A stretch of 64,000 bases of DNA from Dryococelus australis (Eukaryota > Arthropoda > Insecta > Phasmatodea > Phasmatidae). A program made the translations under genes and the position numbers. Positions 1-64,000 of this stretch are shown piece after piece (the stretch's first letter is position 1; each line of letters opens with the position of its first letter). The notes under the pieces are model-generated. The model did not search any database. It was not told the DNA's origin and worked only from the letters and a program-made list of their open reading frames with translations. Where the stretch lies: contig CM057002.1 of the NCBI GenBank assembly GCA_029891345.1, positions 21,562,795-21,626,794 of the forward strand, given 5' to 3'.

Positions 1-577
1 AAGCGATTCAGTATATGTCCCTTGGGAAGATAGCCAGTGGCATAATTCGTTCAAAAGAAATCGCAGATGTCATTTTTGCTCGCTCTGAAATTTGATCTGC
101 CCTGTGTATAAAAGCAGCAGGTGAAAAAGGATACGCCATTAATGACAAGACAAAGAATCTGTATTGAATTTTGTGTCAAATTACGCAAAAGTAGTGAGGA
201 ATGGTCAAGCAAGCGAAAGGCGAGATGGCAAAAGGAAGTTCAGCTTTATTAAATAAAGTGGGAGCATTTTGATTAGTGCGAAAGTAATTATTTATTTATT
301 TACTATTTTAACATTGCGATATTAAGGCAAACGCCTTTTTTACATTTAACCATGAGTGCTCAGTTATAAAAAAAGATACAAGAAAATTAATGATGTACAT
401 ACTTATAAAGTAATTAAAAAATAACAAAATTATTGAATTTTACCATAAAGTTACTACCAAACAATTGAATTACAAACAGTAAAGTTACAACTAAAATACT
501 GGTAAATGTTATTACATAATTACATCATAATTGACTTGATACTACACAATTACTATAAAAATATTAGTGGCACATAG
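1..577. other. AT-rich sequence, no gene seen
   Basis: This stretch is AT-rich with only short open frames. I recognise no exon, RNA gene or repeat in it. Confidence 0.5.
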
Positions 578-933
578 ATACAATTTGTTTCTAAAAATCG
601 CCGACAAACTCCAGGAAGTGATTGCTAATGAAAAATTAAATAGAAACCGTATAGAGCACTTTCTACATAAATGTAATATTGAAGGAGGAACGAGCCCTTT
701 AAAATCAAATGTGGAAATTGTAATTTCCTGACATATCGGAAACTATGTGACATTGAATGACAATACTCCGAACATTGTTTTCTGTCAACGGGTACTCAAC
801 CTACAGCAAACGTTAATTTATACCTTCCTTAATATTGCATTTAGGTACGAAGAATCTTGTATGTTTTATACTTAATGTTTCATAAGGAATCACCTTCAGG
901 AGTTTGTCGGTAACTTTTAGAAACACGTTGTAT
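578..933. mobile_element. MITE, about 356 bp, with about 60 bp terminal inverted repeats
   Basis: The left end (ATACAATTTGTTTCTAAAA, then CCGACAAACTCC and GTGATT) is matched in reverse complement by the right end (AATCACCTTCAGGAGTTTGT at 891, continuing to TTGTAT at 933). Similarity runs for roughly 60 bp with scattered mismatches. There is no coding capacity inside, so this is a non-autonomous DNA element. I could not fix a target site duplication. The superfamily is unknown. Confidence 0.65.
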
Positions 934-2212
934 ATAATTTTACAAATATTATGAAATAATTTTTAATGAAAACATCTAGTCAAAGAATACAGACATTGAT
1001 ATAAAAGCCTTACAGTTAATAATTACTAAGACAAAGCACAAGAATTTTTAATTAATGTGTTGCATGCAGAAAATAACTTTCTAACACGAATTTTAAATGT
1101 GCATGCCGCTGTCGTATATCGTATTTCGTCTGGCAGCTCATTCTATGCTCTCGTAACGAACACCGTAAACGACTGAGATAAGCATGGTGTTTTAATGGGC
1201 AGTATGGGGTATGGATATCAATTTATTCACAGCACCTCTGGTATGGCTTCTATGTTGGTTTTTTAGTAACTGAAAGCGCGAATGTAAATATTCAGACTAG
1301 GAAAAAGAGAGAATTTTTTTTTTTTGCATTAGCCGGTATGTGGACGCTCAACGACATATGTGAACGATGAGAAAATGTGGGAGCCCATTAACGTCTGTCA
1401 ACGATGAAAACATCATGACAGCGGTGTCATACGTTGTGTGTTTCACCGATTCGGAAAATAGAATAATTTATAACTACAACCACAAGCTTTTGTGAACAGG
1501 TTGTTCTAAATAAAGCATGCATTTATGATATACCTATGATAAGTCTTTTCCCCTCTCTTCCATCAGCGTACGGACTGGGACGAAAAATTTGCCTACGATT
1601 CGTGAAAACAAGAAAATCTTTTAATTTTCATGAACAACAAGTTCCCTGGGTACTATACCTTGCGGCTCTATTGTGATATCATTAAATGTTGTAAAATATT
1701 TTATAACATTCTCTCTACAATAAACTGAAGAAAATTGCCTAAATAATTATTTGGTACTTTAACACTTGTTGAAAATCTGTTGGATAATTTTGTGTAAACA
1801 AAAATGATTGACCTTAAGTATTTAACATAGTTATGCCTTTGAAATATATTTACTTTTTTATTTCAAATTTAACTATATGAGGGAAAACAAGAATATAATA
1901 ATGTGAGTGATGAGTAGAGACCTGAATAGTTCGTGGATTTATTTTGGAACAAGTTAGAATTCAAAACACGTGCGTGTAGATAACTTTAGCCATTAGTCCA
2001 CACTGTGTTTGACACCGCCTGAAGAACGCTGGCCCAATCGTCACCTTCCACTGTGACAGCAGACAACCAACGTCTACGTGGGTGCAAACTATTTTTCATG
2101 AAGTTCTTAAAAGATTATGGGGTGTGTGGGCCTTGATTTCTCGCTGACAGCTATATCTTGGAGACGAAATCGGAAACATATGCGACAGTAGTATGACAAT
2201 CACAAATACACA
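934..2212. other. No gene recognised
   Basis: AT-rich, low-coding sequence. Neither strand shows a reading frame with recognisable protein features. Confidence 0.45.
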
Positions 2213-2285
2213 CGTGCCTTGCCCGGCACTCGAACACAGAAAACCTAGTACAATAAGTTAGTGTGCAATCAACTGCACTATGTAG
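2213..2285 (-). mobile_element. tRNA-like SINE head fragment (possible)
   Basis: Read on the minus strand, the segment has an A-box-like TAGTGCAGTTGATTGCACAC followed about 30 bp later by a B-box-like GTGTTCGAGTGCC. This spacing is that of a tRNA-derived Pol III promoter. The acceptor stem does not pair, so it is not a functional tRNA. It is more likely a SINE remnant. Confidence 0.3.
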
Positions 2286-2989
2286 ATCTGATTCGGAGCA
2301 TCAACTTCGGATGTAATCAGTCTAATGATTTGAATGATAGTGTTCACGAACATGAAATATTTACTGGCCCATCATTTTGATAATAAGTGTCAGCCATTTT
2401 AAATACGCAAATTTACATGGCCTAACGTGGTGCTACAAATAGTTATATAGCCACTATTTTGAAAATATGTGTTTTTCTCTATGTATTATATGGTCTTCTT
2501 TAGCACTAATGGTATACAACATTTGGTCGAAATTAGTTAATTAATTCCGGAAATACGCAAAATGTTTATTTTTCTCTGATTGCATTATTGTGCAAAAAAG
2601 GAGGCAGAAGACAATTTCTGCACACATGGATGATGTTTCAAATTGATACTGATAGTGTAAAAATGTTGGTTAATTTTGGATGAATTGTTTAATAGGTATA
2701 CAATACTAACCTGAATTATTTATCCTAATGCCATTAGAATAAAGCCTGCCGCACCTAAAACGTGTTAGTTTACATACCCTACAGTATAACTATTTGTATG
2801 TAACGTTTAGAGGGAGTCGGTTGATTGGTTCTCAATATATAGAATAAAACATCTTGTTTATTCGTCGGACGAAATTCATAAATAAGAGGACAAAAGTATT
2901 AATTATTAGCACCTTTGTTGATCGTCGTAGATACAGTAAAAAGATAAGTTAATATCGGAGTTGTTGGAAAAAGCAGCCTATAGTACACA

Positions 2990-3835
2990 TGGCTCCTGCC
3001 AGAGAAGTTGAGGAGCCGGCCGCCATCTTAGATTCCTTAATTCGGAAAACTTCGCAAACAATTAGTAAATTTCTGCAAAAAACGTGCACAATGCCACAGT
3101 CACCATTTTTGACGGAAACTTCCTGCTCTGTCAATCTGGTCCGCCATATTGGAAACCATGCTGAGAATCAAAGTTGCGGTACTGCCTAGCAAAATGGCGG
3201 CCAATGCAGAACTTCCTGCTCTGTCAATCTGGTCCGCCATCTTGGAAGAAGCACTTCTTAGCAAAATTGTGTCTAGCAAAGAATTGTGGCCAATGCAGAA
3301 CTTCCTGCTTTGTCAAACTGGTCCATCATCTTGGAAATCGTAATTGGCTCCTGGCTGGGAATCCGGTAGCCATTTTGGATTTCCCAAATTCGCGATTTTG
3401 CAGGCCGCCATTTTTGATGACAAATTCCTGCTCTGTAAAACTGGTCCACCATCTTGGAATTCGTGCTGTCTAGAAAAATTGGTGGCACTACCTAGCAAAA
3501 TGGCTGCCAAGACTCTAGGCCACCATGCAACTGGCTGAGGAGCCGGAGAGCCGCGACCGCTACTTTGGGTGAGAACTTTCTGCTCTGTCAATCTGGTACG
3601 CCATTTTGTAAGTCGTGATATCTAGCAAAAATTGGGGCTCTACCTATTAAAAAGGCTCCAAAGGCTTTAGGCCACCTTGCTCATGGCTGAGTAGCTGGGG
3701 AGCCACGACCGTCATATTGTATGAGAACTTCCTGCTCTGTTAATCTGGTACACCATCTTGGAAGTCAAGCTGTCTAGCGAAAATGGTGGCTCTACCTAGC
3801 AAAATGGCTGCAAAGACTCTAGGCATCTGCTACAA
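2990..3835. repeat. Degenerate tandem repeat rich in CCGCCATNTTGG motifs
   Basis: Units of roughly 90 to 153 bp recur. Each contains CTTCCTGCTCTGTCAATCTG, then GGTCCGCCATCTTGGAA, then CTAGCAAAATGGC. Clear unit starts lie near 3110, 3210, 3300, 3422, 3570 and 3722, with the last three about 150 bp apart. The many short open frames on both strands here are by-products of the repeat. The GCCATNTT core resembles the binding site of YY1/Pho zinc-finger proteins (established knowledge); function here is inference. Confidence 0.75.
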
Positions 3836-5279
3836 CAGCATCGCAGTTATCACAGGGGAACGCCTTGTATGCTGGGCTGAACAAACAATGACTACTTTCA
3901 TGTCAGAGTGCATTATAGCTTTTATCAAAAGTATTTCCACATTAGTAACATCGATACCGAAATGCTTGGATACGTTAGGAGTGGTTAGGACTTGTTCGGT
4001 GTGATTTCGATGTGCAGCTGGTAGGAATTTATTATATCGCCTTTGGTTAAAAAGTATTGATACACGCGCTCTCACTTCATTCGCGAGTTGGTTGTCTTAG
4101 GGATAGAATATTACGTAGCTGGTGATTTGCATAATGTGTAATTATCCAAGTGCATATGACAATGATAATTGCATAGTGCGTATTTGCTACTTATGCATAT
4201 GCATACATGACAAGTGTTTACTTAGCATATGTGCATTGCGCGATTATGGTTATGCAAGGGCGTACATGTGCACTTGTGCGAAATCACACATGTGTGCGAC
4301 TATGTAATACTCATCATACACAATGCTGCAACTTCATTCCTAATTTTTCGCCCAAAACGAACACTCTCATTGTACCTGTAGTCACCGAGTTCATCAGTCG
4401 CGATCGGCCAGTCTACTGTGGTTGCTGTGTTGGAGAATGCGAAGGTCAGTGCAGGTGAACGTGGCCTTCGGAAGCGTGCCTCATTTTATGCGGCGTGTGT
4501 ATGACTGTGGTGTCTGGCCGATGATCGGATCGTACGCTGTTCAGATGTTTCGACTGCATGAGCTGGGTTGTTCAAGTCTCGCGTGCTGTACTTCCCAGGA
4601 AGCGCGTACATCACAGACAGACTGCGAAGCGACGTCGGCAGCTTCCACATTTGAAATGAATGATTTTCAAATGAATTCCCTCCTTTTTATGTGCTAAGTC
4701 CATCCAAGATAGTAGTCGAACAAATGTTGATAAATTGAGCTCACGTAGCTAATTAGTCGAACATATGTGTGTAAATTGGGCTCACGCCAATAATTAATCG
4801 ATGTGAAAAAATTGAATCCAATTAAGGCGGTGGAAGTTTGCGGACTAAACCGCTTATGGGGAAAAAGGCATTCATATAATCGTACAGACTTCGTTCGCAA
4901 TCGGATGGTCCTAGGGAGCTGATATATCTCTTAGTACATTATACAAGTGCGTAATTAGTAAATATTCATTAACTATTTCGTTATGTGTGATTTGCAAAGT
5001 AAAATTGTACTATTTAATAATTTAATCTAATACATATTTTTTTCTAATTTGTAGTACTCTTGGAATCCAATATGACGGTCGAACTTCTGTGGGTAAATGG
5101 GGCTCTTGCGACTAATTGGACGAACAATGGTAAGAGAGAAACAAATGATGGTAGTCGAATGCAGCTGAAAAACAAATTCCCTTTGGTGTATGCCAATGGG
5201 ATTAGTCGAGAGTTGGTTTTCATAGGGTGATGATGATTTATTAGTCTCACTGCGCAAGTGTACACTTAAAATTTAAATA
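3836..5279. other. No gene recognised
   Basis: Mixed-composition intergenic or intronic DNA. The part at 4130-4320 is rich in TGCAT/ATGCAT words. Short open frames show no protein-family features. Confidence 0.4.
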
Positions 5280-6235
5280 TCCTGCACGGGAAAAGAACCT
5301 AGTATCAATTCACCCACTGGTCTTTAGGACCCGAGGGTTAGGAAAGAAATGAATTAAATACCCTGGTAGCAATGCAAAACCTAAAATAAATTAAGTGTCC
5401 TAACTGGGAATCGAATCCAGCAGCATTCCAAAAATCAAAATAAACTAAGCCGCTTGTCTGGGAATCGAAATCGGTACAAATGGTCATCATAGCCAGAGTG
5501 TTCGTAAATTAATAATAAAGATTTTTAATGACTTGTCCCGGAATCGAACTCAGTATCAATACGCCAATCGGTAGTCAGAGCCCCAAGGTCAGGACACAAA
5601 TAATAAATATTTTAAATATATTGTCATGGATTTTAACTCCAGTACCAATTCGCCTATTTGTTGACAGAGCTAGCCAGTCTGGCATGTTCGCCAAAAAACA
5701 TCGACACTCCCAAAGTGGAGACAGGGGTACAGGCGAAAGTGCATTTCTCTCACCACACCAGTCAGTTGTGGTGCAGCTGCTGACGAACCAACATGTCATT
5801 ATCTCTCTGTCAGTCGGCGGGTCTTCACCTACACAGTAACGTCTGTGATTATGCAAGTAAATGCATCCCCCCCCCCCTTCCACTCATCCCTAGTTAAGAT
5901 CCAACACCCGACAAGTGAACACTTGTGATTGCGCAAATGCTTTGCCTTGTCCGGGAATCAAAACCAGTATTCACTAAATTAAAAAATATATATATAATAT
6001 TAAGTGCCCGTTCCAGGAATAAAACTCAAAACCAAAATTCCCCTAAATTGGCCAAAATAAAAAATAAGGAAAATGCCCTGTCCGGGAATCGAACCTGGCA
6101 AATTGGCACAAGCGGCAATCCAACTGAAAACCAAAATTTCCAAACAATATTACGTGCCCTATCCAGAAATCGAACACAAATCCAAAAATATTAAGTGTCT
6201 TGCCCGGTAATCGAACTCAAAACAAAAAATTACCA
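5280..6235. repeat. Degenerate tandem array with B-box-like motifs
   Basis: A phrase of the type GTCC-GGGAATCGAAC followed by TCAGTATCAATTCGCC recurs every 65-110 bp. Examples are near 5285, 5405, 5457, 5535, 5625, 5948, 6010, 6078, 6165 and 6200. Its reverse complement, GTTCGATTCCCGG, is a tRNA B box (GGTTCGANNCC), so each unit resembles the T-arm of a minus-strand tRNA. The units are diverged. The array probably arose by amplification of a SINE-like piece. No protein is encoded. Confidence 0.6.
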
Positions 6236-8640
6236 ATTCCTAAATAACCCAAAAAAAATCTAAAATATTCTTACCAGACATCTAACCAGAAGTGCATGTA
6301 AAACTGCATGAGAAAAATGCATGTGCAGGCGCATGTGCAAGGTGCATATGCAACTGCTTATGCTAGTGTGTGTACACCAGTTCAACCGTGCAAGAGCAAG
6401 GTGCTTAGTAACCCAGTAGTGGAATGATGGCTTTACTAGTGGCACTATTTCTTTAACGTAGAGGGAAAAATTCTTTGCATTAAAAATTCCACGAAAATTA
6501 TGTAATTATTTTATAATGTAAGATATTTGCGACTTCCTATGTGAAATTGATTCAGCTGTTCAAACTGGAAACTATACTATAATATGGCGACTATTTCCGA
6601 AACTAGGTACTTCATTGCCAGGTGGTAATCTCTAAAGAGCATTAAAATAAAAATGTTCATCCAGTTCCTGTCAACCTACCAACTAGAAAATTTGTAGCCC
6701 CTTTTTGTAAGGCTGCAGGAATAAATATGCATACGAAGTTACATAAGGCGGTGTGTAGATCAGTGACATTGCGTTTATCCTAAATAAGATAAAGGCAGTT
6801 AGGCTACGTCACTCTGCGGATCCCACAAAATTGCCAAATGCTGCGTAATTCCAAGGGCACAGGTTAGGAGGCGCTGGTGTCATGCTAGCGCCGCGCTAAG
6901 AATTTCGTTAAGATATGTAAGGCGTGGTATATTGTATATGCTGCGATAAGTCAGAATGTTCGTTGCCCAGCGTGACTTTTTACCTGCCAGCCGCTTCTGA
7001 AAGGCCGTATCTACTTACTTAACTTCTGAAGACTTCCCTACCGCTTCACAAGTTGACATGCAGTTCGTTGCGTTAGCTTTGTTTTACCTAATTATTATGT
7101 CTAGGTACATATTGGCAATCCTGTAGTCACATGGAATTAGGAGCAACACAAACTTAAATTTTCCACGCGAGAAGGCGACCCGACTTCGACATAACGTAAA
7201 GTTAGCATAGTGTTGGCCAATCCAGTTTCGAAAGAGAGAATAGTTTTTATTCTTACCTGTTTCGGTCTTGAGTGTATATTGTGTATTATATCACTACAAT
7301 TAACGCTTTGAAAATCTCTGAAATAATATAAAATACGTAGGTTAAAATTGGCATCGATTTATATTAGAGTTGAGATTACTCATGCATGTTCAGGTAATTG
7401 TTTTCAGTATTATAACAACTGTTCATGTGTATGTTTAAATGCAAATGGACACACGTATCCACTAGTCTTTAGGTAGGACCCAAGCATGTACATTATATAG
7501 AAGTGAATTACAACTTATCAAAGAAGAATCTTACTTAACTCCAAAGTGAACACATCTATAATTAAAAAAAAGCAATAACTGGAACCTAGTTAACGCAGAC
7601 GTAACGAGATCCGTGATAATTTTCTTGTAATCCGTACTTTTAAGTATAAAGTAATTTTTTTTTTCTGTTGAATAACACGCCGTTTGAAAGAAATTATCTT
7701 AGCACCAATGTACACATTTTAGTTAGGGTAGCACTTGATTTCCTTCCCTTACACTTCCTTCAATAAAAAGGCAGTATAATACTGCGTGCTAAAACTTACA
7801 TTACTATGGCAAAAAGGAATTTATTTCACTCATAAGCGCTAGACGCGCTGACTGCAGTAATTAATTTTAATTAAATTACCGTTTTTATTATTGCAATTTT
7901 TAATTGTTACAATTACTCCGTATGTGCTCTACAGCTCTGAAATATAAATTATTTTCTTCTCTCTGCACATTAAGTCACACAAAACCGGCTTAAAAACGAA
8001 CTGTTTTAGAGAGCTAAGTTTTTAGTTTTATGTAAGCACTGAGAACGATGACTCAGTCTCGTAAACCTTTTAGACTGCCCGGAGATATCCTCAAAATTAT
8101 TCAACAGTGAGCTAAAGCAGTGTTTTTCCGCACCGCAACAAATATGAAGTTAGCGGTTTGTGAATGAGAGCTGGGACATCACACAATTCTAACCATCTAC
8201 GATTATTCCAACAAACCGTCTTCATTGTTTAAAAGTAAGAACTTTTTTACAAAATAAAATAAACGTTTCGTATTGTTTTAAAAAGAATTCAACAAAATGA
8301 AAATTTCGAAAGTACAAATTATGTGTTTGTAAAACTTTTTTGAGTGTGATGAAACCTTCCTGTTGGTTATACAACGAGGTAAAAGATTGCCTTTACGTAA
8401 ACCTTCAATCTTGCAGAAAATAACGTACAAAATTAGTCGGGAAAAAGATATAAATATATATTTTAACAAGAATCGGTTTTTTTACTTAAAATACAAACTT
8501 GAGCATCTAAAAAATTTATCGAAAGTAAAAGTAATTCTATAAGTCTCTTCAGGAACTAAAATGGTAGGTAATATTCAGTTAACACGCTAGCAATTACATG
8601 TCAATGTATTTATAATTTTGGAAAACCTTGGCTAGCCATA
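6236..8640. other. No gene recognised
   Basis: AT-rich sequence. At 6290-6365 there is a short run of spaced TGCATGTGCA-type words. I see no exon with supporting splice sites, no RNA gene and no inverted-repeat element here. Confidence 0.4.
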
Positions 8641-9965
8641 TAGTAGTGAGGAAAGGATGGTTGACGGACAAGGGATTGGGGAGTAAGAGCTCAGGAGCCG
8701 CCCGGCCACCATTTTATTACATCACCGTCCACCATATTTGAACCATAACACCTTGACCTTGACCTTTGACACTTAACCTTGAGCCCAGTTACTTCTGACC
8801 CTAAAAAAATCCCAAAAAAAATTATAAAAATTATAATTTTTTTATATGAAAATGATATCAAAAGAACGTTAAAAAATGTATTGTCGAAAAAATTTATTTA
8901 AAAAAGTGTTTAATAATTCATTACGAATTTTTTTAAAATATAAAACAACTCGTCACGATATTTTTTTTTTGTCTTGTTTAAAAAATTTATGAACAAATTT
9001 TTTTAAAAATAAGTTATTAAAATCGTGAAAAAATTTATTATAAAAAAATTTCAACAAAAATCGTTAAAAAATTATCAAAAAATTGATTACGAAAAATATT
9101 GTTTTAAAATGGTTTTAAAATGTATTATTAAAATATTTATAAAAATAAGGGTTTAAAAACCTACATTACTGGTGGTCTCCCCAGTACCACGACCCGCACA
9201 TGCCTGACACCCTCACACCCACTCCCCTCATCTATATTGATTCCGCCATTTAAATTTTTATTTCATCATTTATTTATACATATCTGCATGCCACCATCTT
9301 GGTAGACTCATTCAACACCATATTGGTGTTATTTGTTTGGAAGGCCGCCATCTTAGTAGGCGACCACGATCAATGCAGGCTGCCTCCATCTTGGAAAGCA
9401 TAATTTGTTTCGAAGACCACCATATTGGTAGTTGACCGCCAGCTTTATGGGCGTCACTCATTCAGAATAATGGAAGCCAGTGACCACAATCTTTACCCCA
9501 TGACCTTGAATGACTTTGAAAACAAAAATACGATATATAATGAATAAAGTCAACAAGCATAATACAATACAGACCACCACAATATTAGATGCAGGCTACC
9601 TTGACCTTGAACCCATGACCTTGAATTACCTTGAAAACAAAAACTCGAGATAAAGTTCATAGAAGTCAACAAGTAAAATACATTACAAACTACCACCAAC
9701 ATATTAGATGCAGTCTACCGTGACATTGACCCCGTGACTTTGAATGACTTTGAAAAGAACTCGAGAAAAAAACATAAAAGTCAGCAAGCATAATAAATTA
9801 CAGACTACTACTGCCATATTAGATGCCGACAATCTTGACCTCGTGACCTTGAATGAACTTGAAAACAAAAACTTGGTAAATAATACCTAAAAGACAACAA
9901 GAATATTGCATCACTAACTACTGCAACCATATTAGATATCAGGAGTCAGTCTGGATAAATTGTCC
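8641..9965 (+). repeat. Left inverted arm of the 5.66 kb element
   Basis: This arm pairs with 13210-14301. In order it holds the terminal block, a TGACCTTGACC cluster, an AT-rich spacer (8800-9160), a block with CCGCCATCTTAG and CCATATTGG (9240-9450), and about four units of 115-120 bp (9440-9960). Each unit contains TGACCTTGAATGACTTTGAA, then CAACAAGCATAATA and ATATTAGATGCAG. Confidence 0.75.
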
Positions 9966-10019
9966 ATGGAGGGATACAAGGAAAATAGTTTTAAAAAAAT
10001 TGATGTATGCTAGAAACGC

Positions 10020-10675
10020 ACCTGCTTTGTTCCATACTACCTTGCCAAATTGAGGTGTATGATTCCGAGTGCTTCTCCTCTACTGTCATCTCAAGTCTAC
10101 CAACAAGTTCATTCGGGACTTGGGTAAACATGTAGCTTGTGTTTTCGACTTCTTCCACCTTCTTCACGCCACTTTTCGAAAGAAACTCGTTGGTGAATTG
10201 TGTGGGAACGTTGATGGAATTATCCTTGTCTCCGCGGTCAACACTGTCGTCATAGTCATCATCAATGCTATCTTTATTCTCGTCTTTAATTCTTGCTTCG
10301 TCATAAATATCATGTTTACTTTTCTTGCAAGCAGGAGTTGTATGCGCATCAGTATTTAGAGCTAATGGTCGTTTATTTTCAAGTCATCGCCTTCACGCGA
10401 ACGTCATGCAATTATACGTTCCGCATCAACTGTCGCAATCATCTCGTCTTGGTATTAACTGCCTCGTCATAATCGTTTGCGGAAACAGGATCCATCGATG
10501 CAGCAGAAGGTATCGAAGGCGTCACTTACTGGCTCCCAGTAGACGAACCCTTGCAGTTCTCGATGTGTTCCTTCATTTTGTCGCCTCGCACAAACTGCAT
10601 GGGACCAAAGTCGTAGTGCTTCATCGCGCGGAAAAGGACTCTCCGTACAGGCCGTTCTCTCGTGCCGACGGACAT
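10020..10675 (-). pseudogene. Two-exon reading frame of the foldback-like element, BED zinc-finger-like
   Basis: I do not recognise a full family. On the minus strand an ATG at 10675 opens a frame (MSVGTRERPVRRVLF..., then KMKEHIENCKG) that ends at an excellent GTAAGT donor near 10530. A plausible AG acceptor near 10325 opens a second acidic stretch (DEARIKDENKDSIDDDYDD) that stays coherent to about 10020. The end of exon 1 resembles a BED-type finger (C-x2-C ... H-x3-C); the first C-x2-C pair (PCSLC) lies one frame away, so a frameshift is likely. BED fingers are common at the N terminus of hAT-type transposases (established knowledge). The catalytic domain is not present, so the assignment is tentative. 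Confidence 0.4.
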
Positions 10676-10679
10676 TTTG

Positions 10680-10850
10680 ACGATAGGTGAAAACTCGACC
10701 GCAGAATCGACACTAATTGCGAACAGGTAGCGATGATGCAGATCACGAATCCATGTTAGTCGAGGTCCAAGGCAGGCCTTCGTATTCGCAATTCATCTTG
10801 GCGGTAATGGAGCACTTTGAAAAAAAAAAAAAAAAAAAAAAAAAAAAGCA
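10680..10850 (-). repeat. Inner arm segment upstream of the BED-like frame, with poly(A) tract
   Basis: The sequence upstream of the frame on the minus strand (AAGATGAATTGCGAATACG ... GGTCGAGTTTTCACC) is repeated in inverted orientation at 13090-13200. The presumed promoter was therefore carried by both arms. It ends in an uninterrupted run of about 28 A at 10820-10847. Confidence 0.6.
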
Positions 10851-10879
10851 AATGTTTCTTCGCCCCAGAAGAAAAAAAC

Positions 10880-12135
10880 GTAGGGATACAATTTATTCTA
10901 TACATAATTGTGTATATTCCTAACTGATATATAAATACGTATACATATATTATTCTATAAATAATTATGTATGTTCCTATCAATAATATAAATTAACTAT
11001 ATGTTGCCATATTTGTATACACAAACCTATACATATTATTTATGTATAATGTAATTTGAAAACTATTTTATATTTACATATTTATATGCCTATTCGTAAT
11101 TATCTATAAAATAAATTGAGAACTATTTAATGTTTGCATATTTATATACCTGTGCCTACACACAATTATGTATAAAATAATTTGAAATTAGTGTTTGTGT
11201 ATATATTTATATACACATAACTATATATAATTATGCATAAAATCAATTTAAATTATTTTACTTTTACATATAATTATAACTATACCTATAAATAAATAAA
11301 TGCGTGTGGGGTGGACCCAGGGCGAGGCAAGGCCCTCCGAATGACGGGCTTTCCAGCTGGGACCCGTAGGTGCCCGTCGCCCCTGAGCATGGCATGAGGT
11401 GTGACCCTAGGATGGAGCGGTGCTGGAGTGCAATGGCGGGGAGGCGGGAGTTCCCCCAGAGGGCCCGCCGGCAAGCGGCATCGTCCAGCACGGTTCCCGC
11501 ATGCTAGGATCCGGGAGCGAACCCTTCGGGGATCGAACATGGATCGCCGTAGTGGGAGGCGAGTGCGCTGGCCACTGCGCCACCGCTGCCGCACTATACC
11601 TATACAAAATTATGAATAAAATTAATAGAAAATTATTTTTATTTGCATGCTATAAACCAATGCCTTTACATACTTATATATAACATAAATCGCTAACTAT
11701 TTTATATTAACATATTTAATACCTACGCCACTACTTAATTATGTGAAAAATAAATTGGAAATTATTTTATATTTACATATTATATACCTATGCCTATACA
11801 TAATTATGACAAAATTAATTGATGGTATTTTTATATTTTAATATTTATATAAATATGCCTATATATGATTATATAAAAAATTATTGAAAATTATGTTATA
11901 TGTACATATTTATATAATTATGCCTACACATGATTATGTAAAAAATAATTGAATATTATTTTATATGTAGATATTTATGTAGCTATGCCTACATAATTAT
12001 GTATAAAATTAATTGAAATTATTTTACAAATTTTCATACCTATGCCTATACATAATTTTGCATAAAATAAATTGAAATTATTTTCATTTACATATTTACA
12101 TAGCTATACATATAAATAATTAATTTTTCTGTCTT
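10880..12135. repeat. AT-rich tandem repeat, unit about 75 bp
   Basis: Units contain CATATTTATATACCTATGCC, then TACATAATTATGTA, then AAAATAAATTGAAAATTATT. They repeat across about 1.2 kb, interrupted by the SINE at 11291-11592. The array forms the centre of the 5.66 kb element, the position a foldback loop would occupy. It is not coding. Confidence 0.75.
11291..11592 (-). mobile_element. tRNA-derived SINE, 302 bp, with perfect 12 bp target duplication
   Basis: A GC-rich block sits in AT-rich repeats. On the minus strand it starts with a tRNA-like head: A box GGCGCAGTGGCCAGCGCACT, then B box GTTCGATCCC near 11535. It ends in a short AAAT-type tail (ATTTATTTATT on the minus strand). ACTATACCTATA lies directly on both sides (11279-11290 and 11593-11604), a clean target duplication from L1-type priming. 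All open frames in this block are incidental. Confidence 0.88.
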
Positions 12136-12141
12136 ATATAC

Positions 12142-12987
12142 TGAGTGCTCGGAAATTCCCCTTACATATTATCTAGGACTTGTAGAGGGGACTGAGTAGA
12201 CAATCTTTTGAATACGAAACAATGTCCAGAAACGTACTATTTCAGTGCTACAACCATTTCAAATTAAAGTGGCTCGTCGGTGCAGCGGTGCAGAACCACG
12301 TGCACAAGTTAACATGTCTGTACCCTTTGGAAATGGCAAGGATGTAGTTGCTTCAAATGCAGAACCTCACAGACGATGATGGGAGCAACACCCATTGCAC
12401 GCGTAATTGTTCGCGTACTCGCTGAAGAGGTCTGTTTTAGCGTGATGCAGTACAGCCTCTTCCAATTCGGGAGTGCGGCGTCTCTTTGGAGCACCACAGT
12501 CGTTCCTGTCGGCGGTGAAGGTACCTTGTTCTCGCAGCAGTTGCGTAATTGTGGCGTAAAGGGTATGCGATGTCGTCGCACGTTGTGGATAACGCTCTTG
12601 ATACAGCGGACGAGCTGCTCTTCCATTACCTTCGGCTGCGCCATACACGAGGATCATGTCTGCGTATTCCGCAAACGTGTACTCAGCCATGTTAATCGGA
12701 GACACAAAGGCGCGTGAATGGAGAAGGATACCGTGGCAGGGTAGACATCAGGTGACATCAGGTGATCGTCTGACGTAATGCACTGCTTAACCAGTTGCAT
12801 ACCAACTCAGGAATATCCGCGACATTGCTCTTTCCCTCAGCGGAAGTGGACGAGTGATAGGCCTGATTTTAAATGGTTGTAGCACGGAAATGGTACGTTT
12901 CCGGACATGGGTTCCTATTCAAAAGATCGTCTACTCAGTCCCCTCTACAGGTCCTAGAAAATTTGTAAGGGGAATTTCCGAACACCG
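12142..12987 (-). mobile_element. Mariner/IS630-like DNA element derivative, 846 bp, nested
   Basis: Terminal inverted repeats of about 130-150 bp are obvious. The left end (GCTCGGAAATTCCCCTTACA, later GTAGAGGGGACTGAGTAGAC and GTGCTACAACCATTT) is mirrored at the right end. TATAC flanks both sides (12137-12141 and 12988-12992), a perfect 5 bp target duplication. Only the N-terminal part of a transposase remains, so it is a deletion derivative that moved in trans. It is inserted in the centre of the 5.66 kb element, so it is younger than that element. Confidence 0.85.
12305..12705 (-). pseudogene. N-terminal transposase fragment (DUF4817-type helix-turn-helix)
   Basis: The minus-strand frame begins near 12705 (MSPINMAEYTFAEYADM). 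It shows the arthropod pattern YxxxEYADMxxVYG, then a GNGRAARPLYQERYPQR block and TPELEEAVLHH. This pattern belongs to the HTH domain (DUF4817, recalled from memory) found at the start of IS630/mariner-related transposases. A shifted frame near 12330 continues with VLHLKQLHPCHFQRVQ, which corresponds to the family's VLHEQxLxPYHxQRVQ block. The whole catalytic DDE domain is missing, so the protein cannot be active alone. Confidence 0.75.
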
Positions 12988-13049
12988 TATACTTGTATAT
13001 TCCTTTATTCTATATGTGGAAAAATCTGCATGTATTCTTCTGGGGCGAA

Positions 13050-14301
13050 CGAGTATTTGTGTTTTCTCAAAGTGCTCCCATGCCACAAAGATGAATTGTG
13101 AATACGGAGACCTGAATTTGAATTCGACTTACATGGAGTCGCAACCTACATCATCGCTACCTTGTTGCCGTCTGTTTCGATTCTGCGATCGAGTTTTCAC
13201 ATATGTAAATTTTTGAGTTTTTGTTTTGATGGTTATTCAAGGTCATGGAGTAAAGTCGAGGTTACCTACATCCAATATGGTGGTAGATACCTGTAATGCA
13301 TTATGCTTGTTGACTTTTATGTATTTTTTCTCGAGGTTTGGTTTTCAACATCATTCTAGGTCATGGTGTCAAGGTCAAGGTAATCTGCATCTAATATGGT
13401 GGGGGTAGTCTGCAATGTAACTATTATGCTTGTTGACTTTATGCATTTTTCTTGTGTTTTTGTTTTCAAAGTCATTCAAGGTGATGGGGTAAATATCGTA
13501 GTCACTGGCTTTAATATGGTGAATGGGTGATGTGTATCAAAAATGGTGGTCACCTACCAATATGGCGGCCTTCAAAACCAATTGCGTTTATCAAGATGGT
13601 GGTCGCCTACCAATATGGCGGCCTTTGAAAGATAGTGTGCTTGCCAATATGGTATCGAATGCATCTACCAAGATGGCGGACTCCAGTAATGTATAAACAA
13701 ATTATGAAAGAAATAATTAAAATGGCGGGATGAGTTTTGGTCAGGGAAGTGGTGGGTGAGGGAGTCAGTTGTCTGCAGGGAGAAGTAGGGGGGGGGGGGG
13801 GGTTCTCCGGAAATTTAAGTTGGAAAATAAATATTTGAAAAAATGTTTAGTAACACATTATTAAAATATTTTTAATAAATTATTTTAAGTAATAAATTAT
13901 GAACAATTTTTGAATAAATTATTGTAAGGAATTGGTTTATAATTCTTTTAAATTATTTTTAATAAGAATTTTTATATAAAATAATTTCATAATTTTTTAA
14001 GAATTTTTCTTTATAAATTTTTATAATTTTGTAAACATTTTTAAAATAAAATATTTTTATAATACATTTTCAAACAACTTTTAATGCAATGTTTATGTTT
14101 TTTAATTTTTATGAATTTTTGAGTATTTTTTAGTTTTTTTGGAAATTTTGGGTTTAAAGGACGGCAGGGTCAAGGTCAAGGTCAAGGGTTAAAGTCATAT
14201 GGGTACAAGATGATGGACGGTGACGAAACAACATGGCGTCTGGGCGGCTCTTGCGCTCTTACTCCCCAATCTCGTTGTCTGTCTACTAAAATCCGCTACT
14301 A
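13050..14301 (-). repeat. Right inverted arm of the 5.66 kb element
   Basis: Inverted counterpart of the left arm. It includes three 115-120 bp units at 13210-13500 (TTATTCAAGGTCATGG, then GCTTGTTGACTTTATG), three GATGGCGG/TATGGCGG blocks at 13555-13680, a G run at 13789-13801, the AT-rich spacer, and the TCAAGGTCAAGG terminal block. Compared with the left arm it lacks the BED-like coding stretch: the sequence jumps from GAGTTTTCACATATG (about 13205) straight into the tandem units. This is an internal deletion. Confidence 0.72.
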
Positions 14302-15595
14302 ATCATCATGTACGTAAAATTTAGGTCTTGCTTTGATTTAAGTACATAGTTCAATAGTTTATTGAACTAATATCAGAATGGACATTTTATTATTCAACCA
14401 TTTATCTTACCTGTAGTTCAAACTGTTATATACAGATTCTCAATTGTAAAAAGTAGTACGAACAGGGTTTTTCATGTATTATCTCGAAATACACACTTAA
14501 AAATTATAATTTTTTTTTTTTAACTAATAATCGTTTTCCTTTTCAATTCTACGGAAACTATTTATGAAGTGGCTCCATTATTTAATTATTTAAAATATAT
14601 AATTATTAAATAATTTACATTGAAAAATGATTCCAATTCACTGAATCGTTGCGAAATTTCTAGCTGAGAGCGATGACTGTGTCAGTCGCTTTGGGTGAGT
14701 ACTAAGCAACGACAATCTACCCTTACAGCGATACTTTTGCAGAGAAAGATTCGCCCCCTTGGAGCATTATAAGGAATACGTAGACAAAGAAACAACAACG
14801 GTTCACAATATTCCAAATATAAGTTCGGATTTTTCCTAAGTTTGTCAGTCCATCCATTACCTTCCACGACAACCTGCCACATGTGGAACGTCAGCTAGTA
14901 CAACTGTGCTTGCGAACTGACTGTGTATACAAACGTTTCAATAATTCTACCAAAGTAAGAATAAATGTAACAAAAAATTCACTCTTTAGCGACCCAGTCT
15001 ACCTTGCGCTTGAACTACTTAATTTTTCTTACTTAACTATCAAAAGTGTAAATTATGTTTTTTTTTTTTTTGGTTAAACGGAAATTTTACGTAAATTTAG
15101 GTATAAATTATAATGTTTCGTTCATAACTGATACCAACTAAAACAGACAGAAAATATATGTTTTACTAATGCCTAGTAACAAATAGTACTTATAGAGAAT
15201 ATTACTGAACTGAGTACCCACGAATGCAGTGCATTGTCCCTTTAGTGTAATTTTTTAGACTCGGGTTATCATTTTAACACCACATAACTTTTATAATAGC
15301 AACAGATGGAATTAACATATTACCCCTTCAAGTTACTTATAAAACGCAATCGTAATGCGCCCCTGGCTTGAATAACATAAATAAACAAAGGGATGAATGT
15401 AATTAAGAACACCATATAAATCAATACATATTTATTAAACAGTCTAAAACATAAACACATTATAAACTCAAAGATTTAATATAACCTAAACGTGGCCAGT
15501 AACACAAGTTTCCAATGGTACAAACAAACTTCCGATACAACCAAATCTGATAGCCAATATCGAACTTAATCTTCTTACGAGAGAAGAGCACATAA
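14302..15595. other. No gene recognised
   Basis: AT-rich DNA with several homopolymer T runs (for example 14511-14521 and 15058-15071). No exon or element is evident. Confidence 0.4.
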
Positions 15596-16013
15596 AGGCT
15601 GTTCACGATAAAGTGAGCATTTTTGAAATCAACCTTAGAAAACAGTCACTGCTCCTACCGGCATATATTATAACGGGTGCATTGAGTAACATGCACCCAG
15701 TCACGTTGGTAACGATGCATGGGAAGTAGTTCTGTATCCTAATGTCGAATAAAAAGTGTTAGGTTACCATTTCTGATAACTTAAATTATTTATTTCGCTT
15801 TCTGTTATTTTTTACGCACGTGTAAAAATTAGCAGACTTGTAAAAAATTATTTTTCTATTATGTCACTGTTTCACTTGACCGACTCATGATTAAAGCAAC
15901 GAGGCCCATGACAATGTTGATCTTACATAAGGCAGAAGAATATACAACGTGCTTGCAAGTAGATACTAAGCAGGGCTTCAAAAGTGTTCATTTTATCGTG
16001 AATAGCCTATATT
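15596..16013. mobile_element. MITE, about 418 bp
   Basis: The left edge (AGGCTGTTCACGATAAAGTG, then AGCATTTTTGAAATC) is the inverted counterpart of the right edge (CTTCAAAAGTGTTCATTTTA, then TCGTGAATAGCCT). The interior has no coding capacity. Its right part (TTCACTTGACCGACTCATGA ... GCAGGGCTTCAAAAGT) is repeated at 18893-19020, so the family has at least two copies here. Confidence 0.65.
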
Positions 16014-16049
16014 AATTTCAGCTGTCTGAGTAACAACTCCTACTTAAAC

Positions 16050-17425
16050 AGGTACAGACTCGTTGGTACTACTGGAAACTTGAGAATCTTATTGGCCACT
16101 TTGCGGTTATATTTAGGCCTTGAGATTATAATGTATAAATGTTAGGTCGTTCAACAAAATATGCATTAATTTATATTATGATCTTGTTATTTACGTTAAT
16201 GCCTTAACGTTATTTAAGTTATTAAAATGGAGGTTTGTTACTGTTGCGTTTTATTTGTAACTTGAGGGGGGAATATGTTAATTTCATCTGCTGCAATTAT
16301 AAATGTGATGTGGTATTAAAATATTAAATTGAAATTAATAACATAAGGGGGGTGAGAGAGATATAGTTAACACAGTTGAATACAAAGGATTACCCTTGCA
16401 TACACACACGGGGAGTTAAAACAATTGTCCAACCTAAGTTCGATGCTTTAACATTTTCAAACACAGATACCAATATACAACATAGCATCAAGTTGGAGGA
16501 GCACAATATCATGTTTTCGCTCCTCCCCATTTTGATCCCAATAACACGTGGAAAAATAATTATACATAAGGTTGGTATAGCTGGATATCAATGTGTAGAC
16601 TTGCATATAGCGGATTGTTGCGCATAAGTGTTGCAAGCATCGCCAGTTGATAATCGCTGAGCCTTTGGTCGACGTTCAGCGGCAATTACTGATAATGCGA
16701 CACAGCAGTAAGACACCGCGCCCTGCCGTAAGTTACGAGAACTGTCACGATAACACCAATCGTTTGTTGAATGGCGAGTCTGTAGTTTGTATGTTATTAG
16801 CAGTGGGACTGTAAGGGTTCTGGTATTTTGCTTTTGGAGTTTGGTGTTTGTGCGTGCTGTAACTTGTTAAAAGGTATGTATTCTGACTGTTATGGTATTT
16901 ACAATGTATCGACGAGTAGTCGTTCTTCAGGATATTACCCAAGGAAGGTGTCCCGTAATATTTTGCCCTTTTGTTATGTTGTGAACAAGGATGATAACAC
17001 ATGGGGTGTTAGAGTATTGAGTTTTGAAGAGTGTTACATATTGCTCTCATTTTTGTTTAATTTTGGTATTCAAGTTATTACAGCTAAGGCTGGCGGTGGA
17101 ATTTTAGAGTTTTGTTTCTTCAGTAAGGCATATTAATGCAAAGGGTCCCACTGGTAGGGATTTGTCTGAAGTCGATGCGCGAGATATAATTTGTTGGAAG
17201 TCTGTACCTGTTCATGAAGGAGTTGCAAATCAGACCGCTGTAAGTAGTATGTAATCTACGCCTGTGCTCTTCTTTCGCATGAAGATTAATTTAGAGATTG
17301 GCGATCAGATTTGGTTGCATCGTAAGTTGGTTGGTACCACTGGAAACGTGCATGTTATTGGTCATGTTGAGGTTATGTTTAAACCTTGAGTATATTATGT
17401 GTATATGTTTTAGGCCATTAAGTAA
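16050..17425. repeat. Direct repeat pair around unidentified sequence
   Basis: GTTGGTACTACTGGAAACTT and the following 90 bp at about 16052-16160 recur at about 17322-17420 (TTGGTACCACTGGAAACGTG, then GTTATTGGTCATGTTGAGGT and CCTTGAGTATATTATGTGTA). The copies are in the same orientation about 1.27 kb apart. The intervening DNA has an open frame at 16828-17136, but I recognise nothing in it and no codon-level support is visible. Confidence 0.45.
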
Positions 17426-17729
17426 CGAAATATATTATCAATTAGTTTGTTTAATATTCTGTTGTACAATTTGATGTAGCGAGACTTTGGATTTTACACA
17501 ATTCCTTTAAGTAAATATGCCAAATGAATAAAAATAATGTGCGAATGGTTTCCAATATCCTATCATGTTTAAGGGTGTCTTCTGTTGTTCCCTTAAACGA
17601 AATGAGAGAAAAGTACAAAGTTCGTTCTAATGGCATCTGTATTTATATTAATTTTAAATTCGTTTTACAATTGAAATAAACTTACTCATGTTAGTAAATA
17701 GTGGTGTGGATAGTAGACTGAAAAACAAC

Positions 17730-18297
17730 ACAAAATGTCCTTATGGACATATGTCCTAAAGTCAATAGTTCCGAGTTACAGACCTTCCAGTGTTGTGCTC
17801 AATGTATTCTTAATAGTCTTCCTGAACCGTTCCAGATCGAATAGCTGAAGCCACATTCGTGTACCAGCAGTGATACTTCACTCTATAAGAAGAGCCCAGA
17901 ATGTCTGCCGTGTGCCTGATTACACGCTCAAACACGCCGTGTCATTGACTGTCTGACACGTTCGAATACTGCACGTATCTACTGGCAACCTAGTTGCACT
18001 ATCTGGCAAATCATTGCTCTGCCTGGAACTGGAGTTGAATAAACATTGGCCTTTGATGCCCTCCCAGGTAACAGATTAGTGGATTGAGATCCGGGAAGCG
18101 TGTAGGCCAGGCTACTGGTCTTGCACGGTCTATCTACATGTGCGAGGCAGATAGAATCACGCACACCACTTTAATTGATAACATTAACACTTATATCTCT
18201 TAAAGTAACTACTATTACCAAAATGTGTGATACAATACCGGAAGGTCTGTAACATAAAAACTATTGACTTTAGGAGATTTGTTCACACGGACATTTC
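17730..18297 (-). mobile_element. Mariner/IS630-like element derivative next to OATP exon
   Basis: Inverted ends of about 70 bp: AAAATGTCC, CCTAAAGTCAATAGT and TTACAGACCTTCC on the left are mirrored by GGAAGGTCTGTAA, ACTATTGACTTTAGGAG and GGACATTT on the right. The interior holds a dead C-terminal transposase fragment on the minus strand. The terminal sequence is unlike the element at 12142, so this is a different family. Its right end is less than 80 bp from the splice acceptor at 18375. Confidence 0.7.
17800..18135 (-). pseudogene. C-terminal transposase fragment (IS630/mariner DDE type)
   Basis: Minus-strand translation from about 18130 reads RPVAWPTRFPDLNPL followed by a GHQRPMF block, matching the conserved WPPRSPDLxPLDFYLWGHLK block at the end of DDE_3-type transposases (established family pattern). 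The acidic residue after PDLNPL is replaced by Ile. Further down, several in-frame stops interrupt a region resembling the family tail (HGVFERVIRHTADILG). The fragment is non-functional. Confidence 0.65.
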
Positions 18298-18375
18298 GTT
18301 TTGTTTCTGGTCGTACTATTTACTCCCCCAATTTTATACCACATATTCTGTATATTGTTTCTATATTGTCGACAG

Positions 18376-18571
18376 GATATGAAGCACTCCGAAATGCGCT
18401 TGTGCGGCCTGTGGAGGTTCCGGCCGAGATGGCTGCAAGGAATGGCTAATACCACTTGCTACGTCATCGTCTTCAGCCTGATGGGTGTGTTCAACGGAAT
18501 GACGTCCAGCTACAGTATTTCCACCTATACCATGCTTGAGAAGCGCTTCAAGATACCCAGCCACGTCATGA
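18376..18571 (+). CDS. OATP/SLCO transporter, exon with TM1 (partial gene)
   Basis: Internal exon of an organic anion transporting polypeptide, a 12-TM plasma-membrane carrier for amphipathic organic anions. The acceptor is TTGTCGACAG ending at 18375 and the donor GTTAGT begins at 18572. The exon starts in phase 0 and ends one base into a codon. It encodes the family's N-terminal CGLWRFRPRWLQ block, a first membrane segment (YVIVFSLMGVFNG ...) and the LEKRFKIPS block that precedes the conserved G/S-rich start of TM2. The leftover A plus GT of the next exon gives Ser. Upstream exons with the start codon are not in view. The style is nearest to insect Oatp30B-like members as I remember them; the paralogue is uncertain. 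Confidence 0.9.
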
Positions 18572-18879
18572 GTTAGTGCCGACATTTATTTTACTGGTTT
18601 ACATGTTTCTAGAGCTCATCAGCGGATAATTAGTCTATAAGGGTTCAAACACTACACTTATTAAAGGATGTTGATGATTGACAGAAGACTTTGGAAATTA
18701 ATATTTTTAAAATGTCATTGCCGTTAACTGGTTCACTGTCTGGTGTGTGACCAACAAATTGGATAAAGATGGAGGGCAGGGTGTCCCTTGTATAAGATTG
18801 TATTATATTTGTGAATAATGATATTTTTCTGAATTCATATAAGTGTAAAATTTAACATATTCGTAAAACTAATTTTTAT

Positions 18880-19020
18880 AATATTTTCAGTGTATCACTT
18901 GACCGACGCATAAATAAAGTGATCAGGCATACCGCAATATTAATTTAACACAAAGTGCATACAGAAAGGCTTTAAAGCAGGTCTTTCAAAAGTTCTCAGT
19001 TTAACATGAGCAGCCGATAT
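18880..19020 (+). mobile_element. Partial copy of the 15596-16013 MITE
   Basis: CACTTGACCGACGCATAAATAAAGTGATCAGGCAT and the following bases to AGTTTAACATGAGCAGCC align with the right half of the MITE at 15870-16013. The copy is diverged and its left end is not identifiable. Confidence 0.5.
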
Positions 19021-19189
19021 AGTCATGTACGTACTCATGATGCAAGGGATTCCTCGAAATGGGCTGAAGGGAAATTGTGTGACTGTTCCTTTGATATATA
19101 CAGCAGAAAGTTCTTGAAGTGGACCCTGCGACTGATTGGATGTTGCATGCTAAAAAATATTCCCCGTTTGCTAGGCTACTGCCAAGCAA

Positions 19190-19312
19190 ACGGGGATCTC
19201 CCATTTCCCCATGTCCTTACATTCCGGTGCTGCTCCATTCTCACCTCATTTCACCCTCGTCGGCTCAAAGAACTCGTTTTTAAGAGCCGCCCAAATCTGT
19301 CAACTCAGCTTA
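19190..19312 (+). mobile_element. SINE 3' fragment, same family as 20887 and 25681
   Basis: Contains the family phrases GGGGATCTCCCATTT, TCCATTCTCACCTCATTTCA, CCCTCGTCGGCTC and TTAAGAGCCGCCC. The tRNA-like head is absent, so only the body is left. Confidence 0.6.
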
Positions 19313-20564
19313 ACTAAATACAAATTACGAAAAACGAAATTCGAAACGATTTGGATCTCAGCCTCAGGCAATACATGTCTGTATTTATCACTAGCTGATT
19401 TGCGAACACCGTTGCGCCATGCTGCTCGCTAGTGATGCCATTTTTTATGCCCTATAAGCAGTTGTCACACGTTTGTGTCCCCAAGTACTCTGTTGCCCAG
19501 TGGTTGGGAAGTTGCCCGTCCGTCGGGTTGGAAATTTCTAGCTGTTGATTTTCAAGTTGAGAGCGTGGTGGACGTTTCCGCAGTGTAGATGATTTTTCGG
19601 GATTCATCCATCTCCACCATCGCTCTAATCCCTATTTCATTCATTATTCTGGCAGCTCATTTAGGGGTCGGGACACTTCTTAAAATGTTCACATGAACAG
19701 GAAAAAGGTTGTGTCTTGACGTAAATGAGACGCTATTTGTCTCATCTACGAAGAGCAACATTTCTAAAGGGTGCAATATATTTAAAATTACTATAATATA
19801 GGTGGCGGTATAATTTTAAGCACCTTTATAAAGTAATGTTAGTACTAGCCTGGGATATACTAGAACTTGAAAACCAGTCAAGAGAATTCATGTAAAAAAA
19901 AGTCACAACTTCAGTATTAGTTGACTATTTCAAACTAATGCATGTATCTTGTGTACTTTTGCATCAAACTGGTTTCGTGGTTTAAGTAACTTTGTATTTT
20001 AAATGCCAGTAAAAATCATTTTTCATGAAATAATGTATATAGAAAATTATCTTGTGCTAAAACCTCTGTATAGGGGCCCGATTAATTTATGGTGGGATAT
20101 TAAATTTTTATAGTTCAAGATAGGCTCATTAGTATTGTTATTTAATTAGATTTTGTCATGTGGTTTTGTACTATACATGCTACATTTACATTTTAGTGCG
20201 TTGGTTGTTTCCTGAAAATGTTGTGTATCACAAGCTTTTTATACTCTTTTTAACATTAGCATGCCATTTTTTTGGTTAACCGATCATTTACTTACATTTT
20301 TAGTAAATATTATAATATTTTGTTAAAATACTTTATATAATACATCACGATAAAAACGAGTAAAAAATAGAGAAAAAAAATAGGTTTGTTGATAATTCCT
20401 AGTAGGAAATAGTTCTTCTGCAGAGAATTATTAAAGCGAGTGAGCACGTTTAGATTTGGTGAAGCTTAATTTGCAAGTTATGGAGGAGTAGTTTGAAAGT
20501 AGATCTATAGCAGGGCTACAGAAAAGTTGGAAGTAATCTCAAATGGACCCTCCATATCTTCCAG

Positions 20565-20798
20565 GTACTCTGAGAAGCGGCATGGACATCTCTCAGATAA
20601 CGTTGTCCTTGATCCTGGCCTACCACGGCGGGCGAGGGCACAGGCCACTCTGGTTGGCGTTCGGAGCCGTCCTGGCGTCGATATCTGCGGTATTGTTGGC
20701 AACACCGCATTTCCTCTACGGACCAGGGAGAGAAGCCCTGGCCCTCACTCAAGAGTACTTGGACGCCTCTGTGCTCAACGTCTCGCACACTTCCAGAG
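20565..20798 (+). CDS. OATP/SLCO transporter, exon with TM2-TM3 (partial gene)
   Basis: Second exon of the same carrier. The acceptor TCTTCCAG ends at 20564 and the donor GTGAGA starts at 20799. Phase 1 at both ends matches its neighbours exactly. It encodes SGMDISQITLSLILAYHGG (TM2), the OATP hallmark GGRGHRP, TM3 (LWLAFGAVLASISAVLLATP) ending in the conserved PHFLYGPG, then ALTQEYLDASVLNVSHTS. That last part starts the second extracellular loop and holds an NVS glycosylation sequon. All of these are family landmarks, and no stop or frameshift is present, so the gene is probably functional. The minus-strand frame over this exon is a shadow. Confidence 0.95.
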
Positions 20799-20886
20799 GT
20801 GAGAGATTGCCTCGAGTAGTTCGTAGGCTTCCGCCGTCGTTGTCCAGGTACCCCCTGTCTCTTGGAACCTGGCAGCGTCGAAGTTG

Positions 20887-21165
20887 AGTAGATACATTTG
20901 GCGGCTCTTAACCACGAAGTCTTGAGAGCTAAGGAGGGTGAAATGAGATGAGAATGGAGCAGAGCTGGGATGCGAGGGCGGAGTAAATGGGAGATCCCTG
21001 AAGAAATCCACCGACCAGTTGCATTGCAAGGCCCGATTCCCATTTGGGGAAATCTGGGAGTTACCCTGTTTGGGAGTGAATCAGGTTTGCAATTCTGGGA
21101 GGCAAGTAGTCTTACCTTTCAGCCACTGAGGCCCCGCCAGCATCGAATTCGCAAAGGAATCACTG
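20887..21165 (-). mobile_element. tRNA-derived SINE, minus strand
   Basis: On the minus strand it reads GCCTCAGTGGCTGAAAGGTA (A-box region) and CCTGATTCACTCCC (diverged B box). The family body follows: GGGATCTCCCATTT, CTCCATTCTCATCTCATTTC, ACCCTCCTTAGCTCTCAAGA and TTAAGAGCCGCC. It lies in an OATP intron in antisense orientation. The incidental frame of 175 codons across 20516-21043 on the minus strand is not a gene. Confidence 0.7.
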
Positions 21166-21176
21166 CTGTTTTGTAA

Positions 21177-21181
<5 letters not shown>

Positions 21182-21224
<43 letters not shown>
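21182..21224. repeat. (TA)n microsatellite
   Basis: An uninterrupted TA dinucleotide run of about 43 bp, immediately downstream of the minus-strand SINE. Confidence 0.95.
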
Positions 21225-21227
<3 letters not shown>

Positions 21228-21945
21228 TCACAAACAAAGAACGAAATTTTTTTAACTGTACCAGTACAATGATCTGTTACATGTTGGAAACACTGCTATT
21301 GAAGGACAGTTCTTAACACTTTTCTTTCTACTAACGTTCAAGAAGTTACACCTACATCGACAAATTTAATTCAGAAAGTAGCCGCAAAGCGCTGCAAACA
21401 AAGTAGCGTGGTTATGCACATAGACTAAAAGTATAGGAGCAGGTGCAAATATGGACCCTGCTTGTAATATGGACCCCTTCAATATTTTCCCTGTACGCAT
21501 GCGCAGACATGCAGAAAAGCTGTGAACTACAACAGTACCACCTTCTGAGATGATTTCGAAGGTCATTATCACCAACTTATCTTCGTATGGGTTTCAGTGA
21601 AGTGAAGTGTAAAGTTCGGTTTTGCAAGTTATTTCAGAGGTAAGTTTAAATAATTTTTGTCCATACTTGTGAATGTTTTTAGAAAAAAATTTATGACAGT
21701 CCATCATTCTACATTGAATTAAATTTCATTAAAACTGGACAGATGCTAATTTCGATCATCCTGTTCCAATAACAACGAGTTTTCGTTCCCGAAATGGCAT
21801 TGTTTGTAATATGGACGCCCAAGGGTACTTGAATTATAGACCCTGGGTCCATATTACCCACACATATTTTCCATGGGGGAATTTCGTTTTTGATTGAAAA
21901 TTTTACGTTCATCATTGTTGAAAATTGAAATAGAATATCCTAATA

Positions 21946-22317
21946 CAGTAACCCGATTTAGCGCTGTCCGATATAGCACGGATTCGGATATAACGTGGGT
22001 GAAAACATGTCGCCCAAATAAAAATATTAATTTCAGTGTATTTTTTTATTTTTTAAAATTGTATTATGTTAAATTTTAATTGCAGCTGTATACAAACATC
22101 GGTCAACTCTGCTGTCCCAATACCAGTCTTTTTTCTATCTGTCGATTTCAGATTATGCCAGAAATCTAACGTAAACATTCGTACAGACAGCACCGTTTCC
22201 ATGCGTTCGGGTGAATGCTTTTTGTCGCAATGCTCATATCCCGATATAACATGGTTTAGCTATAATGCGGGGGAGAACTTTGTTTCCCTATAACCACATT
22301 ATATAGGGCTTCTACTG
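21946..22317. mobile_element. pogo/Tigger-type MITE, 372 bp, with TA target duplication
   Basis: Ends with CAGTA...TACTG and is flanked by TA on both sides (21944-21945, 22318-22319), the hallmark of Tc1/mariner and pogo insertions. CAGTAACCCGATTTAGC at the left is a diverged inverted partner of CAGTAGAAGCCCTATATAAT (minus strand, right). CCGATATAGC and CGATATAAC words inside are typical of Tigger termini. No coding content. Confidence 0.7.
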
Positions 22318-22410
22318 TAATTATATAAAAGCCTATAAAATAATAAATATTTACCTATAATCTCATGTTTTATCTGTCATTACATACAATCCTTCTTGAT
22401 TATTTTTCAG

Positions 22411-23870
22411 ACGCCAAAAACTCAATGACGAAAAGGAGAAGTAACTCCTCCTTCTAGACGATATTGGGATAAGGTAAAAATGGTACAGGCAGTGAAGAAG
22501 GTAAGATGTAAGGAAATAGGAGTGAAGAAGGCTGCAAAAATTTTTGAGGTACCCATAACAACATTGTGACGATTTACTAGGCAGGTAGAAACGTCCCCAG
22601 AGGATTTGGTTGAGAAAAAACTTGGGAGAAAGACGATTTTCCCAGATAATATGGAGACAGAACTGGTGGATTATTTGTTTGAGATGAAATCTGTTTACAA
22701 TGGCCTCACTAGACAAGATGCGAAGGTGGCTTACCAATTGGCTAAAAGAAATAACATTCCCCATCCATTTGTAAATGAGTCAGCTGGAAAAGCCTGGTTA
22801 GACCTTTTTCTTTCGCATCACAAAGACCGTATTTCCATCGAAACACCAACTGGGTCATCGTACGTGCGCGCTGACAGATTCACACATGGACCTCGGTGTG
22901 TTTTTTTATTTGCTTGAAGCACTAATTACAGAACATAGATGTGAACCCGACAGAATCTTTAATGTTGACGAGACTGGACTGAGTGTGGTCCAATCCAAAG
23001 TTACTCAAATTGTTGGGTTAACGGGAAAACGACAGGTGGGAGCTCTGACAGCAGCCGAACGTGATTCGCTGGTCACAGTTGTTTGCTGCATGAGTGCTGG
23101 GGGCTCTAATTACCTCCCATGATGATCTTCTCTCGAAAGATGTTCTCTAACACATTGATGAAAGGAGCCCCACCTGGTGCTATCTGAAAAGCTCACCCCT
23201 AAGTATGGATCCAAGGATATTTATTCACAGAATGGTTTGAGCACTTCATTAGAAATACTTGCCCAAGAGAGGACTCTCCTGTTCTCTTGCTTCTTGATGG
23301 GCATTATTCCCACACAAGAAACTTAGATGTTGTAGAGTTGACAAGGAAAAACCATATGACACTTTTGACTCTTCCACCTCACATTCACACAAATTGCAAC
23401 TGCTGGAAAAAATATTCATGGGTGCTTTGAAGTCTCGACAGAGTGAAAATATCCATCTGCACATGTTCCACAATGATACACGACTGGGCCCAAATGACAT
23501 AGTAGAACTGTTTGGAAGAGCTTATCTCTCGACAGCTACCAGATCAATCACAGTAAATGGATTCAGGGCGACGGGTATTTGACCAGTGAATAGGCACATA
23601 TTTTCAGATGCTAACTTTGTTGCTGGGGAGCATAGCACTTCTTATGGACCAAACTCCCAATTGCCTCCACCATCACTTTCAAGTGCTGCTGCTAATACTC
23701 CAACTCAAAGACCATCACAAGCCTCACCTTACCACATAGTGACTACAAAGCAACCACCTCCAGCTCAAATGATAACTTGCCAAGTCGTGACATCCAGCAC
23801 TGCGCCAACCCCAACATTTCCTACCGCATCGATTTCCAAAACGTTTGCACATATCGCCTAGAGATATCCT
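22411..23870 (+). pseudogene. pogo/Tigger-type transposase, degenerate
   Basis: DDE transposase of the pogo/Jerky/CENP-B group. A possible intron acceptor (TTATTTTTCAG) ends at 22410. The helix-turn-helix region (VQAVKKVRCKEIGVKKAAKI) is followed by a stop TGA at 22567, then a CENP-B-like second HTH (LAKRNNIPHPFVNESAGKAW). A frameshift occurs near 22885. The first catalytic Asp lies in FNVDETGL (about 22955-22980). A second shift occurs near 23115, and the second Asp lies in LLLDGHYSHT (about 23287-23315). The third acidic position (LQPLD in relatives) reads LLEKIF here. The C-terminal FRATGI block is followed by TGA at 23579 where relatives have Trp. At least two stops and two frameshifts make it dead. 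Confidence 0.88.
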
Positions 23871-25243
23871 TTGTGTACCTCAATCTAAAAAAAAAAAAAA
23901 AAAACTATCCAACAGGGGTCGTAAAAAGAGTGTCGCAGCTGTGATATCTGCTTCTCCACACAAGAAACCTTTGAAGGACTCACATAAACAAGTTAGCAGA
24001 GGGTGTTGGCTGGGATTGAATTCGCACACCTATTCCATTTTGATTTCATGCCTTTGCCTTACTCTCTGTGCTACCAAGTCAGGTTCATAAATAAGTGAGA
24101 AGAATATATTGGTTTTATAATGCCTTATCGAAAGGGCGTAGTTTTAGATTGAATGTCCTGTTTTGTTTGTTTTTGGTTTTTGGTTTTTGGTTTAAGCAAG
24201 AACTCTTTAGAAAGAGAGGCGAGTTCGTCTTCAGGATCGAGGACTGAGATGCGAGCGTGATCTACTTTATGCCACTATCGCCGATATTGTTTCAGCATGC
24301 AAACATCTTCTGTTTGTCGATGCGAAAATTCCACATGAGGAATAAACTGTATACTTTAAGAAGAGTGACTCAACTAGGTGACAATGGGTGCAGCAGGCAG
24401 GATACTGCATCTCAAGACCTTTTATATGCTGGTATATGCATGCAATGGAAGGGTCGGTGAAGCCGACTGATTGGTGGTGATGAATGGGAATAAAGGTATG
24501 GGATGGGAAGGGGCGTGGTTTGATAAGGGTTTTGGGGAGAGGGTGAATGAGTGCATGGTGATGGAGGGTTGGGAAGAGGGGTTGTGGCCAAGGGTACAGG
24601 GAAGCCATGATGGGTGTGGTCAATGTGGTGTTTGGGGGGGGGAGGGATCAAAACATTCACTGATGGCCTTGGTCGTGGTTATTCAACTCGCTTGCATTTT
24701 TTTAAGCTTACACAAAATTAAAGACAGAGTATGAAATGGAATTACTATCTGCGAGGATACTCTTTGCGATATTTTTTTTCTCTGAAAACCTATTGTTTAT
24801 AGAATGCACGGTATACATATATAATAATAATAATAATCGACGAGCTTAGATACGCCCGAACTTACCCGACGCCATATTTAAGTCCGGTGATTATTATCTG
24901 TGGAGATGCGGAATACTTGTATATCCCTCCGCGAAAAGTTTTATTTCTTAAGAATACACAACACTGATTTAATTGCTAACAATCCAAGGCAGCAAGCAAA
25001 TATTTTAAATAATTTTTTATTTGCACCACATATTCCCTAGACTTTAAAATTAAACTATATAAATGTGAACACAATATATTGTTTTTAAACAAGTTGTGAC
25101 TCCCTACTTCCAGCTTTTTGTTCATTTGATTTCGCTGGAATCGTAAAAAAAATTTGAAATCGGAAAAATTTTAAATTATGAAATTAAAACAATCGAATGT
25201 ATTAATTATATATATATATTATTTATATATAATTAATTGGCAT
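23871..25243. other. No gene; low-complexity and tRNA-like scraps
   Basis: Holds an A run at 23887-23904. A minus-strand segment at 24010-24085 with a B-box-like GTGCGAATTCAATCCC may be a SINE scrap. There is a TTTTTGG repeat near 24165 and a G-rich strand at 24470-24650. Nothing coding is recognised. Confidence 0.4.
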
Positions 25244-25400
25244 ATGTCTCGGTAACACAGTCGGCTAGGGCGTCCACCATGCTGGGAACACAAGGTTTGG
25301 CAGTTCGTTCCCGCATTGCACCAGACGCACACCCAATGTGACAGACGACAGTGGCACACTCTAGCAGCAATAGGTAAGTGACATTACCGGCACTAGTGGT
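25244..25400 (+). mobile_element. tRNA-like SINE
   Basis: A plus-strand tRNA-like head with A-box-like GGTAACACAGTCGGCTAGGG and, about 45 bp later, B-box-like GGCAGTTCGTTCCC. A non-tRNA body with CAGACGACAGTGGCACACTC follows. It is a different family from the SINE at 25681. Confidence 0.5.
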
Positions 25401-25680
25401 GCACTCTAGCAGATGAGGAGAGATCTACCGCAGACGAAATCCAACATGGCAGGTGGAAACAATATGGTGGATGAAAACAAAATGTTGGCCGTGACGTCAT
25501 TCAAGATGGTAGACGGCACCACTGCACCTCAGTCTCCAGCAATTGCCCTTGGACTACCATTTTTCATCTACTAGCACTGTTAGCTGTCTCCGCGAACACT
25601 GTACATCTGTCGACACCAGCCCACATAAAATCATCAACATGGTAACGCGAATTATTCAACACTGTGCCAAAACTAACTGA

Positions 25681-25917
25681 CACGGTGGTAGTGTAGTGGT
25701 TAGACTGCTCCTCTGCAACACAGGTGAATCGGGTTCAATTCCCGGCGGAGTAACTTCCGGATTATCGCAAGTAGCGATCCTGTGGGGCAATGGCGCATGT
25801 TGGCGTGTTTCCTCGGGGATCTCCGTTTATTCTGTCCCTTCATTCCATCAGTGCTTCATACTCACATCACTTTATCCTTGTCGGCTCTCAAAACCTCGAT
25901 GTTAAGAGCCACTCCAT
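25681..25917 (+). mobile_element. tRNA-derived SINE, plus strand
   Basis: Head: A box TGGTAGTGTAGTGGTTAGAC and B box GGGTTCAATTCCC at 25733-25745. Body shared with 19190 and 20887: GGGGATCTCCGTTTA, CTCACATCACTTTATCCTTG, TCGGCTCTCAAAACC and TTAAGAGCCACTCC. It is the most complete plus-strand copy and lies 136 bp upstream of an OATP exon. Confidence 0.75.
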
Positions 25918-26052
25918 CCTATGATCTTTATTTTATTCTGAAGGAGGAAGGCATGCAAGAAGAGGAATGGAAGAAGACGGCATAACCATCTGCAGCTCAC
26001 ATATATTCCTTATGTTCACTGTACCTCATGATAAGTGTGTGTGTGTTAGCAG

Positions 26053-26265
26053 ATGAGAGACACCTGGTGTGCGACATCGGCCGGAACTCTACAGCGACGT
26101 GCGACGGCACAGATCAGTCCATCGTCGGGGAGTTCTCGCTGCTGCCCCTGGCTCTCATATTCATCTCGCATTTGCTGATCGGCATCGGTTTTGTGCTCAA
26201 CGTCGTGCTGGGCGAGACCTACATCGATGACCACACCAAGCGTGAGAACACTCCCATGATGCTTG
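26053..26265 (+). CDS. OATP/SLCO transporter, exon with TM4 (partial gene)
   Basis: Third exon of the carrier. The acceptor GTTAGCAG ends at 26052 and the donor GTGAGT starts at 26266. It begins with two bases completing an Asp codon and ends with a single G. It encodes an extracellular segment with two cysteines (LVCDIGRNSTATC, including an NST glycosylation sequon), then TM4 (LLPLALIFISHLLIGIGFV). After that comes the highly conserved intracellular block GETYIDDHTKREN, equivalent to the family's GTTYLDDNxxKENSP. The next exon should open with the GIxxxxRLLGPxxGF block, which I did not find in the remaining 37.7 kb. Either the next intron is very long or the exon was missed by eye. Confidence 0.93.
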
Positions 26266-26514
26266 GTGAGTCCACCCGCCTTTCATGTTCTCACACTTCG
26301 TCCACACCTGGTGTGGCCTGGCACTAAAGATAGCGTTATCTGGAAAAAGAATTGGTTAATATTTATATTGGTTATTTATAAAAGTATTATTTTACAAATC
26401 ATTAAATCGAAGGAAAAATGCCTATTTTCATTACATCGGAGTCCTATATGATATGTTCTAGCAGCCTGGCATCGCTTCGCTCAGGTTTTATAGAGCTATT
26501 AAAATGCATACCTA

Positions 26515-26665
26515 TTTGAGATTAACCGTGACTACCCACGACTATCTGCGACTACTTGTGAATATTTGCGACTACCAGTGACTACTTGCGACTACCCGTG
26601 ACTACTTGCGACTACCCGTGACTGCTTGCGACTACCCGTGACTACTTGCGACTACTTGACAATTT
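26515..26665 (+). repeat. Short tandem repeat, 10 bp subunit (20 bp pair)
   Basis: GCGACTACCC and GTGACTACTT alternate for about 7 pairs. The 20 bp period is clearest at 26575-26650. Confidence 0.85.
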
Positions 26666-26689
26666 GTAATATTAAGATAATATTAAGAT

Positions 26690-28615
26690 CCACTTAGTTA
26701 CTGCAGCCCCACATGATATATTTTATCTACTGAGCCACTGCGGCCCTACTAATGATATAGCTCTAGCCTCTCAACCACTGTGTTCGCACATGGGATCGCT
26801 CTAGGCAATGCGCCAAAGCGACCCCACTTGAGAGTGTTCTAGCCACTAAGCCACTGCGGCCCCACTTGGCAATAATCTACCCAATGGGCCTCTGTGGCCC
26901 CACATGTTATATTTATATCCGCTGAGCCACTGCGACCTCACTTGAAATCTTTCTATCCATTGAGATCGCTCTAGTCACTGAACCTCCGTGGCCCCACTTG
27001 AAATATTTCTATCTACTGGGCCACTGCGGCCCAACTTGGGATCGCTCTAACCACTGGGACACTGTGAGCCCACTTAAGAGTGCTCTAGCCACTGGGTCAC
27101 TACAGAACTACTAGTCTTTACTCTCCCACTGGAACTCTGTGGCCCAATTGGGATCGCTCCATCCACAGGGCTACTGCATCCCCAATTGGGATTGCTCTAT
27201 TCACTGGGCCACCGCAGCCCCACTTGCGACCACTCTAACCACTAGGCCACTATGGTCACACTTGAGATCTCTCTATCCACTGAGCCACTTCGGCCTCACT
27301 AGGTATCGATCTAGTACCTGAGCCTCGGTGGTCCCAATTGATATATTTCTATTCACTGAGCCACTGCGGACGCACTTGGGAGTGCTCTAGCCACTGAGCC
27401 ACTGCATCCCTACTTGGGATCGCTCTAGTCACTGGGCTTCTGTGGCCCCACTTGAGCTCTTTCTATCCACTGGCCGCTGGAGACACCTTTAGGATTTCTC
27501 TAGCCACTGAGCCACTGCGGCTCCACTTGAGAGTGCTCTAGACACTTATCCACTGTGTCCCCAAATAGAATCGCTCTAGCCACTATTGCAACTGCATCCC
27601 CACGTGTTATATTTCTATCCAATGAGTCACTATTTCCTCACTTGGGATCGCTCTAGCCACTGGACCACTATGGCTCAACTTGGGATGGCTCTAACCACTG
27701 AGCCACTGCAGCCCCACTTGGCATCGCTCTAGCCACTGGGACTCTGCATCCCCACTTGGGTTCGCTCTAGCCACTGGGCCACTGCAACACCACTGCAGCC
27801 CCATTTGAGAGTGCTCTAGCCACTGAGCCACTCCATCCCCAATTGGGATCGTCCTAGCATTGGGCCACTGTGGCCATACTTGAAATCTTTCCATTTGTTG
27901 AGCCAGTGCGGCCCCACTTGTGATCGCTCTAGCCACTGGGCCACAGTGACCCCATTTCGGATCGCTCTTGCCGCTGGACCTCTGTGGCCCCACTTCATAT
28001 ATTTTTATCCACTGAGCCACTGTGGTCCAACTAGTGAACTCTCTCTAGCTAATGAGCCACTGTGTCCCTAATTGATATATTTATATCGACTGAGCCACTG
28101 TGGCCCCACTTGATAGTGCTCTAGCCACTGAACCACTGCCTCCAACTTGGGATTACTCTAGCCATTGTGCCACTGTGTCTCCACTTGATATATTTCCATC
28201 CACTGAGCCAATGCGTCCCCACTTGATATATTTCCAACCATTGAGCCAATGCACCCCCACTTGAGAGTGCTCTAGCCACTGAGACACTGCATCCCCACTT
28301 GGTATCGCTCTAGCCATTGGACCAATGTGTCCCCACTTGGGATTGCTCTAGCCACTGAAACATTGCGGTTTCACTTGGGATCGCTCTAACCACTGGGCCA
28401 TTGTGGTCTCACTTGGCATCAATCTCCCAACTGGGCCACTGATACCCTACTTGGGATTGCTCTAGCCACTTGGCCTCTGCATCCCCACTTGTGATTGCTC
28501 TAGCCACTGGGCTACTGCGGCCCCACTTGGGATTTCCCTTGCCTTTGAGTCACTGGGGCCCCACTTAGCATTACTCTGCCCACTGCGCCTCTTTGGCCCT
28601 ACTTGATATATGCTT
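26690..28615. repeat. Minisatellite, 38 bp unit, about 50 copies
   Basis: The unit GCTCTAGCCACTGGGCCACT-GCGGCCCCACTTGGGATC recurs for about 1.9 kb with point differences. Common variants are ATATTTCTATCC in place of ATCGCTCTAGCC and GAGAGTGCTCTAG. On the minus strand each unit reads GTGGCCCAGTGGCTAGAGCG, a good tRNA A box (TRGYNNARYGG). The minus-strand frames that spell VAQWLERSQ-like repeats are products of this array, not a gene. Confidence 0.92.
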
Positions 28616-28913
28616 GAATCTGGAAGAATGTAGTTTTCTAACAGTGAAAGAATTATAACAATTGGCCCTGTAGTTTTCAAAATTAGCCGAGACATATTAA
28701 CAAATAAACCAATAAATAAATCACATTACCTCTTAATAATATTATTATAGATTTAATTACTTGACAACTGTAAAATTGCTTGGAATAGGTCCAATACAAT
28801 GTGAGGACACAAAGCATTGCAGAAAGATATGGTGCCTATTTTGTATGCATGTTGCCATAGTGAACAAAGTAATTTTTTATTTAATTTTTCTTTTCAAATC
28901 AGAGCTTATTTGT
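28616..28913. other. Spacer, no gene
   Basis: About 300 bp of AT-rich DNA between the minisatellite and the next large element. Nothing recognised. Confidence 0.5.
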
Positions 28914-30350
28914 AGTATAATGTAGACTCCAGCACACCAGGCTGCAAGCTGAGGATCTGACAATCTGAACTTCACCTAAAAATTTCCAGTGTTTCGCTCA
29001 GAATCGTACGTTTCAGCCCAAAAGCCTTAAAATTTCCCATCTTCCCTAAAATTTTCCCATTATTTTAACCTAATAATATCTAATTGTTCCTTAAAAAGAG
29101 CCATACCCTAGAGTCGATACCTAGTAGCAAAACCACATTCCTGCAAAAACGAGCCAATTCAGGTGATTTACGGGGCTCATACCCTCTAAACCAAAAATAA
29201 ATTTAAAATTATTTTATAAAATAAAATATATTTTTTATAGTTAAAAAATTTAAAGATGTAAATATCAAGTGTTATAACATCAGACTCGTCTTTACAAGGT
29301 GCATACGATTGTGATGTCATACCGCCATTCTGTCTTATTTTTTCCATGCTCTATCATTCCGTGTTGTCTCCCATTCTCTTTCCCTCTTTTCTCTCATTCC
29401 ATCTCTTTTCTCTCTCTCTTACTCGCTTGTTTCCCAATTACTCACGTTCGTTTTCTCTCTATTTTTTTAATTCCACCTATTACTCTTTCCTTTCTCTCTT
29501 GTCTCTCTGATTGTATCTATTTTCTCTTCCCTTTCTCTCTCATTCCATAGGTTTTCTCGGAGTAGTGCCTTTTTTCTTTCGTTCTTTCTCTCTTTCATTC
29601 CGATTTGTTTTGTCCTCATTCCGTTTCTCTCTTGTCTCTCACATTCGTTCCACACCGCCGTATACATAGATCCTTCTTCACCTGCTAGAATGCGCGAATC
29701 GCCTATATGTATATTTATTTACGAATCTAACGATGCAATTTTCCATACACGGGAATATATATAAATAATTATTGTAAAGTACAATCCAGGCAGGATTTCG
29801 TAAACCATATTCGATTTACAATATTTTTTTAAATCCATATTTTTTCTTATTATTCAACATTATTCAATTTGTTTTTTAATGTTGTACAAAAATTAAGTCG
29901 ACTAGCCTTGTAACCGCGCACATGCCGACAGGTCCGCCAGGACAAACGCACCAGATGTGACATGTGCATGCAGTGATGTTGGTAAGAAACGCATGGGGAA
30001 AGGAAGGGAGGCCAATGACCACAAGGCACTCGGCTAACCAGCCTTGTCAATCAGACATCTATGAAGCGATACATTTATAAATAATTAACGTTATTTAAAT
30101 TTATTTCATTTATCATTTGAAGAAATACTTTTAAAAATCTTTGAAAAATACAGTAAAATGTATTTTTTAACCATTTGTAATGTAATAATCGGTTTAAAAT
30201 GTTAAATTATGTAAATATCCCACTTTCCAATGACAGCAGGGAACATTTTGAAAAGAATAAATCTCACTTTCGGACAGTATTTGAAGCCAGAACCTTTCGG
30301 TTACAAGTCGAGCATGCTAGTCACTAGACACAGCGTGTCCAAGATATGAA
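28914..30350 (+). repeat. Left inverted arm of the 7.25 kb element
   Basis: Pairs with 34650-36162. It includes the CT-rich tract at 29330-29660, a conserved stretch at 29895-30065 (AAGTCGACTAGCCTTGTAAC ... TTGTCAATCAGACATCTATG) and a minus-strand tRNA-like segment near 30275-30345. Confidence 0.75.
29330..29660 (+). repeat. Long polypyrimidine tract (TCTCTC/TTTCTCTC-rich)
   Basis: About 330 bp is almost all C and T, with recurring CATTCCNTNT words (for example CTCTCATTCCATCTC). The inverted arm carries the complementary GA-rich tract at 35340-35690. Frames rich in Ser, Phe and Leu here are compositional artefacts. Confidence 0.85.
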
Positions 30351-30649
30351 ATATTGCCTTAATGTTGTATATAAACTTCCAAGCGAAATTTCGAATTCCT
30401 TCTTACAATTACAGAGATATTTCTAATGTTTAGTTATATTTTTTCAGTCAATGCATGTATTGCTTAAGAATGCTATATTTTAGAGTGGTTTTCGTTTATT
30501 TAAAGGCAAGCGATATACTGTATTAAAACCATTTTGTTATGTTCAGTGTGATGATGGAATGATAAGTTGATAATGGTAATACGAGGATATATAATGACGA
30601 TCATATGATGATATGGTGATTATGATTATGATGATATGGTTTATCTGAA

Positions 30650-31590
30650 TATTTCGCTGGAATATTTAATAAGAAATAATTATATGGTTGTTTTGTTGTT
30701 ATGTATGGTATGAAGGATAATGCTTGGTATAACAAATATGGTCTAATTTAATTGATTGTAGATATTGATTGTTGTTATGTTCTTTTTAGGTATTTGAGGT
30801 ATTACAAATTAAAACGTTTTTCTGACAGAATATGTAGAAAAAATATATGTCGACATTTTTATTTTTATCTTTTATATATATTTTTTTTTAGCAGTGACTA
30901 TGATATGAGCTCAAATATTAAGAGTTAAACATTCTTTCGCTGGGTGGTAGTCGTAATGAATGGATTGATATTTAAAATATATCTTGTCTTTATGGTATGT
31001 TAGTTTTGCTGGTAATGTGTCTTTGCAAATGGATGGTATAGTGTAATAGCGTGGCTGGTCAGAATTTGGAATATTTGTTTGGGTAATTGGTATGTTCTGA
31101 CATTATGGTAGTATGTTTGTTATTAGATGTCATGGCCTGTCTAAATGGGCAGTGTAGCATGATAATGGTCAGTGAGTATTGATGGTTAGAATGTTTTTTT
31201 TTTCTGCTGGAGCATTTGAATTGCTGGTTTTATGATGTGGTCTATTGGAATGATATTTCGTTAGGATTGGATCATTGACTATGGTAATATGTAAGGGTGT
31301 TCTTATTATTTGGATGTGTATGTGTTTTGCTATTACATGATTAAATGTTTCATCAGGGAAATTCGCTAGACTATTTCATAGGAATGCTTATATGATTGTT
31401 TTGTTGTCCTGGATGGTATGAACGGAAGTGTTTTGGTATAACCAATATGATGTAATGAATGGATTGTAGGTAGTGTTCAGGTATTTTGGGATATTACAAG
31501 TTAGAATATTCTTGTCTGGAAGAATATATATAAATTATTTTGGTGTTTTTTTTTTTTTTTTTTTTTTTAGCAGCGACTATGATATGCCAT
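30650..31590 (+). repeat. Tandem duplication, about 700 bp period, G/T-biased
   Basis: TTCGCTGGAATATTTAATAA through TGTATGGTATGAAGGATAAT, GGTATTACAAATTAAAACG and a poly-T run before AGCAGTGACTATGATATG (30650-30907) recurs at 31360-31585. The second copy has the same order and ends in a T run followed by AGCAGCGACTATGATATG. The segment 31880-32070 repeats on a shorter scale (TCTCTAGTAAATGGAATATC). Confidence 0.65.
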
Positions 31591-32463
31591 CAAATTAACA
31601 AAAGATTTTTTTAACAATTTTCAATGGACATATGAAGGTTTGGGCTATATGGTTGTTTGGTATAACATTAAGTTATGATTGGGCATTGGGGAAAAGTTGG
31701 TCTACATATTTAATTAATAATAATATTGTGATACGGGTAAAGTCTCTGATTCTCTAGATAAAACATTGACATATCGGGATCTGTAAAAAAAAAAAAAGAA
31801 ATTATTATACGAGTCTGAAAAATAAATAAATCCATCAAACAATTATTGCAATATATCATGGATTTTAAAAATAAGTTTTAAGGGAGTGGTTTGTAGGAGT
31901 TGAGATGGCTCAAACATAACTATTTATTATGGTGAATGCTCTCTAGTAAATAGAATATCCTAGTATGGTGGTAACATGATTGTGAGGAGTGTTCAAAATG
32001 TTTGTCTATAGAAGAGATGAAATGGAATACTGATAGCGAATGTTCTCTAGTAAATGGAATATCTTGGATGTGTATAGGTAAAGGCTGGTAGAATGTTCGA
32101 ACCTATGACCTTCCGAATGTGTTTGAATATATTATTTGCCTTCCAAATATATACGACTAAGGTAAATAGGTAGTTTATTTCTTGTTTGTAAGATGTATAT
32201 GGGGTTACTTTATTTTAGAGAGTTTTGCATAAATATTTTTTAAAAAGTAATGCTTCATAACCTTTATGATGTGTTTGGTTACCCATGGCTGGATTTTAGA
32301 TAATATATATTGTTCCCTCGTATGTTACTACATTCACGAAAGGTATAAATAGTTGGTGTGTTTAGGTAAACGATACTGGTAGCAAGTAATGGATGTTTAG
32401 GTATTTTCTTCATCCTGTTTGTGTGTGTGTGAGGAAAGTATAGTAAGAACGGATATTTACATT

Positions 32464-32679
32464 TTACACTAGAAATGTTGGTTCGCATGAGTCTTTGACA
32501 CAACGTTCAGTGACAGCCAATCCTTCAGTATTCAAAACCTCTCGAGGTTTTGGATATGAAGTAATTCTGCAAACATTTTGTGTGGCAAGAAACAAAGATG
32601 CTACGACGGCGTAGTGGAAACACATTCCCTCCGGGCAGTGTACATCGACAGAAGCCTTCCTACCAGCAATAAAGGTCAA
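32464..32679 (-). pseudogene. Fragment resembling arthropod Maverick/Polinton-associated protein block
   Basis: The minus-strand frame (MTFIAGRKASVDVHC...) contains MCFHYAVVASL, then CRITSYPKPREVLNTEGL. The order CFxYAVLAxL - N-RxSxY - LNxxGL is one I know from large arthropod proteins encoded by integrated Maverick/Polinton-like elements, often next to a type B DNA polymerase. The expected FPVxxxDIxKFExxN continuation is absent because the frame ends soon after. No polymerase, integrase or capsid gene is visible in this element, so it would be a non-autonomous or heavily decayed copy. The assignment rests on motif memory only. Confidence 0.4.
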
Positions 32680-32699
32680 AGGTCCAAGGCCAAGGGTCG

Positions 32700-34649
32700 G
32701 TTTGGACTATTAAATTTGCTTGGTACACTTGAGTTATCATGTATGGTATTTTGGGTGATATGTTTTCCAGAATATATGTCATGCGATTATTGGTGTATGT
32801 CGAATGGTGTGGACAGTATGTTTGTGTGTCGGTGAGTCCTGTAATGCTAAGATATGCTTGAGTTAAAAGTGTTTGGTATATGTGATTATTGTATTTTGAC
32901 TGGTGTCAGCCGGCATGGTGTATGGTATGAGAAGAATTTGATTGTGTCACTGATATGGACTGTATGTTTACGTAGTATTGTTTGTGTGAACGAATGGTCG
33001 AGTTATACTAGAGTTATAGCGGGTGGTATGGTTTGTAGGTATAAGCAATGTTGGTTGGTAGAACAACTAGAATGCGTGTTCGGTTATGTGCTGACCTCAG
33101 CTGTATATTTGCTGGACTTATGATCGATATTGTGCTTGGTGTACTGGGTGGTGCAGTTGAATTACATTTTTTCTTCAATTATAGGAGATGGGGTGTTGGG
33201 TGATCTGGTATGACTTGGGCTATATAATGGATGGTATGGTGATCTAGTGACTAGTATATATTTGACTGGTGTCGATCAGTAGAGCAGAAAGTATGAGTGG
33301 TATGTACATCTTTGGTAAGGCCAGTGTGAGTAATAAAGCTCCAACATGCAAATAAAATACTTGTAAATTGCATAAGTTAAATCTCAACAATAAATTAAAA
33401 TTCTGAATATAATTCTTGGATAGCAAAAAATAATATATGTAAGTTAATATGTACATATACACATAATGTTAAACTTAAAAAGAAAAACGAACTGCTGACC
33501 TCTGTAAGCATGTTGTTGGTCGGTAGATCAGATGGCATGTGCGAGTTATATTGTGTGAAACATTGAATGTTATGGTGCCTGCTGGCAAGTATATATATAA
33601 GCAGCCGGGTTCATTTCATGGAGCTGTTTAACAGTGGCTGTCGTGAAAATTTGTCGAGAAGAAAGTATGGCCAAGGGTTCTGATTGGATGCTTGCTAGCA
33701 TAGACAGTCTTGAGCTGTGTATAACCAGATTATATTCACTAGAAGAAAAGTGACCATGTTGGTGTAAAGACACTATGTGAATGGTGTAGAAAAATTTAAG
33801 GTGCTTTTTATGTTTGTGGTCTGAAGTGTGTGACTTAATATATATATATATATGTCTTTAATTTCTCGCTGGTGTTGAAACCTGGCTACTACCCTTAATA
33901 TATAGAGAATATTATGGTGCTTGATTTATTCACATAGAAGTACATAAAATAAAATCCAAGTTGGATAGTTATGCTTACAAAAATAGTTGAGTTAATAAAT
34001 TATTTACATCATGTAGTACTTAGTCTTGATGAGAGAAGACCTGAAATGAAGTTGAGATAACTTTTTTTGCTTTACTACTCAACATACAATTCAGTACAAC
34101 TTTAAAAAAATTAAATTTTTAAAATGGTATAATTAATATAGTTTTTTTAAATTTTTCTATTAAACCTATATCGTAGGGTAACCAGTCTGTTATAAACAGA
34201 TCTCGTTAAAAAGTAAAAGATTATTTTAAGCTAATTATTACGATTGTATAGGGCTTAAACAAATTAAAATCCCCGGGGTTTTAAATGATGCTTGCAAACT
34301 GAATTTCAGGGGATTGTCTCAATTCTAAGAGTTCACAAAATTATATTCGCATATGGATGTGCATATTCACATGCTTATGAGCCTAAAATTTTGCTACATA
34401 ATTATTTAAAAAGAATATATAAAAACTAATCTGATGCGAGTCAAGGCACATATGACTCAAACTCTGACTGAAAACCAAATGATTTTAATACAGTATATCG
34501 CCTGCCTTTAAATAAACAAAAAACCGCTCGAAAATATAGCATTGTTAAGCCATACATGCGGTGAATAAAAAAAATGCAACTAAACCTTAGAAATATTTCT
34601 GTAATTGTACGAGGGAATTCGCCAATTTTGTATGGATGTTATATGCCAC
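32700..34649. other. Interior of the 7.25 kb element, no further gene recognised
   Basis: G/T-biased DNA up to about 33800 with short open frames of no recognisable family. TATATATAAGCAGCC at 33591 looks like a core promoter, followed by ATG at 33618 opening a frame of 22 codons, but nothing supports a real gene. The remainder is AT-rich. Confidence 0.35.
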
Positions 34650-36162
34650 ATTAAGGCACAACTTGACGCCTTGGGCACACTGCAGTCTAGTGGCCATCAT
34701 GCACGACTTGTCTCCCAGAAGCCCTGGGTTCAAATCCTGTCTGTGCATAAGATTCTTACTTTTTTTTTAAATGCTACCAACTGTCATTGGAATGTGTTAA
34801 ATTTACATAATTTAAATTTTTTAATCGATTTCTACATTACAAATGCATTAAAAATACATTTTACAGTACTTTTCAAAGGTTTTCTCAGCATTTTTAAAAT
34901 GATAAATTAAAATAAATTTAAATAATTCTACTTATTTATAAATGTATCGCTTCATAGATGTCTGATTGACAAGGCCGGCCAGACGAGTGACTCACGGTCA
35001 TTGGCCTCCCTTAATTTCCCTGCGCGGTTCTTTCCTACGTCACTGCACGCACATGTCACAGCTAGTGCGTTTGCCCTGGCGGACCTGTCGGCATGTGCGT
35101 GGTTACAAGGCTAGTCGACTTAATTTTCGTACAACATTAAAAAACAAATTGAATAATGTAAAATATTAAGAAGAATATAGATTTAAAAAATAATAATTTA
35201 TTGAAAATCGAATATAATTTACAAAGTCCTGCCTGTAATGTACTATACAGTAATTTTATATATACCTTCTCGAGTATGAAAAATTATATCTTTAAATTAG
35301 TATTTAAATATACACATTGGCGATTCACGCACTCTAGCAGTCGATGAAGGAACAATGTTGGCGGCAGTGTGAAATGAATGTGAAAGACAAGAGAGAGATG
35401 GAATGAGAGAAAGACAAGGCGGAATGAAAGCGAGAGAATGAAAGAACAAAAACTGGGAGGATACTGAGAAAACCAATGGAATGAGAGAGAAAGGAAAGAG
35501 AGAAATAGATGGAATGTGAGAGACAAGAGAGAAAGGAACGAGAGAAAGAGGTGGAATGGGAGAAAAAGAGAGAAAGCGAATGTAAGAAATTGGGATACAA
35601 GATCGAAAGAGAGAGAAAGAGATGGAATGAGAGACAAGAGAGAACGTTAAAGAGAGGCAACACGGAATGATAGAAAATGAAAAAAAGGAGACAGAAACAT
35701 GGTATGACATCACAATCGTATACTTCTTGTAAAGACGAGTCTGATGATATATAACACTTGATATTTATGTCTTTAAAATTTTAATGATAAAAATATATAT
35801 CAAATTTTATATAATATTTATAAATTTATTTTATTTTATCGATTTCTCAGATACTTCATAGTTTTGGTCTAGAAAGTTTAACGAGCCCCGCAAAGCACCT
35901 GACTTCGCTCGTTTTTGCAGAAATGGCCTTGCTACCGCATATTCTAGGACTTGGCCTTTTTTTTTTTTTTTTTTTTATAAGGAAAAAAAGGGACATTTTT
36001 AAGGAAAAATGGGGAATTTTTAGGGAAGAAGGGAAATTGTAAGGAATTTTGTGCTAAATCGTACGGTTCCGAAAGAAAAACGGGAAACTATTAGGTCAAG
36101 TTCAGATCCTCAGATCGTCAGCTTGCAGCCTGATGTGCTGGATTCTACATTATCCTACTACT
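34650..36162 (-). repeat. Right inverted arm of the 7.25 kb element, with tRNA-like segment
   Basis: Inverted partner of 28914-30350. At 34668-34745 it carries a plus-strand tRNA-like segment: A-box-like TGCAGTCTAGTGGCCATCAT and B box GGGTTCAAATCC. The GA-rich tract is at 35340-35690 and a T run at 35959-35980. Because both arms hold the tRNA-like piece, it was part of the element before the arms formed. Confidence 0.7.
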
Positions 36163-38440
36163 GAGAATTTATATAAAAGAATTTTAAAAATATTCGATAC
36201 CTGAAAAAAACTGTTGATTTTGTTAAAACATCATTGAAATATATCGAAGATTTATGTCGATATATGTTTGATATAATCTTCACTCCAATGTATAGGTATT
36301 TTTTCTCAACAGCCCTATCTGGCACAACGTAACACATACTAGGCTTGTCAACTGTCCTGTATTGTAGAGCATTTCCCATATCCTGAGGCTGAAAGAGTAA
36401 ATTTCGTATGGACATATGACAGGACGTCATATACTGCGCGTTCAGCAATCATTTGGCACAAATTTAATGGCTGGAAGGTTCGCCGGGGTAAACGTTTTGA
36501 TAAAAGAAACATATGTCTGGAAATATCCCCTACCGACGTACAGGCGCCAAGTGATGTGCGCACCATTTGAATTCGGCACACTGCCTGAGCCAATCAGGTG
36601 TGCGCGGCCAGCACGCCCCAAATCCCCGCGCTCGAAGGCAAACAGCTAGTCGCAGTACATACACAAACACAGAGATGTGAAGCATGGCTAACATTTACAG
36701 GAGCTGTTCTAAGTGACGTCCTCCTGTGACGATTAGTTCGTCACATGCTTCTGTTTGCAACATTTCGAGAGTTTCCGGTGATTTGTTAGTAGTTTTCCGT
36801 CAAGGTTGTCCTAGTACGTTTCTATCATAGGTTTTTAACTGTAATTTGGTACAACCTGTTGCCTCTTTGATATATCCCTTGTATCCATTGCATCTTATGC
36901 ATCTGTGGTATCTGCTGAATCTATTTTAGCTCCTATACTTAGTTTTAAAAAGTACGCAATTTTTAATAGTGTGGTTTTTGTTGGCGACAATAGAGGCGCT
37001 GGTGTCCGTGGTAGCAGAGTAGCAGCTGTGACGTGTGAGAGAGTTCTTCTGTAGCCGCCGTCAGTGACGGCTTGGTTTTTTTGACCTCGGCTTCGGTGTA
37101 GTGATGTCTTTTGTTATTTGTGCCGTTTTGACAGCTTTTGTGAGTTTAATGGTCCTTCGATTTTTATATATTTCGTCTTATGAAAATTTCGTCGTGTTTT
37201 TTTTTTGTGTGTTTCGTTTGGAATCGTTGATTTTGAACGTGGGTACATGCCGCAGGCCTTTCTATCTCCTTTAAAAAAAAAAAAAAAATAGTGTGCGAGA
37301 CTGTTGGGAGCGAGACTTCGCGTTGGGGCTGTTTCGAACTATGTGTCGTTTTAAAGAGTGTTGGTTCAGCCATCTTGTTGAACTGTCTTGCAGTAGTCGT
37401 GGCCTTGGGTATGCTTGCGAGTTTTCGCCGAATGCTGTTCCAACCCTGGGTCAAGGGCAGTGTTCCCTACACCGTCTTTGAACGTGATCGCGCACAAGCT
37501 GTTGGTATGGGCGTTGGTGGCCGAGCCTCGGACCTAGACGAGAGGCAATAAGACCGCGAATGGAAACGGTTGTGAAATGCTGTGACAGCCCGAAGCACTG
37601 TATGTGGAACTGGTTAACTGTTCTGATTATGAACTTTCCAGTTTGCGTAGATAGGGAGTATTAAGCGGCGATCACCACGGAACAAATCTCGCTGTTTTGT
37701 AGTGGTTAGCGTTTATGGTCGCGAGGTCGGTAACAGAACTGTACCCCCCCCCCCCCACGTTGGCAGTAATTCCTAACGAATTATGGCTTAACTGAATTTA
37801 ATCGAATACGCTGGAGACTCGCGTCCTTATTTGTGGCTGTTTGTTTGAACCGTGGCTGTCGAACGAGTGAAATTCCGAATGGACACGAAAGTGATATTTG
37901 TTTGCAAGTACAGCGAAACCGGCGAGTCACGTAACCTGCATGATTCCCAGGGCTGTCGCCTGTGGAGGAGCTCAGGATCGCCGGGTCCTTCGTTGGAGCG
38001 CCGTTCAACTGGACGTGTGGGCAACCAACGCGCTAACGGATGACGGGCACAGAACATCCGAGAAGTCGAACTGCAGTCGGCGCTTTGCCATTTTCTCGAG
38101 AGCGTCGCAAGATGACGCCGTGCGTGCAGGGACTGTATCTACGTTCACACCATTACGCCCGAATTAGACCAGGGCGGGTTTACTTACAATTATTCAGACC
38201 TGCCGGTAGATGTTTAAAAAATACTTGATACCCAGCGTGTTCTAGTGGTAACAGTATTAATATTAAGGTTATAAATAATCACAATTAATGGGCGAATGTA
38301 AGAACATTGGTCAGCTCTAAATTCATGAACTGCAGTAAATGTTACGTATACAAGTTTGTTGCCTTTTAATTGTAACAGCGTAACTCAAAAATTTTACCGA
38401 GTTTAATGACCAAGAGTTGGATGGGGCATTCAGATGAATA
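36163..38440. other. Unassigned region with GC-richer segments
   Basis: 36400-36660 and 37840-38170 are clearly GC-richer than the surroundings and resemble retroelement leader or SINE-like sequence, but I cannot name them. 37690-37745 has an A-box-like TGTAGTGGTTAGCG. Overlapping short frames on both strands have no family features. There is an A run at 37271-37288 and a C run at 37745-37757. Confidence 0.35.
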
Positions 38441-38452
38441 AAATATTTTATG

Positions 38453-39430
38453 TTAAGTATGAGGCATCTTACCCTCTGGCCATTGGTCGGCGGTTTCGAT
38501 CGGTCGTATGGGCAGGCATGGCTGTTGTTGTTGTTGTCCATCCAATCTCTTTACTTTGAATCGCTGACACGTTTCGTATCTGCGCACAAACTTTCGTGTA
38601 TCTCGTGTTACACATGGCCAATAGAAATGCTCTCTGATATTTCGAACTGTCTGTTCTGGGCCCGGATGTCCCGCGGTTTGGTTCGAGTGTTCATGTGTTA
38701 GCACTGTTCTTCGTTGGTTTTCTGGCATATATAACCTCCACTTTGCCGGATCATTCACAGAGCATGTTTCTAACCGACCATCCAGCACGCACCACTGTTC
38801 TACATGCTGCGTCGCACAACTTGCCCTTTGCTCTGTTGCAATCCAACAGTTAGCTTGCACTGCCACTACCTCCCGCCACACGTCACTCACAAGTACATCT
38901 TGATTCACTGCACTAAACTGATTTACATGTAACTCGTGTAAGAGATCCGTAGCATCAGGAGGTAGGACGTAGTCCCACTTTGTATCGTCCGTAACGATCG
39001 TGCTGCCCCCGGTGTCTCGTGAGAGTTGGTCTGCCAGCTGATTTTCTTTACCGGGGACGTGCTCCGCTGCGAAGTAGTGGCTCTCAGCTTGGCACTCGGT
39101 AAGTCGATTACTTGCCGCGTGTCATCAGCGGCAAACTGGTAAATCATGGCTCCCAGCCCCTCCTGATTGGCATCCGTCTGCAGGTATAGCTGCCAGCTTG
39201 CGTCATACCATGCTAGCGAGGGACACATGCGGAAACGGTTCTTGACTTCCTGGAAAGCCTTCTCTTCCTTTTATCCCCACACAAATCTGCGCTGCGGTGA
39301 AAGGAGATCCGTTAGCAGCGCAGTTACTACAACGAAACCCTCAATAAATTCTCTCAACAATTTTGCTAGTCCAAAAGAACTTGCGTAATTGTTTGCAGCT
39401 TTTTGGTCCAGGGTAGCGTTCAATCACCTG
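38453..39430 (-). pseudogene. Ty3/gypsy pol fragment: RNase H to integrase zinc-binding domain
   Basis: Minus-strand order from 39430 down: the RT-RNase H tether (VVTALLTDLLSPQRRFVWG in a shifted frame), RNase H start (LYLQTDANQEGLGAMIY, conserved as LxTDASxxGxGAxL) and a linker. Then comes the integrase H2C2 zinc-binding domain at 38560-38750 (HEHSNQTAGHPGPEQTV, later FYWPCVTRDTRKFV and CQRFK). The remainder of integrase is missing, and frameshifts and stops separate the parts. It is a truncated copy of the same lineage as the pol at 42.5-47.7 kb. Confidence 0.85.
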
Positions 39431-39540
39431 TTGTTGTTCACTGTTAGACTTGTTTACGTTCTCCTTCTCGACGTTTCCCAGAGTTTCCAGGCTGCTCTTT
39501 CCCAGGTGGCATTTGTTTACCGCACAGGTGAGTGCTGATG

Positions 39541-40260
39541 CGCTACGTAGCCAGAGATGATGAGCTATGTTCGTGCCCCGCCTGGTAGCAAGTGTAGGGC
39601 AGGAACTGGTGATGTTGCCCAGCTCTACGTTCAGTAGAGCGGACGATGATAATGGGGGTCTTATGGCCGACGGTCTACAGTGATCTCTGGATCTGTGGTC
39701 TATTTGAAGGAGAGTTTAATTTGAAGACCATTTAAATTATGTCTATTTTTATAACGAACACTTTGCTAAGGGACGAAGTTGTCGGCCACTTCGGACGCCG
39801 ATGCTAACGCTGATTTTACCCTGCTTGTGGGAGGCAGGCCATGTAAAGAAATACTTTTATTGCTGAAAAGTACACTGATAAATTAATCTACTTTAAGAAG
39901 CAGTGCCCGATGTTACTCAGGAGAGTAGAGTCAATAAAAGTCGCCTATTCAATGTGTGGCAGTTTTGTTGATGTAAGGGTACAACCAATTTCACTGCAAA
40001 ATAATGTATACCCATGCAAATGCGGACCCGGCACTCGAGACTTGCCGGTGGTCGTTGTTGCGGAAAGTAAGGCGAGGGTCTTAAGAAGAATTAAGTGGCT
40101 AATGTGTCACTGTACTCATGAAGTCCTGGAGTATTACTTCAGGATGCAAGTCAGGCCTCCCCTCTGCAAAAGATAAATGAAAAAGTGTTCTTGAGTTACT
40201 TGACACTATTGAAATTAGATATACAGCCTTAATTGAAGTTCCGAGGGGGGTTTCGCGGGA
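39541..40260 (-). mobile_element. Gypsy LTR fragment, same family as 44350-46036
   Basis: CCCGCCTGGTAGCAAGTGTA, then GCAGGAACTGGTGATGTT, CGGCCACTTCGGACG, TTACCCTGCTTGTGGGAGGC, ACCCGGCACTCGAGACTTGC and CATGAAGTCCTGGAGTAT align in order with 44380-45060. It sits between the truncated pol and the LTR at 40268. Confidence 0.7.
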
Positions 40261-40267
40261 GCTTATA

Positions 40268-42400
40268 CTGGTAAACGATAAACATAAAACACTCAATGCA
40301 TGACAAAGACACTTGAATAAAACACTTGTTAGAAGAGCACATTTTGGCTGGAAGGTGGGGTCCTACGCCCCGAAATGCCCGAAGGTGACCCGAATGAAAG
40401 ACGTACACACATTTACGTAAATCCAATGGGTTTATTACTTTGATTCTGTGAGAACAACTTACGTGATACAGTAGGGCTTAACCCGTCGACGGGGTGACAC
40501 TGTACAAAATGCACCAAGCCGATAAACACTTAAATGGAAATTATGCCTTACCTGGCGATGCTAACCGAAGGATAGGCGAGATATGGAGAGTCCCGGGCGC
40601 AGATCAAAAACAATTCCTTTTAGTTACAAGTAATTGCAGTTAAATGAGTAGACAAAAAGGTTGCTGGCCTCATGGGCGCACGGGAAACACGGAGACGTGG
40701 TACAGCATGTCCACACTCTTGAGACACGAAACAATGACTGACTTCGCAGCGCGGCATGCCGGTCAGCGTTCTGGCGGGCAGGCAAGCCTCATGCACTGCT
40801 TTCTTACACTTGCAAAACATAAATATAAACTTTCCACTCACCTTGCATTATTGATACGTGCAGAAATAAAACATTTGTGACGAAAACACAAGAGCACAAA
40901 CACGTTCAGTTTCAAAATTCCTTTTATTCTGTTTTCCTTTAACTCTGTTCATAGGGTTTACCAAATTTTTATTAACATTAAAAACATTTAAAAAAGCAAC
41001 CCTGGTACCAAATGGCTGTCAAAGCAGGGCGTTCCAATGAAAAAAATTACACATTTATTTATGCAAACGGACTGAAAATTAAATCCAAGCCAATCTATAT
41101 TAATTCAGCCAAACTTTGAAAATTTTAAAAGAAATTTGTGTCAGACAGGGTGCAACAGCCTTTCCAAAGCCCATCTAAACTAAAAACAATACGTACACAC
41201 AACTTTTAAAATATACAGTTTAAAAACATTAAAGCAGTTCAAGTACCGACGATACCAAATATAGATGCACTCGAAGATGGGTTGTTATTTAAAGCTTTCA
41301 ATATAGCGCAAGTCGAAACGGTCCCAATTTAATGCCATGAAGTTTTCACACGAACAGCAGCTAAGAATTTAAATTTATTTCAACAGGTAGACCATTTTAA
41401 AGCAAAGTGACTATGGGCACCACATACAAGTTAATCCAAGCCTAATTTTGAAAATTCCAAGGAAATGCCAAACAGAATTTAGTATGCAAGTAAAATAGCG
41501 CTCACATAAACCCTAACTCGATTTACCAGAAAATTGCTACAGCATGTCACGAACCCACCTCATCGCGCTACTCATCGTGCACAGCTGCAAACATTTCAGA
41601 TCGCTTGTTACTAGCGAGGTTTAGGATGTTGAACAGAGGTCATAGTGGACCGACGAGCATAAATACCAGAGGGGTATTTTCGCTGAGCTGACATGAGTAG
41701 AAGTGGACGAGCTTTGCTCAAAAGCAAACCTCGTCCAGGCATAAAACATACCAACCAATCAAAACACTGTTACTCGCGCATGCTCAGAAGGGGTAGGGAT
41801 TGATAAGAGGTAGGCGGGAAAAAGGGAAGGTAGAGGTAGCCAAGGCAATCGTAGGTGGAGCAGCAGTCCAAGTTCATTATACCAGAACAGTGCACTCTAT
41901 TATGCTGGTGGCACAGGCACAAGCTGCACACAGTGAAACATAACATCTTTAATATCTAATATATAACTCTCGTGAATTATATGCAAATGAAACAAGTAGG
42001 AATGAAAATAACAAGAAAACACTGAAACACTTCTGTAACATCCCCTAGGCTATAAGATGGGTTTCCTCTAGTCTTTTGTATGCCTGCATGTCCTGGCGTG
42101 ACATTGCCCTTGTAAATTGGCATATTTTGACATAATAGCACACAAGTTCTATTTTGCCATATGAGTGCGTGTGAAGCACACATGGCAGTATGACTACCTT
42201 ACACTTTGCTACACGGCACTACTCTTGAATTTCACATGCATCACTGTGGTTAAAAAGTTCGCACTGATTGGGTGTGTTCGACTTCAATTCAAACACGCCA
42301 CATAAACTACACCGATGCACATTAACGCACGGTAGAGTCTGGTGTCGGCTGCATTGAACTTATTTTACGGCGAACAAACGGTCTGGAAGTTGCTATTGGC
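40268..42400 (-). mobile_element. 3' LTR of minus-strand gypsy element, split by a nested LTR
   Basis: The sequence TGGTAAACGATAAACATAAA through TAACCGAAGG, CAATGACTGACTTCG and CACTCACCTTGCATTATTGA (40268-40875), then AACATAACATCTTTAATATC to GGTCTGGAAGTTGC (41935-42400), aligns in order and orientation with 49788-50870. The direct repeats flank a minus-strand pol, so this copy is the 3' LTR. The two copies differ at many positions, so the element is old. Confidence 0.75.
40878..41935 (-). mobile_element. Probable solo LTR nested in the 3' LTR
   Basis: This roughly 1.06 kb segment is absent from the partner LTR at 49788-50870, so it is an insertion. Its ends read TGTG (40878) and CACA (41935). 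On the minus strand it has a TATTTATGC TATA-like box and an AATAAA signal near its far end, as in LTRs. No coding region. A target duplication is not clear. Confidence 0.55.
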
Positions 42401-42505
42401 GTCAAATGCCCCCCTACTGCGAGGCCGCTGCAGCAGTTTCCACGTCAGTCACAGCAGGAGCACTTCTTCTGCTCCCTGCGACACTGACGTAAGATGTAGG
42501 GCGAT

Positions 42506-44345
42506 CTATGTCGTTGAAGCTGCTTCTTTGGATGTTGCCTCGTGCTGTTCTGCCGCCTGCAGTACGCCGAGGCATCCCCTCATGCAGCACATTCCCGGCA
42601 GATGTCGTTGCCTTGCTGATCGGCGAGGTGGCAGTGCGTTGGCCGACTCACTCCCCTCGCTATCTCCGTCGGTCTGTACTCTTGCATCCTTGGTCCTGTA
42701 GATGTGCCGCATCCAGTTGCGACCCGGTTGAACGACGCCAGTGGGTGGCCGTGCCTCTATTTTGGTTCCCACGCTCAGCCATGCCTGTTTCGCAGCCTCT
42801 CAGCTGACGCCGGTTTTATTGCTCTCCGAAGATCTGGTGACCGCGAGCGTGGTGTCCCCCATTGTCTTGCTTGTGGTGCTGCAGCTGTTTCCAGCGCATT
42901 AATCCGTATGGTGGCGCTCCCCGATGCCACGCTATCGGACTCTGTAGTGCTGACCATCAGACGTACCCCCTCAAACGCCAATGCATCGGGCGACATCGGG
43001 CCTGTCACACTTGCTGGTAACCTTCCTGGACGAAGTGCTGCCACACCTTCTTCCCCGCTGACATCCGCAGGGTTCTCGTCAGAGCCAACGTCATTGTGGG
43101 TGTCCTGGATGTCCGTAGTTATTCCTCGCTCTTCCACTTCCTTGCGTTCAATCTTGAGTTGCTTAGGTGCCCTTTACGTGCAGGTGTCGCGGTTCGCTGT
43201 AATTTTCTGGACTTACAGTGTCCTCAACAGTGGAACTATCATTATCCGGGACCCTGTCAAACACCGGCGTGTTCGGTGCTGGGATTTGCTCTGCTCCAGG
43301 TGGAGGCACCTCCAGGGGAGGTGCTGGACCACCATCCTCATCGCTCCTTGTTCGCAGTTGGTCTTGCGGTGCTGCATCGTCATGGGTGTTCAAAGTGTTC
43401 GGCGTATTTCCGTCGAAAATTCTGTCCCAAGTGATTCGCAGGTCGTCACGGTGTGCTTGTGCGACTTTTCTACCCACATGCACCAGGTACATGGTGGGTC
43501 CCAGACTTCGTATGTCCTACTGTGGTCCGATCCACTTTGGCGCGAGGCCTGCACAAAAGTAGTGCCAGACGGCCGATTGCTGGTTTGTTCGCAGGTACAC
43601 CAGCTGATTTGGTGTGATTTCCGGTGGTGGCCGAGTAGTTTCCGGCACCCATTTTTCTGCCTATTCTACCGGGCTGTGCTTGGTGACGGCATCGTATTCT
43701 CTTGTCCCTTGGGCCACTGGTTTACATTGTGCTGATGTTTTTTACCGGCGGGCACTGCTTCTCGCCGAGCAAACAAATGTTTTTACCCAGTAAGGTAAAC
43801 TAACTATTATTTCAACACTTTTGCAATTTGATTCATATGTGCACTCCCTAATGCATATGCTCAACCTAGAGCGAGAAGTTGTCCTTTATTATGAATATGA
43901 ATCGCTTACCCCTGTTGACTTGGGGTATTGTCCCATTAAATCCTGGCTAACCATTTCGAATGGTTTTCTCGGCTGCATTGCTCGCGCTTGTTAAGCACTG
44001 TCAATTCTTCGCGATTTGAATTGATTACACATAGCGCACTTAACGGTGCAATGTGTCAATCCTGACCAGAAAAAACGTGTTCTCACATTACACACCATTT
44101 GTTCCGCACCAGGGTGTCTTGCACCTGCACTCCTGTGCGCATGTTCCATCACATTTCCTCTACATTCCTGCAGTACGTACAATCGCCATGTTGTTTTATC
44201 TTGCGGTGAACACTTTTCCAAACGATCGTCCATAACTCGCCACCCAATCAATGTTCTCACTTGCGCAAAGTGTTTTCATAGTCGATAAGAATGCCCAATC
44301 GGTATCTGCAGTTGCCCATTCCTGACATAGGTCGGATATAAGTAT
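42506..44345 (-). pseudogene. Ty3/gypsy integrase and pol tail, degenerate
   Basis: Minus strand. 44345-43990 encodes the end of the RNase H-integrase linker and the H2C2 zinc-binding domain (HAHRSAGARHPGAEQM, FFWSGL, CNQFK). The catalytic core between about 43990 and 43660 is mostly lost. 43600-43400 encodes the C-terminal domain (APKWIGP, then YLVHVGRKVAQAHRDDLR), followed by a Pro/Glu/Ser-rich tail and RRSARQRHLPGM near 42590, the usual end of gypsy pol. Several frames are needed, so it is non-functional. The long plus-strand frame (42704-43735) is a shadow of this tail. Confidence 0.82.
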
Positions 44346-44349
44346 ATTG

Positions 44350-46036
44350 TGCTACGCCTTCAGAAGTGTTGTGTTGTATTCGTGTCCCGCCTAGGAGCAG
44401 GTGTAAAACAGGAACTGATGATGTGTCTGGCGCCATGTTTGGAGATCCAACAATGTTGAATGGGGTCGTACATTCGGCGGCCTACGGCGACTCTGGATAC
44501 ACAGTCAATATGAAGGAGAGCTAATTTATTTGTCAGATAAATTGTTTTGAATATAAAATATTTCCTTTTTGGCGAACCCATCGGCCACTTCGCACATCTA
44601 TATTATCGCTGAATTTACTCTGCTTGAGGGAGGTAGGCCCTGTAAATGCAAAACATGCACTGAAAGACACTTTAAAGTTGATGCTGATATGAGGGCGCAG
44701 TACCCGATTAACTCAGGAGAGTTAAAAACAATAAAACATGTCTAATTATGGTATGGCTGTTTTACTACCGCAAAGGTACAATGAAATGTTGCTGCACAAG
44801 AGAATACACACCCTTGGTTTAGTGTACCCGGCACTCTGGACATACCGGTGGTCACTACTGTGGAAAATAAGGTGTAGGCCTTAAGTTCGAATTACGTAAA
44901 AAGGTGTCTCGCACATGAAGTCCTGGTATGCTACCTCAGGATGCATGGAGCCCTCCCCTCGGCTAACTAAAAGTACTTAAACGTTCCTGAGTTACGTTAA
45001 CTATTGCGATGAAAGAAAATGCAACCTATATTGAATTGCCAAAGAGGGTAACACGGAGCTTACAGTCTGCCCTGCCGGTTGTCTCGAGTGCTGAAGTCTG
45101 ACTAACGACATGGCATCGGCTTTGCTGTATGTCCGGCGAATCCGGCGCCAAAATGAATACATGAAAACACGGAACTTAATAATTAACATTATTGATGAAA
45201 CTGACATCGTACATAATTATGATTACTGAACTAAAACATATTACTCATGAATGCCGAAGCCCCAGATATGGCTAAGAATGTGATGTCACGAGTTTTTCAC
45301 CACACTTGAAGGGTGATATTAAATTAAATGAAGCCTAAGGTGGCTGATTCTCGATGAATGATTGGAATTTCACTCTTATGATTAACGTATTAATAATGGC
45401 GTGTGTCGTAATGGTGATAATTACAGGAATGTGTATGGATATGAAGACACACAGATTTCATCATTAGGGCGGAGCTATGCCCTGTCTTCTGTGATATGTT
45501 ATAAACTCTCTATGCTGGAGCGGGAAGTTTCCCTAGTTATTTGTGGTGCAATCACTGCTAAAAATTACTGAAAAGGCTCTAATTAATTACTGCAGCTAGG
45601 GAGCAGCTCACCACTTTGCTCTTGCTCCTGGAATGTGATTCCCCGTCTTTTAATGCCACTTGGAGCCACATCGCACTCCGAATCCGGCCACGGGGCCCAT
45701 CGACATCGTGCACATCGAAAAGCTGTGGGAATAAACGGCGCTGCTTATCCCAGTTTTTCATCCAATAGCTGTTGCATCCAATGGTCGTGACTTCCCAGGA
45801 CACACTCATTTCGGCCACATATCCATTCATCACGAGAGTTACCTGTTGTGATGAATGTCAAATATTATGATTTGTGGCCGTGAGTCGCAGGGCAGCAAGA
45901 ACATTGTAAACACTGTTCTTGTCTACCTGCAGTGATAGGGACCCTGACCTAATGTCGATTGGTCGAGTGTTGCTGAGTGGTTGATGCATCTGCGATGGAA
46001 CAAATGGCCGCAAGGAATATGTGGACATCAGGAACA
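44350..46036 (-). mobile_element. Gypsy LTR (solo) inserted into pol
   Basis: About 1.69 kb lies between two halves of one reading context. Host pol stops at VILPPDMQDLLHN...VENEVLD near 46040 and resumes with SDLCQEWATADTDW near 44340. The same linker is continuous in the related copy at 38.9 kb. The insert matches the LTRs at 56880-58205 (inverted) and 39541-40260 (partial). Near the 46036 end it starts TGTTCCTGATG on the minus strand, like TGTTAATGACG in the copy at 58740. The boundary at 44350 is approximate and no target duplication was found. Confidence 0.75.
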
Positions 46037-47180
46037 CGTCAAGTACCTCATTTTCTACAATGGTCACTTTGTTGAGATGTGCTTCGTTGTGTAACAGATC
46101 TTGCATGTCAGGCGGCAAAATGACCTCACGTTCAGCATCATCGTGTATGATCACCTCCTAATTTGGAGCCTGGGACAATGTATCGGCGAGTTCATTCTCC
46201 CGCCTGGGGATGTGCTCTATGATAAAATCGTAGGCTTGCAAGAGCAATGCCCACCGGGTGTGTTTACTGCGAACCTCACGCATCGTGTGTAGCCACACTA
46301 AGCACCTGTTGTCTATGAGCAAAATAAACCTACAATACTCCAAATAAGGGCGATATTATGTGACCACCCAGATAATAGCCAAACATTCGCACTTGTTGAC
46401 GTCTTAACATATTTCGGTTTATCCTAGCTTTGCACTTGCGAAGTCTATTACTTGCTTTTCGCCATTCTCATTGTACTGGCAAATTACTCCATCCAGTTCT
46501 TCTTGACTTGCATCTGTTTGCAAGTGTAAGTGGCGTGTTGGGTCATACCTTGCTAATGCGGGGTATTCTCTGAATTTGGCCTTAATTTCTTGGAACCACT
46601 TTTGCTGCTTGCTACCCCACATGTATCTCTTATGTGGCGATAGTAAGTCTGTGAGTAGCACAGTTATTATTGCCAGAACGCACTTCAGCCCGAAGGGAAT
46701 TTCGCAGAACTGGTATCGGGTGCCGTCCGGTGCAGTAAAAGTGATTTTCTCCCTGTTTTCCTGGCGTACAGGGATCTGCCAGAATCTGCTGTGCAGGTCT
46801 AACAACATTACCTTTGCTCTGCCCAACGAACTGAGTGCATTCTTTATGCTAATGTAGGGTGTGAGCACTTTACATGATGCAGAAACACCACGTCCCATCC
46901 TTTTTCGGTGCGAGCATAATGGCTGAATTGAATCGACTCCTAGTTGGTTCAATTACTCCATAAGCCAGCATCTCTGCAATCTGTTCACGAATAATTTAGG
47001 CCTGGTGCGGAAGGCAACTACGGATACTAGAGTAAATCGGCCTTTCTTGCATAAGCGGAATTTCATGCCCGGCAGCAGTAGTTCGGCACAGCGCATCGTG
47101 TTTTGCGAATTTCCTTTTTCGCTCATCTAGCACATGCTGAAACGTGACTTGGTGCTCTACTGGAATACCGGGTTCAAATT
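46037..47180 (-). pseudogene. Ty3/gypsy reverse transcriptase-RNase H, catalytic segment deleted
   Basis: Minus strand from 47180 down: RT start (IIREQIAEMLAYGVIEPT, APKKDGTW) and the block around LLDLHSRFWQIPV and EKITFTAPDGTRYQF with IPFGLK. The sequence then jumps directly to LLTDLLSPHKRYMWG, the tether before RNase H. The YxDD-bearing palm segment is therefore absent. RNase H follows (LHLQTDASQEELDGVI, then LVWLHTMREV, IEHIPRRENELADTLS). Stops and frameshifts are present. It cannot encode an active polymerase. Confidence 0.85.
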
Positions 47181-47690
47181 CCATCAGCATTACTCTCGGC
47201 GTATTTTCTCTTGTCCTACTATCTATGTTATACACTGTTCTCTGCTCCTTTGCTCCTAAATGTATCCTTCGCTCTGCTTTCTCTGCTACAGTATTCTGCT
47301 GCGTTAGCCAGGGCAGTCCGAGCATCGCATTCTCCATTATTTCTGCTGTTATAATTGTGGTAGTTATCATCTCCAGATCAAATACTCTAACAGTCACTGT
47401 CCCTTGCCCTATTGCAGAATAACTCTGTTGACCGGTGACTAACCTAATCACATGGCTGATTGGTGTTATGTTCCATTTATTCACAAACATTTGTTGGCAA
47501 AGGATATGCGAAGTCACTGTGTCGTTTAAGGTGTGACATGGGGAGCTGTTGATGAACACGAGGATTCGTATAAACTTCGCACCACTGAAACTAACCTGGT
47601 TTGTCAGCGACTGCTGTGGTGTCAACTCCGTGCTGCTCGGCATTATAGGAGTGGAAGAAGCATCAGACCACTTCACCCCTACTGCTCGTT
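46996..47690 (-). pseudogene. Gypsy retropepsin-like protease, active site lost
   Basis: The minus-strand frame of 226 codons starts near 47676. The strand-loop expected to carry the catalytic D(T/S)G triad reads LVFINSSPCHTL, with Asn in place of Asp. The flap-side end is clear (MLGLPWLTQQNTV, equivalent to ILGxDWLxxxN). The frame then runs into the N-terminal RT linker (HEIPLMQERPIYSSIRS). The order gag-protease-RT-RNase H on one strand is that of Ty3/gypsy. Confidence 0.75.
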
Positions 47691-48830
47691 TCCCTGCTGA
47701 TGTTCATTTGAGGTGTGCTATTTGTAAAGATGGGGGTGTTCTGGCACTTACTATACCAGTGGTACATTTCTTCTTTGCAGTACAGACATGGCATTCTCTG
47801 TTGCTTCTATTTATCTCATTTCACAAAATTCATACTACCTCGCCTTGCACTTGCACTTCTGGTGTTGTCATTTCTGCGCGCACTGTGATCCTTATTTCTT
47901 GCAACTGTGAATTTGGTAGGTATAGGTCTTAATTGTTTTGTTTTGTACCGGTTCGCCGAATCGTCCAGTTCCTCTTCTGCGGCATCTTCTCTGCATTCGT
48001 GGAGCAATTGTGCACTCGTGGCCTCGCATCGTGGATGACAGGGGCATACGTTCGAGGATAACATCAGCTCATATGAACACCTCTATCCCGCTATTTAGTA
48101 ACGACACTAATGAGGTGCGATATTCTGGATCGACAGTCTCTGCTATTACATCCAGCACTTCTCTCTCTGGAAGTTCGTTGGCTGCCTGTCCGGTGGTGAA
48201 GTCTTAACTGGTATCACATGAACGCTGTGGGCATGTGACATGACGTTGTTCATTTTCTGTTCGACTGTATAGCCCAACAAATGAAATGTGCCCCCTGTGC
48301 TGTCACTTGCTCCATTATTGATTGACACTGCTGGTGTATCTCCAAGCCACATATGTTGCATTGACATTTCATGTCTCGTGTGTCCCTTCGCATCCCGTGC
48401 GGTCACGTGTGTTAATATTGCGCAGTTCTCCGAAGAACTGCTTCCAGTTGTACTCTGCAATGCCTGCATTCGAAGCGCAGTTCATTTATGGTTTCAATTT
48501 CCGTCGGATTTATACTCTCGCGACGACACCTCGCGTTGCAGTTCGCGCAGCTCAGGATCAGTGTGCCCTGGTATGCGCACAATAAATCGTTGCACCAAGT
48601 TGGTTGTTGTAAGTTCTGAGAATTTTGGAAAAATTTGCATTCGAAACTGTTTGTGTATCTGCGTCACACTCGCGGTTCTTCGCTGTGAGGTTGCTCGCAG
48701 TGTGGTTGGGTGTTTGGCTGGTCTGGCGCTTGCAACAGTGCGGACAGTGTGCAACAGTGTGGACAGATCAGCACCGGGGTGTTGTCTTCTGTCCGGCCAG
48801 ACATGTTTGTTTACTGACAAGCCCACATGC
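47691..48830 (-). pseudogene. Gypsy gag-like region with zinc knuckle
   Basis: Minus strand upstream of the protease. Near 47795-47740 the frame reads CLYCKEEMYHWYSKC, a CCHC zinc knuckle with spacing C-x2-C-x5-H-x4-C rather than the usual x4. Upstream frames at 48469-48146 and 48826-48494 are hydrophilic and could be gag, but I recognise no capsid motif. An Arg/Ser-rich stretch (47816-48064) precedes the knuckle, as is common in nucleocapsid regions. Multiple stops separate the frames. Confidence 0.55.
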
Positions 48831-49787
48831 GCAGCATGGCTGATGCAGGTCGCGGAAGTTCTGCAGTGTGTGGCGCTGTTATGATTTGATGTGGCTGTCC
48901 CCGCTCGGTGCGGTGCAGGGGGTCTACGGACAGCACGCTCTCAGCTGTTGCCTGGCATGGCACATGGAGAGCGAGGGAGATGCGGGACACTTTTGTTTAT
49001 CCTTCTCATTTAAGTTTCTCCTCCTTCTCGCAGTGCGGCAGGTGGATGGGAGGTTGGCGCGCTTGACTTACCCCGGTCCTTTGTCCTTCAATGTTGATGG
49101 GGTGGCGGCTGACATCACTGTGTCCCAAAATGACAGCTTCTCTGCACGTTCTCCCTTGCACTCTATGATGGTGGCTGCCCTTGTTTTTCCTATGCTTTTC
49201 ACACTGTATCACGTGCTGATTTCCTGGTGTATTACAGGCATCTGGATGTCATCCCAAGGCTTTTGTTGTCCAGTTGTGGTACCTCTGTTAATCCCTCATT
49301 GCGGGTAGTTGTTGAAAATGGTTCGAAAAATTTTCACAAGTATTAAAAATTTTCAGAAATTTTTGGAAATTTTTGCGGGAGTTTTTCCGTGGTGAAACTG
49401 TAACTAGGATGATTTAGTGGAAGGATAAACCACAAAGTTGAGCGACATTTTATGGCAATCAAATTGTCAGAAAGGCGGTATGAATCTGCCACATGTCCGG
49501 GCAGCCATTTGACGTAGTCGCGAGGAGTGAAATTGAGTGACTGAGGTTTTCAGGAGCTGCAAATAAATTGTCAGGAGAAATTTGGTTAGGAATGAAACAG
49601 TACCTTGGGGGCCAGGTATTGTCCAGCGACAATACTATGATGTTGGAGAGCTGGCGCTGTAATCTCTGGGCCATGTGCCGACGACCAAAGGCAATAATCA
49701 TTCCGGCGTGTTGCTCCTCATTTATAGTCCAATTAAAAAATATGTCTGTGCAGTGGATTTTTAAGGCGGCCCACAAACCTTTAATAA
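48831..49787 (-). other. Leader region between gag-like sequence and 5' LTR
   Basis: This would be the untranslated leader of the minus-strand element. I looked for a TGG-type primer binding site next to the LTR edge and did not find one, so the LTR edge or the element structure here is uncertain. Confidence 0.4.
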
Positions 49788-50870
49788 CTGGTAAACGATG
49801 AACATAAAACACTAGATGCATGACAAAGACACTTGAATAAACACTTGCTGGAGAGTTCATTTTGCCAGGAAGGTGGGGGCCCATGCTCCGAAATTCCCGA
49901 AGACGACCCAAATGGAAGATGTACACACATTAACGTAAATTCAATAGGCTTACTGTAGTTATTCTGCGAAAACAAATTATGTGATACAGTCGGACTTAAC
50001 CTAACGACAGGGTGACGCTGTACAAAAGGTGCAAAGCCAATAAATACTTTAATGGAAATTATGTCTTCCCTGGCGATGTTAACCGAAGGAAGGGCGAGAG
50101 ATCAAGAGTCCCGGGCGGCAGATGAAAAGCAGTTTCGATTAATTAAAAGTAATTGCAGTTAAATGAATAGACAAAAAGTTGCTGGCTGCCCGGGTGTGTG
50201 GGAAACGCGATGACATCGGACCACGCATCCACCCTTTCGAGACACAAAACAATGACTGACTTTGGAATGCGGCATGTTGGCCAGCGATGGCGGGAAGTCG
50301 CTCCACGTGCACTACATTCTTACACTTGCAAAACTTAAACATAACACTGGCACTCACCTTGCATTATTGTTATGTACAGAAATAAAAAAGTGAAGCATAA
50401 CATCTTTAATATCTAAAATAGAACACTGGTAAATGCCACACGTATGAAACAAGTAGGAAAGAATAACAATAACAATTAAATACTGAAATGTTTCTGTAAT
50501 GCCCCCTGGGTTGTAAGATGGGTTTCCTTTAGTGTTTTGTACACCCGCATGTCCTGGCGTGACATTTCCCTTGCAAATTGGTGTATTTTATACAGTAGCA
50601 AACAAGTTCCATTTTCAGTATTAGTGTGCTTGAAGCACACATGGCCGTGTGGCCACCCTACACTTTGCTACACAGCACTACTCTTGCAATTCACATGCAT
50701 CGCTACGGTTAGACAGATCACACTGATTGGGTGTGTTCGACTACAGTTCGAACACGCTACATGAACTACACTGGGGTTCATTAATGCCTGGTAGAGTCCA
50801 GTATGGGCTGCATCGAACTAACTTTATGGCCTGGCAAACAGTCTGGAGATCGCTTTTGGTGCCAAAGATT
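49788..50870 (-). mobile_element. 5' LTR of minus-strand gypsy element
   Basis: Direct-repeat partner of 40268-42400, without the nested insert. Shared landmarks are AAGACACTTGAATAAA, CCCGAAGACGACCC, CTGGCGATGTTAACCGAAGG, CAATGACTGACTT, CTCACCTTGCATTATTG, CCGCATGTCCTGGCGTGACA, TTGAAGCACACATGG and TTGGGTGTGTTCGACT. Together the pair delimits an element of roughly 10.6 kb including nested insertions. Confidence 0.75.
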
Positions 50871-53800
50871 AGTCACATTATGAAGGAATGATATAATGTG
50901 TGCACGTGGAATCTGTCATATTATATGCATGTGTATGTTTACTATGTCCAGTGTATAAACATTGTATACGGTACTGTAATTTGACTTGTCCAATATCTTT
51001 GTACAGCTGTGTATTGAAAAATGTCTTCCGAATGCAATAAAACAAACAAATTCAGTTGTTATTCAAGTTCTACATTAAATTTAGTTTTTATATATGAAAA
51101 GAGGACAACGGGAAGTCAAATGTAATATTTAACGTGAATAGGAGCTTTGTGTAAAGATACATGGTAAGTAGGTAAATAAGGCATGAGTTAGTGCAGACTT
51201 GAATTCACTGAAAGTGGAAGCTAATTTGTACTGAACATATGTGCATACTTCCATGCATAAATTAATTTATCCAAACAAGTAAACAAACAAGTGAAAACAG
51301 TACATTAGTGTGCCATAATGTGTAACAATACATATTTTGTATACTGATATGAAAGATTATATAACATACTGTGGGTGGGGTAAAACACCCAGGATAAAGT
51401 TAGGTGAAAAGTCTGAAAGTTCCATAAAATTCTGGGTATAGGTATCAGTGCTAGAGAGAGCACGAGAATTAATCTGAGGTCGTGATGGCCGACGGTCCAT
51501 GTGGATTTGCTGGTAGTTCCCTACTGATGGATATAGAGCTAAATCCAGTATTGCCTTGTCTAGTGGGAGTTGCCGGCCTCCCCCATACACCATTACACTC
51601 AAATAAAGTGGGCTGTTGTGGCCTCCCAACGCCATTAGTAAACAGACACTTTTAGGTTATACTCAACTTACGTGGTCGGGAAGCGGTTGAATCAAATGAA
51701 ACATGCAGTGTTATCCTTCATGTGGTTTTACTCAATATGACTTCTCATGATGAGCAGTTACATTGGTTATTCGCCATTAGAGCAAGGCGAGCTATGATAC
51801 TGATAAAAGGCAGGTTGTCTACATGGTTCTCGATGCGGTAAATGCTATCCCAGCTGTATAAAATTCAGCTGGGGTGGAAGCGGCGTTGGCTCCTGGCGAG
51901 CAAAAGACAAGGGGTTCTAGTAAGCTACATTATACAACAGAAATTACTGTGATTGGTATAAAAGCATGAAATGCCAGGAGCCCCACAACACGGTGGCCAC
52001 CTCACGTCCAGCCGGGATCAAGACTAACATGGCGTGGGTGCGAGGCCCTCTCATTGGTGGCGAACTGCCACCAACATCTCACATGACTTCATGTAGAATT
52101 AAAACTAAATGATAAATGAGTGAAAACAACTAGCTGTTTGGCTGATGCAATGAGAACACTAGAAAAACCTTATATAATACATAGCAATTTACTTTAAAAA
52201 TAATTAAGAAAATAAATCTCCATTCAACCAATACACACACAAGGCCCTCTAGCCTCATTTTCAGAGGTCTGTTTAGAAACAGTTTCTGGGTGCCGTAACT
52301 CTCCCCTCTCTCAGCAAGTATTTTTAGAGTAAATCAAATTAATACATACATATCGACATGAAACACAGCCCTGAAAAAATACATAAAAAGTTTAATTACA
52401 CTTTGCAAATTAATGGTCAGGTGATCGACGCACCACGTGCAATGGTTGGCTCTGCTAGCCGCGCATTCAAGTATTGCTAGTAACGACCAGTATGGCGCTA
52501 CTGTCTTTTAGGTTAGGCTTGGTTATGTCTGTTCCTGTGACATTCACTCACGTAATTAATATGTTGGAAATTCACAAATAATACTCTTGTTTGAAATATC
52601 AAGTCTGTTTACCATTTACATGTGTCATTATTAAATGTGTTTTATAGGTGGCGCTCTCTGTGCACCGACCGTTATGACATGGGATCTATGTCACCCTCAA
52701 GACAAAGCACACAAGTACACTTAACACAAAACCCTTTAAAATATAAATATATAAATAGTGACTGTTTGTCTCGTACTTACGTGTGTGTTACACCGGAGAC
52801 ATGGGGAACAATATCTCTCATAATAATAATAAAAATACACGACATGTACACTGGATGAAATGTAAACAAACAACCAAAACAAACGCACGTGCGCAGAGTC
52901 GTACGGGAGACATCATGAAACCCTTTCCACTTTAATAAAATTCCATACACATTAAAATACCTTTCAAAACACATAGCACTGTAAACACGAACCCTGCAAA
53001 TAATAAACAAAGCACAAAACACTGCACTACTGCGCATTGAACCGCACTCGTGAACACATTTGGGACAGTGGCTTCGGCTAGAGCCCCCACGTGGTACAGA
53101 GTTGTCGTAACGATTCCTCGTTGGCGTCGTGGTGAACGTGCTTAAAGGCTCTGGGACGCAGTCCACGTCAATACATGATACAAATAGATCTTTCTCATAA
53201 TAAAAAAAAATTATTTTATTAGAATTGTTTAACCATAATCAGCAGAATAAATTTTCAAATTTTTGATGAATGTTTTGTTTGTCTTAGCTTACTAGGTACT
53301 TACTAGGTAGGTTAATGTAATATCTAATCAAGAAACGATACCACAAGGAAAAACCTTCGGCCTTTTGTTACTGAGTTTTATTATGAAAAGTTGGCTGGAG
53401 TGTGGCACAAGTTGTTCATGCGACTGTGTAAGAAGAGAATCGTGGAGTTATATGCCTTAATACATTACAGTAACATAAAAATATTTTTCGGAAAGAAATT
53501 ATTTTAAAATACGAAATTAACTTTCTGTCTTAATTTGTGAACCATATAAACAGCAGAGCAGGTTGGTTATTATGACTGCATATATTATTGAAATACAGTT
53601 GTTTGTAATGAAATTGTGAGAAATAAAAATTAATTTTTTTCCTTGGGAAAATGTAGTTGGAAAATTTAAAAGGTAGCGGTAAACAGTAAATATAAATTTC
53701 AGTATGTATGGAATTTAATTTTTCTCAAAAATAATTTTGTGAAAAATGATACCATTGTGATGTATAAATAATAACAAGTAATTACAAAAACATCAACTGA

Positions 53801-55639
53801 GATGACAAAATGCATATTGATATATTCAATCTTTAAAAAAAAAAACATGCCCTAGTCAAAGCAGGTCGTTATAAAAATTATAACAAATAGTGGAGACAAT
53901 TCTGTATTTCTAAACCTAGCAGGGGGGCGAGAGGCCAAGCGAACATTGTTTATTAAGGTCACAATATGACGGCGTTTATTTTTTTCACATTCAGCTGATA
54001 CTTGGTTGATAAACGTGAATTATCTATTGAATAGCTTTTAGCAGGTTCGATGACTTTAATATCACCACTGTAACCTAATTCGGTAACTTGCCCCAAAATA
54101 TATCGGCAATATATTCCTTATGGAAATTTACGTGTATATGCAATAAGACTTGGCTACGACCAAATACCTACTGCTGGAGATATTCACTCTTGAAAACGAA
54201 TTAATAAAAATTTAATCTTGTATTTCCTAAATTTAAAAATTCATGACATTTTTTGTAACGAGATAAGCAAAATACATAATTAAGAGAGGTGGCCACATCA
54301 TTGCATACAACTTGTTCCCTTCAGGTTTAGAGCATTTTGGTGGTTTTGTTGAATGATACGGACAAATTAACAAAAGTGACAGTTTTGTTGCAACTGTATT
54401 TTCCCATTAAAATGTCCAAGATTCCAGTAGCAGCAATGGAACACATAGCACATACACAATATGCCCTACTATATGTACATGGAGGTGAATGTTGTAAGCT
54501 ACTAACCAAGATGTATAAAGGTAGAGGGCTTAGGTAGCAATGTTCAATAAGACAACACTTTTTTTGTATTAATCTATAGAGACTGTTTTGTATTAGCTGT
54601 TATGTCAAACCTGGAGGCAAGAATTTTATACATGAGAGAATAATCACCGCTTGGTATTTTTGTGGAAAAAGGGGGGATGGGGAGATAAGGTATTTATAGT
54701 GTCTTACATGGGTGATAAATTCTTGTTGTCTCAGATTTTTGCAAAACGACAATTCACGATTTCCAAAAATATTTTACATAATTTCGAACCTACCACAACT
54801 TAAAAACATAATTGGAAATTAATTATCTTTCAATAAACCAAATTTGTGGCAGAAGCCTATATTGGCCATATTTCCACAAAATATTTTAGTTTCCACAAAT
54901 ACTCAAATCCAGTCAGATTTGCGTAGAAATTTATAGCAGTAATCTTCTATGTTAACAGTAAGCAAACAGTGCAAGAAGCCATGTCATTAAGATTTACCAG
55001 TGTTAAATGTTTGCACATTCTTAGCAATGATGTCTGTATTTATCTGATGGTCTATTTCCAGCATCTACGAAAAGCAATTTTGGTCTCCTGTACTGTACAA
55101 CATGAATGTCACTTTGTCTTCGCAGACTGCTTATTGTAATTGTGTATTGCATTATTTCTATAACTTTTCTGGAAAAATTTGCAGCATTTTTCAGTAATAA
55201 AATTTTCAAACTTTTTTAAAATAAACAATAAACTTCTTCAGTGTTTCCTTTTGGACAGTAGCAAACTTAATGTGCAGCGGTCAATTAAATCAATTTTTAA
55301 AACTTTTCTGAGCATTTTTCAAAATAAAAAGAAATTTTAAGGCTTTTTCACTGACTTTCAAAGGCCAACAAAATTTTTACAGCCATTCATCAAGAGCATT
55401 TTTGCAAAGCGTTTCAAAGCTGTTGTGCAGCAATCATAAGTCAGGAGCCCCGCAACTAATTTTCAAAAACCTTTTCAAGATCATTTTTCCGTTTTTACAA
55501 GCAATCAGTATACTGGGAAAACATACTCGTCACCAGGCAGCTTGAACACGTGTTCGCAGCGGGATGGAAAGGCGCCTGAATAATGGTCATTTTCTCTCCC
55601 GCATAGTGCGACAGAGGGCCAGCCGCGTACCAACACAAT
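50871..55639. other. No gene recognised
   Basis: AT-rich DNA. A minus-strand frame at 52777-53166 and its neighbourhood are GC-richer and might be a promoter or first-exon region (on the minus strand it runs into a TTATTTGCAG site near 52990), but the product matches no family I know. Several TTTTCAA/AAAATTTT-rich stretches occur at 55200-55500. Confidence 0.35.
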
Positions 55640-56866
55640 GTTTGACCTTGAAGCCCGTGCCAAGAGCAAGACCTGGAAAATGCACGTGTTCACCATAAGA
55701 GATACATAGGACAATGGGTACCAGCAACAACACACCCACCAAAGAAGCTCACACGCGGACAACATTTTTACGTCTGTGAGCACAGACTGAGCAGCACAAA
55801 GAGCATCTTTTGTGCAGGGTTTGCCCCTAAGTGGAGCGAACCACATGTTGTTGTAAAAGCGCTGGGGTATACAACTTACCTCATCAAGGTCTGCAGCAGG
55901 CGCAAGGTGGTCGTACACCGCGACGACCTTTGCCTAGCCATGCATGGACCCAGCGGACATGTTCCTGAGAAAGAGGAAGGGCCCAATGGCGAAGAGCATG
56001 TAGCAGAAACGCCCAATGGCGAAGCAGAGGCAAGCTCAAGCACAAATGGGAGTGCTATTCGGCATCTTTTCCCCACTGCCACACCCGGTAGTCATACACC
56101 CATAAGGTTGGCAGGAGATGAAGAGGAGCAAGAGGAGGAGGTCACACTGTCTCAAACATATCATGACATTAACACCACATGTGCTGAAAACCGAAGTGAG
56201 CCAGACCAGAGTGTCACGACACACAGTGTAGAGACACTTCCTTCGAAAGACGTCGCACAAAGCGAGTCTGTGGGGGCAACTGCAGACCCGATCAGCCCTC
56301 AGGGAAGCTGCCCACAAGTCTTCGCTACGACGCCATCGAAGATTATGATATTGGCTGACCTTGCATCAGGGGGACCACATCAGGGGCGCAGGGGAATGTT
56401 TATCAGAAGGAGCATCAAGTCCAGCAAGGGACAGCATACCTTTCCCCTCGCCAGAAGAAGGAGCATCGAGGGGCCCGAAGAGCAGGAACAGCATCAGCAG
56501 CAGTGATGAGGAGTCGACGGTAGAGTGGGTCTCAACCCCTCTCCACAGCTCCAAGCGTTACCATCTGCATCGGCCAGTGTGCACCACTTGCGATAGGAAA
56601 CAACCCCCTTCGGCGAGAATGGGCAGCGGTATTTCACCATCAGCAGGGTCATCACCCTGGAGCATCGGCAGGCAGCAAAGCACAGCATCATCGCGGGCTT
56701 TACAACCTGAGGCCCCGCAACCAGCTGCGATCGCCAACATCCTGTTGTACCTAGAGGCATGGCAGTCCCTTGGGGGTCTGCGAGGACCAAACATTCACCA
56801 GATAGAGGGGCGTTTGACGTGTTCCGGATTTCCACGTGCCCCTTGTGGCCCTCTTCTTCCAACGTA
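55640..56866 (+). pseudogene. Ty3/gypsy integrase C-terminus and pol tail, plus strand
   Basis: Plus strand: KKLTRGQHFYVCEHRLS, then FCAGFAPKWSEPHVV, GYTTYLIKVCSRRKVVVHRD, the gypsy integrase C-terminal domain. A long acidic, Ser/Pro-rich tail with no fold follows in the frame at 55907-56506 and overlapping frames to 56867. The domain closely resembles the minus-strand copy at 43400-43600, so both derive from one lineage. Upstream pol is absent. The tail frame of about 200 codons is open but its 5' context is broken. Confidence 0.75.
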
Positions 56867-56879
56867 GACATATTAACAA

Positions 56880-58205
56880 CAAGCAACACTCGACCGATCG
56901 ACATTAGATCGCGGTCTCGATCAGTGCAGGTCGACAAGAACGGTGTTTACACTTTTGTTGGCGCCCTGTAACTCGTGGCCACGGGTCATATGATTTTACA
57001 TTCATCACAAGAGATAACTCTCGTGATGAATGGATATGTGTCCTAAATGAGTGTGTCTCGTGTAGTCGCGACCATTAGAAGCAACAGCCATTGTAAGGAA
57101 CACTGCGATAAGCAGTGCCCCTCATTCCCTCAGATTTCCGATGTGCGCGATGTCGACGGGCTCCCAGGGCCGAATACGGAGTGCGAAATGGCTCCGAATA
57201 GTGTCAAAAGATGGGGATTCGCATTCCCGCAGGAAGAGTAAAGTGGCGAGTGGCTCCCTAGCCGCATTAATTAATAGAAGCATTTTTAGGAATTTTAGCG
57301 GTGATTGCACCACAATTCTCTAGGCAAACCGCCCGCTCCAGCTTAGAGAGTAGATAACATATCTAGTGACGAAATCCGTATGTCGTCACATCCATATCCA
57401 TTCCTGTTATTATAACCAATACGACACGTGCCGACTTTAATATGTTTATTATAATAGTGTACATGTAATCAGCTATCGAGAATCAGCCACCTGATGTATC
57501 ATTTGATTTAGTATCACCCTTCAAGTGCGGTGACATACTCGTGACATCACATTCTTAGTCATATCTGGGTCTCCAGCGTTCACGAGTGTGTCACCAATGT
57601 GTTTTCGTTTAATAATCATAATTATGTAAAATGTCAGTTTCATTTATCATGTTAGTTATTATGTTCCATTTTTTCATGTCTTCATTTTCGTGCCGGATTC
57701 ACTGGACGTGTGGCGAAGCTGACACCATGTCGTTAGTCAGACTTCAGCACTCCAGACAACCGGCAGGGCAGCAGTAAACTCCGTGTACCCTCCTTGGCAA
57801 TTCAATCTAGTCTGCATTTTCTTTCAACGCAATAGTTAACCTAACTCAGGTACTTTTAAGTACTTTTAGTTAGCCAAGGGGAGGTCTCCCTGCATTCTCA
57901 GGTAGCATACAAGGACTTCATGTGTGAGACGCCTTTTTACGTAACTGTAACTTAAGGCCTACGCCTTATTTTTCACAGTAGTGACCACTGGCAGATCCAG
58001 AGTGCCAGGTCCGCTTAACCAAGGGTACACATTTTCATGTGCAACAACATTTCGTAGTACCTTTTCATAATAAAACAGTCATGCCATAATTAGACGTGTT
58101 TTATTGTATTAACACTCATGAATTAATCGGGTACTGCACCCTCATAGCAGCATCAACTTTAAAGTATCTTTCAGTGTATGTCTCCCTCAAGCATAGTAAA
58201 TCCAG
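56880..58205 (+). mobile_element. 3' LTR of the plus-strand gypsy copy
   Basis: Follows the pol tail directly. From CAACACTCGACCGATCGACA to CTCCCTCAAGCATAGTAAAT it is the reverse complement of 44570-46010, matching landmark by landmark: CTCGTGATGAATGGATATGT, GATGTGCGCGATGTCGACGG, GTGGCGAGTGGCTCCCTAGC, CACATCCATATCCATTCCTG, CCGGCAGGGCAG and AGTACTTTTAGTTAGCCAA. It defines the LTR of this family as roughly 1.3-1.7 kb. Confidence 0.78.
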
Positions 58206-58740
58206 TGATAATAAAGGGGAGCGAACGGTTTCCCTAGTTAATTGTGGTTCTATCACTTCAAAAAATTACTAAAAAGGCTCTAATTAATTACTGCAGCTAG
58301 GGAGCCGCTCGCCACTTTGCTCTTGCTCCTGGAATGTGATTCCCCATCTTTTGATGCCACTTGGAGCCACGTCGCACTCCGGATGCGGGCACGGGGCTCG
58401 TCGACATCGCGCACATCGGAAAGCTGTGGGAATAAGCAGCGCCACTTATCCCAGTGTTCCCTCCAATGCCTGTTGCGTCTAATGGCCGTGACTTCACAGG
58501 ACACACTCATTCAGGCCACATATCCATCCATCACGAGAGTTACCTCTTGTGATGAATGTTAAATATTATGACCCATGGCCATGAGTTACAGGGCGGCAAG
58601 AAAAGTGATAACGCCGTTCTTGTCGACCTTCACTGATCGAGACTGAGACCTAATGTCGATTGGTCGAGTGTTGATGAGTGGTTGATGCATCGGCGATGGA
58701 ATAAACGGGCACAATGGATACGTGGACGTCATTAACACCT
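58206..58740 (-). mobile_element. Inverted LTR fragment of the same gypsy family
   Basis: On the minus strand, from 58740 (TGTTAATGACGTCC) to about 58230, this is the 5' part of the LTR seen at 56888-57360 and 45540-46036. Together with 56880-57360 it forms inverted arms of about 470 bp around about 870 bp of LTR sequence. Confidence 0.75.
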
Positions 58741-59842
58741 CAATTATAATGAGAATAATAATACATATGGTACGCAAATACTCAATGTATAATTGTTGCT
58801 CAAATAATTTACAGCTAAATAAATATCTATGTTCAATATTACATGTATTTTTTTTTTAGGAATTTGATATAAGTTATTTTTTTATGAGCTATTATTTATA
58901 TCAGGTGCACAATGAAATGCTGCTCGTATAGTTATGGATTCGAGAGCCAGATCAGAGATTAACTCTTTTTATTTACAGTAATTTTCAAATTGGACTGCCT
59001 TTTTATTTTCTTGAAGAACCTTTCAGCGGGTTAAGTGAATATGATTTAACAACATAAAATAAAAAAAAACAGAAAGTAGAAATCATAAGTTAAACAATTT
59101 TGTCATCAAGGACAACTGTCTAAAGAACAAAATATGTAAATGTTTTACATAATGAACCTTGTTTAAAACAGTCACATGTAGTCCCAACAAATAATACAGA
59201 TCTTTCACAAAGCTCTCAAATGAATTTTTATAGCCTGAACGACAATCTACAGAAAAAATTAAGCTGAAAAATAAATGTAGGTAACACACAATAAGACACT
59301 TTGTATATACGAATCAAATACTTTTAAATGTACAAACATCGTAATTACCAATACATAATTATCTCCCACCCCCTCCGGTTCTCTATCAAAAACCACGCGG
59401 ACACAATGGTTGTTTATGCACGATGCTGATCTGCATCGCGGAGAGGACTCGTTACATAGTTACTTTCTACTTTGCATGTCCACTCGAGCCTTCTAAATTT
59501 TTCCTTTCAGTCAGTTGCTATCTTTCCACCACTTTTTGAATTAAATGTTGCCATAAAACTAATAAACAGAGCATATACATTTCCTGACTCTCAAAAGTTT
59601 ATTACTGAAGCTGCAATAGATTACGTTTATAAGGGGCCAATGCTCATTGGGAGGGCCTTAAAATGTGCTCACCTTACTGCGAATAGCCTATAGTTACTTA
59701 TATAACGAGAATTTCCGGTACTCGTTACTTCGGATTATGCGTGGTAACGACTATAAAAGTAACGAGTAGTTAATTTCCGCCCATCACTACTGAGTATTCA
59801 TTACTGTTAGTCGTTATTTTTGTTACTACAGCGAATCATTAC
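58741..59842. other. No gene recognised
   Basis: AT-rich. A plus-strand frame at 59511-59693 follows a good acceptor-like TTTTTCCTTTCAG and reads SVAIFPPLFELNVAIKLINR and onward to a stop, but I know no such family and no partner exon is evident. Confidence 0.3.
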
Positions 59843-59880
59843 TGCATACGAATCGCTTATTTATGAAACGGCCTAAGTCA
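59843..59880 (+). repeat. Left terminal inverted repeat of the candidate transposon
   Basis: TGCATACGAATCGCTTATTT then ATGAAACGGCCTAAGTCAGT. The core TTATTTATGAAACGGCCTAAG matches the reverse complement of the right end and of two internal sites. Confidence 0.6.
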
Positions 59881-60047
59881 GTGCACTAAAAGTTGTGGTA
59901 AAAAAAAACAAAAACTTCATAATATCTGTTTCATGTTTCATACAACAAAATTAATATTTTCTCATTACTGTGTAACTAAATGTAAATACTTTGACAAGTG
60001 CATGCCTAATAATTATTTCATTTACAGTGGGGAAAAAATTGTTAAAT

Positions 60048-60349
60048 ATCACAGACTTAGGCCCTTTCACAACATTACCTTCCAATCCAACAAAAGTGAT
60101 GTAATAAAACTTTCCAATCAAACAACAGTGATATATTTAAACCAAAACTATGTTTGGTAAACATGTACAACACAGTATTAAACATTTCAAACTATTTTCT
60201 GACATAATATTGCATAACATCGCAGACTGAAGGCCTTTCACAACTTACCTTACAACCCAACGACAGTGATGTAATTAAACATACACTTTGTTTGGTAAAC
60301 ATGTACAACACTGTATTAAACATTTCACACTATTTTCCGACATAATAAT
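60048..60349 (+). repeat. Direct duplication, about 170 bp apart
   Basis: CACAGACTTAGGCCCTTTCA ... AACATGTACAACACAGTATT (60048-60200) recurs as CGCAGACTGAAGGCCTTTCA ... AACATGTACAACACTGTATT (60220-60349). It lies just downstream of the stop codon of the minus-strand gene, in its presumed 3' untranslated region. Confidence 0.8.
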
Positions 60350-60354
60350 TCTTG

Positions 60355-62260
60355 TCACAGTGGCACGGTAGCTTCGTCTGTTTCCTTAGTTGGCCACTGG
60401 ATAATCTCACCGTAGGAGTCTTTGAATTCGGCAGAAATGTAATGGAGAACCTTCTTTAAGTCAGAAATCTTGTGTGCATTAATTGGCACTTTTTGCTTAG
60501 GATATGCCTTTTGTAGAGGAATATTGGATGTTTGACGAAGCACAAAAGTATGCGGCACAAGGTCGCCAATGAATTGGGAGGCAACTACTGTGCCTTTCTT
60601 GCAGCTGTTGTACTACAACTCCATAAAAGTCGATATAGCAAAGTCTTGCTTCTGGCTCTGTGGAACTGTTTTACTCCGGCTTTCCAATTACAAGCACGTT
60701 TTTTTTTATAATGGTTGGGCCACCAAGTCTTGAAGTCCAACACATAATCAGATGTTAACATGTTGACTGTGGATTTTCCAGCAACACCTGCAGACGTAAT
60801 CAATTTACAGATTTCCATCAGTACATAAAATCTATTCATTTTTTTTTTTTAACAACACGCTTCACCAATGCAAAATCGCGATCGCAAGCAAGATACAAAT
60901 GACAACGTATCGGAAACCGATGGACAATGATGTCAAATCTGTTGGTGTCCGTAAGTGATAACAAGAATCGTATCATGAAATTGTTCTTATTTTGCCCTCC
61001 ACAAGCATCGCTGTAAAGGTGCAGTTCTTTGACACATGGAGACATGTTGTCATTTATGTATGTTAGGAGGAATCAGCATGTTTCATTTGGCCCTCTATGT
61101 GCCTACCCTTCGTGATATAAAAATAATCTGGCTTCATCTGTTTTCAAGTTATGTATAGCAAAGGGGAACACCACACTGTCATTGGTTTTGCAAATGCGTT
61201 TTTGGTTTCTTTCATAGGTTTGTAGAACTAGTTATTTTTTCTTTCGTGGACAGCCAACTCGGCCATAGTTACACGCTTAGCACAATCAATTAGGTTTGGT
61301 GTCTATCTGTGGTCTTCAAAAATGGATATTGAAATTGTCATTGAAAACCTTGTACAGAAAGAATATTTTACTTTAGAATCAGGACTTTTCTCTTTGAACA
61401 TTGTATGCATCTTCTGTACGTCCAACTATGCATCAATATATTTCAATTCTTTGGATACGTGGTAGCTTACCTTGACAGGAAATGAAGACATGTGGTCCTC
61501 GATGGCCTGAATATCACCAGCAGGTAATGACTTCCTATTGTCTTGTCTTGCTGCCCCCGCATGTCCTTCGGTGATTGTCCAAGTAGTAACAATGTCTGCA
61601 GTCTCCTTACTCTCTTGAAAGATACCCCATATGATTGAATGGATTATTTCTGCCACACTTTCACTCTTCGTTCTTGAATCATTACATGATGTTTGAAGAG
61701 CGATGATCTTTTTCCAAACTCGCCACCCTTCCTTGGTCGGCGATGTTTAACTGGCACGGCTTCAAGCAACCCTTGAAGAAATATGTCTTGCTCATTCTTG
61801 CTTGAAAATGAATGTATAGCATCCAATAATCTCCCTTTCTGTTCAAAGCCAATCGTTTCATAGCATTTTCTGGCACATCTAAAGCAAAAATAAATTATTC
61901 ATTTCATGAGTCGTGAGAGCCATTTTAGACATTTCCTGTCTAGTAATCTACTTTATTACTAAATACATTAGTTTTCAATTACAATGTATTTAACAATACA
62001 TTATGCCACACATATTTTTACTACACAGAATGCATTGTGTCTACAAGAGTGAAATTAGAAAGCTGTACGAAACCGCATCTTAAAAGAATAACGTGAAGTA
62101 TCAGGTTACCTGCATGACTCGGTAGTAGTTTTAGGTTTCACAACATTCCCTTTGTAGTTGATATACTCCTTCCATTGCAGACGAGCTCTTTTAATTCGTT
62201 CACATTTATATTCCTCCACATTTCGCACTCTGTGTTTACATTTTTTTACTATGGTTAGGC
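60355..62260 (-). pseudogene. YSDxCGGQNKN-family protein (DUF7869-like), candidate transposase
   Basis: Minus strand. Exon 1 (to 62110; basic, RVRNVEEYKCERIKRARLQW and onward to TTTESC) ends at a CAG/GTAACC donor. The intron is 231 bp, and exon 2 starts at 61878 after TTTTTGCTTTAG. The phases join to give a Cys-rich SCRCARKC block. Then come FSSKNEQDIFLQGLLEAVPV, FKHHVMIQERRVKV, a stop near 61635, GVSFKRVRRLQTLLLLG, an AGDIQAIEDHMSSFPVKVSY block and AKRVTMAELAVHERK. The core HLYSDACGGQNKNNF follows at about 61020-60975, then CDRDFALVKR, DFKTWWPNHYKK, and a C-terminus VPINAHKISDLKKVLHYI ending at 60355. This order is that of a widespread metazoan uncharacterised family (DUF7869 in Pfam, from memory). 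Several stops and frameshifts make it inactive. Confidence 0.75.
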
Positions 62261-62480
62261 TCGGTTCCCACACAAGTCGCTTCACTCACTATTTCGCTAA
62301 TTTTCTACACAACAAACCATAAGCCACTAGGAAAAAGTACACAACAAAACAAATGAGCACCGAATATACTAGCATGCAACACGATATGACACTACTAAGG
62401 AGGTAGGAAGAGGATACTGGCTTTTTGTTTCCTCTTTGTTGCCAGCTGCAACCTTACAGTTATGGAAGGACATAATTCCA

Positions 62481-62666
62481 CTGACTAATGCCTTTTCATA
62501 ACTACACGAGATTTACTGAAAGTCAGTAAACCTACTTCCTTGCATCAGACTAGTGCCTTTTCATAACCAAACGATGCGTCTACGCCCAAAGACCAACATC
62601 CTGTCTGTAATTCATTTATTAGAAAGAAGTTTACTTGTGCCCTTTCGTAAATAAGCGATTTCGCAT
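62481..62666 (-). repeat. Subterminal repeats and right terminal inverted repeat
   Basis: On the minus strand three related 30-35 bp sites occur: 62666-62637 (CGCTTATTTACGAAAGGGCA), 62575-62549 (TCGTTTGGTTATGAAAAGGC, then ACTAGTC) and 62509-62481 (CTCGTGTAGTTATGAAAAGG, then CATTAGTCAG). The left end reads CGCTTATTTATGAAACGGCC then TAAGTCAG. Repeated terminal and subterminal sites are typical transposase-binding sites (established knowledge); binding here is inference. Confidence 0.6.
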
Positions 62667-63925
62667 TGCGAAGTGTTTTATAAAACATACCAATGATTAA
62701 AAATTTCCATTATAGTGCATATTATTTATGCAAAATTGTAATGAAGTGGGCCTTATTCATAGTCAGAGCTTCGTCCAAGGACGATCCATATCTGATCTTA
62801 CTGGGTGTCATAGAGTTAATATATGATGGAGGGGCAACAGCCTATCTTCTTCACGTCTATCAAGTGAAGCCGATTCCTTGTCAGACTTATTTCAACTGCG
62901 CATGCGCAGACAGATCGTTTAAGTCAGCCGCCATATTATGAGTGGCAGAAGTCACATTGTAAGCAATGTAAAACATGCACCTTGTTGCCGCTAATAGCCC
63001 TGCCCTTATCTTTCATTATCGTCTGTTGCCCGGCTTCACTTTCGTGTCTCGGCTTCCACTCCATAGACTAATACCTCCATGCTGGGTGTTGGTCTGAGGT
63101 TAGTCCGGACCACGGTGGTCTGAACTAAGGTTGGGCTAACTACATCGTATTCATAAACCCCGACTAGAGTGTGACTAACTTTAGTCAAAGGATCATCGAA
63201 GTACACTGTTGCCATGTTTATTGCGCATGCGCAACGAAACTCAGTAAAACTTATTTACAAAAAAAAATGTTTCCTTTTCAAATTTAATACTTATTTTAAA
63301 TAAGCTTTAATTAGCGTAACAAGAGATATAACATAATCTATTATACTGTGTGTTGAATTGAAAATAAATGTAGAAGTTTGGTACATGAACATATATTATA
63401 CAATCCATTTTTAGAAGCAATAGGTTATATAAAAGGTTTCAGCACTTTATTAAGGGTTAATTATTTCCATTCAAAGTGATGCTTTCGACAGTGCTGAGCT
63501 ATTTTTTGCCTGCTCGTGTAAACAAATCACGTTATTCAATAAATATTCATACATTTTCATTTCCAAGTCTTTTTACACTCGTCTACAACATTTTGCTAAG
63601 CAAGAATAGCAATTTCGTTATTTTTCACTACATTAACATCACTTTATTTGTTACTTTTAACTTTGTTTTTATGACTCTCTATCATATATTGCAATATATG
63701 AACCTCTCTCATATATGGTAATACTTCAGGTTGGAGGACGATAAAATTAATATATCAATATCTGATTATTCAATATTGATTTGTTAAATTTTCATAGCAC
63801 ACCTCTATGCACTGGTAATATGGCTGGTTTCGTTTTATTGCGCCAATACTGTCTTTATCATGATGTTAAATGTGTATTGTAATGCTAAATAGATTACAAA
63901 AATACATTATAAAGTGGTTAAAATT
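62667..63925. other. No gene; possible MITE-like block
   Basis: Two palindromic GCGCATGCGC motifs (about 62898 and 63221) bracket a segment with GTTAGTCCGGACCA and TGGTCTGAACTAAGGTTGG/GACTAACTTTAGTC words, which look like small inverted repeats of a MITE. I could not establish its ends. The rest is AT-rich. Confidence 0.35.
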
Positions 63926-63993
63926 CTACTTCCCATGTGAGGTTCGAACTCGCATCCTTCAGCCCACAATGTTACCATTGAACTACTAATACA
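63926..63993 (-). mobile_element. tRNA-like sequence (SINE head or tRNA pseudogene)
   Basis: Minus strand: A-box-like TAGTTCAATGGTAACATTG, then B box GAGTTCGAACCTC, at tRNA-like spacing. Acceptor stem pairing is poor, so a working tRNA gene is unlikely. The window ends 7 bp beyond it. Confidence 0.4.
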
Positions 63994-64000
63994 ATTTCTT

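Follow-up and report, generated by a model that had tools for sequence, protein, structure and literature searches.

The Sola superfamily is said to have been founded in a 2009 paper by Bao and colleagues. In DDE/D enzymes the elements follow an RNase H-like order and the catalytic residues lie at three usual places, the second catalytic Asp sitting just past the fourth core strand. In piggyBac and Kolobok, the target duplication is TTAA. Mariner elements duplicate TA, and Sola elements are described as encoding a DDD transposase, producing 4-bp target duplications and measuring mostly 2-9 kb (PMC10741241). For amoeba families of Sola2, a published account gives AT-rich duplications of the form AWWT, including ATAT, AAAT and ATTT (PMC3627910). 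Ginger elements are characterized by TGTNR termini and by a DDE transposase with Glu as the third residue, and Ginger1 is stated to have CCGG or CCGT as its targets (PMC2836005).

Insect gene sets hold DUF7869 genes that are filed as uncharacterised proteins, and the Pfam entry (PF25273) gives no function. No paper on DUF7869 or CGGQNKN was found in the open-licence PubMed Central literature, where GQNKN occurred only in papers unrelated by title; to name DUF7869 a transposase may be new. We report herein on a unit of 2812 bp in a 64,000-nucleotide stretch of Dryococelus australis DNA (hereafter the window). DUF7869 is very probably the transposase of a DNA transposon, of which the unit is a dead copy. 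This reading, which an initial annotation of the window had put forward, draws on the shared ends, target duplication and empty sites of its genomic relatives, as well as on three invariant Asp residues that fall, in a predicted fold, where catalytic ones would be expected.

Structure of the element in the window

Comparison with 13 other genomic copies placed the limits of the element at 59850..62661 (entered without strand) and identified it as a degenerate copy of family A, as defined below. Terminal inverted repeats of about 30 bp had been noticed in the initial annotation; the arms found here (59851-59878 and 62633-62660) are 28 nt long and 86% complementary. From the repeat listing and the copy comparison, the left terminal inverted repeat, which starts GAATCGCTTATTTATGAAA, occupies 59850..59878 on the plus strand, and the right one 62633..62661 on the minus strand. 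As a DNA query against its own genome, the left end matched 17 places, itself included, and in 12 of the other 16 the match starts at query positions 10-13, equivalent to window positions 59849-59852. Both ends could be defined in 9 of the 14 copies of family A, the window copy included.

The two extra motif copies that had been seen just inside the right end were recovered by direct-repeat and motif scans at 62483..62509 and 62548..62574, both on the minus strand. Two subterminal copies inside the left end, absent from the initial annotation, are added here, one at about 60035..60073 (inverted- and direct-repeat listing; entered as 60050..60072 from the inverted-repeat listing) and one at 60206..60244 (direct-repeat listing), again on the minus strand. 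With up to three mismatches, the end motif occurs four times in the window, the mean of shuffled sequences being 0.32, and only 1 of 100 shuffles reached four or more.

The unit had also been credited with a single intron-containing gene, and such a gene is present on the minus strand, in a degenerate state, split over three frames and broken by stops. Exon 1 (62110..62285; 5' end provisional) is an open reading frame whose peptide recurs in other family A copies and in families B and D, and was not found in the family C copies. It is followed by a GT...AG intron of 231 bp (61879..62109), counted by hand on the sequence, and by exon 2 (60355..61878), the decayed body of the putative DUF7869 transposase, which tblastn recovered as pieces in three frames, interrupted by stops and frameshifts. 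The piece at 60836-61072 matches Pfam DUF7869 with an E value of 1.1e-05; its 25.6 bits fall narrowly short of the 26-bit cut-off. Within exon 2, on the minus strand, YSDACGGQNKN is encoded at 60983..61015, in an open frame aligned to D345 of P0001, an intact relative; the codon of its Asp, the second candidate catalytic Asp, lies at 61007..61009, and tblastn places the codon aligned to the third candidate, D387 of P0001, at 60881..60883. The block that holds the first Asp fell within a loss of about 84 bp, which alignment with the family A copies places at 61171..61173 (minus strand). This block is present in all 13 other family A copies fetched, L009 and L017 among them, the first Asp itself being altered in L009 and L016, where the block was otherwise found. 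Judged from its sequence, the window copy is dead, and an active enzyme would not be expected from it.

Copies and families in the genome

A 78-aa piece of the protein, searched against the 3.4-Gb genome, gave 2522 candidate places, at least 150 of which scored as matches. We examined 34 copies, namely 33 fetched loci and the window copy, and 29 of them sort into four families whose inner repeats differ and whose termini are near-identical. Family A consists of the window copy and the 13 loci that align with it (eight of these loci with both ends), family B of L022, L029, L031, L034 and L040, family C of L024, L026 and L027, and family D of L023, L030, L032, L036, L037, L038 and L041. The remaining five (L025, L028, L033, L035 and L039), each without a partner copy, were placed in none of the four families.

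The inner repeat parts read, by family, about TATGAAAnGGC, TTGAGAAAnCCCACATG, TTCAGAAACCCCCTA and TTGTAAAAAGGGACC, and the start of family B is mostly GAATCGGTCATT. The ends of other copies had been expected to resemble those of the window unit. This expectation is borne out for the outer terminus, GAATCGCTTATT or close to it, which is nearly common to all four families, but not for the motif TTATTTATGAAAnGGC, which belongs to one family. Each end was set, no more than 30 bp from where the BLAST match had ended, at the best match to the GAATCGCTTATT 12-mer, so that the agreement of the termini is partly a matter of selection; the 22 copies used show zero to four mismatches. The inverted-repeat arms of L030 are 30 nt long; in L024, the repeat finder listed no terminal pair as long as 14 nt, and both ends match the motif with two mismatches each.

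The elements measure 2.5-3.1 kb in 22 of 23 cases, the exception being L015 with 4.1 kb. Subterminal copies of the inner repeat, mostly 80-240 bp from the ends, occur in 17 of the 18 elements scanned, compared with 0-0.35 motif matches per element in shuffled sequence, the motifs and mismatch limits having been picked by eye from the ends; the scan left out L013, L015, L017, L037 and L041 (5 of 23).

Target duplications and empty sites

A target duplication of constant length had been proposed as a test of the copies of this element. An exact 4-bp duplication flanks 12 of the 22 usable copies, far above what mispaired flanks produce, and the window copy has none (0 of 4 positions agree). Flank repeats of 2, 3 and 5 bp were each seen once among the 22. 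When left and right flanks were re-paired at random, 4-bp matches averaged 3.4 with a maximum of 10, and 12 was never reached in 200,000 trials; the preference for AATT targets lifts the chance level of a 4-bp match to 13.6%. The 12 duplications are AATT (six times), ATAT, ATGT, AGTT, ATTT, AACT and AAAT, all of the form ANNT and 9 of the 12 of the form AWWT.

The usable copies are 22 of the 23 with both ends, L017 being left out for six mismatches in its right end. L009, L014, L018, L019, L021 and L023, in which one or both ends were lost or unaligned, were dropped before the count, as were the five copies without a partner, whose ends are undefined. The exact 4-bp match is absent in 10 of the 22, among which we entered L041 as a miss, where a 5-bp match, CATTT, goes with a shifted end. 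The element in L016 starts with T, and its duplication can thus be read as AATT or AATTT.

Empty sites, another test proposed in the initial annotation, were obtained for insertions of families A, C and D. With the joined flanks of L016 (family A) as query, all 40 places scored cross the junction at 89-93% identity, and in the six empty sites aligned the left flank runs into the right one across a single copy of the overlap. The L027 insertion (family C) has 33 non-self matches, of which 30 span the junction, and the four empty sites aligned hold a single AATT, compared with two at the filled site. The corresponding figure for L038 (family D) is 9 of 34, at 71-77% identity, as unaligned search matches.

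The L016 insertion (around 3719 and 6426) sits in an abundant genomic repeat, which was also met in L042-L047. Part of the right flank of L016 (TAGTTTGCTAGMCGCTG) recurs in the left flank of L020.

The DUF7869 protein and its predicted fold

When the longest open frame, 520 aa in L022, was used as query, 335 proteins were found at E <= 0.001. PF25273 is present in all of the 120 matches listed, and wherever a species is named it is an insect; one relative, P0005, is annotated in Dryococelus australis itself. All four proteins scored from other loci pass the PF25273 gathering cut-off of 26 bits, with 31.8-46.7 bits. The alignment A1 comprises 111 of the 120 listed proteins, the nine left out being mostly shorter. 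In P0001 numbering, D268, D345 and D387 are invariant in all 111, as is D120; at position 320, 107 proteins have Glu and the other 4 Asp. The Asp of YSDACGGQNKN is the second of the three, D345.

The AlphaFold model of P0001 has a mean pLDDT of 92.4. It predicts a strand at 262-269 that contains D268, strands at 289-298 and 304-310, a helix at 318-331, a strand at 339-344 followed directly by D345, a helix at 354-365, a strand at 371-375 and a helix at 385-399 that contains D387. As predicted, the order of elements is RNase H-like, and the three Asp are found where the catalytic residues of DDE/D enzymes sit. Both suggestions made earlier about the protein agree with this model, namely that an intact relative would adopt an RNase H fold and that the Asp of YSDACGGQNKN is a candidate catalytic residue, which here would follow the fourth core strand and occupy the second catalytic place. 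From their places in the predicted fold, the three Asp would lie together in one active site.

The best structural alignments of the model are with retroviral integrases, Mos1 and the transposase domain of Metnase; the rmsd is about 10-12 A in several of the leading alignments, that with Mos1 among them, since these take in more than one domain. Foldseek alone gave weak matches, with one chain at E <= 0.001 (9.6e-04, TM score 0.16), and the viral structure library likewise gave weak matches (best E value 7.5e-04). The TnsB and Argonaute-type Foldseek matches were not read as kin because their TM scores are 0.10-0.23. In sequence-only searches of solved structures, the window piece matched nothing, and a profile gave five marginal matches (E values 0.46 to 1).

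Ahead of the putative catalytic core, P0001 residues 142, 152, 208, 211 and 238 are conserved His and Cys. Four of these, H142 (108 of 111), H152 (105 of 111), C208 (110 of 111) and C211 (110 of 111), could form an integrase-like H2C2 zinc site, to judge by their conservation. A search for long proteins also brought up P0121, a protein of 2040 aa from Callosobruchus maculatus, in which a DUF7869-like core, 46% identical over the 146-aa query region, lies within a predicted HECT-domain protein, perhaps through a fusion or an error in the gene model.

Proposed mechanism and classification

On the transposase reading, the protein would act through a catalytic domain that is RNase H-like and carries a D-D-D triad (D268, D345 and D387 in P0001). 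It would bind the inner repeat of its family, both within the terminal arms and in the subterminal copies, and would cut at the conserved outer terminus. The ends would be joined to a target whose strands are cut 4 bases apart, giving a 4-bp ANNT duplication, most often AATT, and movement would be by cut-and-paste. As the outer 12 bases are nearly common to the four families and the inner repeat differs, this genome can serve to test end recognition.

The element probably belongs to the Sola superfamily, perhaps to Sola2, as judged by printed traits rather than by sequence comparison. It has in common with Sola a DDD arrangement (the three invariant Asp as candidate triad), a 4-bp duplication, terminal inverted repeats and a size within 2-9 kb. 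Of its 12 duplications, 9 fit and 3 depart from the AWWT form that is printed for amoeba families of Sola2. It is from the fit of these traits that we file the element as Sola-like, although searches of open-licence PubMed Central turned up nothing that ties DUF7869 to Sola.

It is possible, if doubtful, that the mechanism is the same and the superfamily an unnamed one, distinct from Sola. Sola was compared by description alone, and the long-protein search, where the 888-aa Sola2-type transposase of amoebae could have surfaced, yielded one insect protein and no amoeba relative among 67 candidates scored. Two motif patterns, run against bacterial and viral contigs, picked out 15 and 6 stretches, none of which was confirmed as kin, a search that distant relatives could escape, while Sola is printed as occurring in bacteria (PMC10741241). 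Tentatively, such a eukaryotic DDD superfamily might be defined by an integrase-like H2C2 region with an RNase H core of the spacing D(76)D(41)D behind it, by GAATCG ends that hardly vary, by inner binding repeats that change fast and by 4-bp ANNT targets, and the many uncharacterised CGGQNKN genes of animals would be its transposases or their relics. Against a superfamily apart from Sola, the 4-bp duplication, the three invariant Asp, the size of 2.5-3.1 kb (4.1 kb once) and the AT-rich target all fit the Sola and Sola2 traits, and Sola remains the assignment that we prefer.

Other superfamilies fit less well. Ginger1 and Ginger2 share with the present element 4-bp duplications, an integrase-like catalytic domain and a possible H2C2 pattern upstream of it, as far as they are described in PMC2836005. 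Ginger is nonetheless excluded by its termini, targets and third residue: the termini here are of the GAATCG type, not TGTNR; none of the 12 duplications is CCGG or CCGT, the targets being ANNT; and position 387 is Asp, not Glu, in 111 of 111 relatives. Tc1/mariner, whose members Mos1 and Metnase are among the best structural matches, is excluded by the 4-bp length of the duplications, none of the 12 being a plain TA. piggyBac and Kolobok are excluded likewise, TTAA being found in 0 of the 12 exact duplications.

Non-transposase genes do ride in some eukaryotic transposons, as Fanzor1 does in Sola2 elements (PMC3627910), and the DUF7869 gene might in the same way be a passenger moved by the transposase of another element. 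We regard this as very improbable, because the 23 elements of the four families have no other open frame longer than 155 aa and because the protein is predicted to fold like a DDE/D enzyme. The 23 elements contain 65 open frames of at least 100 aa; matches to DUF7869 proteins account for 43 of them, and none of the remaining 22 is longer than 155 aa. That the inverted repeats are there by chance and the gene belongs to an ordinary host family, as the missing target duplication of the window copy might suggest, is already refuted by the shared ends and empty sites; the many scored matches in the genome also speak against it.

If the DUF7869 proteins are transposases, as we think, the insect gene entries that encode them would be mobile DNA or remnants of it, a function could be assigned to the Pfam entry, and repeat libraries would gain a transposase model.

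Elsewhere in the window, open frames at 38453-39121 and 46419-47703 (minus strand) and at 55652-56506 (plus strand) resemble, by eye, pieces of Gypsy-type LTR retrotransposons. At 26960-28605, a 38-bp unit is repeated in tandem about 43 times, and further tandem arrays are found at 3405-3824, 9491-9873 and 11667-12102.
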